Shown here one piece after another: positions 1 to 39,644 of a stretch of DNA of 39,644 bases; the first letter of the stretch is position 1, and every line of letters starts with the position of its first letter. Source of the stretch: a virus; IMG/VR virus record IMGVR_UViG_3300031753_000300, positions 1 through 39,644 of that record; one strand, given 5' to 3'. A program made the translations under genes and the position numbers. The notes below the pieces were generated by a model. That model was not told the origin of the DNA. It saw only the letters and a program-made list of their open reading frames with translations, and did not search any database.

Positions 1-1188
1 ATGGGCGTGGAATCCAAAAGCCGTCGCAGACCCAAGGGTACCGGATCTGTCCAGGAGCTCGCAGGCGGCAAGTGGCGTCTTCGGCTCTTCGTCGGCCTCG
101 ATCCGCTCACCCGATCACCGCGGCAGTTGTCAACAACTGTAGAGGCGAAGAACAAGACCGAGGCCCAGAAGCGCCTACGGGACTGGCAGAGAGAGGTTGC
201 CGATCAGCCGGGCCTACTGGGGACCGCCGCCACGGTGCGGGTAGTCGTCGAGGAGTGGCTCCAGCACTCTGCGGCACGAGGCCGGTCCCCGAAGACGATC
301 CACGAGGCTCGGCGGTCGGCCGAGACGGTGATCTTCCCCACGTTGGGTGATGTGAGGGTCGCAGAGCTCACCCCCCGTCACCTTGACGAGTGGTACCGCC
401 AGCTGGTGACGGGCGAGGGCCGGAAGCGCCCCCTGGCCGCTACGAGCGTGCGCAGGCACCACGCCGTGCTGTCAGCGGCGCTGTCCCAGGCGGTGCGCTG
501 GGGCTGGCTCGAGCGAAACCCGGCCGAGCGGGCCCAGCCACCCGACCTGCCCCAGCGTGCCCTGAGGGTCCCCACGGCCGACGAGGTCCGACTCCTGCTG
601 TCGAGGGCCGCGGCCGGGGACGGCAGATGGGGGATGCTCCTCGCCCTGGCGGTTCTCACCGGGGCCAGACGTGGAGAGATCTGTGCCCTGAGGTGGTCCG
701 ACATCGACGCCGGAACGATCCGGTTCCGAAAGTCGCTCTATCGTGCCGGCGCGGTCCGTGGTGAGAAAGGGACCAAGGGCGGCAAGCAACGATGGGTGGT
801 GGTCGCTCCCGTCGGGATCGCCCTCCTCGACCAGTGGCGAGAACGCTGCGTGGCGCGAGCTGAAGAGGCGGGAGTCGACCTGGTCGACGATGCCTTCGTG
901 GTCTCGACCTTCCCGGACGGCAGTCGCCCCGTCAATCCCGACAGCCTGTCGTCGGCCGTTCACCGTATGTGCGAGGAGCTCGGGATGCCGGACGTCCACC
1001 TTCACTCGCTGCGCCACTTCGCCGCCACAGAGATGATCGGATCCGGAGTCGACCCTCGGAACGCGGCAGAACTCCTAGGCCACGCCGATCCGTCGCTGAC
1101 CCTGGGTGTCTACGCGCACAGCACACCCGATCGACAACGCCAGGCGGCCGAGGTCCTAGGTCGGATCCTGATGCCGGGATCGGACTGA
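1..1188 (+). CDS. int: Tyrosine site-specific recombinase (phage integrase)
   Basis: Catalyses integration and excision of the phage genome by strand exchange through a phosphotyrosine intermediate. The 395-residue protein has the usual three-part layout. An N-terminal arm-binding domain covers about 10-70 (GTGSVQ, KWRLR). A SAM-like core-binding domain covers about 78-175. The catalytic domain follows from about 190. Visible catalytic residues are Arg223 (TGARRGEI), His335 and Arg338 (HSLRH), His361 (LLGHAD) and nucleophile Tyr371 (VYAHS). The reading starts on the first base of the window, so an upstream start cannot be excluded, although the length is normal for the family. It is convergent with the whole structural block. 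No att core is recognisable beside it and no excisionase is visible. Confidence 0.95.
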   Translation: MGVESKSRRRPKGTGSVQELAGGKWRLRLFVGLDPLTRSPRQLSTTVEAKNKTEAQKRLRDWQREVADQPGLLGTAATVRVVVEEWLQHSAARGRSPKTIHEARRSAETVIFPTLGDVRVAELTPRHLDEWYRQLVTGEGRKRPLAATSVRRHHAVLSAALSQAVRWGWLERNPAERAQPPDLPQRALRVPTADEVRLLLSRAAAGDGRWGMLLALAVLTGARRGEICALRWSDIDAGTIRFRKSLYRAGAVRGEKGTKGGKQRWVVVAPVGIALLDQWRERCVARAEEAGVDLVDDAFVVSTFPDGSRPVNPDSLSSAVHRMCEELGMPDVHLHSLRHFAATEMIGSGVDPRNAAELLGHADPSLTLGVYAHSTPDRQRQAAEVLGRILMPGSD

Positions 1189-1253
1189 GCACCCACCATT
1201 CGCCATGAATAAGGTAAGGGCCGCCGGGGGGCCGAAGGGAGGGAAGTTCAGCA

Positions 1254-1730
1254 ATGACCAATCCCGACAGCCCCAGTCGTCACCAGCGCATCCTCGCAAG
1301 ATCGGCGCTGGTCCTGGTAGCAGGCCTCACTATCGCCGCCTGCACCTCCAAGACCACTCCAGCCGTCACGACCACGAGTCAACCTTCATCCCAAGCGACA
1401 GCAGCTCCTCCGGCCTCCGCGGCCAGCACCCCCACCACTTCGCCGGCGGCGGCCGACGTGTCGATCACCAGTTGCGCCCCGGACCCGAGCGACTCGACGC
1501 TCATCGACGTGACGGGCCAGATCGTGAACCACGACACCCAGACCGACGACTACAGCATCACCGTTACCCTGCTGAGCGGGTCGACCCGGGTGGGCGAGGC
1601 GGACGACGTCGAGAACAGCATCACGGCGAACCAGAAGTCGACATGGTCGGCAAGCGGGTCGGCGACGAACGCGACCGGCGCGGTCACCTGCCAGCTCGCC
1701 AGCGTCCAGCGCACTCCGTCGAACCCATAG
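1254..1730 (+). CDS. Small secreted lipoprotein with FxLYD-like beta domain
   Basis: The 158-residue protein has a lipoprotein signal peptide: a basic N-terminus (RHQRILAR), a hydrophobic core and a lipobox LTIAAC with the lipidated Cys at position 30. A Ser/Thr/Pro/Ala-rich spacer (about 31-70) leads to a compact beta domain of about 85 residues (ITSCAPD, DVTGQIVNHD, YSITVTLL). This reads like the FxLYD family of extracellular domains, and two Cys may form a disulfide. The start is set by GGAGGG about 8 nt upstream. It lies just after the integrase on the same strand, outside the lytic operon, where phages often carry lysogenic-conversion (moron) genes. Lipoproteins in this position sometimes block superinfection; that role here is inference only. 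Confidence 0.75.
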   Translation: MTNPDSPSRHQRILARSALVLVAGLTIAACTSKTTPAVTTTSQPSSQATAAPPASAASTPTTSPAAADVSITSCAPDPSDSTLIDVTGQIVNHDTQTDDYSITVTLLSGSTRVGEADDVENSITANQKSTWSASGSATNATGAVTCQLASVQRTPSNP

Positions 1731-1741
1731 ACGCGAAAAAA

Positions 1742-1762
1742 CCCCGGCCTTTCGGGCCGGGG
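1742..1762 (-). terminator. Rho-independent terminator of the minus-strand late operon
   Basis: A perfect 8-bp stem (CCCCGGCC / GGCCGGGG) encloses a 5-nt loop. Six A residues at 1736-1741 become a U-tract after the hairpin only for minus-strand transcripts. It lies between the convergent ends of the lipoprotein gene (1730) and the last minus-strand gene (1785). On the plus strand no T-run follows, so it should act mainly on the late operon. Confidence 0.85.
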
Positions 1763-1784
1763 CGATCGGAAACTTCGTTCGGTC

Positions 1785-2102
1785 TCAGACAGGCACGGTG
1801 ATCAGGGTAACGGTCGAGGTCTTCAGGCCGGCGGCGGGGATGAAGGTGACCACGAGCAGATAGCTATGGCCCACCTCGAGCGCTGAGCCCTGGACCCTCT
1901 GGATTACCGAGTTGCCGGACACCACGGGCGCGTCCGCCAGGGCGATGGCAGTGCTCGGCAGGTCGGTGAGCGTCGACGTCGGCGTGGAGACCGCCTCGCC
2001 CGGCTGGAGGACCCCCGTCATGTCGATCTGCCAGTCCCAGATCTCGGTGGTCGCCTGGACGACCATCGGCGGGACCGTGGCCAGCTTGCCGTAGTTGGTC
2101 AT
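1785..2102 (-). CDS. Fiber-tail adaptor-like small structural protein
   Basis: This 105-residue protein is the last gene of the minus-strand block. It has the compact beta-sandwich pattern seen in small phage fibre-tail adaptor proteins: IWDWQIDMTGVLQPGE, then an alternating strand region (AIALADAPVVSGNSVIQRVQGS), then a C-terminal strand pair (SYLLVVTFIPAAG). Proteins of this kind are usually annotated as phage fibre-tail adaptors or Ig-like tail proteins. The start ATG (2102) overlaps the stop of the repeat-protein gene by 4 nt (ATGA), so the two are translationally coupled and probably act together at the tail tip. The family assignment is by pattern only. Confidence 0.6.
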   Translation of the reverse strand: MTNYGKLATVPPMVVQATTEIWDWQIDMTGVLQPGEAVSTPTSTLTDLPSTAIALADAPVVSGNSVIQRVQGSALEVGHSYLLVVTFIPAAGLKTSTVTLITVPV

Positions 2103-3364
2103 GCGGGCTGTGCCTCCAGAACGGGGCGGGACTGGGCCAGGACGCCGGATGGTCGATCGAGGGCCGCCAGCTGCCCGTCGCGCTGCGCGGCAGAGACCCT
2201 GTCTCGAGGCGAGCCGGCCACAACGGCGGGACGGGACTGGGCCAGGAGAACGAAGGTGGGAACGCTGGCTATCGGGACGAAGACATTCGCCGCGTCGCTC
2301 AGGATCAGCGAGTCGGCACCGTGACCCGGCTGTGCACCGGTGCGCGCCGAGTCTCCCAGTATCAGGGTGTCCCTCAACGCTGCCTGTCTGAAGGCGGCCG
2401 TGGCGCTGTCGGTGAGAACGAGAGCGTTAGCGCTGCTCGAAGGCTGGCGGGTCACCTTCGCGGTGTCGACGATCGAAATGGCGTCCATCGTGTGTGCCGG
2501 TTGCGTGCTGGACCGAACGGTGTCGGCAAGTGTGACGGGATCCGTCGTGTGCCCCGGCTGGGCTGTGAGCCGAGCCGAGTCGGCGAGAGTGAGGGCGTCG
2601 ACACTGCGGGCTGGCTGGCTCCCAAGTCGAGCGGCGTCGGCGAGCTCCAGCAGATCCATCGCGCGGGCCAGTTGCGCCGCGGTCCGGGCGCTGTCCGTCA
2701 GGGTCACTGCATCGGTAGCCTGTGCGGGCTGCAGGGCGACTCTGGCGGTATCCGTAAGGGTTGCGCTGTCCGTGGAATGGGCTGGCTGGGCCGTCGGACG
2801 CGCCGAGTCGGCGACAACGACGAAGTCGGTCGCACGGGCACCCTGCACTGTGGGACGGCCTGAGTCGGTTAGTACGAGAGCGTCCGTGGCGTGGGCCGGT
2901 TGGGTCGTCAAGCGGGCCGTGTCAGTGAGGACGAGGCTGTCGGTGCTCCGGGCCGGTTGCGATGTCAGCCTGGCAGTGTCGGCCACCAAGAGGCTGTCGG
3001 TAGCGTCCGCGGCTTGAGCGGTGGCGCGGGCGCTGTCGGAGATGACCAGGCTGCTCGTGCCGTGCCCCGGCTGGGCTGTGAGCCGAACCGAGTCGGACAC
3101 GATGAGCGTGTCGGTGCAGCGGGCTGGTTGAGCCGTCAGGCGCGCCGAGTCGGTAAGAACCAGGGCGTCGGTGGCACGGGCGCCCTGCATCTTGACCCGA
3201 ACCGTGTCGGACACAACCAGGCTGTCGGTGCTGTGAACCGGTTGAGCGGCGGCGCGGGCGCTGTCGGAGATGACCAGGGCATCGGTGACCGGGAAGACGT
3301 ACGCCTCGTGCAGGTGCGCCGATACATTCGTCGGCGGAGCCGGGACGAACCGCCAGCCGGGCAT
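2099..3364 (-). CDS. Tail-terminal protein built of eighteen 19-residue repeats
   Basis: No named family is recognised for this 421-residue protein. Residues 27-349 are seventeen tandem 19-residue units, plus an eighteenth degenerate unit to about 367. A typical unit is TDALVLTDSARLTAQPARC; the most constant positions are Asp2, Asp8, Arg11 and Gln15. The short N-terminus (FVPAPP) and C-terminus (two LAQSRP motifs at about 377 and 409) are non-repetitive. The start ATG is 1 nt after the stop of the upstream gene, and the adaptor-like gene overlaps its end. Position at the end of the tail module, after lysis, suggests a fibre or appendage shaft in which the repeats form a beta-solenoid or rod. 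Repeat number may vary between relatives. Confidence 0.7.
   Translation of the reverse strand: MPGWRFVPAPPTNVSAHLHEAYVFPVTDALVISDSARAAAQPVHSTDSLVVSDTVRVKMQGARATDALVLTDSARLTAQPARCTDTLIVSDSVRLTAQPGHGTSSLVISDSARATAQAADATDSLLVADTARLTSQPARSTDSLVLTDTARLTTQPAHATDALVLTDSGRPTVQGARATDFVVVADSARPTAQPAHSTDSATLTDTARVALQPAQATDAVTLTDSARTAAQLARAMDLLELADAARLGSQPARSVDALTLADSARLTAQPGHTTDPVTLADTVRSSTQPAHTMDAISIVDTAKVTRQPSSSANALVLTDSATAAFRQAALRDTLILGDSARTGAQPGHGADSLILSDAANVFVPIASVPTFVLLAQSRPAVVAGSPRDRVSAAQRDGQLAALDRPSGVLAQSRPVLEAQPA
2264..3286 (-). repeat. 57-bp tandem coding repeats (18 units)
   Basis: The 19-residue units of the tail-terminal protein correspond to a 57-bp period. The units are diverged at the DNA level but keep phase throughout, with no insertions or deletions between units 1 and 17. 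Regular length with scattered substitutions suggests old duplication followed by selection on the protein, not recent slippage. Confidence 0.85.
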
Positions 3365-3365
3365 C

Positions 3366-4166
3366 TCAGAGTGCTCCAGCTATTGCGAGGCGCTGGTCGG
3401 CAAAGCCGGGGACAAAAAGTCCGCTGTGACGCCGTCGGAGGGACTGGCGCTTAAACCAGTTGGGAACGACCAGTGGGACGAAGGACCGTGGTGAAGCAGT
3501 TGGAGTGAAGGACGGAGGGGCGGCCTTGAAGCTGGCGATCACCATAGACCCGTTATAGGCACCTGGGGCTCCCCCCGTGATGGTCGAGGTGTCGGAGTCG
3601 GCTGAGCTGTTACCCGTGGTGACGCCCCAGCAGAAGTCGTAGATCACGCCGCTCTCGGAGCTGGCGTTCGAGTAGCCGGTTGTGGTGTTGGCCGTGGCTC
3701 CGTTGTTCAGGCTGTCAGCCCCAGTGCCTGACGTGGAGAAAGTGTTGTAGAACATCGTGCAAACAGCAACTAGCTCGCCGGCTCCGGCGTCTGCGGCGGC
3801 GGCGGCGGCTGTGGAGCTCGTCTGGTTGCTGGTCACGAAGCTCGACTCCCCCACCTGATCGAGGGGGGACGAGGTCACGTTGCCAGCGAATTCCCCCACC
3901 TGAGCTATCCATTGGTTGTTTGTGGCCGCAGCGAAGCTGGGGGAGGCATCGCCGCCAGCAGCAATCTTGTAGAACAGCGTCGCGCCATTGTCGTGCTCAG
4001 CCAATGACCAGCCCGTGGGTGTTGACGGGTTTATTCCGTTGCTCCCTACCAGCCAGCAGAGAAGCAGATGGTTCACGGTGGGGGTCTGTCCATATGCTGG
4101 GGTGACTGTCGCGTCGACTGCCCCGACGGAGACAGCCCCAAGGGAGCCGACGAGGGAGTACGACAC
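3366..4166 (-). CDS. Phage tail-associated structural protein
   Basis: This 266-residue protein has a large beta-rich domain (about 1-215) of the type widespread in phage tail and bacterial surface proteins: VNHLLLCWLVG, PTGWSLAEHDNGATLFYKIAAGG, QWIAQVGEFAG, SMVIASFKA. A C-terminal tail (about 216-266) carries PRSFVPLVVPNWFKRQS and a basic stretch, perhaps a linker to another virion part. The GTG start at 4166 lies downstream of a weak AGGA. It belongs to the run of late genes after lysis, with the repeat protein 1 nt downstream. A role in receptor binding or the baseplate periphery is inferred from position; I cannot name a specific family. Confidence 0.65.
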   Translation of the reverse strand: MSYSLVGSLGAVSVGAVDATVTPAYGQTPTVNHLLLCWLVGSNGINPSTPTGWSLAEHDNGATLFYKIAAGGDASPSFAAATNNQWIAQVGEFAGNVTSSPLDQVGESSFVTSNQTSSTAAAAAADAGAGELVAVCTMFYNTFSTSGTGADSLNNGATANTTTGYSNASSESGVIYDFCWGVTTGNSSADSDTSTITGGAPGAYNGSMVIASFKAAPPSFTPTASPRSFVPLVVPNWFKRQSLRRRHSGLFVPGFADQRLAIAGAL

Positions 4167-4186
4167 CTAGTCCTGGCTCAGGACAC

Positions 4187-4492
4187 TCAGCCTGAGAACG
4201 CGGGCCACACGGCGGCCACCGCCGTGTCCACCGCTGCGTCGATCTCCGCGTCCGACAGTGGTCGGATAGCAGCGAGCACCGCTCCCATCTGCACAGCCAC
4301 GGCTAGAGCGAACTGAGGCGTCCAGCCGTTCGGGCTCTGAATCACCTTGTTGGCGAACGCCAGCCGGTTGACGTGGTCCGCGGTCGTCGGGTCCTCAGCG
4401 GCGACGCCGAGGGCGTACTTTACCATCCCCGCCGAGACGGCAGCCTGGAAGGTCGACTCCTGTGCTGCGGCCACGTTGTCGGTGTAGCTCAT
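4187..4492 (-). CDS. Conserved phage protein of unknown function, helical
   Basis: This 101-residue, almost entirely helical protein (MSYTDNVAAAQESTFQAAVSA, EDPTTADHVNRLAFANKVI) resembles small conserved proteins found among tail genes of many siphophages. In those, the sequence AEDPTT.NH..R..FA..V is a recurrent pattern. It has no signal peptide, membrane segment or catalytic motif. The start ATG overlaps the upstream stop by 4 nt (ATGA). A virion or tail-assembly role is likely from context, but I do not recognise a characterised member. Confidence 0.65.
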   Translation of the reverse strand: MSYTDNVAAAQESTFQAAVSAGMVKYALGVAAEDPTTADHVNRLAFANKVIQSPNGWTPQFALAVAVQMGAVLAAIRPLSDAEIDAAVDTAVAAVWPAFSG

Positions 4493-4716
4493 GACACTCC
4501 TTCGATGGCGTTGGCGAGGGCCAGCTCGTAGGTGGCTCCGGTGAATTCCCGCTCTTCTTCGGTCTGTCCGTTGGCCTTAGTCCGAATCACCCAGCGCGCC
4601 GGCGTGTCGCCGGGGTCGGTGCATTGGACATGGGCGAGCTCCGTCTTGGTCCCGTTGTGGCGGCCGCCGAGCTTGTCGTACAGCTGCACCAATAGGTCGT
4701 TCGCGAGCTGCGACAT
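4489..4716 (-). CDS. Small phage protein, unknown function
   Basis: This 75-residue protein of mixed charge has no membrane segment. The sequence (MSQLANDLLVQLYDKLGGRHNG, CTDPGDTPARWVIRTKANGQ, TYELALANAIEGV) suggests a small alpha/beta fold. The start ATG overlaps the upstream stop by 1 nt (TAATG), and its own stop overlaps the next start by 4 nt. I do not recognise the family. Codon use and coupling to both neighbours support a real gene in the tail-tip module. Confidence 0.6.
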   Translation of the reverse strand: MSQLANDLLVQLYDKLGGRHNGTKTELAHVQCTDPGDTPARWVIRTKANGQTEEEREFTGATYELALANAIEGVS

Positions 4717-5183
4717 TAGTTGCCACCCTCTTCGATCTGGATGTTGAGACAGCAGTTGGGGCTCACGCCCGAGGGAGTGATGAGGCGAATGCCCCAGCGG
4801 GATCCACCACCCTTGAGCTTGTACTCCCGCCCGTTGGGCAGAAGAGGCTGGGGGACCCCTCCCCCGATGGGCTGGATGAAGCCCGAGTGGATCGCAGCGA
4901 CAGTCGTAGGCTCGGCGGAAAGAGCCGTCAGGGCGGTACAGGTGGCCGCTACGGGATCGGTGTCGTCCATCACGTCCAGGGTCGCGCTCGTGCCCGCGGG
5001 CGAGCCGAGAGTCGTGACCTTGTAGAGGTCGAATCGGATCGCCGTCAGCGCTGAGCCGGAGTCGAAGGAGATGTCGTCCCCGATGATCTTGGCATTGTTG
5101 GTGACGGGGTTGATCAGCACCATGGACTTGGTGGCCCCGGCCGAGAGGGCCACCGACCCAGTCGAGATCTCGAACCGAGACAC
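4716..5183 (-). CDS. Phage structural protein, beta-rich
   Basis: The 155-residue protein begins FEISTGSVALSAGATKSMVL and continues as alternating beta strands (AIRFDLYKV, SATLDVMDD), ending with NCCLNIQIEEGGN. This is the kind of sequence found in decoration, fibre or tail-collar proteins, without a named family that I can recognise. It starts with GTG 1 nt after the stop of the 369-residue protein gene and ends in a TAATG overlap with the next gene. A virion role is inferred from neighbours and composition. Confidence 0.6.
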   Translation of the reverse strand: MSRFEISTGSVALSAGATKSMVLINPVTNNAKIIGDDISFDSGSALTAIRFDLYKVTTLGSPAGTSATLDVMDDTDPVAATCTALTALSAEPTTVAAIHSGFIQPIGGGVPQPLLPNGREYKLKGGGSRWGIRLITPSGVSPNCCLNIQIEEGGN

Positions 5184-5184
5184 C

Positions 5185-6294
5185 CTATGACGCCGTGATC
5201 GTGTCGGTCACCGTCGCCTGGTCACCGTTGGTCGTGACCGTGAAGCTCCCGGAGAACGACGTCTCGAGCATCATGTTGTCGGTGGTGTCGGACTTGACCG
5301 CCGAGGTGAAGGTGGCCATCGCGTAGAACGTGGTGGCCGAGGCCCCGGTGAAGGTGAATGTCGTCGAGACAGTGAATGCTGCCGAGCCGGCAGAGGCGCT
5401 CGTGTAGGTGAACGTCGCCTGCTTGCGGGCCATGCCGTTGGTCGTGGCCTCGCCCGAGAGGGTGGTGTCGGTGGTGGCCGGGGTGATGTTGGTCGTCGTG
5501 ATGCCCATGTAAAGCCACGGCGGGCTCGCCCACACAATGAAGAATTCGAACCCGGCAACCGGCGTGGTCCCAAGGGCTCCCCCCGCGGTGTACCACTGGT
5601 CGACGGTGAGGACCCCCGCCGCGGTGTTGGAGATGATGTTCCCGTAGACGACGTCGCCGGTCGTCGTGTCCGCCACGTATACCGTTGCCTGGGCATAGGC
5701 GTTCGTGGTCATCGCGGTACCGGTGGTGAAGGTGGTCGCACCGGCGGCGGTGCCCTTGCCATTGAGGGGTGGCGTCGAGGCAGCGGCCGGGGAGCCGCCT
5801 CCCACCATGGCTTCGATCGAGTTGACGCCGACGTTCGTCAGCAGCGCGCTCAGGTCCGGAATGGTGCTCGGGACCCCGGGTGGAAGTGTCCGCATTCCCG
5901 CCCGGCGCCAGTGCGTCTCCTCGTAGAAGTCGGGACGGCCCTCGGGGATCTGGTGGAACTCGCTCAGGAACCGCTGGACCTCGGCGTCGTCGCTCCAAGC
6001 CCAGGAGAACCGCTTGCCGTCTACCAGGTTGGCTGCTAGCGACAACGGGCCGTAGGGATGCGATAGCTGGCTCAGCACCTCGCCACCTTCGTAGTTCGTG
6101 ACACCGTCGTTGCTCATGACGGCGCCCGTCAGGTGCCTGCGCCAGTCCTCGGTATCCACGCCACGCTGGAAGCTGAGCGCATCCGGGATACGCATGTAGG
6201 TGATGACTGGGTGCTTGCCGGGGTCTATCTCGTCCCAGACGGCTTGTGCCTTCGGGGCCAGCTTAGGGACGGGGGTGCCGAGTTCTACCAGCAT
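5185..6294 (-). CDS. Minor tail or fibre protein, two-part
   Basis: The first 150 residues of this 369-residue protein are globular with several Trp and charged patches (VWDEIDPGKHPVITYMRIPDA, FYEETHWRRAG). The remainder is Thr/Ala/Ser-rich beta sequence ending in paired strands (ATFTYTSASAGSAAFTV, SGSFTVTTNGDQATVTDTI). This split, a specific N-terminal attachment region followed by a low-complexity beta C-terminus, is typical of phage fibre-like proteins. AAGGAG lies 9 nt before the ATG. It sits between the lysis cluster and other fibre-type genes. No enzymatic motif is visible and the function is inferred from layout. Confidence 0.6.
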   Translation of the reverse strand: MLVELGTPVPKLAPKAQAVWDEIDPGKHPVITYMRIPDALSFQRGVDTEDWRRHLTGAVMSNDGVTNYEGGEVLSQLSHPYGPLSLAANLVDGKRFSWAWSDDAEVQRFLSEFHQIPEGRPDFYEETHWRRAGMRTLPPGVPSTIPDLSALLTNVGVNSIEAMVGGGSPAAASTPPLNGKGTAAGATTFTTGTAMTTNAYAQATVYVADTTTGDVVYGNIISNTAAGVLTVDQWYTAGGALGTTPVAGFEFFIVWASPPWLYMGITTTNITPATTDTTLSGEATTNGMARKQATFTYTSASAGSAAFTVSTTFTFTGASATTFYAMATFTSAVKSDTTDNMMLETSFSGSFTVTTNGDQATVTDTITAS

Positions 6295-6307
6295 TGTGCG
6301 CTGCTCC

Positions 6308-6865
6308 TTATTCGCCGTGAATCAGGCGGTCGAGGATGAACATGTGGTTGATCTCCCAGTCGGGATCCCCGTGGATCCGCTGGACGAGTCGGATGGCCTT
6401 CGCGACCGTGTCCTCGCTGTGCGCGAACCCGACGTCGCCCGGCTCGGCACCGGCCAGATCGATCTCCTTCGCGCCCGAGGCCTCGAGGGCTCGCTTGGAC
6501 TCGGCCGGGTCCACGGCATAGATATCAGGCCAGTCCCAGAGCCAGCCGCCGTAGCGAAGAGCCTCCGAGCCGAGCGCCGAGCAGATCCACGTGCCGGGCC
6601 TTCGGAATGGGACGTGGAACCAGGCGGGCGTGAGCTCGTCGACGCAGACCGAGACGATCGTGAGATACCCGTATTTGTTCCCCACCCGGCTCCTGGCGAA
6701 GGCAAGTGTCCGGTTCGGGTCCACCTGGGAAGGCGGCCGCAGGATCGTGAGCTGGCCTCCCGGGGCCACTCGATCGAGGGTGCGCGGCTCGTAGCCGGTG
6801 CCGTCAGGCCTGGTGCCGGTAACCCCGTGGGCCTCGGCCTGGATGACGGTCCACAGCGGGCTCAC
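6308..6865 (-). CDS. Papain-like (NlpC/P60, YiiX-type) amidase, apparently circularly permuted
   Basis: This 185-residue protein starts at GTG 6865, overlapping the upstream stop as GTGA, with GGAGG just before. A longer in-frame ORF reaching 7234 overlaps the DUF1003 gene and is rejected. Candidate catalytic residues are Cys95 (WICSAL) and His174 (NHMFI). In phage YiiX-type hydrolases the order is normally GDv..aIR..., then NH.., then E...GV, then ARS.VG..Y, then CS. Here the second half of that series comes first (AEAHGV at about 10, ARSRVGNKYGYL at about 58, Cys95), and the first half (EPGDVGF, AKAIRLVQ, NHMFI) ends the protein. It is probably a peptidase or amidase acting on cell wall or lipid. 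Location after the DUF1003 and lysin genes fits a lysis or wall-processing role. Confidence 0.7.
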   Translation of the reverse strand: MSPLWTVIQAEAHGVTGTRPDGTGYEPRTLDRVAPGGQLTILRPPSQVDPNRTLAFARSRVGNKYGYLTIVSVCVDELTPAWFHVPFRRPGTWICSALGSEALRYGGWLWDWPDIYAVDPAESKRALEASGAKEIDLAGAEPGDVGFAHSEDTVAKAIRLVQRIHGDPDWEINHMFILDRLIHGE

Positions 6866-7299
6866 GGACCTCCCTCTGGCGAGATGCAGACCCTCGAGTG
6901 CACCTCGGCGGTGAGTGCCTCCACGGCTTTCGTCAGCACTGTGTTCTGCCTCAGGAGCTCGCGGGTGTCCTCGCTCACCTCGAGGTGGTGAAGCGCCTGC
7001 TCGGCTGCGACCTGGTCGGCCCGCTTTGCAGCGATGAGGAGGATCGCCGCCTGTAGCCCCGCCATCGTCGACAGCAGCAGGTTCAAAAGGATGTAAGGGT
7101 AGGGGTCGAAGGCGCGGTGGTGCAGGACGCGCGTGATGAGCTCGGTGTTGACGATCGCCCAGAGCACCATCGCGACCAGGAAGCTGATAACGAAGGGCCA
7201 GCTCCCCATCGAGTTGCGCATGTAGTCCGCCCACCGCTCCCCTCGGGTGAGCTGTGAACCGGTGCGCACCGCCGGATGGCGATGCCAGGGGGAGCTCAC
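6862..7299 (-). CDS. DUF1003 family membrane protein
   Basis: The 145-residue protein carries the DUF1003 pattern. After RGERWADYMRNSMGSWPF come two transmembrane helices (VISFLVAMVLWAIVNTELI and ILLNLLLSTMAGLQAAILLIAA) joined by a loop with FDPYPYI. A charged C-terminal helix (ADQVAAEQALHHLEVSEDT) follows. DUF1003 proteins are inner-membrane proteins of unknown function, common in actinobacterial chromosomes and uncommon in phages. I chose GTG 7299, which overlaps the previous stop by 4 nt, because the conserved region before the first helix needs residues upstream of the next Met. The cluster of membrane genes next to the lysin suggests a holin-like role, unproven. Confidence 0.8.
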   Translation of the reverse strand: MSSPWHRHPAVRTGSQLTRGERWADYMRNSMGSWPFVISFLVAMVLWAIVNTELITRVLHHRAFDPYPYILLNLLLSTMAGLQAAILLIAAKRADQVAAEQALHHLEVSEDTRELLRQNTVLTKAVEALTAEVHSRVCISPEGGP

Positions 7300-7901
7300 C
7301 CTGTGGTCGCCGCCGGTGCTGGCTGTGTAGGTCCGGTATAGGGCGTCCACTCGCCGCCCACCGGCGCGGGGCCCTGGCCGTTCCAGGTGAACAGTGGAGC
7401 GCTGGCCGGAGTCACCACATCCGCCTTGGGCCACACGGTCAGATCGACGGTCGTGGGATCGCCGGCGAAGGCGAACAGCACCTCGGGCGCCGGAGCCGAC
7501 GGGGGCACGGCGGAAGGGTCAGGGAGGGCTTCCACGGGAGCAGCCGGGGTCGGGGTCGCCGTGACGGGAGCGGACTCGGGAACGGCTGCCGCAGCCTCGG
7601 CGGGTGGAGGCGCCTCGGCTGGCGCCTTCGGCGCCGGCACGTCGTCCACCGGTGCCGCTGAAGCCGGTGCAGGCTGGTTGCGGGCGATGGCCGCGTGGGC
7701 CCAGAAGGCGACCTCCTCGAGCTTCGTGAGCACGAGCGAGGCCTCGCGGCCCTGCGGGAGCGCTTCGACCAACTGGATAGCCGGGCCCTCGAGCAGTTGG
7801 CGGACCTTGCCGTGCATAGCGGCCACGGCATCGGAGGAAGGCGGCCAACGGAACCGCTTCGCGAGGTCGTCGAGGATCTCGGTCGGAAGGTCTGAACCCA
7901 T
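7296..7901 (-). CDS. Possible internally started, soluble Acb2/Tad1-like product
   Basis: In the same frame as the 316-residue protein, an ATG at 7901 is preceded by AAAAGGAGA with 6 nt spacing, stronger than the site of the full-length GTG. Initiation here would yield 201 residues starting MGSDLPTEIL: the hairpin domain, the Pro/Ala linker and the beta tail, with no membrane segment. The residues EKETS just before this Met are simply the translated Shine-Dalgarno. Either two ancestral genes fused by losing a stop codon, or both long and short forms are made. Free and membrane-bound sponge forms would then coexist. Confidence 0.55.
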   Translation of the reverse strand: MGSDLPTEILDDLAKRFRWPPSSDAVAAMHGKVRQLLEGPAIQLVEALPQGREASLVLTKLEEVAFWAHAAIARNQPAPASAAPVDDVPAPKAPAEAPPPAEAAAAVPESAPVTATPTPAAPVEALPDPSAVPPSAPAPEVLFAFAGDPTTVDLTVWPKADVVTPASAPLFTWNGQGPAPVGGEWTPYTGPTQPAPAATTG

Positions 7902-8246
7902 GGATGTCTCCTTTTCGACGGTGCCCGACGAGGAGTCGGACTTGATGGACGGTCCTGCAGAGCTGAGGAGAACGTCGAGCTTTCGATGCAGCTCGGCGTT
8001 CGATGATTCGATGTGGGATTTGAGCTCGGCGGTAATGGCGGCGTTTTTGGCGAGGTGCTTGTGAATCCAGGCGTCGAAGCGCTTTCGAACCCGAGGCCAC
8101 AGTAGGTAGCTGGCGAAGGCCGCGATGCCGCCGCAGATGATCCAGGCCGAGAAGTTGGGACCCCAATTGAAGGGCTGCCAGATCGCTGCGAACCAGTGCC
8201 GCAGCAGATCGAGGTAGTGGACGAAGAGGTGGTTGGGACCGGTCAC
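7296..8246 (-). CDS. Membrane-anchored protein with Acb2/Tad1-like hairpin domain
   Basis: The 316-residue protein starts at GTG 8246, preceded by AGGAG at 7 nt; a longer reading from 8327 overlaps the neighbour. It has a transmembrane helix at about 35-54 (FSAWIICGGIAAFASYLLW), a basic flank, and a helical or coiled region to about 105. A domain at about 117-185 carries the signature ALPQGREASLVLTKLEEVAFWAHAAIARN. The pattern P.GRE.S...TKLEEA..WA.AAIARN is that of the Acb2/Tad1 hairpin proteins, phage sponges that sequester the cyclic-nucleotide signals of CBASS and Thoeris. A Pro/Ala-rich linker and a short beta tail (VLFAFAGDPTTVDLTVW) end it. A second start lies inside (7901). Membrane attachment of such a domain is unusual. 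The domain call is by motif. Confidence 0.75.
   Translation of the reverse strand: MTGPNHLFVHYLDLLRHWFAAIWQPFNWGPNFSAWIICGGIAAFASYLLWPRVRKRFDAWIHKHLAKNAAITAELKSHIESSNAELHRKLDVLLSSAGPSIKSDSSSGTVEKETSMGSDLPTEILDDLAKRFRWPPSSDAVAAMHGKVRQLLEGPAIQLVEALPQGREASLVLTKLEEVAFWAHAAIARNQPAPASAAPVDDVPAPKAPAEAPPPAEAAAAVPESAPVTATPTPAAPVEALPDPSAVPPSAPAPEVLFAFAGDPTTVDLTVWPKADVVTPASAPLFTWNGQGPAPVGGEWTPYTGPTQPAPAATTG
7907..7915 (-). promoter_or_regulatory. Internal ribosome binding site inside the hairpin-protein ORF
   Basis: The minus strand reads AAAAGGAGA, with AAGGAG at 7908-7913 and 6 nt before ATG 7901. It lies inside an open frame and decides a second start. The same element with the same spacing occurs before ATG 21610 in the capsid fusion gene. 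Confidence 0.65.
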
Positions 8247-8268
8247 GTTTGCTCTCCTGCTCGACGGC

Positions 8269-8637
8269 TCAAACCTGGTCCGAGGCCCTCCGGCGCTGGT
8301 AGGGCTTGAGCACCTCCTCGGGCACACCCAAGTGGGTGGCCACGTCGATGATCAGGTCGCGCGAGGTGGCGATCCGCTCGATCGTCTCTATCCGGCCGGC
8401 CTGGGAGTCGAGGAGGTCCTGTTGGTGGCTGTTCTGCTCCTGGAGTCGCTTGACCTGTGCCTTCAGGACCTCGATCTCGACCGAGGCTGCTGAGAGAGCC
8501 TGGTCCTGGGCGGTAGCGACCGTGAGCTTCCTCGTCCCCGCGATGGTGACGATGCTGGCGGTCAACAGGCTCAGGACGCCGAAGACGCCGAGAATGATCC
8601 CGCCAGCGGATCCCCACACAACGGTCGCGGTCGTCAT
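8269..8637 (-). CDS. Small membrane protein with coiled coil (holin-like)
   Basis: This 122-residue protein has one N-terminal hydrophobic helix (about 9-33, GIILGVFGVLSLLTASIVTI). A predicted coiled coil follows (about 45-85, SVEIEVLKAQVKRLQEQNSHQQDLLDSQ by heptad pattern). The C-terminus is basic (YQRRRASDQV). It starts in a 4-nt overlap (ATGA) with the preceding small membrane-protein gene and follows the lysin gene. Size, topology and context fit a holin or a phage membrane accessory factor. The single helix and coiled coil could equally indicate a membrane-tethered assembly or defence factor. Confidence 0.65.
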   Translation of the reverse strand: MTTATVVWGSAGGIILGVFGVLSLLTASIVTIAGTRKLTVATAQDQALSAASVEIEVLKAQVKRLQEQNSHQQDLLDSQAGRIETIERIATSRDLIIDVATHLGVPEEVLKPYQRRRASDQV

Positions 8638-8948
8638 CTACACATGACGTGGATCACGTAGTCGGCCCGGTTGCGATTACCCATGACCACCAAGTTGATG
8701 TCATGGAGGACGTCGTTCATTGCCCGCACCTGACATTTCTCGCGCCGTGTCGACACCTGTGTGTTGTGCCTCTGGCCTCCCTCGATGTTCCCGACGGCGA
8801 TCGAGACGTAGACCAGTGCGCCGATCGTGATCGCGAGAGTGGCTGTGAGGGCGATCGACACCCGCCGCCACAGCTGGGAGTTGAACCTTTCGACAGCATC
8901 GGTCGCGGACTTCGTATCCGCGATGAGGCCGGTCGCGGTATCGCTCAC
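8634..8948 (-). CDS. Small single-pass membrane protein (holin candidate)
   Basis: This 104-residue protein has an N-terminal polar region with one transmembrane helix at about 30-52 (VSIALTATLAITIGALVYVSIAV). A positively charged region with two Cys (REKCQVRAMND, VIHVMCR) follows. It starts at GTG 8948, just after the lysin-like gene ends at 8950. Together with the next two genes it makes a run of single-helix membrane proteins directly after the lysin, the usual site of holins and their partners. No family is recognised. Confidence 0.6.
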   Translation of the reverse strand: MSDTATGLIADTKSATDAVERFNSQLWRRVSIALTATLAITIGALVYVSIAVGNIEGGQRHNTQVSTRREKCQVRAMNDVLHDINLVVMGNRNRADYVIHVMCR

Positions 8949-8949
8949 C

Positions 8950-9240
8950 TCAGACCAGGCTCGGTTCCCAGGCGCCGAACTTGGCGGCTCCTGCCACGAT
9001 CGAGAAGGCGAGAGACTGGCCGTTCGAGCGCTCGGCGGTGACCACGAGCTCGTTCGGAGAGATGGAGCCGACCGGGAAGGTCTCGACCTTCGGCTCGCCG
9101 GCGAAATCCCCGCAGGGAAGTCCTGCGTTCTCGGCGATGTCGAAGTACCCGAAGGTCTTGATGCAGAGATAGAGGTGCCCGTTCACGATCTGGGTGTAGC
9201 AATCCTCGCCGTTGAACTGTCGAGCCTTGGAAACTGCCAT
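8950..9240 (-). CDS. Possible internally started C-terminal domain of the lysin
   Basis: ATG 9240, in frame with the lysin ORF, is preceded by GGAGGT with 7 nt spacing. Initiation there would give a free 96-residue domain (MAVSKARQFNGEDCYTQIVNG to the end). Several phage lysins make an internally started wall-binding subunit that assembles with the full-length enzyme, so this has precedent, but the role of this domain is not known. It could also be an ancestral separate gene fused to the lysin. Confidence 0.5.
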   Translation of the reverse strand: MAVSKARQFNGEDCYTQIVNGHLYLCIKTFGYFDIAENAGLPCGDFAGEPKVETFPVGSISPNELVVTAERSNGQSLAFSIVAGAAKFGAWEPSLV

Positions 9241-9747
9241 CGGTGGAACCTCCGGTGTGGTTAGTGGCGCGGGTTCGAAGAAGTCGTCGGCGAGCAGCGA
9301 TTCGTCCCAGGGACCGTGGTCGATCCACTGCGTCCCGTCGCACTGCGGGCCGAGCTTGCAGGTAGTGGGTCCGCAGATGTGCGTGCCGGCGCCGTAGTGC
9401 GCCGACAGAAGCCGGTAGGAAGCTCGCTCGTGGCTGGCAGCGGTCTGCAGGGCCACGATGTTCGCCATCCGGGTGATCGAGGCGTATACCACCGGACGCC
9501 ACTCGCCAGCGGCCAGGCGTTCGGCGACGTAGGTCACCGTGTCTGCGTCGGAAGCATCGCCGGGTTCGTCGTCGATGCCTTCGCCTCGGTTAGCCAGGAA
9601 AACTGTGAGCTCGAGGAGATGGGCCGAGCCGTGGGCGGCAGCGACGGCCTGGAAATCCGGCCAGTTGCCGTCGTCGTAGCCCGCGTACGCGTCGAAGCCG
9701 GTCGGCAGGTTGCCGGGCAGGATGGCATCGGCCATGCGGAGTGTCAC
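8950..9747 (-). CDS. Lysin-like protein: glycoside-hydrolase TIM-barrel domain plus C-terminal domain
   Basis: This 265-residue protein starts at GTG 9747 with AGGAGG 8 nt upstream. Residues about 14-160 look like the GH25/DUF1906-type lysozyme-like barrels of actinophage endolysins: TGFDAYAGYDDGNWPD, LLELTVFLAN, acidic cluster DDEPGD (59-64), EWRPVVYASI, HYGAGTHICGP with a Cys-rich loop, then TQWIDHG. The acidic residues are candidates for cleavage of peptidoglycan glycan strands. From Met170 a separate beta-rich domain of about 96 residues follows (FNGEDCYTQIVNGHLYLC), which may bind cell wall. An internal Shine-Dalgarno lies at that boundary. Membrane-protein genes follow directly, forming a lysis cassette. 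I do not see an amidase or peptidase motif in this protein. Confidence 0.7.
   Translation of the reverse strand: MTLRMADAILPGNLPTGFDAYAGYDDGNWPDFQAVAAAHGSAHLLELTVFLANRGEGIDDEPGDASDADTVTYVAERLAAGEWRPVVYASITRMANIVALQTAASHERASYRLLSAHYGAGTHICGPTTCKLGPQCDGTQWIDHGPWDESLLADDFFEPAPLTTPEVPPMAVSKARQFNGEDCYTQIVNGHLYLCIKTFGYFDIAENAGLPCGDFAGEPKVETFPVGSISPNELVVTAERSNGQSLAFSIVAGAAKFGAWEPSLV
9248..9253 (-). promoter_or_regulatory. Internal ribosome binding site in the lysin ORF
   Basis: The minus strand reads GGAGGT, 7 nt before the in-frame ATG 9240. It coincides with the domain boundary between the catalytic-like barrel and the C-terminal domain. Confidence 0.55.
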
Positions 9748-9759
9748 AGGTCTGTCCTC

Positions 9760-10932
9760 CTAGATGGCGAACCGCATCAGGCCGTAGGCCCCCGAGGCGA
9801 TCCACAGGTTGCCGTCGGGCCCATTGCATATCCCGTCGCTCGGAACGAGCTGCACAGGGAAGGGTGTGGCGGCCATGCCAGGGTCGGAGAAGCGCATCAG
9901 GTTGAACGGGCCGGTCGGGTCGCGCTGTGTCGCCCACAGGTTGCCGTCGGACCCGAGCGCGAGACCGCCGAGGGCCACGGACGAGGCGATGACGCTGATG
10001 GAGCCGGCCGTGGTGACCTTCGCGAAGTAACCGGTTGTCCCCCCGTCGAACACGGCCACCCACAGATACGTCCCGTCGCTCACGATCGACTGCCAGGTCG
10101 TGTTGCCGCGGTTGCCGACGATGCCGGACCAGCCGTTGTAAAGCGTCTGCACGCCAGCCGTGGTGACCGCCAAGATGGGCGTAGGCCCCGAGTTGGAGGT
10201 CACCCACAGCCTGCCGTCGGGCCCTGAGCAGACACTGCCCGGCTGGTAGTTGGCCCCGCCGGCGAGCCCGTACTCCGTGATGGTCAGGGTGGAGAGGTTC
10301 ATCTGGGCGAGCTTCGGGTAGCCCGAGTAGACCTCGGTGAACCAGACATTGCTGTCCGGGCCCACGCAGATCCCGTAGGGGTAGGAGTTGCCGGAACCAC
10401 CCGGACAGGCGTACTCGGTCATCACCCCGGCGGTCGTGGTTCGCACGATCCGGTACTCGTTCTGCTCGCACCACCAGAGGTTCCCGTCGGGGGCCGCCAC
10501 GATGCCGCCCCCGCTGCCGGCGACGGCGCCAGAGCGCGGCGCGGCGTAGGAGGCCAGCACCGCGCCCGCTGTGCTGTATTTCACGACCGCATTGGCACCC
10601 GCGTCGAGTGTCCAGAGGTTCCCGTCGGGCCCCGAGCAGACCGAGATGATGTTGGAGGTCCCCGGTGTCGGGGGCTGGAAGGCGTAGCCTCCCCCGTTGC
10701 TCGGTGGCGCGCCCGGCAGCCCATGGTCGTGATCGCCCCGGGCGAAATGCGCCGTGTCCATCCCCACGTGTGCTGCTGCGCCGAAGGCATCTGGACCTGT
10801 GACCGTGGTCGCCGGCGCTGGCCCAGCTGTGGCCGGTTGGGCCGCGATCCAGTTCTCGATGCGCTTGAGTCGCTCCTGCGCGGCCTGGAGCGTGGTGAGC
10901 AGGTGACGGCCTGCAGTGGGGACGGTCTTCAC
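9760..10932 (-). CDS. Tail-associated seven-bladed beta-propeller (Vgb/NHL-like)
   Basis: This 390-residue protein starts at GTG 10932, overlapping the upstream stop. The N-terminal part (about 1-90) is helical with a short collar (HFARGDHDHGLPG). Residues about 95-390 contain seven repeats of the blade motif GPDGNLW or variants (GPDGNLWTL, APDGNLWWC, GPDSNVWFT, GPDGRLWVT, SDGTYLWVA, GSDGNLWAT, GPDGNLWIA). This is the pattern of virginiamycin B lyase-like propellers. The propeller has no histidine at all, whereas the lyase depends on catalytic His, so antibiotic cleavage is unlikely. Placement after the tail hub genes suggests a receptor-binding or tail-tip role. Confidence 0.75.
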   Translation of the reverse strand: MKTVPTAGRHLLTTLQAAQERLKRIENWIAAQPATAGPAPATTVTGPDAFGAAAHVGMDTAHFARGDHDHGLPGAPPSNGGGYAFQPPTPGTSNIISVCSGPDGNLWTLDAGANAVVKYSTAGAVLASYAAPRSGAVAGSGGGIVAAPDGNLWWCEQNEYRIVRTTTAGVMTEYACPGGSGNSYPYGICVGPDSNVWFTEVYSGYPKLAQMNLSTLTITEYGLAGGANYQPGSVCSGPDGRLWVTSNSGPTPILAVTTAGVQTLYNGWSGIVGNRGNTTWQSIVSDGTYLWVAVFDGGTTGYFAKVTTAGSISVIASSVALGGLALGSDGNLWATQRDPTGPFNLMRFSDPGMAATPFPVQLVPSDGICNGPDGNLWIASGAYGLMRFAI

Positions 10933-12092
10933 AACGGAGGCAGGTAGGGAACGGAGGCCACTGGCGGCACGTTCAGCGTGATCGCGGTCGTAGCGACTCC
11001 TTCGTCGGGAACCGTCGTGTCCAGGCGCTGGACTCTCCAGACGATGTCCCAGCCGCCCGGAAAGCACAGGTCTCCCGCGGGCAGGTGGACCCGCAGGTCG
11101 TCGCCCGGGCTCAGCACGTCCGGGCCCATGAGCGCGGCATTCGTGGTGAGCACAGGGGCCACCACCGGGTAGCCCGCCGCTGCCAGGTAGGACTGCAGGA
11201 GCTGGATGAGGAAGTAGGGGCTCGTGTTGCCGGCGAGCCCGACCTGGCTGACGACCTGCTCGAGCAGTGGCCAGGGCCCTCCTGAGGCTACGAAGCCACC
11301 CTCGGCCGACTGGCCCCCGAGGGCGAGCATGTACTCGAAGTTCCCCATCTGTGTCGCGTCCGCGGGGTACTCGAAGTCGACACAGACGTCACCGCCGACG
11401 TCGACCGTCTGGTACCAACCGCCCGAGCCGTAGATGTTGCCGGTGCGTGGATATTCGAAGTTGGCGCTCGCCGTGAGGGCATTGCCTATGCCGTAGGCCG
11501 GCTTCACCCGGTAGTCGAAGCCGCCCGCTTCGTACCCCTGCTGCGCGAGCGTCTGGACGATCGAATCGACGGTCTGCTGCTCGGTCTGTGGATAGCTGGC
11601 ATTGACCCAGTAGGCCGAGGGACTCGGTGGCGACGCGTTAGCCACGATCGGCGGCGAGTAGATGTTGAACGCGGGATAGTTGACCTGCAGGGCGTCGTGG
11701 GTCACCTGGTAAGCGATCGCCTGCGGGTCCGTCAGCGTCGTGGCCCAGGTGGTCGTGTAGTCCGCTGCTTGAACCCGGGCCGCGAAGTAGCTCCAGAACT
11801 CCGAACCACCGATGGCGACGGAGCGAGAGGACCGGGTGTAGTCCTTCGTCCAGACGATGCCGCCCCATGCGATCGCCCCGTCGAGGTCGACGACGAGCGC
11901 CGTACGCGCGGGGATGATGTAGGGACTGATCCCCGCGTTGGCCGGCTCCGAGAGGTCGATCGTCCCCTGGAACTGGCCAGCGGCGTTGAGCTCCGAGGAG
12001 AACGACACTCCGGTCATCCACGGCACGTCGCCGATGTAGGCGAAGTCCGCCAGCCGGTAGAGCCGGTAGCGGAGGCTGGCCGCGAGGCTCAT
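10929..12092 (-). CDS. Minor tail protein, Gp37-like tail hub
   Basis: This 387-residue protein starts at ATG 12092 in a 4-nt overlap with the distal tail gene. A longer ORF to 12440 is an artefact of the overlapping gene. The sequence AWGGIVWTKDYTRSSRSVAIGG, followed by SEFWSYFAARV and a long alpha/beta region, resembles the Sipho_Gp37-type minor tail proteins of actinophages, placed right after Dit as tail hub or baseplate proteins. No peptidase motif is evident. Its partners would be Dit (upstream) and the beta-propeller protein (downstream, coupled by a 4-nt overlap). Confidence 0.7.
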   Translation of the reverse strand: MSLAASLRYRLYRLADFAYIGDVPWMTGVSFSSELNAAGQFQGTIDLSEPANAGISPYIIPARTALVVDLDGAIAWGGIVWTKDYTRSSRSVAIGGSEFWSYFAARVQAADYTTTWATTLTDPQAIAYQVTHDALQVNYPAFNIYSPPIVANASPPSPSAYWVNASYPQTEQQTVDSIVQTLAQQGYEAGGFDYRVKPAYGIGNALTASANFEYPRTGNIYGSGGWYQTVDVGGDVCVDFEYPADATQMGNFEYMLALGGQSAEGGFVASGGPWPLLEQVVSQVGLAGNTSPYFLIQLLQSYLAAAGYPVVAPVLTTNAALMGPDVLSPGDDLRVHLPAGDLCFPGGWDIVWRVQRLDTTVPDEGVATTAITLNVPPVASVPYLPPL

Positions 12093-12901
12093 GTCGCAGA
12101 CGTGTAAGCGGCCGTGGCGTAGGTGATGCTGCAGCCGGATCCGGCAGGCTGTGCCCCATCGGTCGAGCTGAACCCGATGTTGTTCACGCCGGGCAGCAGC
12201 CACCACCACAGCGAGCTTGCGAGCACGTCCTGCGGCGCCGCCACACCGTTCACCGTGAGCAGGTGGGTCCTCATGTCGACAACGAGCGTCTGGCCGGCGC
12301 CTAGCGTCGCGAAGTTCATGTCTGGGGCGCCGGGAACAGTGTTGTTGATGACGCTCGGCAGGGTGAGCGGCCCGGTTAGCGTGATGATCGGGTACTGGAC
12401 GAAATCGCCGTTGCTCGTGAGGTTCGCGGACCCGAACCACGGGATGGCCGTGGCAGTGGTCGCCTCGTAGAGAGCGGGGTCAGTCGAATGCAGCAGCAGC
12501 GAGACCTTCACCAGGCCCCCGAGCACGTACCGCACGTCGATCGGCGAGCTCCGCTTGCGCACACGGGCGGTGCCGCCGACCGGGTGGGGCAGCACCGGTG
12601 TCTGGAACCAGAAGGTGTACTCGGTCGCGACAGTCTGGGGAGCCGTGGCGCTCTTCAGGGCCGGGAGAGCCGACAGGGGAGCGACGTCGAGCTCGACGGT
12701 GATGTCCCGGCCGCCCATGAAGTCCTGTCCCATGAGCTCGCCGACGGCCAGGGGTCGCGGCAGATCCGCCGTCCTTATCGGCGGGAGATCGAGCCCCTCG
12801 AGGCCCTGGATCTCGTAGTCCGTCCCCTGGCCGCACACGAGGCCGTTGAACTCGAATTGCCACGGGGCGGACGTGCCGGAGGCGCCGGCGGGATAGCCCA
12901 C
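12089..12901 (-). CDS. Distal tail protein (Dit / Sipho_tail family)
   Basis: The 270-residue protein carries the Dit N-terminal signature: WQFEFNGLVCGQGTDYEIQ, then DLPPIRTADLPRPL...GELMGQDFMGGRDITVELDV. A C-terminal galectin-like beta region follows (FVQYPIITLTGPLTLPSVIN, LVVDMRTHLLTVNGV). Dit forms the ring joining the tail tube to the tip complex. It is encoded directly after the tape measure gene, the standard order in siphophages. The start is GTG 12901, 1 nt after the tape measure stop. Confidence 0.85.
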   Translation of the reverse strand: MGYPAGASGTSAPWQFEFNGLVCGQGTDYEIQGLEGLDLPPIRTADLPRPLAVGELMGQDFMGGRDITVELDVAPLSALPALKSATAPQTVATEYTFWFQTPVLPHPVGGTARVRKRSSPIDVRYVLGGLVKVSLLLHSTDPALYEATTATAIPWFGSANLTSNGDFVQYPIITLTGPLTLPSVINNTVPGAPDMNFATLGAGQTLVVDMRTHLLTVNGVAAPQDVLASSLWWWLLPGVNNIGFSSTDGAQPAGSGCSITYATAAYTSAT

Positions 12902-12902
12902 C

Positions 12903-15104
12903 TCAGATCCTCATCGCCCAACCGACCTCGCTCGCGATCTCGCTCGGGTTGGCGTTGGTCTGCACGTGGACATTGATCTCTTGCTTCAGGGCCTGGGTGG
13001 CCTTCTGCTCCTCAGCCGTGAATTGCTTCGTCGCCGCAGCCATCTCGGAGACGGTCTGCCTCAGGAGGCTGAGCGATACGGCTGTGTCCTTCACGCTGAC
13101 GACGAGCAGCGCCTGGGCCCGCTGGTCCGCGAGGTTCGAGGACGTCGCAGAGGAACCCGAGCTCGCGCTATTGGGTGACGTCGCCGTTGCCTGGGAGACC
13201 CGCTTAACCGCGCTCTGCATGGCACTGTGGGCTTTGTCTGAGCGGTCCGAGATCCCCTTGGCGAGGCCGTCCATGAGATTGCCGCCGACGTCGGCCATCA
13301 CGCGGCTCGGGGAGAAAATGCCGAAGAAGCTCGTGATCCCGTGCAGGATCGACTTGCCGATGCTCTTCATGATCGAGCCGATCTTGCCGATGCCCTTCTC
13401 CATCCCGTGGAGGAGCCCCTCGAGGATCTTCTCGCCGGCGTCGACGAGCATTTGGGCGACGTCGCCCAGGGCGTGCAGGATCCTGCCCGGGATGGAGGTG
13501 AAGAAGGACTCGATCGTGTGCCAGTGCTTGATCACCTGCGGGAGGATGAGCGACATCCCGAGAGTGAATGGGGCGAGCACGACCTCCAGGACCAGGGGCC
13601 CCCACTTCTTCACGAAGCCCCAGAAGTCATCGAAGACACGCTGTACCTTGTGCCATACGGTCTTCGCGACCGACTCGACCTGCTTCCAGTGGGTGACGAG
13701 GAGCAGCCCGATGGCGACGATGGCCATGATCGCAATGCCGATCGGCCCGAAGGCCATCGACGAGGCGGCCCCGGTCGCCTCCGAGCTCGCAGCGAACTCT
13801 GCCTCTGCTGCCTCGACCTCGCCGAAGCTGAGCTGTATCGCGTCGCCGGCCTCGGTCTGGGCGGCTGCCGCCGCTGACGCGGCCTCGCTCGAGGCTGCGA
13901 AATTGGGGATCGTGTCGAGGAGCTTCGAGCCCAGTTTGCCGACAGCCCCCACGGCCTTCGAGATCGAGCCGACGAACTTGACCGTCATATTCACGGCGAA
14001 TGCGGCGACCGCGATGGCGAGCACGCCGCCGATCACGCCGGCGAGGACCTTGGCGACGTCCTTGTGCTTCTCGAGCCAGCCGATGGACTTGGAGACCGTC
14101 GAGATGGCCATCTGGATCTTCGGCGTGAGGAACTCGCCGAACTGCGTGCCGAGGTTGTGGACCTCGGCCCGGGCGGTCTGCATCTCGCCTGGGAGGGTCT
14201 TGCCGTAGGCGACAGCCGCCCCTTCGGTCTTCTTCTTGAGCTCCGCGAGGATGTCCCCGCTCGCCTGCTGGTCTCGCCTCAGGTGGTCGCTCGCGACCGA
14301 CACCGAGTTCTGGGCGGTGGCGAGCGCCTGTTGGGCCGCGACGCCTTTCAGGGACCCGTCGGCGATCTTCTGCTGGGTTTGTTCGAGGTGGAGCTGGGCC
14401 GTCGCGAGCGCCTGGCTCGCGGTGTGCATCGAGGACAACTTGGCGGAGCCGATGTCGAGGTTCAGGCCGAGGCTCGTGAGGGCCCGGGTGCTGCCGGCAA
14501 AGGTCTTCGCGAGGATCCCCGAGGCTTCCGCCAGCGAGATGTGCTTCATGCGCGCCAGGTCGGCCGCGAGCCCGAGATCGGCGATCGCCTTCTTCGGCGA
14601 CCCCGTCGCCGTCGTGAGCGTGGTTAGCGCTGTGGCCGTGTCGGTCGAGTTGAACCCGAGCTTCGCCATCGAAGCGAAGCTGGCGTCGATCTGGGGCTTC
14701 AGTGACCGCAGGTTCCCGCCGTTGTTCTTGATGGCGGTGTCCATCGAGGCGGCCGCCGTGTCGTAGGCGTCGGCCATCTTGAGGGCCTCTGAGCCCACCG
14801 CGACCGTCCCCGCAGCGAGGCCGAGGAGCGCGGTGCCGCCGAAGCTCGAGAGCCGCTGGAAGGCGCTCCGTCCCTTGCCCTCGGTCTCATCGAACTTGGA
14901 GCCGACAGAGGTGAGGGCCCCGGCGAAGGGGATGCCGAGGTTCGAGGCGGTGTTGCCGAGGTTCGTGAAGAGGCCGCCGAGGCGGGAGGTGTTCTTCTCG
15001 ATCTTGCCGGTCGCGTCTTCGGAGACGAGGGCCGAGTCGTTGAAGGACTTTACGAGGCTCTGGTTGTCACCGAGGAGGATGGCACGAAGGGTGCGCGATG
15101 CCAC
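12903..15104 (-). CDS. Tape measure protein
   Basis: The 733-residue protein starts at GTG 15104 with GAGGAGG 8 nt upstream. It sets tail length and is threaded inside the tube. The sequence is long, helical and Ala/Ser/Lys-rich: coiled regions (LATAQLHLEQTQQKIADGSL) and hydrophobic segments (GVIGGVLAIAVAAFAVN at about 405, PIGIAIMAIVAIGLLLV at about 495). The C-terminus is Gly-rich and amphipathic (ILEGLLHGMEKGIGKIGS), then FSPSRVMADVGGNLMDGLAKGI, a motif common in siphophage tape measures. At about 1.5 angstrom per residue the predicted tail is near 110 nm. The HK97 gp10-like gene lies 13 nt upstream and Dit downstream. Confidence 0.95.
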   Translation of the reverse strand: MASRTLRAILLGDNQSLVKSFNDSALVSEDATGKIEKNTSRLGGLFTNLGNTASNLGIPFAGALTSVGSKFDETEGKGRSAFQRLSSFGGTALLGLAAGTVAVGSEALKMADAYDTAAASMDTAIKNNGGNLRSLKPQIDASFASMAKLGFNSTDTATALTTLTTATGSPKKAIADLGLAADLARMKHISLAEASGILAKTFAGSTRALTSLGLNLDIGSAKLSSMHTASQALATAQLHLEQTQQKIADGSLKGVAAQQALATAQNSVSVASDHLRRDQQASGDILAELKKKTEGAAVAYGKTLPGEMQTARAEVHNLGTQFGEFLTPKIQMAISTVSKSIGWLEKHKDVAKVLAGVIGGVLAIAVAAFAVNMTVKFVGSISKAVGAVGKLGSKLLDTIPNFAASSEAASAAAAAQTEAGDAIQLSFGEVEAAEAEFAASSEATGAASSMAFGPIGIAIMAIVAIGLLLVTHWKQVESVAKTVWHKVQRVFDDFWGFVKKWGPLVLEVVLAPFTLGMSLILPQVIKHWHTIESFFTSIPGRILHALGDVAQMLVDAGEKILEGLLHGMEKGIGKIGSIMKSIGKSILHGITSFFGIFSPSRVMADVGGNLMDGLAKGISDRSDKAHSAMQSAVKRVSQATATSPNSASSGSSATSSNLADQRAQALLVVSVKDTAVSLSLLRQTVSEMAAATKQFTAEEQKATQALKQEINVHVQTNANPSEIASEVGWAMRI

Positions 15105-15117
15105 TGTCCAGTCCTCC

Positions 15118-15603
15118 TCACTCGCGGTAAGCAGTGACGGCAACCTCGATCGCGTCGTCGATGCTGCGAAGCGCCATCTCTGCGGCCACAGCGCCCTTCT
15201 TGTCCATCGCCGGGGCGAGGAACGGGTACATGCGCTGTGCCACCCAGGCCTCACGGTCGCCGAAGATCGGATGCCGAAAGGTCCTGCCGCCTCGCTGTCC
15301 CCTGTTGCCGGCCTCGAGTAGTCCTGCCTCCGGGGCCTGAGCGCCGCCGGCGATCACCACGACTGAGGCACCGCGCGTGCGAACCTTGATCGAGGAGGCG
15401 ATGCGGTCGGTGCGGTTCTTGCCCGGGATGGCCGCGGCATTGCGGCGCGCCTCCGCGCCCATGAGCTCGCCGGCCGCCCTCAGGTTCCGGCGCAGTGATC
15501 TCGAGTTCTCGGCCGAGGCCTTGCGCAGAGCCTTGGCGAAGTCCCTGAACTCACGCGTGTCGACGGAGATACCGCCCGTCGAGAGGGTCGTGGGCTTCGC
15601 CAT
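15118..15603 (-). CDS. HK97 gp10-like head-tail / minor tail protein
   Basis: The 161-residue protein has the gp10-like pattern: an N-terminal amphipathic helix (DTREFRDFAKALRKASAENSR), a central segment SIKVRTRGASVVVIAGG followed by a glycine turn (APEAGLLEAGNRG), and the conserved ending WVAQRMYPFLAPAMDKKGAVAAEM. Proteins of this family help join head and tail or complete the tail. They usually lie between the connector genes and the tail terminator. Here the gene is displaced to between the tail chaperones and the tape measure. GGGAGA lies 3 nt before the ATG. Confidence 0.8.
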   Translation of the reverse strand: MAKPTTLSTGGISVDTREFRDFAKALRKASAENSRSLRRNLRAAGELMGAEARRNAAAIPGKNRTDRIASSIKVRTRGASVVVIAGGAQAPEAGLLEAGNRGQRGGRTFRHPIFGDREAWVAQRMYPFLAPAMDKKGAVAAEMALRSIDDAIEVAVTAYRE

Positions 15604-15612
15604 CGCTCTCCC

Positions 15613-16139
15613 TCAGTCCGGTGCCGGTGCCTTCTGCGCCTTTAAGTACTCGTCCACCCCCGCGCAGTAGTGCAGGAAGTCGCGCCACGAGCAGGCATCG
15701 ACCTCTGCAGCGCTCAGGTGGCAGATGTGGGCGAGGGCGAAGAGGTACTGGTCTCGGAGCTCGTCGACGTCGGTGTCGAGCCGGGGGAAGCGGCGCCGTT
15801 GCCGCTCGTAGGGTCCATCCCGTCCGAGCCCTCTTCGGACTTGGACTCTTCTTCCTCGAGGGCCGCGGTGACGCCGTCCATGTAGGCCAGGTAGAACTTG
15901 CCGGCTGCGAAGTTGGGCATGTTCTTCGGATCACCCGTCTTGCCATTCACGATCCGCATCACCCAGAGCAGCCCCACGAGGGCGTCAGCGTCGCCCTGCG
16001 CCCCGAGCTGCATGAGAGTGATGTACTTGCCGTAGTCGGGCCCGAAGGCCGCCTTCAGCACCCGCAGGCGCTGGACGGTTATGTCGGTGTCAGGGTCGAA
16101 CGAGTAGGACTCGTCCTCCCACTGGACGTTCATCTGCAT
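15613..16139 (-). CDS. Tail assembly chaperone GT fusion by -1 frameshift
   Basis: The zero-frame chaperone (141 residues) has a continuation in the -1 frame that is open from before the overlap to TGA at 15613. The frames meet at TTCCCCCGG (15789-15781). A one-base slip on the C-run after Pro119 gives a 175-residue product ending LDTDVDELRDQYLFALAHIC and beyond to APAPD. The -1 extension has the helical, Trp/Cys-containing character of real GT tails (CSWRDFLHYCAGV). The arrangement directly upstream of the gp10-like and tape measure genes is the conserved site for frameshifted G/GT chaperones, which bind the tape measure and tube protein during tail assembly. Confidence 0.75.
15714..16139 (-). 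CDS. Tail assembly chaperone G (zero frame)
   Basis: The 141-residue protein starts at ATG 16139, overlapping the tail tube stop by 1 nt (TGATG). The helical N-terminal domain (ESYSFDPDTDITVQRLRVLKAAFGPDYGKY, LVGLLWVMRIVNGK, YLAYMDGVTAALEEE) resembles the tail assembly chaperones of actinophages. The tail is Ser/Thr-rich low complexity, as expected where the zero frame runs past the frameshift site. It is made in excess over the GT form and is needed for tube polymerisation around the tape measure. Confidence 0.85.
   Translation of the reverse strand: MQMNVQWEDESYSFDPDTDITVQRLRVLKAAFGPDYGKYITLMQLGAQGDADALVGLLWVMRIVNGKTGDPKNMPNFAAGKFYLAYMDGVTAALEEEESKSEEGSDGMDPTSGNGAASPGSTPTSTSSETSTSSPSPTSAT
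15781..15789 (-). other. Putative -1 frameshift site in the tail chaperone gene
   Basis: The minus strand reads TTCCCCCGG, in zero frame as T-TCC-CCC-GG. A P-site tRNA on CCC can re-pair on CCC one base back and continue in the -1 frame (CGG CTC GAC), which stays open to TGA at 15613. This is not the classical XXXYYYZ heptamer, but a C5 run allows the same one-base slip. Confidence 0.6.
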
Positions 16140-17146
16140 CAGAGGGCGGTGTCGCCGGAGATCCAGGTGCCCGTGAGCGGGTTGTCGCCGGCGACGTCGA
16201 GGTCGACCTTGAACGGGAAGGTGCCGGTTACGACCTGGGGGCCGCTCAGATCCGGCGTCTCGCCGGTGAGCAGGATCGAGGGCGTGGCGAACTTGATCTC
16301 GTTTGCGTGGCCCGAGGCGCCGATCTGGGGGCCCACGAAGTCCATGATGGCGCTGAACCACGTGCCGGCGTTGAAGACGTCGGCGAAGGCCGCCTTCACC
16401 GTCGGATTCACGAGGTCCACGTCGAACGAGCCCGTGATCTCGACCACGCCGTCGGTGATCGGCTCGTCCTTCACCGTGTCGCCCAGGTAGATCCGCGACG
16501 TCGCGAGCTTGCGACTGATCTTGAGCTTCCACTTCTTCACCCCGTCGACGGCCACCTCCCCGCCGATCGCGCCCACTTTGAGGGTCGCCTCGCCTCCGTG
16601 GAAGGAGTACTGCCCGGGCGAGCCAGTGAAGACGTCGACGGCCTCGGTCTCGACCACGTCCTGGGCGTCGACGGTGAGGGTCACCATGAGGATCCCGTTG
16701 CGCTCGGCGGTGAACTCGACGTCCACGAACTTGCAGCCGAGCGCGGTGTAGGGATGGAGGTTGCCCGCGGTGTCTGGGACGACTTCCTGGATCGAGAGAC
16801 TCAGGCCGTCTGTGGACCCGAAGGGACAGGTGAGGGTGTACGCGGCCGTCGCGCCGATCTGGACCGGCACTGCCGTCGCGCCGAAGATGCTGTTGAGAAG
16901 CAGTCCCATGTTCGTCGTGAGGAACTCCATCTCGATCGGCCCCTGGCCGTCGAAATAGGTGTTCACGTGGCGGGCAACGGGGTCGACGAAACGACCCGCC
17001 GCTAGACCGGTCCCCTGGATGTAGTGGGGCTTGCGCGCGATCTTGGCGCTGTGCACCTCGGGATAGCGCGTGGCCGCCCCGTAGGTGCCGTAACTGCCCT
17101 CGGCGCCGACGCCGATGAAGCCCGCAAGACCTGAGCCGATAGGCAT
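16139..17146 (-). CDS. Major tail tube protein
   Basis: The 335-residue beta-rich protein begins MPIGSGLAGFIGVGAEGSYGTYGAAT, the N-terminal pattern of actinophage major tail proteins. It continues with long strands (SIQEVVPDTAGNLHPYTALGCKFVDVEFTAE by alternation) and an Ig-like C-terminal portion (LTGETPDLSGPQVVTGTFPFKV). It polymerises into the hexameric rings of the tail tube. AAGGAG precedes ATG 17146 by 9 nt. The next gene is the frameshifted chaperone pair and the upstream genes are connector components, consistent with the standard order. Confidence 0.85.
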   Translation of the reverse strand: MPIGSGLAGFIGVGAEGSYGTYGAATRYPEVHSAKIARKPHYIQGTGLAAGRFVDPVARHVNTYFDGQGPIEMEFLTTNMGLLLNSIFGATAVPVQIGATAAYTLTCPFGSTDGLSLSIQEVVPDTAGNLHPYTALGCKFVDVEFTAERNGILMVTLTVDAQDVVETEAVDVFTGSPGQYSFHGGEATLKVGAIGGEVAVDGVKKWKLKISRKLATSRIYLGDTVKDEPITDGVVEITGSFDVDLVNPTVKAAFADVFNAGTWFSAIMDFVGPQIGASGHANEIKFATPSILLTGETPDLSGPQVVTGTFPFKVDLDVAGDNPLTGTWISGDTAL

Positions 17147-17152
17147 TTGCCG

Positions 17153-17473
17153 CTACTCCTTCTCGGCCGGCTGAGCCGGGCCGGTTTGTGGAGATCCGGA
17201 GGACTGCTCCCCGGAGGCCCCCACTGCAGCGAGATCCGCTTCGGCCTTGCGAGCCTCTTCCTCGGCCTGAGCGGCCTTGGCGGCTGCAGCGGCGACGGAT
17301 CCCTCTGCTGGCGGGGTCGCGGACCACAGTGGGGACTTGCCCGCGGCGGTGTAGGCCTCGACCTTGTCGTCCGCCACCTCTTGCGAGGCCCCGGGCTGCA
17401 CGACAACGGCACCGGCGTCAGGATCGGGGTTCAGGCTCAGGGGTTGCCCCGAGATGTTGTGGATCGTTCCCAA
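17153..17473 (-). CDS. Small Ala/Glu-rich protein in the head-tail module
   Basis: This 106-residue protein most likely starts at TTG 17473, 7 nt after AGGAGG. The N-terminal 55 residues form a small beta unit (GTIHNISGQPLSLNPDPDAGAVVVQPGASQEVADDKV). The rest is Ala/Glu-rich helix and a disordered tail (AKAAQAEEEARKAEADLAAVG). The N-terminal pattern occurs in many small phage proteins between tail terminator and tube genes and is often annotated as a hypothetical structural protein. The TTG start is decided by the very good Shine-Dalgarno. Confidence 0.6.
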   Translation of the reverse strand: MGTIHNISGQPLSLNPDPDAGAVVVQPGASQEVADDKVEAYTAAGKSPLWSATPPAEGSVAAAAAKAAQAEEEARKAEADLAAVGASGEQSSGSPQTGPAQPAEKE

Positions 17474-17487
17474 GATGGCGCCTCCTG

Positions 17488-17970
17488 TTAGATGCGCGCG
17501 GTGACTTCGATCACGAAGTCGATCTGGTAGTCGGTGCCGTCGGGCGATGGAAAGCCCTTGCCCCGCTTCGGCCTGAACCCGATGTCCGAGATCTGTGCCG
17601 TCTGCCCGGGGAAGGCGGCAGCGACGGCCTCCGAGAGCGTCGGATAGGTCCCGTCGTTCGGGCCCACAAGCCCACGGAGCGTGGTCTCGACAGCCGCCAT
17701 CACGTCCCAGGCAGTCTCGAGGGACTCCTGTGCGCTCATAGCCGGAGAACGGGCCTGCACGAACCCGTCGAGCTCGTAGGTCTCCTCGCGGCGCTGGCCG
17801 CCGATGCCGATCCACTCCTCGTTCGTGTATTCGACGTCGCCGGTGAGGACGAGGTTCGAACGCTCGGCATCGCGTCCGTTGTCCCCGTAGAGGACCTGGA
17901 CGTCGCCCAGGGCCTCGGTGAACATCTCGAAGAGGGTGGAGAGCACGATAGGGACGGTGGAGGTGGCCAT
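17488..17970 (-). CDS. Tail terminator-like protein
   Basis: This 160-residue alpha/beta protein starts with a helix (STVPIVLSTLFEMFTEAL), followed by strands (VQVLYGD, YELDGFVQARS) and a helix (SAQESLETAWDVMAAVETTL). It ends DYQIDFVIEVTARI. This resembles the tail terminator or tail completion proteins that cap the tube at the head-proximal end. Position between the head-tail adaptor gene (TGATG overlap) and the tube gene supports that call. Confidence 0.7.
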   Translation of the reverse strand: MATSTVPIVLSTLFEMFTEALGDVQVLYGDNGRDAERSNLVLTGDVEYTNEEWIGIGGQRREETYELDGFVQARSPAMSAQESLETAWDVMAAVETTLRGLVGPNDGTYPTLSEAVAAAFPGQTAQISDIGFRPKRGKGFPSPDGTDYQIDFVIEVTARI

Positions 17971-19184
17971 CAGCGCCTACCGCCGTGCCAGACGCTGAAC
18001 CAGCTGGGATCGGTGTCGTACAGGCGCGAGGCCGGGATCGGATCCTGGTCGTCGTACTCGCGAGTGGAGTAGCGGTCGTAGGCCGCGTCCACCTCGGGGA
18101 TCCCGGTCTTGAACGCCGCCGGCATGTCGAGGCGATAGGTCTGCCCGCCCTCCGTCGTGAAGGACGTGGCCCGGTCGAAGACGACGCCGCGCGGACGCTG
18201 CAGGACGGTGCGCAGCCGGATGAGCGCTGCGTCGGCGAGCTCGGCCGGCGGCATGTCCCAGCCGCACTCGTACTCGATGGCGACGTTGCGGCGTCCTTCG
18301 TCCCAGACACCACCGTCGTTGCGCTGGATCTGGAAGTCGTCGTCGATGACGATCGCCGAGATCTGGCCGGCGGTGAAAACGAGAACCGAGCCCGTCGAGC
18401 CCACGGCCGACCCGATGGTCCCAGCTGGCCCGGGGTTGTCATTTGTGGACACCACGACCTGGTTGCCGGCCGGGACCGAGGCGACCACCCAGGAGCCGTT
18501 GTAGGCGTAGGGGTTGAACCCCGACAGGATGATGTTGCCACCTGGGGCCAGCGAGTGGTTCGAGGCGAACGTGACCGTGAAGGCGAGCGCTGTCGAGGTG
18601 ATCGAGGTGACAGGGGGCAGGTAGACGAATGCGCCCCCGGTCGTGTCAGCGGTGATGATGATGGCCGAGCGGATGTCGCGGATCTTCGAGTCCGGGAGGA
18701 AGATCTCAGGCTCGGCGGTCCCGTCCAGGAGCACGCGCCGGTAGCGCGGCACGAAGGCAACGTCGCAGATGAACTCGCACTCGTCCTCGACGGCGTAGCG
18801 CGCGGCGAGGACGGCGGAGTCGGGGAACTTGCCCGTGTCCGCCAGCACAGCGTCCGAGGCACGGGCATCGGCAACGGAGAAGAAGAACCCCCCGCAGACT
18901 TCGTGGTCCGAGCTCTGCACCGAGCCGTTGCCGGCGTCGGTCCATGTCGCCGTCCACAGGTCGAGCTTGGACGCCTGGGCGGCGGTGACGGCTACGGTCA
19001 CGACACCGATTCCGGAGCCTGCCACGGTCGCTGTCCCGGGAGGCAGGATCACCTGGCCCGACGCGGACTGCACCCCGACCATGACGGCCCCCGAAGGTGC
19101 TACCGGGTTCCCGTTCGTGTCGAGGAGAGTGGCCGTGAGGACCCCGGGCTTGCCGACGAGGAGGCGCTGGACGGTCGAGGCCAT
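17970..19184 (-). CDS. Head-to-tail adaptor with N-terminal Ig-like and inserted beta domain
   Basis: The 404-residue protein has three parts. Residues about 1-100 are an Ig-like beta domain (GVLTATLLDTNGNPVAPSGA). From about 105 comes the adaptor core seen in gp6/gp15-type connectors: AARYAVEDECEFICDVAFVPRYRRVLLDG, then LPDSKIRDIRSAIII. After an interruption the core resumes with FTAGQISAIVIDD and VAIEYECGWDMPPAELADAALIRLRTVLQRPRG. The interruption, about residues 178-265, is a separate beta domain with NHSLAPGG and PYAYNGSWVVASV, a pattern more typical of tail proteins. Adaptors are normally 100-250 residues, so this is a large decorated version. It forms the ring under the portal. Confidence 0.75.
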   Translation of the reverse strand: MASTVQRLLVGKPGVLTATLLDTNGNPVAPSGAVMVGVQSASGQVILPPGTATVAGSGIGVVTVAVTAAQASKLDLWTATWTDAGNGSVQSSDHEVCGGFFFSVADARASDAVLADTGKFPDSAVLAARYAVEDECEFICDVAFVPRYRRVLLDGTAEPEIFLPDSKIRDIRSAIIITADTTGGAFVYLPPVTSITSTALAFTVTFASNHSLAPGGNIILSGFNPYAYNGSWVVASVPAGNQVVVSTNDNPGPAGTIGSAVGSTGSVLVFTAGQISAIVIDDDFQIQRNDGGVWDEGRRNVAIEYECGWDMPPAELADAALIRLRTVLQRPRGVVFDRATSFTTEGGQTYRLDMPAAFKTGIPEVDAAYDRYSTREYDDQDPIPASRLYDTDPSWFSVWHGGRR

Positions 19185-19187
19185 GGC

Positions 19188-19487
19188 TCAGCCGACGTAG
19201 GCCGAGCCCTCGACCACCCCGGAGACGTACTCCACCCACAGACCGTCGAAGACCATGAGGTCCAGGCCGATCTTGTTCTCGAAGCACCCCACGGTCCCGG
19301 GCGCGGTCAGGTCGGCAACCGCCAGGATCGTCCCCGATGCGCTGTCGTCGTTGTCCCAGAACCGCACCACCGCGGCGCCCCCGACCGAGTGAACGGTGAA
19401 GCCGTGGAACACGGCGCCGGGGACGGTGACGTTGACGAGGAGCCCAGAGGCCGCCGGCAGCTTGACCGCGGTGTGGGCAGCCTTCAT
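19188..19487 (-). CDS. Small beta-rich structural protein after the capsid gene
   Basis: The 99-residue protein (TAVKLPAASGLLVNVTVPG, VVRFWDNDDSASGTILAVADL, LDLMVFDGLWVEYVSG) is a compact beta sandwich. The pattern of a start/centre VRFWD and an end GVWVEY recurs in small phage head or spike-associated proteins of unknown fold name. It overlaps its upstream neighbour by 1 nt (TGATG) and lies between the capsid and connector genes, which suggests a head decoration or connector-associated role. Confidence 0.6.
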   Translation of the reverse strand: MKAAHTAVKLPAASGLLVNVTVPGAVFHGFTVHSVGGAAVVRFWDNDDSASGTILAVADLTAPGTVGCFENKIGLDLMVFDGLWVEYVSGVVEGSAYVG

Positions 19488-19912
19488 CAGCTGAACTGGT
19501 AGGTGACTTCGACGATGCCGGCCGGCAGCACGAGGCCTGCGCCGGTGTGCACACGCTGGACCGTGATGACGTGGCCACCGGCGATCACGAGGTTCGCCGG
19601 CGTCGGGTCGAGCGTCATGACCTCGGCCACGAAGGCGACGGAGTCACCCGCCGCGTAGGAGCGCGTGGCGAGGAGCTCGGCACCCGAGGCGTCGGCCTTG
19701 CGGTCACGCACGGCGAGGGTCGTGTAGGCCGCAGCGTTGTGCGCCACCGCGGCCGACGGGATCCAGGTCGCCTTCGTGATCGTCACGAGCGCCTCGGTGT
19801 CGGACGGCGTGACGAAACCCGACCATTCGTCGTCGGCCGCCGCGCCGGTCATGGCCGACGGGATGCAGATCCGGACCGTGTGACCGCCGGGTACGTCGAT
19901 GTCTCCGGGCAT
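19487..19912 (-). CDS. Beta-rich head or connector-associated protein
   Basis: This 141-residue protein (GGHTVRICIPSAMTGA, EALVTITKATWIPSAAVAHN, AFVAEVMTLDPTPANLVIAGGHVITV, IVEVTYQFS) alternates strands throughout and has no membrane or catalytic motif. It is the first gene after the major capsid protein, separated from it by an 81-bp gap with a stem-loop. By position a capsid decoration protein is plausible; no named family is recognised. Confidence 0.6.
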   Translation of the reverse strand: MPGDIDVPGGHTVRICIPSAMTGAAADDEWSGFVTPSDTEALVTITKATWIPSAAVAHNAAAYTTLAVRDRKADASGAELLATRSYAAGDSVAFVAEVMTLDPTPANLVIAGGHVITVQRVHTGAGLVLPAGIVEVTYQFS

Positions 19913-19955
19913 TGAGCCCTCCTTCTTGGGGTTTGGGTGAAGCGGGGAACGGACA

Positions 19956-19981
19956 GGCCCCCAGGCGTGAACCCGGGGGCC
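19956..19981 (-). other. Stem-loop downstream of the capsid gene
   Basis: A 7-bp GC-only stem (GGCCCCC / GGGGGCC) encloses a 12-nt loop in the 81-bp gap between the capsid gene and the next structural gene. No T-run follows on either strand. It may be a processing site or leaky attenuator that lets capsid mRNA exceed downstream messages, but this is inference from position. Confidence 0.45.
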
Positions 19982-19993
19982 GAGGACGAAGGA

Positions 19994-21610
19994 TCAGCTG
20001 TTGCCTCGGTACAGGCTCCGGAAGTCCACGGCCGTGCCGCCGTAGATGTGCCGGATCTTGTAGGTGAGCTTGTCCGCCGTGAACACCGACCCCACAGTCG
20101 GGTCGTTCTGCACGAACAGCTCGGGGTCGACCTGGCCGTTGTAGAACCCGAGCTCGATCGTCGGGATCATGTTCGGGTCAGCGACGATGAACCAGGCCGT
20201 CTGCGAGGTGGCTGTCCAGTAATCGACGACGACCGCTGTCATCCCCTGGTGCAGGTTGGGGACGTTCCCAGCCGCAGCTCCGTCCGGAGCGGCCACCGGC
20301 AGCACGACCGAGGACTCGGTGAGCTCGAAAGCGAGCTGCTCGAGGCTCGAGTTCACGACCAGGAGCTTCGGCACGATGGACAGGATGTCCTTCGTGTCCC
20401 CGTAGGCCGTCTGCTGGCGCATCGCGGCGCGGGCAGCCGACAGGTTCCCGTTCGACAACACCGTCGCCGCGGTGTTGTTGTGCCCCGCCACGAAGAGCGC
20501 CGTCCCGTCCGGGGTGTAGATCGGGTTCGTGATGAACCAGTCCCAGACGAAGCGGTAGAGCGTCTGCGCGGCCGCGAGGCCGAGCAGGGTCGGGATCCGC
20601 TGCACCGCACGGATGTCGTCGTTGGCGATGGTCTCGAGGGTCAGGTCTTCCGTGCCACCCCGCTTGCTGATGGCGTAGGTCGCCTCCTCGTTCCCCGGCG
20701 TCGTGAGCGGCTGGTAGGGAGCGCCCTGGTTCACTCCAGGGAGCGTTCCGTAGCCGCCCAGACGCTCGATGCGCTGCGTACGGAAGTCGACGATCGGCAC
20801 GATCGAGGACACGACGCTTCGCCAGGTCTGGAGGTTCGGCTGCTGGTACATGGCCACCATCCGGCGGGTGATCGAGTCACCGAGGATGAGGTTCCACGTC
20901 CCGGACTGCGCCGACTCCGTGAGGCGCCGGGCCTTGGCCGAGTCGTAGTCACGCGCGCCGATCGACTCGCGCATCACCATCTCGGCGAGCTCGGCGCGAC
21001 CCATACCGGCAGGGTTCGTCCCGGTGATGTCGCAGAAGGCGTGGGTGAGCGTGCGATAGCCCTCGAGCTGGCGGTGGGGATCGAAGAGGGCGTCGAGCGC
21101 GCCGATCTTCTTGTCGCGCTCTTCCTTCGTCACCCTCGAGATCTCGGTCGGCGCCCGGCCACCGCCGTCCACGAGCTGCTCACGCTCGAGCTCCCGGCGC
21201 ATTTCGCCGTAGACCTGGATGTGAGAGGTCAGCTGCTTCTCGGTGAACCTCTCCGGGAGGCGCTTGGTGATCGACTCGACGAACCGGTCCTCGAGCCCGA
21301 CGCCGGAGACGGCCTCACGGATGAGCACACGTCCCATCATGGAGTCGCGCGCCACGACGGACTCCGTCGCGGCCCCGACGCCGGCAGTCTCGGTCTCGGT
21401 CTCACCCGTCTCTGAGCCGGTTCCGGTCTCGGTCTCTGTGCCCGTTTCCGTCTCGGTTCCACCTGTACCCGTGGGACTGTCCAGAAGCCGGGTCATGTCG
21501 GCCTCGTCCAGGCCGTACTCCTCGAGGACGGACTTGTGCTCTTGGAGCAACTCAGTCCGCTTCTCGGCGGTCGCGCCACGGAGCAGTTCGAGAAGCTCCT
21601 TGAGGGTCAT
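19994..21610 (-). CDS. Possible internally started major capsid protein
   Basis: ATG 21610 in the protease-capsid ORF is preceded by AAAAGGAGA with 6 nt spacing, the best ribosome binding site in the region. It would yield a 538-residue protein of delta-like domain plus capsid domain. Capsids need about a hundred major subunits per protease, so separate internal initiation would solve the stoichiometry of a fused gene. Nesting scaffold or capsid starts within protease genes has precedent (lambda C/Nu3). Confidence 0.65.
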   Translation of the reverse strand: MTLKELLELLRGATAEKRTELLQEHKSVLEEYGLDEADMTRLLDSPTGTGGTETETGTETETGTGSETGETETETAGVGAATESVVARDSMMGRVLIREAVSGVGLEDRFVESITKRLPERFTEKQLTSHIQVYGEMRRELEREQLVDGGGRAPTEISRVTKEERDKKIGALDALFDPHRQLEGYRTLTHAFCDITGTNPAGMGRAELAEMVMRESIGARDYDSAKARRLTESAQSGTWNLILGDSITRRMVAMYQQPNLQTWRSVVSSIVPIVDFRTQRIERLGGYGTLPGVNQGAPYQPLTTPGNEEATYAISKRGGTEDLTLETIANDDIRAVQRIPTLLGLAAAQTLYRFVWDWFITNPIYTPDGTALFVAGHNNTAATVLSNGNLSAARAAMRQQTAYGDTKDILSIVPKLLVVNSSLEQLAFELTESSVVLPVAAPDGAAAGNVPNLHQGMTAVVVDYWTATSQTAWFIVADPNMIPTIELGFYNGQVDPELFVQNDPTVGSVFTADKLTYKIRHIYGGTAVDFRSLYRGNS

Positions 21611-22549
21611 CTCTGTCTCCTTTTCATCGGTGCCGGTTCCCCCGGCCACCATCCGAGTCGCCATGCCGCCGGCGGCGGCATCCGCGACCACATCTGCTGA
21701 GTTCACAGAGACGATCTGAGTCGCCTCCATCCAGCGCTTACCCGCCTCGATGACGGGCTTGTAGTGCGCCATGACGTCGTGGCTGATCCCGACGACGGGC
21801 ACGAGACCTTCGGCCTGAGCAGCGAGGCTCGCGTCGAGGGCCTCGGCGGCATGAGAGGCGCCCGGAAGCAGGTGCAGCTCGCCCTTCAGGCCCTTGCTCG
21901 TCGCCTCGACATTGCGGTAGGACCCGACCAGGCCGGTGATTGTGGAGGACTCGAGTTCCTCGGCGCTGCGGTGATGGTCGTAGGCCTTCGCGCCCTCGTA
22001 CTTGGCAACCGCCTCGGTCATGACGGTGGCGGGGTAGCGCCGCCCGTTCTTCGAATCGCCGAAGGCGATGATCTGCACGTCGAAGACGCGGCCACCCGCC
22101 TCGTCGGTACCCTTCGCCTCGAGGACCCGACCGTGGATCCGGTCAGGGCGCGCCCCCTCGACGGCCGTCGTCGCGTCGGACTCTCCGTCGTCGTTGGCCA
22201 CCGGCACGTACGTCTTGCGGGGCTCCACCTCGACCCGGTGGCCGAATGTCACATTGCCGTCGTCATCGACGGTGTAGGGAGCCTGATAGGTCGTCCCGTT
22301 CGCCTCGTAGGCGACCTTGTCGTCGTCCAGGTCCATCAGCCACGGGTAGGCGTCGTCGATCTGGTCGTTCAGGGCGCTGGAGACCAGAGAGCGCATCTCG
22401 TCGAAGCTGCGGTTGCCGGCAAGGGCCTCGCGGATGATCCGGGACTCCTTGATCGAGGCCGGGACGTCGGTGTCGCCGTCCTCGGTCTTCGTGACAGGCG
22501 CCTCGGTGAGGCGGACCATCCGAGCTCGCGCGCGTCCCCGACGACCCAT
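19994..22549 (-). CDS. Fused capsid maturation protease and major capsid protein
   Basis: The 851-residue polyprotein-type ORF has two parts. Residues about 1-310 form a prohead-protease-like part: helical N-terminus (ESRIIREALAGNRSFDEM), then DRIHGRVLEAKG, FDVQIIAFGDSKNGRRYPATVM, candidate His192/193 (YDHHRS) and candidate Ser256 (VVGISHD). From Met314 comes a helical scaffold-like delta region (TLKELLELLRG), a Thr/Glu repeat linker at about 361-390, another helical segment, and the major capsid fold from about 480 to the end (FCDITGTNPAGM, ILGDSITRRMVAMYQQP, GDTKDILSIVPKLLVV, TADKLTYKIRHIYGG). Protease-capsid fusions occur in several siphophages. An internal SD can make the capsid part alone. 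Confidence 0.85.
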   Translation of the reverse strand: MGRRGRARARMVRLTEAPVTKTEDGDTDVPASIKESRIIREALAGNRSFDEMRSLVSSALNDQIDDAYPWLMDLDDDKVAYEANGTTYQAPYTVDDDGNVTFGHRVEVEPRKTYVPVANDDGESDATTAVEGARPDRIHGRVLEAKGTDEAGGRVFDVQIIAFGDSKNGRRYPATVMTEAVAKYEGAKAYDHHRSAEELESSTITGLVGSYRNVEATSKGLKGELHLLPGASHAAEALDASLAAQAEGLVPVVGISHDVMAHYKPVIEAGKRWMEATQIVSVNSADVVADAAAGGMATRMVAGGTGTDEKETEMTLKELLELLRGATAEKRTELLQEHKSVLEEYGLDEADMTRLLDSPTGTGGTETETGTETETGTGSETGETETETAGVGAATESVVARDSMMGRVLIREAVSGVGLEDRFVESITKRLPERFTEKQLTSHIQVYGEMRRELEREQLVDGGGRAPTEISRVTKEERDKKIGALDALFDPHRQLEGYRTLTHAFCDITGTNPAGMGRAELAEMVMRESIGARDYDSAKARRLTESAQSGTWNLILGDSITRRMVAMYQQPNLQTWRSVVSSIVPIVDFRTQRIERLGGYGTLPGVNQGAPYQPLTTPGNEEATYAISKRGGTEDLTLETIANDDIRAVQRIPTLLGLAAAQTLYRFVWDWFITNPIYTPDGTALFVAGHNNTAATVLSNGNLSAARAAMRQQTAYGDTKDILSIVPKLLVVNSSLEQLAFELTESSVVLPVAAPDGAAAGNVPNLHQGMTAVVVDYWTATSQTAWFIVADPNMIPTIELGFYNGQVDPELFVQNDPTVGSVFTADKLTYKIRHIYGGTAVDFRSLYRGNS
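21616..21624 (-). promoter_or_regulatory. Internal ribosome binding site before the capsid start
   Basis: The minus strand reads AAAAGGAGA, with AAGGAG at 21617-21622 and 6 nt before ATG 21610. Sequence and spacing match the internal site at 7907-7915. Translated in the long frame it gives the linker residues EKETE. Confidence 0.7.
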
Positions 22550-22953
22550 CAGGAGCCCTTGCCTGTCTGCCCGCCGGCGCTGGCACCCTTCACAGGCACG
22601 GGCGACTCTGCCGGCACCTCGGAGCTCGCCGGCGTCTCTGACTGCTCGCCGGCGTCAGGCTCGCCTTCGGGCTCCCCTTCCGCCGCGGCCTCTGGCTCGG
22701 CGGCTGCCGTCGGATGGGGGGCGTCGGGGACATTCCCGGCGAATACCGGGAACGCGGTCGGCTCTGCCGTCGGGGCGCGCAGGTACATCAGACCCGTCTT
22801 CCCGTCGGCGTCGGGCTTCGTCTTCGGGACGTCGATGTAGGAGGTGCCGTCGAAGAAGTGGGCGACCACACCCGCCTCGGTCTCCACGGTCATCACGATC
22901 TCTCTCTCGGCCGCGCCGAGGCGCTTTGCGAGGTTCTCGAGGTCGACAGTCAT
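22549..22953 (-). CDS. Hypothetical head-module protein with acidic disordered tail
   Basis: The first 75 residues of this 134-residue protein form a small alpha/beta unit (LENLAKRLGAAEREIVMTVETEAG, VVAHFFDGTSYIDVPKTKPD). The remainder is Pro/Ala/Glu-rich low complexity (AAEPEAAAEGEPEGEPD), probably unfolded. It lies between the portal region and the protease/capsid gene, overlapping the latter by 1 nt (TGATG). A scaffold-like or chaperone role is possible given the acidic tail and location. No family is recognised. Confidence 0.55.
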   Translation of the reverse strand: MTVDLENLAKRLGAAEREIVMTVETEAGVVAHFFDGTSYIDVPKTKPDADGKTGLMYLRAPTAEPTAFPVFAGNVPDAPHPTAAAEPEAAAEGEPEGEPDAGEQSETPASSEVPAESPVPVKGASAGGQTGKGS

Positions 22954-22962
22954 GGCTTCCTT

Positions 22963-23064
22963 TCAGCCCCGTGTCCGCTTTTGGGGATGGGGATGGGGTG
23001 CTCTGATCCGGTGCTTCTTCTTCTTCGGTGCATGCGGAGAAGGGCGCTTCTTCTTGGTGGCCAT
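22963..23064 (-). CDS. 33-residue highly basic peptide coupled to the portal gene
   Basis: ATG 23064 overlaps the portal stop as TGATG. The peptide (MATKKKRPSPHAPKKKKHRI and 13 more residues, ending QKRTRG) is about half Lys, Arg and His. Codon use is restricted but the start overlap is the same type used by real genes here. It could bind nucleic acid, act in packaging, or be a translation-coupling leader for the next gene. It could also be a chance ORF, being short and without homology evidence. Confidence 0.45.
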   Translation of the reverse strand: MATKKKRPSPHAPKKKKHRIRAPHPHPQKRTRG

Positions 23065-24533
23065 CACATCTTCAGGGACACCTTGAGCGCCCCTGCCTGT
23101 GCTGCGTCGTCCACGAGCCCCGCGATGTCGTCTGCGCGGGATCCGTCGGGCTTGTCGAGGTCGGGGGTGTAGGGGATCCCAACGAACTGCTCCCATGCCT
23201 TCTTCGAGGCCACGCGGGCGGCCGCGGGCTCCATCAGTCCTGCAGCGACCATCCCGATAAGCGACTGAGCCAGCTGGACGAGCACGCCAGCGGTGACGTC
23301 GGAGTCTGAGGCTGCGACCTCGGGCCCATGAACCGACACCGCCTGGGACGAGGGAAGCACCTGGTCGGACGCGCCCGGGACCGGCACGGTGACCGTGGCC
23401 GGCAGGCGCTTCGCCGCCACGGCCTGGTCGACCACATATCGCAGGAGCTCGGTCTGGTGCTCGAGCCAGATGCGTTGTACCGAGCGCACACGTCGGCGGA
23501 TCGGCTCGGCCATCGACAGCGAGGTCGCGCGGTTGGCGCCGTCCGGTTCTGCCAGCCACGTCTTTCCAAGGCCGGCGCCGCCGGCGACGTTGGTGAGAAC
23601 CGTCGAGGCCAGGGCGTTGTCCTCCTGGACCCCCGACTGCGCGAAGGTCGGCTTCCATTCCACACCCTTGTTGTGGACCTCGATCGAGCCCGAGCGCGGC
23701 ACGTGGGTACCGCCCCGGTCCTTGATGAACTTCTCGATCACCTTGCGGTCGCCGTCCACGGTCACGTCCCAGACCATGTAGCGCGCCAGCGCCGTGCGAT
23801 CGACGAGGTTCGAGATCACGGCGTCGTAGTTGTCGAGGTCGTCGATGATCGGCGCCAGGAACGGGTCTCCGCGCTGGTCCGAGACGAGCGTATTGAACGA
23901 CCGCCAGTACTCGACCTCGCCCGATCGGAGACCCGAGAGGTCGTCGACCTGGGCGATGGTGAAGATCAGGTCGGCCGCGCCGAGCTTCGAGATGTGCAGG
24001 CGCGCGGGCCAGAGCACATTCCCTGCCTCGAGTTCGACGTCGGTGACCCGCGTCGGGTCGATCGGGTTGATCCGGCAGACCCCCGTGGTCGGCCCGACGA
24101 GCATCTCGAGGATGGTCTCGCCGTAGATCAGGTGCTCACGCAGGAAGGGCTCCTGCATCGTCCCGATCTTCACCCGGGGGTCGTGCCAGAACTCCTTGGC
24201 GACCTCCATCACGCCCGGGTCGTGGCACTGCACCTTCACGCCGGAGTCCCCGACGCAGAAGGCAACGTACGTGTCGATGACCGCCCTGGCCATCGGGTTC
24301 AGCCTGTAGGAGGCGACCGAATAAGCCCGCAGCTTCTCCCGGGTCCAGATGGGGATCTGGCGCCCCGTCTGGCCCACCCGGACAAATCCAGCGTCCCCGT
24401 CGATCGGGTCGACCCCGTAGGTGCCGGCGGCGCCCGTGGCGATCAGCTGGTCGATCGTCGCCTCTGTCGCGCGCATCCCGGCTGTCGGCGGGCTCGCCTC
24501 GGTCACCCGCGAGGGAAAGAGCAGCGAGCGCAT
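23064..24533 (-). CDS. Portal protein
   Basis: The 489-residue protein forms the dodecameric DNA gate at one capsid vertex. It carries portal patterns: REKLRAYSVASYRLNPMARAVIDTYVAFCVGDSG, then EFWHDPRVKIGTMQEPFLREHLIYGETIL, and the wing/stem region GEVEYWRSFNTLVSDQRGDPFLAPIIDDLDNYDAVISN by helices. The C-terminus has TSLSMAEPIRRRVRSVQRIWLEHQTELLRYVVDQAV, typical of the crown/stem helices of SPP1-type portals. It lies directly after the terminase and a small membrane gene, the standard position. Starts ATG 24533 in a TGATG overlap. Confidence 0.9.
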   Translation of the reverse strand: MRSLLFPSRVTEASPPTAGMRATEATIDQLIATGAAGTYGVDPIDGDAGFVRVGQTGRQIPIWTREKLRAYSVASYRLNPMARAVIDTYVAFCVGDSGVKVQCHDPGVMEVAKEFWHDPRVKIGTMQEPFLREHLIYGETILEMLVGPTTGVCRINPIDPTRVTDVELEAGNVLWPARLHISKLGAADLIFTIAQVDDLSGLRSGEVEYWRSFNTLVSDQRGDPFLAPIIDDLDNYDAVISNLVDRTALARYMVWDVTVDGDRKVIEKFIKDRGGTHVPRSGSIEVHNKGVEWKPTFAQSGVQEDNALASTVLTNVAGGAGLGKTWLAEPDGANRATSLSMAEPIRRRVRSVQRIWLEHQTELLRYVVDQAVAAKRLPATVTVPVPGASDQVLPSSQAVSVHGPEVAASDSDVTAGVLVQLAQSLIGMVAAGLMEPAAARVASKKAWEQFVGIPYTPDLDKPDGSRADDIAGLVDDAAQAGALKVSLKM

Positions 24534-24724
24534 CAGTGCGGTTCTTCTTCAGCCGGCACATCGGGCGCATTGCCGCGGGCGACCGCCTGTGTGTAGAGCG
24601 CGTACGCGGCCAGAAGCAGCAGGAACGCCAGGACCAGGAGGGCGAGCCTCCAACCGACGAGCTCGGCCACGGCGACCACGAGGCAGAGGCCCCCGAGGAT
24701 GGAGAGCAGGTTGGAGGCGAGCAT
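24533..24724 (-). CDS. 63-residue membrane protein between terminase and portal
   Basis: ATG 24724 overlaps the terminase stop (TGATG) and its own stop overlaps the portal start the same way. Nearly all of the N-terminal 50 residues are hydrophobic: LLSILGGLCLVVAVAELVGW then LALLVLAFLLLLAAYALY, giving two transmembrane helices with a tight Trp/Arg turn. The C-terminus is acidic and soluble (APDVPAEEEPH). Membrane proteins are rarely placed between terminase and portal genes. A membrane-linked packaging or exclusion factor is possible; function unknown. Confidence 0.65.
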   Translation of the reverse strand: MLASNLLSILGGLCLVVAVAELVGWRLALLVLAFLLLLAAYALYTQAVARGNAPDVPAEEEPH

Positions 24725-26400
24725 CAGATCCGGAGCCTCTCTCTCGGTCGGAAGAAGTCGTCTGGCTGGCCATGCTCGACGGCTGCCGTCGCGGGCGACA
24801 GGACCTCCAGGACCGGTGAGACGACGAGCTGCAGCGCCATCACGAGAGCAATGCACGCGTCTATGCGATCGCGGCTCCGGGTCTTCGACAGGCGGGGCCC
24901 GTCTTCGGACTCACGCCAGACGGCCCTCTTCACGTGCTCGGCGAGGACGGGGTCGCCGTTGTGGACCACCCGCGAGGCCCGGATGAGCTCTAGGGCGTTC
25001 CCGCACGCCGGGACCATCCGGGCGCCGGTCTGAGGGAACTCGATCATGGGAAAGCCTTCGTCGGCGAGGTTCTGCGCCGGGAGCTCGAAGAACCGCGGGT
25101 CGTAGGCCACGGCCCGCAGCGGCAGCACGGCTGCGACGTCTCGGATGTAGCTCAGGGCCGAGGCGACGTCGATCCGCTGCCCGTCGAGCTTCCAGATCCG
25201 GGCGTAGACCGGAATCGACCCGTCCGGCAGCAGCTGGGCGGTGATGACAGCCACGCCGTCACGCTTCAGGGCGAAGTCGATCCCCATGACGGCCCGGTGC
25301 TCGCCGGTGAGCTCGGCATCGAACTCGATCGGCCCGGCACACTCGCCCCAGATCCCTGGGTAGTCATCGAGCCACGACTCACCGGTGGTCTCCACCCACT
25401 GGTTCAGGTTGTAGCGGCGGAACTCGTGCCGCGGTGTGGCGGGGTCGTGGAACCTGGCCACCAGGTTCGTAGCCGGGAAGAACACGTCCGCCGCCGGGTT
25501 CGCCTCGTAGATCGCCGAGAGGAGCTGCTCATCGTCCTCGAGGTCCCAGTCCTCGCCCGCCTCGAGCCAGTCGATCAGCGTCTCGTCCGCGGGGTCCGGG
25601 TTGTGACCGCTTTCGATGAGCTGCTTGAGCTCGTAGGAGTCCTCGGCCACTGAACCGAGCCCCCAGGCGCCGGCTGTCGTGATCTCGAGCATCCAGGCGT
25701 CGCTGCGCTTGTAGATGCCACCCTTTATGACCAGGTGGACCCGCTTCTTGTTGCCTACCCATTCGTGTGTCTCGTCCAGTGCCGCGAAGGTCGGCCGCCG
25801 GCCGTCGTTCGTGCCGGCGACGGCAGCCACGCGGTACAGCGTCCCGATCGTGCCGTCCTTGAACTGCATCTCGGTCTCGAAGACCTCGATGAACTCCTCG
25901 AGGGGACCCTCCTTGACCATCGCCGAGGCCGCCGAGTACAGGAGGTTCGCCTGCTCGTAGGACGCCGCCGCCACGGGGATGTCCGGCGAGGTGCGCCGGC
26001 GCCCTCTGGGTTTGCCGGTGTCGGTCCAGCCCCCGAACGCGACGGGCCCGGCGAATTCGGCGAGCGAGATCGCCGCCGAGATCTCGGTCTTGCCGTCCCC
26101 CTTCGGCCTACCCCGCACGACGCGCCGCCACCGGCGGGCCCCGTCGGCTCGGAGCTCGTACGCCCGATAGATGAAGGCCTTCTGGTCGGGCCGCAGCCGG
26201 AAGGGCTTGCCCAAGAAGTCGCCCGGGCCGTGGACCAGGTTGGTCTCGATCCACCTGCAGACGACGGGCCCGAGGGTCGGAGGGAGGTCAGGCCTTGCGG
26301 GCCTGCGGCGGGGAGCGGCGCGCTTGCGAGCCGCCGACGTCGATGACCTTGCGGGGGTCCTCTTCCTCGCCGGAGTCGCCGCCGTCTTCGCCGTTGTCAT
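24724..26400 (-). CDS. terL: Terminase large subunit
   Basis: The 558-residue ATP-driven packaging motor has an N-terminal ATPase with Walker A GRPKGDGKT (97-105), Walker B FAALDE (Asp209, Glu210) and a coupling region. The C-terminal RNase H-like nuclease has acidic residues Asp375 (MGIDFALKRDG), Asp434 (YDPRFFE) and Asp511/Asp514 (RDRIDACIA). The first 40 residues are a basic, disordered extension. ATG 26400 gives a 113-nt overlap with the small terminase gene; no good later start before the conserved region is seen, so the overlap is probably real. It is followed by the small membrane gene and the portal. Confidence 0.95.
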   Translation of the reverse strand: MTTAKTAATPARKRTPARSSTSAARKRAAPRRRPARPDLPPTLGPVVCRWIETNLVHGPGDFLGKPFRLRPDQKAFIYRAYELRADGARRWRRVVRGRPKGDGKTEISAAISLAEFAGPVAFGGWTDTGKPRGRRRTSPDIPVAAASYEQANLLYSAASAMVKEGPLEEFIEVFETEMQFKDGTIGTLYRVAAVAGTNDGRRPTFAALDETHEWVGNKKRVHLVIKGGIYKRSDAWMLEITTAGAWGLGSVAEDSYELKQLIESGHNPDPADETLIDWLEAGEDWDLEDDEQLLSAIYEANPAADVFFPATNLVARFHDPATPRHEFRRYNLNQWVETTGESWLDDYPGIWGECAGPIEFDAELTGEHRAVMGIDFALKRDGVAVITAQLLPDGSIPVYARIWKLDGQRIDVASALSYIRDVAAVLPLRAVAYDPRFFELPAQNLADEGFPMIEFPQTGARMVPACGNALELIRASRVVHNGDPVLAEHVKRAVWRESEDGPRLSKTRSRDRIDACIALVMALQLVVSPVLEVLSPATAAVEHGQPDDFFRPRERLRI

Positions 26401-26869
26401 TGAGCCCCTCTGCGAGCTCGTCGAGCGAGCGCTTGGCCTGGCCGAAGCTGATCCCGAGATCGAGCATCGACTTCGGGTTCAGGCCGTTGCGGTCCTCGAG
26501 CTGGCGGATCTCGGATTCGACCGTGGAGAGCCGGGCATAGAGCGGGTGCATCCGGTCCTGGCCCTGCGAACCCTCGACGACGGGCTGGTTCCTGACGATG
26601 AGGGCGATGATCTCCCGCTCGTCCCGGAGGTCGAAGAGCCGGCGGAGCTCCGGTTCGTGCAGCGCCCGGTCGACTGCCGCCATGATCGGGTGGATCCAGA
26701 CGGCCCTCCACTCGGCCTTGGTCGCCGGCCGCCAGTGGGAAGAGGGCCCTGGAGGTTCGACGGGCAGATGGGCCACCCCGGCTGGGACGACCGACCGGCC
26801 GGCCGGCGGCTTCTTCGGGACATTGCGCCGCTGGCGCTCGCCGTCAGGCTTCGGTCGAGGCCCAGGCAT
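26288..26869 (-). CDS. terS: Terminase small subunit
   Basis: This 193-residue protein starts at ATG 26869 with AAAAGGA upstream; an ORF extending to 27031 has non-coding character. Pattern: PGPRPKPDGERQRRNVPKKPPAG (the basic N-terminus common to P27-type small terminases), a helical core (WRAVWIHPIMAAVDRALHEPELRRLFDLRDERE), then QLEDRNGLNPKSMLDLGI. The C-terminal tail is acidic and disordered. It recognises the packaging site and directs the large subunit. It follows the HNH gene, the order typical of HNH-terS-terL modules in cos-type phages. Confidence 0.85.
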   Translation of the reverse strand: MPGPRPKPDGERQRRNVPKKPPAGRSVVPAGVAHLPVEPPGPSSHWRPATKAEWRAVWIHPIMAAVDRALHEPELRRLFDLRDEREIIALIVRNQPVVEGSQGQDRMHPLYARLSTVESEIRQLEDRNGLNPKSMLDLGISFGQAKRSLDELAEGLNDNGEDGGDSGEEEDPRKVIDVGGSQARRSPPQARKA

Positions 26870-26982
26870 TTCGGTCCTTTTGCGAAAAAGTCGCCCGATC
26901 CCAAGCCGAGCTGGTAACCCGTACAGGATTGAAGAGCGCTTGGCTGGTCGGCGAACGGGGTCGGCCGAGACGGACTTTTCTC
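26870..26982. other. Non-coding gap between HNH and terS, candidate packaging (cos) region
   Basis: The 113-bp gap has no convincing ORF. It contains a small dyad CTTTTTCGCAAAAG just before the terS start. In phages with an HNH-terS-terL module, the cos or pac site usually lies in or next to this gap, so it is the first place to look. No direct consensus can be tested by eye. Confidence 0.4.
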
Positions 26983-27288
26983 TCAGGATCTGCGCCGGCG
27001 GCTGCCCTTGCTCGAATTGCAGCGCCGACAAAGCACCTGTCGCTCGGCCTCGTTGCTACCACCGGCCGACAGTGGACGAACATGGTCGGCCGTCAGATCT
27101 TCGGTGGATCTACAGGGCCCCTCGTGTAACCCGCAGCCTCGGCACGCGCAGATCGGCGAGGCGTCGACCACTGCCTTCGCCGTTCGCTTGTCCGCCCACC
27201 GGGTGAGCTGCCTGGGCCGCTCGCAGACCGAGCAGTAGCTGTGCCGGGTGAGCCGGCCGCATCCGCCAAGGCAAAGCCGCCAGGGCAA
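26983..27288 (-). CDS. HNH endonuclease (packaging-associated)
   Basis: This protein of about 101 residues contains a zinc-binding N-terminal pair (CLGGCG, CSVC) and the HNH core LTADHVRPLSAGGSNEAERQ followed by VLCRRCNSSKG, where Asp-His, the Asn and the second Cys pair form the beta-beta-alpha metal site. HNH proteins next to terminase genes stimulate cos cleavage in several phages. The start is uncertain: the ORF is open to 27459, but upstream residues lack family character and overlap the neighbour, so TTG 27288 near LPWRLCLGG is my best guess. About 130 bp upstream then remain without a recognised gene or promoter. Confidence 0.8.
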   Translation of the reverse strand: MPWRLCLGGCGRLTRHSYCSVCERPRQLTRWADKRTAKAVVDASPICACRGCGLHEGPCRSTEDLTADHVRPLSAGGSNEAERQVLCRRCNSSKGSRRRRS

Positions 27289-27418
27289 GAAGGTCAGGCC
27301 TCGAGGTATTCGTGGCGAATGCTCAAGCCGAACCGGCGAGCAGCGACAGAGCAATGACCTTGACCAATCGTAGTACACAGAAGTCGACACCGCTGGTGGA
27401 TGGGTGTGGACGGAGGAT

Positions 27419-27961
27419 TCACGTGGTTGTCGCAGCAGCGCGCTTCGCCTTGAGCTCATTACGCCGATTGATCTCGAAGGGGAGCCGATCGGGCCGACCG
27501 GCTCGATCCCACGCCTTGAGGCACGCGCCGCAGTAGCCAGACACGATCCGGTCGTCAGGCGTGTTGAGCACGTCTCGCTCGCAACATTGGCACTGGCTGA
27601 GCGTCGACTGTCTGTTCTTGAGCTTTGCGCCTGCGTTGATCACCACCGACCGCATCCGGTGAATCCGCTTACAGTGCCCCGAGATCTCGCTCATCGTGCC
27701 GAAGATCTCCTTGAGCTGCTGTTTCAGGAAGTCATCGGTCTCTTGGTGTTCGATCCGGGCCAGCGCCGTAGCGAGCAGTGGATCATCGTCCTGGCCGCGG
27801 ATCTCGGTCGGTCTCGTCGATGGTGGGTAACCATCTGGCTTCATGCCGTACTGGGCGCGTCGCAGCAGGTCGTAGATGGCGCTTCTGTTGAACTCCTCGA
27901 GGATCTCGCGCGCTTGGACCATCTCTTGGGCAAGCCGATCAGCCCGGTCCTTCAGGCTCAC
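27419..27961 (-). CDS. Unknown protein with C-terminal zinc ribbon
   Basis: The N-terminal 125 residues of this 180-residue protein are helical (RADRLAQEMVQAREILEEFNRSAI, TALARIEHQETDDFLKQQLKEIF). The C-terminal part has a four-Cys site (CQCCERDV and later YCGACLKAW) of zinc-ribbon type, then a basic tail ending KAKRAAATTT. It starts at GTG 27961 overlapping the previous stop (GTGA). Similar coiled-coil plus zinc-ribbon proteins occur in actinophage early regions with no known role. DNA or RNA binding is a guess from the ribbon. Confidence 0.6.
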   Translation of the reverse strand: MSLKDRADRLAQEMVQAREILEEFNRSAIYDLLRRAQYGMKPDGYPPSTRPTEIRGQDDDPLLATALARIEHQETDDFLKQQLKEIFGTMSEISGHCKRIHRMRSVVINAGAKLKNRQSTLSQCQCCERDVLNTPDDRIVSGYCGACLKAWDRAGRPDRLPFEINRRNELKAKRAAATTT

Positions 27962-28266
27962 CCTGGCACCACCAACTTGCCAGCTGCAGGGGGCACGACG
28001 AGTCCGGGACCGGTCTGGGCGGCCTTTCTGATGTCCCTGGCCAGGGTGAGGGCTGTATCGCGCTCTAGGACCAACACAACCGTGTCGGTCGGCCTCTGGA
28101 CCCTGATGATCAGGCCTGGCGAGCTGCTCCCGTCCTGGGCATTGAGCATCGTAGGCTGTACGCCCCAGCGCGTCGGCAGCCAGATCGGAGCGGCGAAGAG
28201 CTGTTCCACGGCCTGCTGCTGGAGGGCTGCCTCCTGCTCAGGGGTCAGTTCAGGGGTCTCGTTCAT
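27958..28266 (-). CDS. Unknown phage protein, 102 residues
   Basis: ATG 28266 opens the protein (MNETPELTPEQEAALQQQAV, LFAAPIWLPTRWGVQPTML, TDTVVLVLERDTALTLARDIRKAA), which has a helical N-terminus and a small beta unit. In a corrected reading of the damaged upstream gene, the stop overlaps this ATG as ATGA, the usual junction in this genome. No family is recognised; it belongs to the small-gene cluster between VRR-NUC and HNH. Confidence 0.6.
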   Translation of the reverse strand: MNETPELTPEQEAALQQQAVEQLFAAPIWLPTRWGVQPTMLNAQDGSSSPGLIIRVQRPTDTVVLVLERDTALTLARDIRKAAQTGPGLVVPPAAGKLVVPG

Positions 28267-28396
28267 ACCAGCCACCAGATCGCCCCCCCCCCAGAGCGCC
28301 GACGAACAGGATGATGGCGACGACGCAGAACAGGACAGCCCTCGCCTCGAACTCCAGGGCCTGAGCCTCCAGGAAGTGGGCCTTGGCCCTGTCCAT
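28250..28396 (-). CDS. 48-residue membrane ORF surviving in the disrupted gene
   Basis: If the sequence is correct as given, the only sound start in the hydrophobic frame is ATG 28396. It gives MDRAKAHFLEAQALEFEARA followed by one transmembrane helix and a tail GGGRSGGWYERDP that overlaps the next gene by 17 nt. It has no clear ribosome binding site. It is more likely the remnant of the longer gene than an independent gene. Confidence 0.35.
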   Translation of the reverse strand: MDRAKAHFLEAQALEFEARAVLFCVVAIILFVGALGGGRSGGWYERDP

Positions 28397-28512
28397 GGCA
28401 TCGTTCGTGGCAATGATCTCGTCATAGCGGCGGTCCCGAGCTGCTTTCTGGCTTCCACCTCCTGCGAACCCATCACGTTGCCCGCGGACCGGGCTATGTC
28501 TTCGAAAGTCAC
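28263..28512 (-). pseudogene. Small membrane-protein gene disrupted by two apparent 1-base losses
   Basis: GTG 28512 (overlapping the VRR-NUC stop as GTGA) opens MTFEDIARSAGNVMGSQEVE and continues to KQLG. The natural sequence then continues in the -1 frame: DRRYDEIIATNDAMDRAKAHF, then a transmembrane helix VLFCVVAIILFVGAL. Adding one G to the GGG at 28435-28437 joins the two. At the G10 run (28283-28292) another added G would give GGGAIWWLV and a TGA overlapping the next ATG as ATGA. So two single-base losses, both in G-runs, are needed to explain the data. They may be sequencing errors in homopolymers or true inactivation. Confidence 0.6.
28283..28292. repeat. C10 homopolymer tract
   Basis: Ten consecutive C on the plus strand (G10 in the coding strand) lie near the end of the disrupted membrane gene. 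It is the longest homopolymer in the window; a C9 run at 32342-32350 is the other long one. Such tracts are prone both to sequencing miscalls and to slipped-strand length change. Confidence 0.9.
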
Positions 28513-28880
28513 TTGAGCACCTCCAGGATCTTGTCGAAATCCGACGGCCGCCACGTGTAGACGCTGATGGCGCACGCGGAGGCCTGCGCGACGAGCGCTA
28601 ACGCGCCGAGCCAGTGACGCTGTGGCGTTGACACCTTGCCCTTCTCGGTCTTGAGCTCAGCGAAGATGACCCGCCGATCGCCGTTCGGCAGGCACCTGAC
28701 CATCGTGAGGTCCGGGAAGCCGGCCTGGGAATGGACCGAACTCCACGGGTGGTAGACGAGCCAGCCGCGCTGTCTCGCGAGAGCGACGACGTCACGCTGT
28801 AGATGCTTCTCGGTGACGGTCTGGTCCAGCATCTGTCGACCGGCCGAGCGCGTCACGACAACGGCCGCTTTCTGTGACAT
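28509..28880 (-). CDS. VRR-NUC domain nuclease
   Basis: This 123-residue stand-alone VRR-NUC (PD-(D/E)XK type) protein shows Glu24 (TEKHLQRDVVALARQRGW), Asp57 (QAGFPDLTMVR), Glu75 and Lys77 (IFAELKTEKGK), and Gln87 (TPQRHWL). Stand-alone phage VRR-NUC proteins cleave branched DNA in a manner like Holliday-junction resolvases. It is the first gene downstream of the iteron region, and its ATG lies at the edge of the last repeat copy. A role in replication or recombination of the phage genome fits its place beside the replication ATPase. Confidence 0.88.
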   Translation of the reverse strand: MSQKAAVVVTRSAGRQMLDQTVTEKHLQRDVVALARQRGWLVYHPWSSVHSQAGFPDLTMVRCLPNGDRRVIFAELKTEKGKVSTPQRHWLGALALVAQASACAISVYTWRPSDFDKILEVLK

Positions 28881-28882
28881 TC

Positions 28883-29071
28883 ACCTGTTCCCAAAATCGC
28901 GGAACAGGTCGGCCGATTTCGGGGGTATTGACCTGTTCCCAGCGACCATGGCTCCCAGGCACGACCGTTCCCGTTCTCGGCCCTATAGGGCCGAGAACGC
29001 GTCGGGAACAGGTCGGTGCCAGCGAGGTCGCCACCCGTTCCGGGAACAGGTGGGAACAGGTGGGAACAGGT
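28883..29071. repeat. Iteron-type region: seven copies of GGGAACAGGT in both orientations
   Basis: This 193-bp gap between the replication ATPase and VRR-NUC holds GGGAACAGGT at 29004-29013, 29042-29051, 29052-29061 and 29062-29071, a 9-base copy at 28901-28909, and inverted copies at 28883-28892 and 28931-28940. Degenerate inverted copies lie at 28964-28972 and 29033-29042. The last three direct copies are head to tail with a 10-bp period, one helical turn. A 28-bp palindrome sits in the middle. Such arrays are typical of initiator-bound replication origins or multi-site operators. I see no ORF with coding character here. Confidence 0.8.
28972..28999. repeat. Perfect 28-bp palindrome within the iteron region
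   Basis: The half-site CGTTCTCGGCCCTA is followed at once by its exact reverse complement, with centre TA. Outside it, GTTCCC at 28967 and GGGAAC at 29004 continue the dyad imperfectly, so the repeat motif is itself arranged around the palindrome. It could extrude as a cruciform or be bound by a dimeric regulator or initiator. Confidence 0.85.
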
Positions 29072-29073
29072 GG

Positions 29074-30564
29074 TCAACTCGGAGCCTCCGCCGCTACGAA
29101 GAGTGGCGAAATGGCGTAGAGCTTGGCGCCTCTCGCACCCTTGCGACACACCACGGGCGACGTCGGGTCAGCCGTAAGTTGCTCGGCGGCGTCGACGATC
29201 GTGGATTTCCGGAAGGAGAGCACGCGGGCCATCTGGGCGGTCGAGATCTCGGTGCCGAACTCCTCCAGCAGCTCGACGATCGCCGCCATGCACTGCGTCG
29301 GGCCGCCGTAGGCCTCCACGTCGTCCTCTGTGACTGCCCTCAGAGCGACGGTGAGGCGCCCGGCGAGGTTCTCTCCGAACGACGCCGACGCAACCGGCTC
29401 GCCCTCTGGACCGACGGCTCCGTGGCGGTCCTTCGCCACCCGAAGCAGGGACGATCCCGGGCGTCCCTTGGAGAACGGATGGATGACCTCCAGGTTGAAC
29501 CCGGCGTCGACCTCTCCGAGCTTCGCACCGCTGCCTCGTCCCCAGCGGCCTCTGCCCTCCTTCGCCTTCGTGACGTGATCGACGACCACGACGGCGGCGC
29601 CGGCGTCCGCCAGGGGCCTGCAGAGCTCCACCAGGAGCTTCAGCGCCTCCTTGGCCTTGTCCTCGTCGAGACCCAGCTGGTAGAGCGCGCGGGTATTGCT
29701 GTCGACGATCACGAGCGCCGGCTCGAGAGACCTCACGACGCGCAGCACGCTGTGCATCGGCAGGCCGCCCGGTCGGAAGTAGCGCAGGCGCTCGTCGACC
29801 TCCTCCGGCCGGACGCCGATCTCGCGCAGGCGCGTGGCCATCGTCCGGGGCGACCCCTCGTAGTCCAGGAACACGACCGTCCGGCCTTCTGCCATGACCT
29901 GGCGCACCGCCTCGACGGCCACCCAGCTCTTGCCGGCGCTCGGCTCTCCGTGGAGCAGCGTCACGTTCGCCGCGTAGAGGAGCGCCTTGCCGCCGGCGCA
30001 GCGCAGCAGCTCGGGCTTGATCTCGCCCCCGGGCGAACGCATGAGGCCACCGATGTCATCGGCCTCGAGCTGGCTTCGCTTCGGGTGGTCGCCTTCGAGC
30101 TCGGCCAGCCACCTGGCCTCGGCCTGCTCGTCGCCGGCGCGCGTGGCCTCGTGGAGCTCGCGCAGCGCGTGCATGCGAGACCGAGCGCGTGCGAGACGCT
30201 GGACGATCTCACCGTAGGCCCTTGCCCCAGCGCTGGACGACGTCTCCGGCTGGACCTGCAGGTGCACGAGATAGGCGGACTCGACCTCGTACTTGAGCCG
30301 TTGCAGCTCGTCGTTCACGGTCACCGCATCGACGACCTTGTCCGCCACGACCAGGTGCTCGATGGCCTCGAAGATCTGCCCGTGCTGCGGCGAGTAGAAG
30401 TCCCCGGGGCCGACGAGCTCCATCCCCGCTATCGCCGCCTCGCGGTTGAGCAGCATCGCGCCGAGCAGGGACTCCTCGGCGCCCAGATCGTGCGGTGGCG
30501 CGCCGCCCACGACGCTGAGACGCCCGCCTCCGCGGCGGGCCGCGCTCACGGCGACGACCGACAT
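29074..30564 (-). CDS. DnaB-N / RepA-type replicative ATPase
   Basis: The 496-residue protein has an N-terminal DnaB-like domain (about 22-130: DLGAEESLLGAMLLNREA, FYSPQHGQIFEAI), which normally binds primase. A RecA-fold ATPase of AAA_25/RepA type follows: Walker A GEPSAGKS (206-213), Walker B LVIVDS (284-289), and VVVVDH (325-330) as in replicative helicases. A winged-helix-like C-terminus covers about 410-490. This combination is a replicative helicase or initiator. The iteron region lies directly downstream of its stop, a plausible origin for it. Downstream genes VRR-NUC and the helicase form the replication block. Confidence 0.85.
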   Translation of the reverse strand: MSVVAVSAARRGGGRLSVVGGAPPHDLGAEESLLGAMLLNREAAIAGMELVGPGDFYSPQHGQIFEAIEHLVVADKVVDAVTVNDELQRLKYEVESAYLVHLQVQPETSSSAGARAYGEIVQRLARARSRMHALRELHEATRAGDEQAEARWLAELEGDHPKRSQLEADDIGGLMRSPGGEIKPELLRCAGGKALLYAANVTLLHGEPSAGKSWVAVEAVRQVMAEGRTVVFLDYEGSPRTMATRLREIGVRPEEVDERLRYFRPGGLPMHSVLRVVRSLEPALVIVDSNTRALYQLGLDEDKAKEALKLLVELCRPLADAGAAVVVVDHVTKAKEGRGRWGRGSGAKLGEVDAGFNLEVIHPFSKGRPGSSLLRVAKDRHGAVGPEGEPVASASFGENLAGRLTVALRAVTEDDVEAYGGPTQCMAAIVELLEEFGTEISTAQMARVLSFRKSTIVDAAEQLTADPTSPVVCRKGARGAKLYAISPLFVAAEAPS

Positions 30565-30800
30565 GTCGGGCTCGTGGCGCCGCCGGAAGCCGATTCAGAC
30601 GGAGGTGGCGTCCAGCCAGCGTCGATGAGCGCCGGGACGAGCTCGTCGGTCACGTCGTGCTTCTGGCGAGCGTCGATCAGGTTGGATCCGACCCTTGCCG
30701 GCACGTAGTCCGTGATGGCATACCAGCGGCCCGACAGCCAGCCCCTGCGGATCAGGATCGGCTTTCGACGCCGACAGCGGTCTTCGTCGCAACAGGGCAT
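30546..30800 (-). CDS. Small Cys/Arg-rich protein, unknown function
   Basis: This 84-residue protein starts at ATG 30800 in a TGATG overlap. Its N-terminus CCDEDRC followed by RRRKPILIRR and LSGRWYAITDYV, then KHDVTDELVPALIDAGW, suggests a small alpha/beta protein perhaps with a metal site. The end overlaps the helicase start by about 19 nt. The pattern looks conserved among phage early genes but I cannot assign a family. Confidence 0.6.
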   Translation of the reverse strand: MPCCDEDRCRRRKPILIRRGWLSGRWYAITDYVPARVGSNLIDARQKHDVTDELVPALIDAGWTPPPSESASGGATSPTCRSSP

Positions 30801-31135
30801 CAAAACGGTTCCTCGTCGTCATCGCACCCATCGCCGTGACCGAGCTCGACGTCACCTCGCGCAGCAGCCAGCTCGAAACGCGTGACCGGGAACGGGCTGG
30901 CCGAGATCCCGGCGACCTTGCGGGCGATGTCCTCGGTGGTCGGCGTGATGCAGTAGACGGCGCTCGGGCTGTAGAACTGTGTCGCTACCGCCTCGGACCC
31001 GCCGTCCTCGCCCTTCGGTACGTCGAGACGCAGGAAGCTGCCACCGCCGATCGTCGCCTCGCTGACGAACCCCGCCAGGCGACGGTGTCCCATCAGCTCC
31101 AGGATCGCCCAACCCTCGAATGGTTCTTCGGCCAT
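30800..31135 (-). CDS. Conserved phage early protein, unknown function
   Basis: This 111-residue protein has the pattern WAILELMGHRRLAGFVSEA, then GGSFLRLDVP, then TQFYSPSAVYCITPTTEDIARKVA. It is widely seen in prophages of many bacteria and usually annotated as hypothetical. The acidic tail (DGCDDDEEPF) may be flexible. It has no membrane or enzyme motif. Starts ATG 31135, right after the DUF1643 gene stop. Confidence 0.7.
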   Translation of the reverse strand: MAEEPFEGWAILELMGHRRLAGFVSEATIGGGSFLRLDVPKGEDGGSEAVATQFYSPSAVYCITPTTEDIARKVAGISASPFPVTRFELAAARGDVELGHGDGCDDDEEPF

Positions 31136-31651
31136 CTAGGAACCCCCTTCGTTCCAGGCCGAGAACGGCACGAGCGGCTCATCGGCCTTGACGTACAGCG
31201 GATGACGCGGCGCTCCCTCCTTGGTCGTACCGAGACACCAGGCGGAGCTACAGAACCCCGTGAGGGCACGAGAGACCGGCAGGCCCGGCATCCCTGCGTG
31301 CGCTCCCCATGCCGCGACGACGAGCGCCGGCTCGGGATCGAACAGAGCCATTGCCCAGGCGAGCGGGTTGTCGGGACCTTCAGGATCCGGGTGGTCGAGC
31401 AGATGCTTCGGCTTCGTCGCTCGCAGCGCGTAGAGGTTGATGACGTCGATCGACCGACAGCCCTCTCGTCGAGCGAAGCCCATGCAGCGTCGGATGGTCG
31501 GATCGTCCACTTCGGCGTCGGCCGTCGAGGGGTTGAGCATGATCCAGACCATCCGGTCTCCTTCGCCCCAGTAGCGGGAGAGTGTGTACCGGTAGACTCG
31601 ATCGCCGCTCAGGACCGCGGCGCGGACGAAGAGATCGGATACCTCAAGCAT
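31136..31651 (-). CDS. DUF1643 protein
   Basis: The 171-residue protein carries the DUF1643 signatures: WIMLNPSTADAEVDDPTIRRC, SIDVINLYALRATKPKHLL, VVAAWGAHAG and a C-terminal PRHPLYV. DUF1643 proteins are encoded by many phages and some bacterial defence or mobile regions; their activity is not established. I chose ATG 31651 (an ORF to 31705 overlaps the neighbour more). It forms part of the early operon upstream of the replication ATPase. Confidence 0.85.
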   Translation of the reverse strand: MLEVSDLFVRAAVLSGDRVYRYTLSRYWGEGDRMVWIMLNPSTADAEVDDPTIRRCMGFARREGCRSIDVINLYALRATKPKHLLDHPDPEGPDNPLAWAMALFDPEPALVVAAWGAHAGMPGLPVSRALTGFCSSAWCLGTTKEGAPRHPLYVKADEPLVPFSAWNEGGS

Positions 31652-32036
31652 GGCGGCTCGTTTCACTCTCGGCAGAAGACTCAGACGGGGTGTCGTAAGG
31701 CTCACGGGGCGTAGGTCGCTCCGCTGATTCCGGCTCGCTGACTCCGCTCTCGCCAGTGCCCACCCCGTCTGAGAACCCGGAGCCGTAGAAGGCGTCCTTG
31801 ATGCGCCGCAGCCTCTCCTCGGTCACCTGTCTCGACGTGTAGACCCCGTCGATCCACCGGCGCCGCAGGAAGCTGAATCGGCCGGCCGGGAAGAGGTCCC
31901 CTCGCCTGCGCAGGCGCTCCAGCTCGTCGTCGATCATCCCCTCGATCTCGAGGAGCTTGCGGGCCTGGCGCCTCGCGGTGCCTTCCGGCGGATCGCCGGG
32001 GTCGTCCACGGCCCAGGTCTGGTCCTCGGTGTTCAC
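31644..32036 (-). CDS. Unknown early protein, helical with Ser/Glu-rich tail
   Basis: The 130-residue protein starts at GTG 32036 in a GTGA overlap (the longer ORF to 32147 is rejected). It has a helical core (GTARRQARKLLEIEGMIDDELERLRRRGDL) and a basic middle (FSFLRRRWIDGVYTSRQVTEERLRRI). The disordered acidic tail is SGVSEPESAERPTPREPYD and more. No family is recognised. Coupled to both neighbours, so likely a true gene. Confidence 0.55.
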   Translation of the reverse strand: MNTEDQTWAVDDPGDPPEGTARRQARKLLEIEGMIDDELERLRRRGDLFPAGRFSFLRRRWIDGVYTSRQVTEERLRRIKDAFYGSGFSDGVGTGESGVSEPESAERPTPREPYDTPSESSAESETSRHA

Positions 32037-32335
32037 TGTGCCGCCTCGAAGATGCGAGCCAGCCCTGCCAACAGATCGGCATACGAGCACTCGCCGGGCT
32101 TTTTGCCACCGATGGAGACGAGCGGGCCTTTGAGAAGTGGCCTCCACACGGGGCGCTTGCCCGACTCGTCCTTGTAGGTGAGCCGGGCGGTATTGGCGTC
32201 GTACGCCTCGCCGCGGGTGAGGTTGAACATCAGCTCGCCCGACAGCTCGATTCGCACGATGGCGTCGTTCGGGTTCAGTGCGAGGTGCAGCTCTTTCCCT
32301 CGCTCCCCGCTCGTGTCGGCGGTGTCGGCGTTCAC
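32033..32335 (-). CDS. Unknown early protein, 100 residues
   Basis: Starts at GTG 32335 overlapping the upstream stop (GTGA). Sequence LHLALNPNDAIVRIELSGEL, then FNLTRGEAYDANTARLTYKDESGKRPVW, then VSIGGKKPGECSYADLLAGLARI reads as a small beta-rich protein with a C-terminal helix. No motif or membrane segment is recognised. Lies in the early operon between two small helical proteins. Confidence 0.55.
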   Translation of the reverse strand: MNADTADTSGERGKELHLALNPNDAIVRIELSGELMFNLTRGEAYDANTARLTYKDESGKRPVWRPLLKGPLVSIGGKKPGECSYADLLAGLARIFEAAQ

Positions 32336-32598
32336 CGCCTACCCCCCCCCTCGGCCAGCGAATCCTTGGCGTGCTCTATGAAGCGCCGTGCTTCCTCCCG
32401 ACTCGTCACGGGGCCGTCGCGAACCGCCTCGATGCGGTGATCGAGCACCGCGACCTTCGCCACGAGCTCGTCGTGCTCGACTTCCAGGCGCTCGCGCTCG
32501 GACCTGACGCCGAGCAGGCGCAGGCGCGCCAGGTCTCGCTGCTCGTTCAACAGCTCGAGGGTGTCGTCGTCCGCCGACATCGTCTCCTGCTCGCTCAC
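32332..32598 (-). CDS. Small coiled-coil protein
   Basis: The 88-residue protein starts at GTG 32598 (GTGA overlap). Residues about 10-55 form a strong coiled coil (LLNEQRDLARLRLLGVRSER, LEVEHDELVAKVAVLDHRIEAV) and it ends in GGGRR. Its last codons run through a G9 tract (plus-strand C9 at 32342-32350). Probably a dimerising accessory factor; function unknown. Confidence 0.55.
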   Translation of the reverse strand: MSEQETMSADDDTLELLNEQRDLARLRLLGVRSERERLEVEHDELVAKVAVLDHRIEAVRDGPVTSREEARRFIEHAKDSLAEGGGRR

Positions 32599-32969
32599 GA
32601 GCCAGCCCCAGGGAGCCGAGCTTCTGCCCCGGTCCGGTCTCTGTCGCGGTGGGGTCGGCTCCCTGGGGCCAGACCTGATGGAGCTGGTGGCTCGATGTTC
32701 ACCTGCGCCTGGACGCGCAGCATCGACAGCCGGAACTCGCGGTCCAGCCAGCGCAGGTCGAACGGGGCGATCACACAGCTGGACTCGTCGCCCTCGTCGG
32801 GGCCGAGCAGGCGCTTGATGGTGAACCGAGTTCGCCGCCAGCGCTGGACGGCGCCATGGTCGCCCGCCTGGCGGGTGGCCTCGATCGCGCGGTCGATGCG
32901 CTCGATCTCGGTCGCGAGCACGCGCCTGCCGTACTCGACGGCCTCGGCGGTGGGGATCTCGAGCGCCAC
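32595..32969 (-). CDS. Unknown early protein with helical N-terminus
   Basis: This 124-residue protein (EIPTAEAVEYGRRVLATEIERIDRAI, QRWRRTRFTIKRLLGPDEGDE, APFDLRWLDREFRLSML) is helical and basic in the middle, with a disordered tail. Starts at GTG 32969, immediately after the stop of the zinc-cluster gene. No named family. It may bind nucleic acid given its basic helix, but this is speculation. Confidence 0.55.
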   Translation of the reverse strand: MALEIPTAEAVEYGRRVLATEIERIDRAIEATRQAGDHGAVQRWRRTRFTIKRLLGPDEGDESSCVIAPFDLRWLDREFRLSMLRVQAQVNIEPPAPSGLAPGSRPHRDRDRTGAEARLPGAGS

Positions 32970-33443
32970 TCAGGCCGCCTTCGAGGTCCGGCACGCGTCG
33001 CAGGTTGTGCGCGGCCGATGGCCGGTGTAAGCGTCGAACTCCCTACCGCACTTCGAGCAAGCCCGAAGCCGGACTACCGGACCGTGCTTGGACTCGTAGT
33101 ACGCCCGCTGCTTCTCGGCGAGGGTGGCCTTGTTGGACTCGTAGTACGCCCGCTGGTACTCGGCGAGGCTGGCCTTGCGGCATTCACCGTGAAGCTCCGG
33201 CGGGCGCCCTCGACCGTTGTACGGCGGGAGCGGTTCGCTGCAGCGGCGGCAGCATGAAGAAGAAATAACTCTGTCGCTAGAGACGATGGTGAGGTTCGGA
33301 GCTGGCGCAGGCGCGCGGCGGATCTGCCCACGAAGCGAGTGCCTGCACCGGCACACGCACGACGACGCGACGCACAGGCTGTGGGAACCGTCCCTGCACA
33401 TGGCCGAGAGCCCGGCCTTCGAGTCGAGGATCGTCGTGGTCAT
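32970..33443 (-). CDS. Multi-zinc-cluster protein with tandem 15-residue repeat
   Basis: This 157-residue protein has three Cys/His clusters: an N-terminal MCRDGSHSLCVASSCVCRCRH, a middle CCRRCSEPLPPYN...HGECRK, and a C-terminal ACSKCGREFDAYTG...RTTCDACR. Between the second and third lies a duplicated 15-residue segment (LAEYQRAYYESNKAT and LAEKQRAYYESKHG). The zinc-finger pattern resembles small phage and plasmid zinc proteins that bind nucleic acid. Starts at ATG 33443, 2 nt after the ParB-like stop. Confidence 0.65.
   Translation of the reverse strand: MTTTILDSKAGLSAMCRDGSHSLCVASSCVCRCRHSLRGQIRRAPAPAPNLTIVSSDRVISSSCCRRCSEPLPPYNGRGRPPELHGECRKASLAEYQRAYYESNKATLAEKQRAYYESKHGPVVRLRACSKCGREFDAYTGHRPRTTCDACRTSKAA
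33091..33155 (-). repeat. 45-bp duplicated segment in the zinc-cluster gene
   Basis: The 20-bp block gactcgtagtacgcccgctg occurs at 33091 and again at 33136, a period of 45 bp, coding for the repeated RAYYES segment. The near identity at the DNA level suggests a fairly recent duplication. Confidence 0.75.
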
Positions 33444-33445
33444 GG

Positions 33446-35392
33446 CTAGGCAGCCACCGCCTCGACGATCAGGCCGTCCCCCTTGTGCACCAGGTCGATG
33501 TGGGCCTTGGCCCGCTCATGCGCTTCGTCTCGGTTGTCAGCGTCGCCGGCGGGGCCGTGCTGGGAGCAGAGCACTGACCAGCCTTCGCTGGAGCTCTGGA
33601 CCGTGATGAGCGCCGTCGATGACGCCTGACGGGCGCCGTGGGCCTCGGTGAGGTGATCGGCGCGCCGGGCCTCGGCGAAGGCCATCGTGGTCGCCGGCGT
33701 GCGGCCAAGGTTGCCGCAGATGGCGCAGGTGACGGTGTAGAGAATTCGGCGCCCCTTCTTGGTCTCCTCGATCGAGACGAGGCGGCCGTCCTCCAAGTCC
33801 CGCTGTTCGTCGATCCCCTCAGCCGCGTCAGCCGCCTTCTGCTCGAGGCGGGAGAGCGGCAGCTCTATCTCGAGGCGTTCGGCGCAGGCGGAGCACAGAT
33901 CGCCACCGTCGGGATCCGGGACCCAGCTGCAGCCGCCCTCGCAGGCGTTGTCCTCCGTGCACCCGCAGACCCTGCAGGCCCGCTCGGCCGTCGCCTCCTG
34001 CCTATGGGCGACCTCCTTTGCCGCCGTAGCCCGCTTGCGGGCCGGCACGAGTCGTGGCTTCGGGCCGCCGAGCTGTTCGGTCTCGAAGGCGTCGGGTTCG
34101 TACCCCGTCTCGGCCAGGAACCCGTAGAGCAGCTCGACGGGTTGGCTCCCGTGCCATGCCGCCCAGCCCATGCGGGCCCGGAAGTGTCCGGTCGACAAGG
34201 CGGCGGCCACCGCGACCCGGACCAGCCCGTCGGCCGAGGAGTCCGCGAGCTCGTGCAGCTCGGCCGCGTCGTAGTCCGGGACGCCGAGCCCGAGCATGGC
34301 ACAGGCGGCCTTCCGCTCGTCGCTTCCGAGTTGGTCGACGAGCGCCCGGGCGATGAGCGGCACGGCCCGGGCGGCCGGCTGCTTCTTGGCGAGCACCGTC
34401 TTCAGGTGTTCCTCGCGCCGTGCGGAGGCGGCCTTCTTCGCCTTCTGCTCGTCGAGCTGCTTCTGCTCATGGGCGGAGCGCTGGCGGCGCGGCTGGGTCG
34501 CCACCTTCAGCTCCGAGTCGCCTCCCTTCTTGTGGCGCTCGGGCTTGGTGCAGACCTCGACGAGGGCCGGCTTGCCGGTGTAGCCCGTCGACACATAGGC
34601 GCCGTGGCATGGCTCCTTGCGGTGCTTGGCCTTGTCGATCTCCAGCTGCTCGCCGTAGAAGTACGCGCCGCCGCTGCCCTTCAGCGCGACGTAGGGCTTC
34701 TTGTAGCCGCGGGCCTCCTTCACGGACTTCCAACCCTTGGCCTTGATCTGCTCGGTGAGCTCGGCCGTGCGCCGGTCGCGTTCGATGCGCTCGAGTGCCT
34801 GCTCGGCTTCCCAGGACAGCTCATGGCGCTCGTCGCGCGTGCGCTTCTCCACCTGGTCCAGGACCTCTGGGTGGTCCTTCAGCTTGAGCAGGTCGGCGAC
34901 GCTGTCGATCGGGATGCCGTCCTCGCTGGCGACGCCTACCTTGGCTGCGATCTTCGGCGGGAGCTCGAGCACGCCGAGCGACTTCGACACCGTCGCCTGG
35001 CTGACGCCGACGAGCTCTGCGATCTGCTTCTGCGTCTTCCCGGCGTCGGCGAGCTGCTTGAACCCTCGGGCCCGCTCGAGGGGCGTCAGGTCCTTGCGCT
35101 GGATGTTCTCCACCATGAACGCACCGAGGCGCCGCTCGTCGTCGAGCTCGCCGACGTCGATCGCCGGGACCTCCTCGAGCCCCGCCGCGATCGCGTGCGC
35201 AAGCCGCCGGGCCCCGGCGACGAGGATCCAGCCCTGGTCGCCGGCCCACCGAAGCAGCAGCGGCTGGAGGATCCCGTAGCTCTTGATCGACTGGACCATG
35301 TCGGCGTCGATGGCGATCTTCTGCCGAGGGTTGTCGGGGTCGTGGTCGATGTCACCGACCGCGACCTGACGGACGATCTGTTCTGTGCTCAT
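33446..35392 (-). CDS. ParB/Spo0J-type DNA-binding protein with C-terminal zinc finger
   Basis: The 648-residue protein has a ParB N-terminal domain (about 6-105: [65 protein letters not shown]). In place of the canonical GERRxRA box it has GARRLAHA (60-67). A helix-turn-helix follows (about 119-142, [20 protein letters not shown]). The long middle is Lys/Glu-rich. Near 475-515 comes a Cys cluster ([23 protein letters not shown]) of the kind shared by many phage DNA-modification proteins. A role in plasmid-like partition, in transcription control or in DNA modification is possible. Starts at ATG 35392 in an ATGA overlap. Confidence 0.8.
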
Positions 35393-36390
35393 GACGCCGC
35401 CGTCTCGGTGACCGCGAGCATCCGCTCGAGGAGGTCGATCGCAGAGGCCTTCGCTGACTCGATCTCAGGGCCAAACTTCTCTCTGATAGCAGCCTTGAAC
35501 TTGGGCTTGAGCGCGTCGTAGACCGCGTTGCGTAAGCGCAGCCACCTCTCGGAGGCCTCCGCGGCCCACGCGGCCCACGCGGCCTCCGCTTCCCACGCGG
35601 CCCCCGCGGCCCCCGCGGCCCCCGCGGCCCCCGCGGCCCCCGCGGCCCACGCGGCCCCCGCGGCCCCCGCGGCCCCCGCGGCCCACGCGGCCCCCGCGGC
35701 CCACGCGGCCCCCGCGGCCCCCGCGGCCCCCGCGGCCCCCGCGGCCCCCGCGGCCCACGCGGCCCCCGCGGCCCCCGCGGCCCCCGCGGCCCCCGCGGCC
35801 CCCGCGGCCCACGCGGCCTCCGCGGCCTCCGCGGCCTCCGCGGCCCACGCGGCCCACGCGGCCCCCGCGGCCTCCGCGGGAACGCTCTTCTTGAGCTCCT
35901 CCACGAAGAGGACCTTGAACCTCGCGATCTTCTCGTTCCGGCGCGCGTAGGCGGCGTCCCGCGCGGTCGCCATGACGTTGCGGATGTGAGCCCAAGATTT
36001 CGGATCGTTCACGACGAGCAGTTGCTCGACCGTCCTCGCCTGATCGTCGAGTCCCGCGGCGCGCAGCCACAGCGGCACCCATTTGTGCACCAACCAGTCG
36101 GCCGCCATCCAACCCCGGGCGTCCTCCTGCTCCTGCGTTCCCCTCGTGCCGACCAGGCGCGCGATGTAGGGCCTGAGCTCCTGACGCCCGACGTCGTCGA
36201 GGTCGTCGTTCCACCGGCGCATGAACGCCGCGAGGATCGGGCTCGCGCAGTTCGGGCGGTCCGACCACTCCTCGCCGGCGAGGTAGGCGACGGCCTCCAT
36301 GATGCACGCCCCGTCGTCAGGGCCGCTGTGGCCCCCCGATTCCAGGTGCCAGCCGAGAACGACGGGTAGGCGGTCTTCGAGAATTGTCAC
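35389..36390 (-). CDS. Ala/Gly/Trp triplet-repeat protein
   Basis: The 333-residue protein starts at GTG 36390 with AGGAG 8 nt upstream (also GTGA overlap). The N-terminal half (about 1-165) is conserved in phage proteins: [39 protein letters not shown], then [28 protein letters not shown]. About 105 residues of tandem three-residue units (AAG, AAW, AAE) follow, then a helical C-terminus ([31 protein letters not shown]). Members of this family with AAW-type repeats occur in many actinophages; the function is unknown. The repeat may form a long helix with a Trp stripe every 18 residues. Confidence 0.7.
35556..35880 (-). repeat. 9-bp tandem repeat coding for Ala-Ala-Gly/Trp/Glu
   Basis: About 35 units of 9 bp on the plus strand, gcggccccc, gcggcccac or gcggcctcc, give AAG, AAW and AAE. 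Trp recurs mostly every sixth unit (54 bp), a higher-order period. The stretch is almost pure G+C and prone to slippage, so its length in this sequence should be treated with care. Confidence 0.9.
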
Positions 36391-36983
36391 GCTGCGGTCT
36401 CCTCTTCTATTCGTGCCGAATGACGGTTGAGCAGACGCTCGAGGCGTTGGCGCTCGCGTTTGGTGAGAGGGCGGTGCTCGGAGAACATCGCCCGCCGGCG
36501 CAGCACGGCTAGCTCGAGCTCCTGGCGCAGGTCCCGGCAGTCGAGGGCTGCGGCCACGAAGGCAGCAGCAAGGGGCACGAGCAGGGCGGTCAGGCAGACG
36601 AGCCACAGGGGCGGCCAGAAGGTGATGCACATCACCTCGGCCAGCACGAGCAGCCCAAGAGCCAGCTGGCTGAAAAAGCGCCGGTCGCGGCAGCCCATCC
36701 GCAGCCCCTCGACCGGTGGAATGCCGTCGGGAGAGGTTCTCCTGAGACTCGGTTGGAAGCGGGCGGAGGAGGTATCTTCCACCGAACCGGTCGAGGAGCT
36801 GCGCATGGGCCGATTCACGACCGCTCCAGGAAGAGCGCCGGCAGGGCGACGACGCGGCCCGGGCGACGGGTAGTCGATGAACCCGAGAGAGCGCAGCGCG
36901 CCGAGGTTGTTGCCGTACACGCGCTCGACAGGCTCGAAGCCCCCACTCGGTCGGGGCCCCAGGCGCAGCGGTTGGTTCTTCAC
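36387..36983 (-). CDS. Membrane protein of unknown function
   Basis: The 198-residue protein has an N-terminal basic, Pro/Gly-rich soluble part (LRLGPRPSGGFEPVERVYGNN). Two adjacent transmembrane helices follow (about 105-150: LALGLLVLAEVMCITFWPPL then VCLTALLVPLAAAFVAAALD), then a charged C-terminal helix region ([21 protein letters not shown]). It starts at GTG 36983 (GTGA overlap). A membrane protein in the early operon may relate to superinfection exclusion or host takeover, but there is no direct support. Confidence 0.6.
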   Translation of the reverse strand: MKNQPLRLGPRPSGGFEPVERVYGNNLGALRSLGFIDYPSPGPRRRPAGALPGAVVNRPMRSSSTGSVEDTSSARFQPSLRRTSPDGIPPVEGLRMGCRDRRFFSQLALGLLVLAEVMCITFWPPLWLVCLTALLVPLAAAFVAAALDCRDLRQELELAVLRRRAMFSEHRPLTKRERQRLERLLNRHSARIEEETAA

Positions 36984-38578
36984 CCGGTCTTCTCCCGCTC
37001 GATCTCGTTCAGCCGCTTGTTCACCGCGACCGCCTCGCGCGCCGTGAGCTCCTTGGTCGTCTCCGTGCGGCCACCGGTCGCATCGCTGACCATGGCCCGG
37101 AAGTCCTCGAGATGGATCCCGAGGGCGCCCGCGCGGGCGTGTAGGTCTCGACAGAAGTCCGGAACAGCGTCCTCGGCGGGCGGCGGCTGGCCTTCGCCCT
37201 TTACCTGGGTGGGAGCGCGCTTCCCACTACGGCCGCTCTTACCTGGCGCTTGGCCCGTCGAGGGCGTCTGCTCCTCGGAGCCGTCGGAGGGCTGAGCGGA
37301 ACGCACCGGTCTTGATGGGGCGCCGTGCCCCTCGGCCCGCGGTGGTCCGCTCGAGCCCTCGAACGATGCCGAGGGGAGGTTGGTATCGAGCCATGCGTTG
37401 ATGCGCTCGTAGTCCTCGAGGCCGAGCTCGCCGGCCGGGCCGAACTCCTCCAAGATCGTCTGCTCGAAGGCGGCGACGCCGGCGGCGTCGAGAGCGTCGA
37501 GAAGCCGGTTGTGCGTGTCGACCCGGGCGCGTGCGAGGGCGACTCGGTCAGGGGAGGAGGCCGCTGTTTCAGAGGGTGCAGCAACAGGACCCGTCCGAGG
37601 CTCTCCCTCGGCACCATGGCGAGCTCCATCTTCCCCTGCCGCGTCCTGTGCCTCCCGCGCGCTCCGGGGACGTAAGCCGGTGCGCGGCACAGGCGGCGGG
37701 CTGTTCGACCGGCGGGGCCGCGGCGCTGGCGCCTCTACGGCCGCGATCTGGTCGGCCAATGACGATGATGCAGGCACCGTCGGCACGGGAGTGACGTTGC
37801 TGGCCGCCGGCAAGGCAACACCTGACGAGGGAGCCGGCTCACCGGCGGCCAGAGCAGGGGCGGCGATCGGCGAACCGCCGAGCGCGAGCGTATCCATGCG
37901 CGCATCGAAGTCGAGGACGACCTTCATGAACTTGAACGTCGTTACCTTCTCCGGTTCGGCCTTGGTCGGTGTCGGCCGTGTCTTGCTGTCCGGCACGAGC
38001 CGCAACTTGCCTGGCAGCACGGATCTACCGACTGCCTGAGCGATCCGGCGCGCCATGTCGAAGGAAGCGAGAAGTCCAGAGGCGCTGTAAAAGGAATGCG
38101 TTTCCAGTCGCCACATACCGATGCCCGGGATGTGAGCCAGCATGAACTGAACACGGGAAGTCAACTTGCAGTCACGCTTCTCGGGGTCGCAGAAGCAACG
38201 GCCGGCTTCATCGAGCTCGTTGTGTTCACCGTCACATCGGCGTTTGCAGCCGCCCGCGGACCACAGCTCGTAACACTGGGAGAAGGCCATATCGCTCACG
38301 AAGACCACGACGTCGATCTCCGTGGCCTCTGTGTAGAGCTCCCACTGGCCCTCAACCGGAGCGGTGTCGGTCCATTGCTTTACTTCACCTCCATAGAGCT
38401 CGGCGACGGAGTCGAGGGCTCGGCGCAGCGTGCTGGTGAATCGGAACCTCATGAGCTTGGAGGGGCGTCTCTTGCCCTTGTTTGGTCCAGACTCGATCAG
38501 TACCTGCTCGCCAAGTCGGATCCGACCTGTCTCATGGAGGGAAGCCTGCAGCTCGAGGATGCTCCGAATCGGGCTCAC
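36980..38578 (-). CDS. Gp3-like phage protein (recombination directionality factor family)
   Basis: This 532-residue protein has a conserved N-terminal region (about 1-215) matching the Gp3-like family: TGRIRLGEQV, KRRPSKLMRFRFTST, YGGEVKQW, and YTEATEIDVVV. A Cys cluster (102, 111, 115, 128, 130, 137) probably binds zinc. A Pro/Ala/Ser-rich linker (about 255-345) leads to a helical C-terminus with QTILEEFGPAGELG and DFCRDLHARAGALG. phiC31 gp3 is the directionality factor for a serine integrase, while this phage has a tyrosine integrase, so that role may not apply. Starts GTG 38578 (GTGA overlap). Confidence 0.75.
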   Translation of the reverse strand: MSPIRSILELQASLHETGRIRLGEQVLIESGPNKGKRRPSKLMRFRFTSTLRRALDSVAELYGGEVKQWTDTAPVEGQWELYTEATEIDVVVFVSDMAFSQCYELWSAGGCKRRCDGEHNELDEAGRCFCDPEKRDCKLTSRVQFMLAHIPGIGMWRLETHSFYSASGLLASFDMARRIAQAVGRSVLPGKLRLVPDSKTRPTPTKAEPEKVTTFKFMKVVLDFDARMDTLALGGSPIAAPALAAGEPAPSSGVALPAASNVTPVPTVPASSSLADQIAAVEAPAPRPRRSNSPPPVPRTGLRPRSAREAQDAAGEDGARHGAEGEPRTGPVAAPSETAASSPDRVALARARVDTHNRLLDALDAAGVAAFEQTILEEFGPAGELGLEDYERINAWLDTNLPSASFEGSSGPPRAEGHGAPSRPVRSAQPSDGSEEQTPSTGQAPGKSGRSGKRAPTQVKGEGQPPPAEDAVPDFCRDLHARAGALGIHLEDFRAMVSDATGGRTETTKELTAREAVAVNKRLNEIEREKTG

Positions 38579-38790
38579 AGCGCGACCGCCGGGTCACGCT
38601 CGATCCGCCGGCGGAAGTCCTCGAGGAGCCGCAGGGCACGGTCGAGCTCGTCGAGGACCTCCTCGGCAAGGTCGCAGAGCTTGAGCGCGTCGTCCACGTC
38701 GAGGCCGTCGAGGCCCCTGACCTCCCAGCCGTTCCTCGCGCGGAGACGTAGACAAGTGACCTCATGGCGGAGGTCGGCGATATGCCTCAT
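38575..38790 (-). CDS. Small helical protein, unknown function
   Basis: This 71-residue protein (MRHIADLRHEVTCLRLRARNG, VDDALKLCDLAEEVLDELDRAL, LLEDFRRRIERDPAVAL) consists of two amphipathic helices with a possible dimer interface. ATG 38790 overlaps the nuclease stop as ATGA. No family is recognised. Charge pattern suggests a helical accessory protein. Confidence 0.55.
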   Translation of the reverse strand: MRHIADLRHEVTCLRLRARNGWEVRGLDGLDVDDALKLCDLAEEVLDELDRALRLLEDFRRRIERDPAVAL

Positions 38791-39644
38791 GCCGCCACCG
38801 GAACCAGGGGCTCACCAAAGACCCGCTTGGACGTTTCGATGTCCCAACGAGCCGCCTCGATCGAGTAGCAAAAGGCCTCGAAGATCTCTGGGCCACACGC
38901 GACGGGGAAGGCCCGGCACCATTCGGGCGTGATGTGGATGCAGAGACCGCCCTCCACGTTCGGCACGGGCACCGCTAGGGCGCGCTCGTCGGGACCGAGG
39001 GCGTAGTACCTCCTGCGGAACACCTCGAAGCGGCGAGGGCGCCATGCCGCTGCGAATTGGGCGTTGCGATACGCGGCCAGCTGTTCGGCGACGGTCGGGA
39101 AGGGCGTCGTGTCTTTCCCGGCACCCGTCTTCGTCTTGCGACTGACCTTGTAATCCGTGACCAACGGGACCTTCTGCAGCGCCAGAACGGCGTCGAGGGT
39201 TCCCGCGTACCCGTAGTCGGGGTGAAAGACAGTCATCTCGGCCGCCAGATATTCGGGCTGGAAATCCTGAGCCCACTTGTCGAACTGGTCGCAAAACGGC
39301 TTGAGCTCGTCGTCGCAGGGCGGCCGTTGCCCGGTGAGCGCGTACTCCTCGCACCAGGCGTGCACGGCGGACCCGAGCTCGGTCGCCGTGCGCTGGCCCT
39401 TCGGGGCCCGGAAGCGAGCACCTTTGAGCCATTCGACAGCGGCGTCCTCGCCTTGTTCCTCGATGATGGCGTGCAGAGTCTTCATCGAAGACACCGCTGC
39501 CTTGGCGGTCTCCTCGGCAGCCCAGTAGACGAGGCCCTCGTTGCCGCTCGCGGCTTTCAAGATGGTCGTGACGCTGTAGAGACGCACGTCTTCCGCGCCC
39601 GGCTTGTCGACCACCAGCTCGTCCCGAGCGATGTCGTCGCTCAT
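38787..39644 (-). CDS. RecB/Cas4-type PD-(D/E)XK nuclease
   Basis: The 285-residue protein opens on the last three bases of the window and shows the RecB-family nuclease set: His95 (ATELGSAVHAWCEEY), Glu136 (LAAEMTVF), Asp151 (YAGTLDAV), Asp164 and Lys166 (VTDYKVSRKT) and Gln188 (VAEQLAAYRNA). A helical C-terminus follows with FEAFCYSIEAARWDI. Phage enzymes of this type act as exonucleases in recombination and replication. No Cys cluster for an iron-sulfur site is evident, so it is not a classic Cas4. A further upstream start cannot be excluded because of the window edge. Confidence 0.85.
   Translation of the reverse strand: MSDDIARDELVVDKPGAEDVRLYSVTTILKAASGNEGLVYWAAEETAKAAVSSMKTLHAIIEEQGEDAAVEWLKGARFRAPKGQRTATELGSAVHAWCEEYALTGQRPPCDDELKPFCDQFDKWAQDFQPEYLAAEMTVFHPDYGYAGTLDAVLALQKVPLVTDYKVSRKTKTGAGKDTTPFPTVAEQLAAYRNAQFAAAWRPRRFEVFRRRYYALGPDERALAVPVPNVEGGLCIHITPEWCRAFPVACGPEIFEAFCYSIEAARWDIETSKRVFGEPLVPVAA

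Follow-up and report, generated by a model that had tools for sequence, protein, structure and literature searches.

A candidate phage replication origin in an iteron array behind the gene of a DnaB/RepA-like ATPase with a C-terminal winged helix

An array of 10-bp iterons directly behind the replication ATPase gene of a phage is, in our confident assessment from sequence and models, a replication origin that would be bound by the winged helix of the ATPase itself. The array lies in a 39,644-base virus record, the whole of which was analysed and is referred to here as the window. The original prediction had proposed an origin, and this reading is strongly supported by sequence comparison with relatives. 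The repeat word changes together with the C-terminal DNA-reading domain of the ATPase, and the enzyme therefore probably finds its own origin. DnaB-type ring helicases normally require a separate initiator and loader. If the reading is correct, a DnaB/RepA-like ATPase that is fused to an origin-reading domain and has the origin joined to its gene would make up a compact and portable replication module; a simple rule for finding the origins of many uncultured phages would follow, as would a natural data set on a DNA-recognition code. Among the openly licensed papers searched, none on the window phage was found.

The iteron array and its palindrome

The word GGGAACAGGT is present in six exact copies in the window, all of them within positions 28883-29071, compared with 0.06 expected under a first-order Markov model. 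Together with one single-mismatch copy these form the seven good repeats, in both orientations, that had been described at the outset. A search of the complete 39,644-base record for the 10-mer, as had been proposed, returned no exact copy outside the array, and just two single-mismatch copies beyond it, at 21461 and 31888; the word is thus not dispersed. The three copies nearest to the ATPase gene (29042-29071) are arranged head to tail with an exact 10-bp period, again as predicted, and a two-mismatch copy beside them agrees with the array layout of relatives. The non-coding gap in which the array had been placed, between the replication ATPase and nuclease genes, measures 193 bp from the ATPase stop codon (29074) to the VRR-NUC start codon (28880) and is fully occupied by the array; both flanking genes are encoded on the minus strand. 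The VRR-NUC-like gene is the downstream neighbour of the array and lies outside the core module. The features of the locus are as follows (distances are counted from the ATPase stop codon).

28509..28880, minus strand: VRR-NUC-like nuclease gene (Pfam VRR_NUC 5.7e-5, just under the cut-off; annotated in PHROG as endonuclease / Holliday junction resolvase)
28883..28892, minus strand: iteron, exact, stop+181
28900..28909, plus strand: iteron CGGAACAGGT, one mismatch, stop+164
28931..28940, minus strand: iteron, exact, stop+133
28951..28965, minus strand: 15-bp element GTCGTGCCTGGGAGC, identical in the closest relative, L143, although the surrounding iterons changed
28972..28999, no strand: 28-bp perfect palindrome CGTTCTCGGCCCTATAGGGCCGAGAACG with central CCCTATAGGG, position conserved in L143; candidate melting or cruciform site
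29004..29013, plus strand: iteron, exact, stop+60
29033..29042, minus strand: degenerate inverted iteron CGGAACGGGT, two mismatches, position conserved in L143
29042..29051, plus strand: iteron 3, exact
29052..29061, plus strand: iteron 2, exact
29062..29071, plus strand: iteron 1, exact, 2 bp past the ATPase stop codon
29074..30564, minus strand: replication ATPase, 496 aa, proposed self-recognising initiator (Pfam DnaB N-domain 5e-20 and AAA_25 1e-12)
29107..29313, minus strand: C-terminal winged helix, residues 418-486, proposed iteron reader (AlphaFold model; co-variation with the iteron)
29323..30024, minus strand: RecA/RepA/KaiC-type ATPase core, residues 181-414 (profile and structural matches)
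30199..30498, minus strand: DnaB-type N-terminal domain, residues 23-122 (Pfam; structural match)

The array is GC-rich and has no evident AT-rich unwinding stretch except the TATA core of the palindrome; within the window, GC skew does not switch sharply at the array. The palindrome claimed by the original prediction is indeed there, and no other perfect palindrome in the window exceeds 16 bp. Folded as DNA it yields a stable hairpin (-17.2 kcal/mol, z -5.6). GC-rich palindromes with related centres also lie between the iteron blocks of several other lineages and are absent in others; the centre reads CTATAAG in L172, L185 and L206, CTTTAG in L202, L205, L213 and Streptomyces phage Dagobah, and CCTAAGG in L168. 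The element probably serves DNA melting or forms a cruciform; the alternative is a terminator. A palindrome that merely terminates transcription of the ATPase mRNA, unconnected with the iterons, would account for a stable hairpin, with a GC-rich stem of 12 bp and a TATA loop, located just behind the ATPase gene; however, the hairpin is not accompanied by a T-run, and palindromes centred on CTATAG, CTATAAG or CTTTAG recur at similar positions between the iterons of several lineages, which makes this explanation rather unlikely.

Elsewhere in the window, the early block includes a DUF1643 gene (31136-31705, minus strand; Pfam 2e-33). A gene at 35389-36630 (minus strand) encodes a protein with a long AAGAAW/GAAGAA repeat tract that is weakly collagen-like in Pfam, and a dense DNA repeat of the CGGGGGCCGC type lies within it around 35500-35800.

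The ATPase and its C-terminal winged helix

The window ATPase was modelled with AlphaFold from an alignment of 51 sequences (mean pLDDT 87.5); a model from the single sequence reached a pLDDT of 44 and was discarded. The N-terminal domain of the model matches that of Mycobacterium tuberculosis DnaB (2r5u; Z 20.6, rmsd 1.4, 135 residues aligned). Profile matches of the core include DnaB, RecA, KaiC and RSF1010 RepA (1g8y, E 1e-9), and structure comparison places the modelled core with KaiC/RecA/DnaB folds. Phage DnaB proteins match DnaB_C (PF03796) at 1e-44 or better, whereas a Pfam search of the window ATPase gave no match to this family at E 0.01. The lack of DnaB_C and the added winged helix set the protein apart from a plain DnaB, and it stands outside the SF3 group (D5/DUF927/VapE-type) because its motor is an AAA_25/RecA-type core. 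A primase domain was not found in it.

In the model, the winged helix comprises helices 421-436, 442-448 and 453-465 and strands 471-475 and 481-485. The recognition helix (453-465) has R-K just ahead of it and the wing carries the motif GARGAK. In relatives, this domain gives weak MarR_2/HTH matches.

Recurrence and re-coding of the array in relatives

The closest relative, L143, has an ATPase 52% identical to that of the window; VRR-NUC is again its neighbour and a ParB-like gene resides on the same contig. Measured from the stop codon, the window sites are found at +2, +12, +22, +31 (inverted), +60, +133 (inverted), +164 and +181 (inverted), with the palindrome at +74; those of L143 include +1, +22, +31 (inverted), +60, +134 (inverted), +166 and +182 (inverted), with the palindrome at +73. 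Seven of eight iteron positions thus agree within 2 bp and in orientation, compared with a maximum of five matching positions in 20,000 trials of random placement. The word in L143 is GGGCCGCGGT instead of GGGAACAGGT, its core having changed in concert across the sites. Since the two regions are homologous, this concerted change, and not the shared positions, is the key point: a geometry that is kept while the word is switched argues for a co-evolving binding protein. Conservation of the array beside the same neighbouring genes had been named as a refutation test, and in L143 it holds for the geometry but not for the word itself.

The window word is also found in more distant company. Pattern scans of viral contigs identified clusters of GGGAACAGGT in divergent phages. 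The array is situated at, near or overlapping the end of an AAA_25-type ATPase gene in ten lineages: the window, L010, L013, L015, the L018/L036 group, L020/L049, the L021/L029/L035 group, L037, L062 and L074. Apart from the window and L015, a Mobilicoccus genome, these are phage lineages that span 49-70% GC. Their ATPases have the core in common, and most of them the winged helix, while the N-terminal parts vary (DnaB-N, PriCT, or none recognised). An R-K ahead of the recognition helix together with a G-x-R-G/N-A/S-K wing is seen in the window, L010, L020, L029/L035, L036 and L037, and L062 retains the R-K; L013, L015 and L074 have GGGAACAGGT without a clear R-K/GxRGAK winged helix. The array word may resemble the P4 iteron, presumably GGTGAACAG.

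The exact tandem 20-mer is rare, with occurrences in seven viral contigs and in just 2 of 84,980 species genomes, in one of which (L014) it falls inside a coding gene. Gapped patterns gave 90 direct-pair matches, compared with 31 in a reversed control, and 51 convergent pairs; many of the direct-pair matches resemble coding repeats and were set aside. Of 396 actinobacterial genomes one contained the word pair, and this was the already known case. BLASTN of the tandem word against phages returned irrelevant matches only, a literature search for the 10-mer retrieved only unrelated sequences, and the repeats of L053 seem to be a different, short-repeat phenomenon. The alphaproteobacterial LexA box, presumably GAAC-N7-GAAC, was set aside because the spacing here is N6.

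Several occurrences of the word deserve separate mention. In L015 (Mobilicoccus pelagius, 7802-7950), the 3' end of an AAA_25 gene overlaps the GGGAACAGGT array and a CTCTATAGAG palindrome, and a serine recombinase gene is located a few kb away; the locus is probably an integrated mobile element. L008 (2359-2523) has GGGAACAGGT mixed with GGTGGGAAC variants behind a VapE-type primase-helicase gene, the one case of a VapE-type protein beside such repeats, and an unrelated motor may therefore read the word as well. Between structural genes of a phage of about 68 kb (L012:11600-11700 and L007:1900-2010) lies a perfect triple ACCTGTTCCC array with an inverted copy, flanked by the direct repeat GTGATGACGTATGACGCTCA and far from AAA_25 genes; it is possibly a transposed or captured origin or binding site. 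In the 69-kb phage L011 (106-135), three head-to-tail GGGAACAGGT copies precede a collagen-like structural gene, and a DnaB-like protein is encoded elsewhere. The DnaB-like proteins of L007/L012 and L011 give weak AAA_25 matches.

Other words occupy the same place in a wider set of relatives. A profile scan added 80 relatives of the ATPase, and the resulting survey covered 97 proteins, which fall into 34 lineages at 70% identity. A dense array, in which a single exact 8-mer occurs four or more times around the end of the gene, is present in 24 of the 34 lineages; the same stretches after shuffling usually contain two to three copies, with a maximum of five, and upstream windows in the loci mostly two to three. 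About 10 of the 34 lineages have no clear array by this simple 8-mer count. These lineages weigh against the origin reading, as do the poor motif fit of L013, L015 and L074, the structural-region arrays of L007/L012 and L011, all remote from AAA_25 genes, and, in the window array, the lack of a sharp GC-skew switch and of a further AT-rich stretch. The words are GGGCCGCGGT in L143, GGGACGAGGT in L149, L199 and cyanophage MinS1, GGGGAACGGT in L151, GGGGCGAGGT in L165, GGGACACGGT in L187, GGGAAACAGT in L185, GCGGAACAGT in L205, GCGGAACGGT in L206, TAGGTTCGGT in L202, AAGTCGGTCA in L172, and TGCCGATAGG in L218 and phage P8625; many of them retain GGG and GGT edges around a variable core. The paper on MinS1 classes its ATPase under 'regulation' and leaves the repeats unmentioned (PMC8876498). 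In phages MrSmee and Murphy, two cases in which a canonical DnaB_C helicase has no domain beyond the core, no array was found behind the helicase gene. In Dagobah, a cultivable phage with the same array design (L225:3650-3900), GAACCGGT repeats form the 3' end of a 'RadB-like' gene and are followed by a CGGTCTCTTTAGAGACCG palindrome. In the large lineage L157 (3300-3604), the array extends into the ATPase gene at its 3' end, so that the iterons there encode LTDLTD-type repeats.

With moderate confidence, we take these widespread phage DnaB/RepA-like ATPases to be self-loading initiators with a fused origin-reading winged helix, whose iteron word has been repeatedly re-coded at fixed geometry (GGG-core-GGT, with cores AACA, CCGC, ACGA, GAAC, ACAC and GCGA), giving separate origin specificities in related phages.

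The same survey bears on the possibility that the array is a multi-site operator, through which the ATPase or another early protein controls transcription at the ATPase/VRR-NUC junction while replication starts elsewhere. Initiator iterons often also autoregulate, the two genes that flank the array are co-directional, and the winged helix of relatives is weakly similar to MarR regulators. Yet the array follows the ATPase gene instead of occupying its promoter, a scan for sigma70-like promoters, which does not cover all promoter types, found none, and divergent phages retain arrays behind this gene, which reach into its 3' end in Dagobah, L157 and L015. An operator role in place of an origin is accordingly improbable. 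An operator solely for the VRR-NUC unit, as had been suggested early on, is unlikely because similar arrays trail the ATPase gene in many divergent phages.

Co-variation, proposed mechanism and known systems

As judged from sequence distances, the repeat word tracks the winged helix of the ATPase and not its core. With the core held constant, the distance between words correlates with that between winged helices in partial Mantel tests, both over 33 proteins (r=0.52, p=2e-4) and over 23 lineages (r=0.43, p=6e-4), the permutation leaving some effects of shared ancestry; with the winged helix held constant, the correlation of word with core is negative (r=-0.42 and -0.35, respectively; p=1). The words in these tests were the analyst's consensus calls, and their comparison allowed shifts and both strands. 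L185, L205, L206 and L202 illustrate the pattern best, with cores that are 87-99% identical, winged helices that are 37-73% identical, and words that differ.

The ParB-like and zinc-cluster proteins, first put forward as binders, have thus found no support, and the best candidate is the ATPase winged helix, whose sequence tracks the word. Of 14 array-bearing records, some of which may be fragments, just 3 gave a ParB_N match. That the array is a centromere-like (parS) site cluster serving the ParB-like protein (33446-35392) is very improbable: the gene of a ParB_N + HTH protein does lie 3 kb from the array, and the L143 contig also encodes a ParB-like protein, but parS is palindromic and unlike the asymmetric 10-bp word, the word follows the ATPase winged helix, and most array-bearing records, possibly fragments, lack a ParB_N match, including the 50-kb record L010 with the same word.

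For the origin reading, the following mechanism can be envisaged. The winged helices of several ATPase subunits would bind the 10-bp iterons, and the RecA-type cores of the bound subunits would join there to form a hexameric ring. Opening of the DNA would follow, with the TATA-containing central palindrome as the probable site, and the ring would unwind outward, such that initiator and replicative helicase are combined in a single, self-loading protein.

Comparable arrangements are known from other replicons. In SaPI Rep and SCCmec Cch2, the helicase gene is directly followed by short direct repeats, as the ATPase gene is in the window, and, as is proposed for the window, a C-terminal domain is the binder and a self-loading initiator is the model; experiments support the reading of these adjoining repeats by the C-terminal domain, and the Cch2 region has inverted repeats beside direct ones, again as in the window (PMC7581432). 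These systems differ in having DUF927 / D5-type helicases and in belonging to pathogenicity islands and cassettes, whereas the window has a RecA/DnaB-like motor with a DnaB N-domain in a phage setting. P4 alpha, as described in PMC4234260, resembles the proposed window ATPase in that its winged helix binds origin repeats and the same protein unwinds, but it has a Toprim primase and another helicase type. Repeats 3' of the gene, the first of them 2 bp past the stop, and a C-terminal winged helix in the model are the features that the window shares with the SaPI Rep / Cch2 / P4 alpha type. In pRN1, ORF904 likewise ends in a winged helix and an essential stem-loop origin lies just 3' of the replication gene; the protein is an SF3 helicase with prim-pol, however, and the origin has no iterons (PMC4234260). 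RSF1010 RepA has a RecA-type hexameric helicase core, to which the window protein is related by the 1g8y profile match, and works with an iteron origin, but in that system reading the iterons falls to another protein, RepC, and the primase too is a protein of its own (PMC4234260, PMC8965321). The replisome organisers of the lactococcal phages TP901-1 and Tuc2009, as described in PMC8965321, are phage initiators that bind direct repeats linked to their own gene, in this case inside it.
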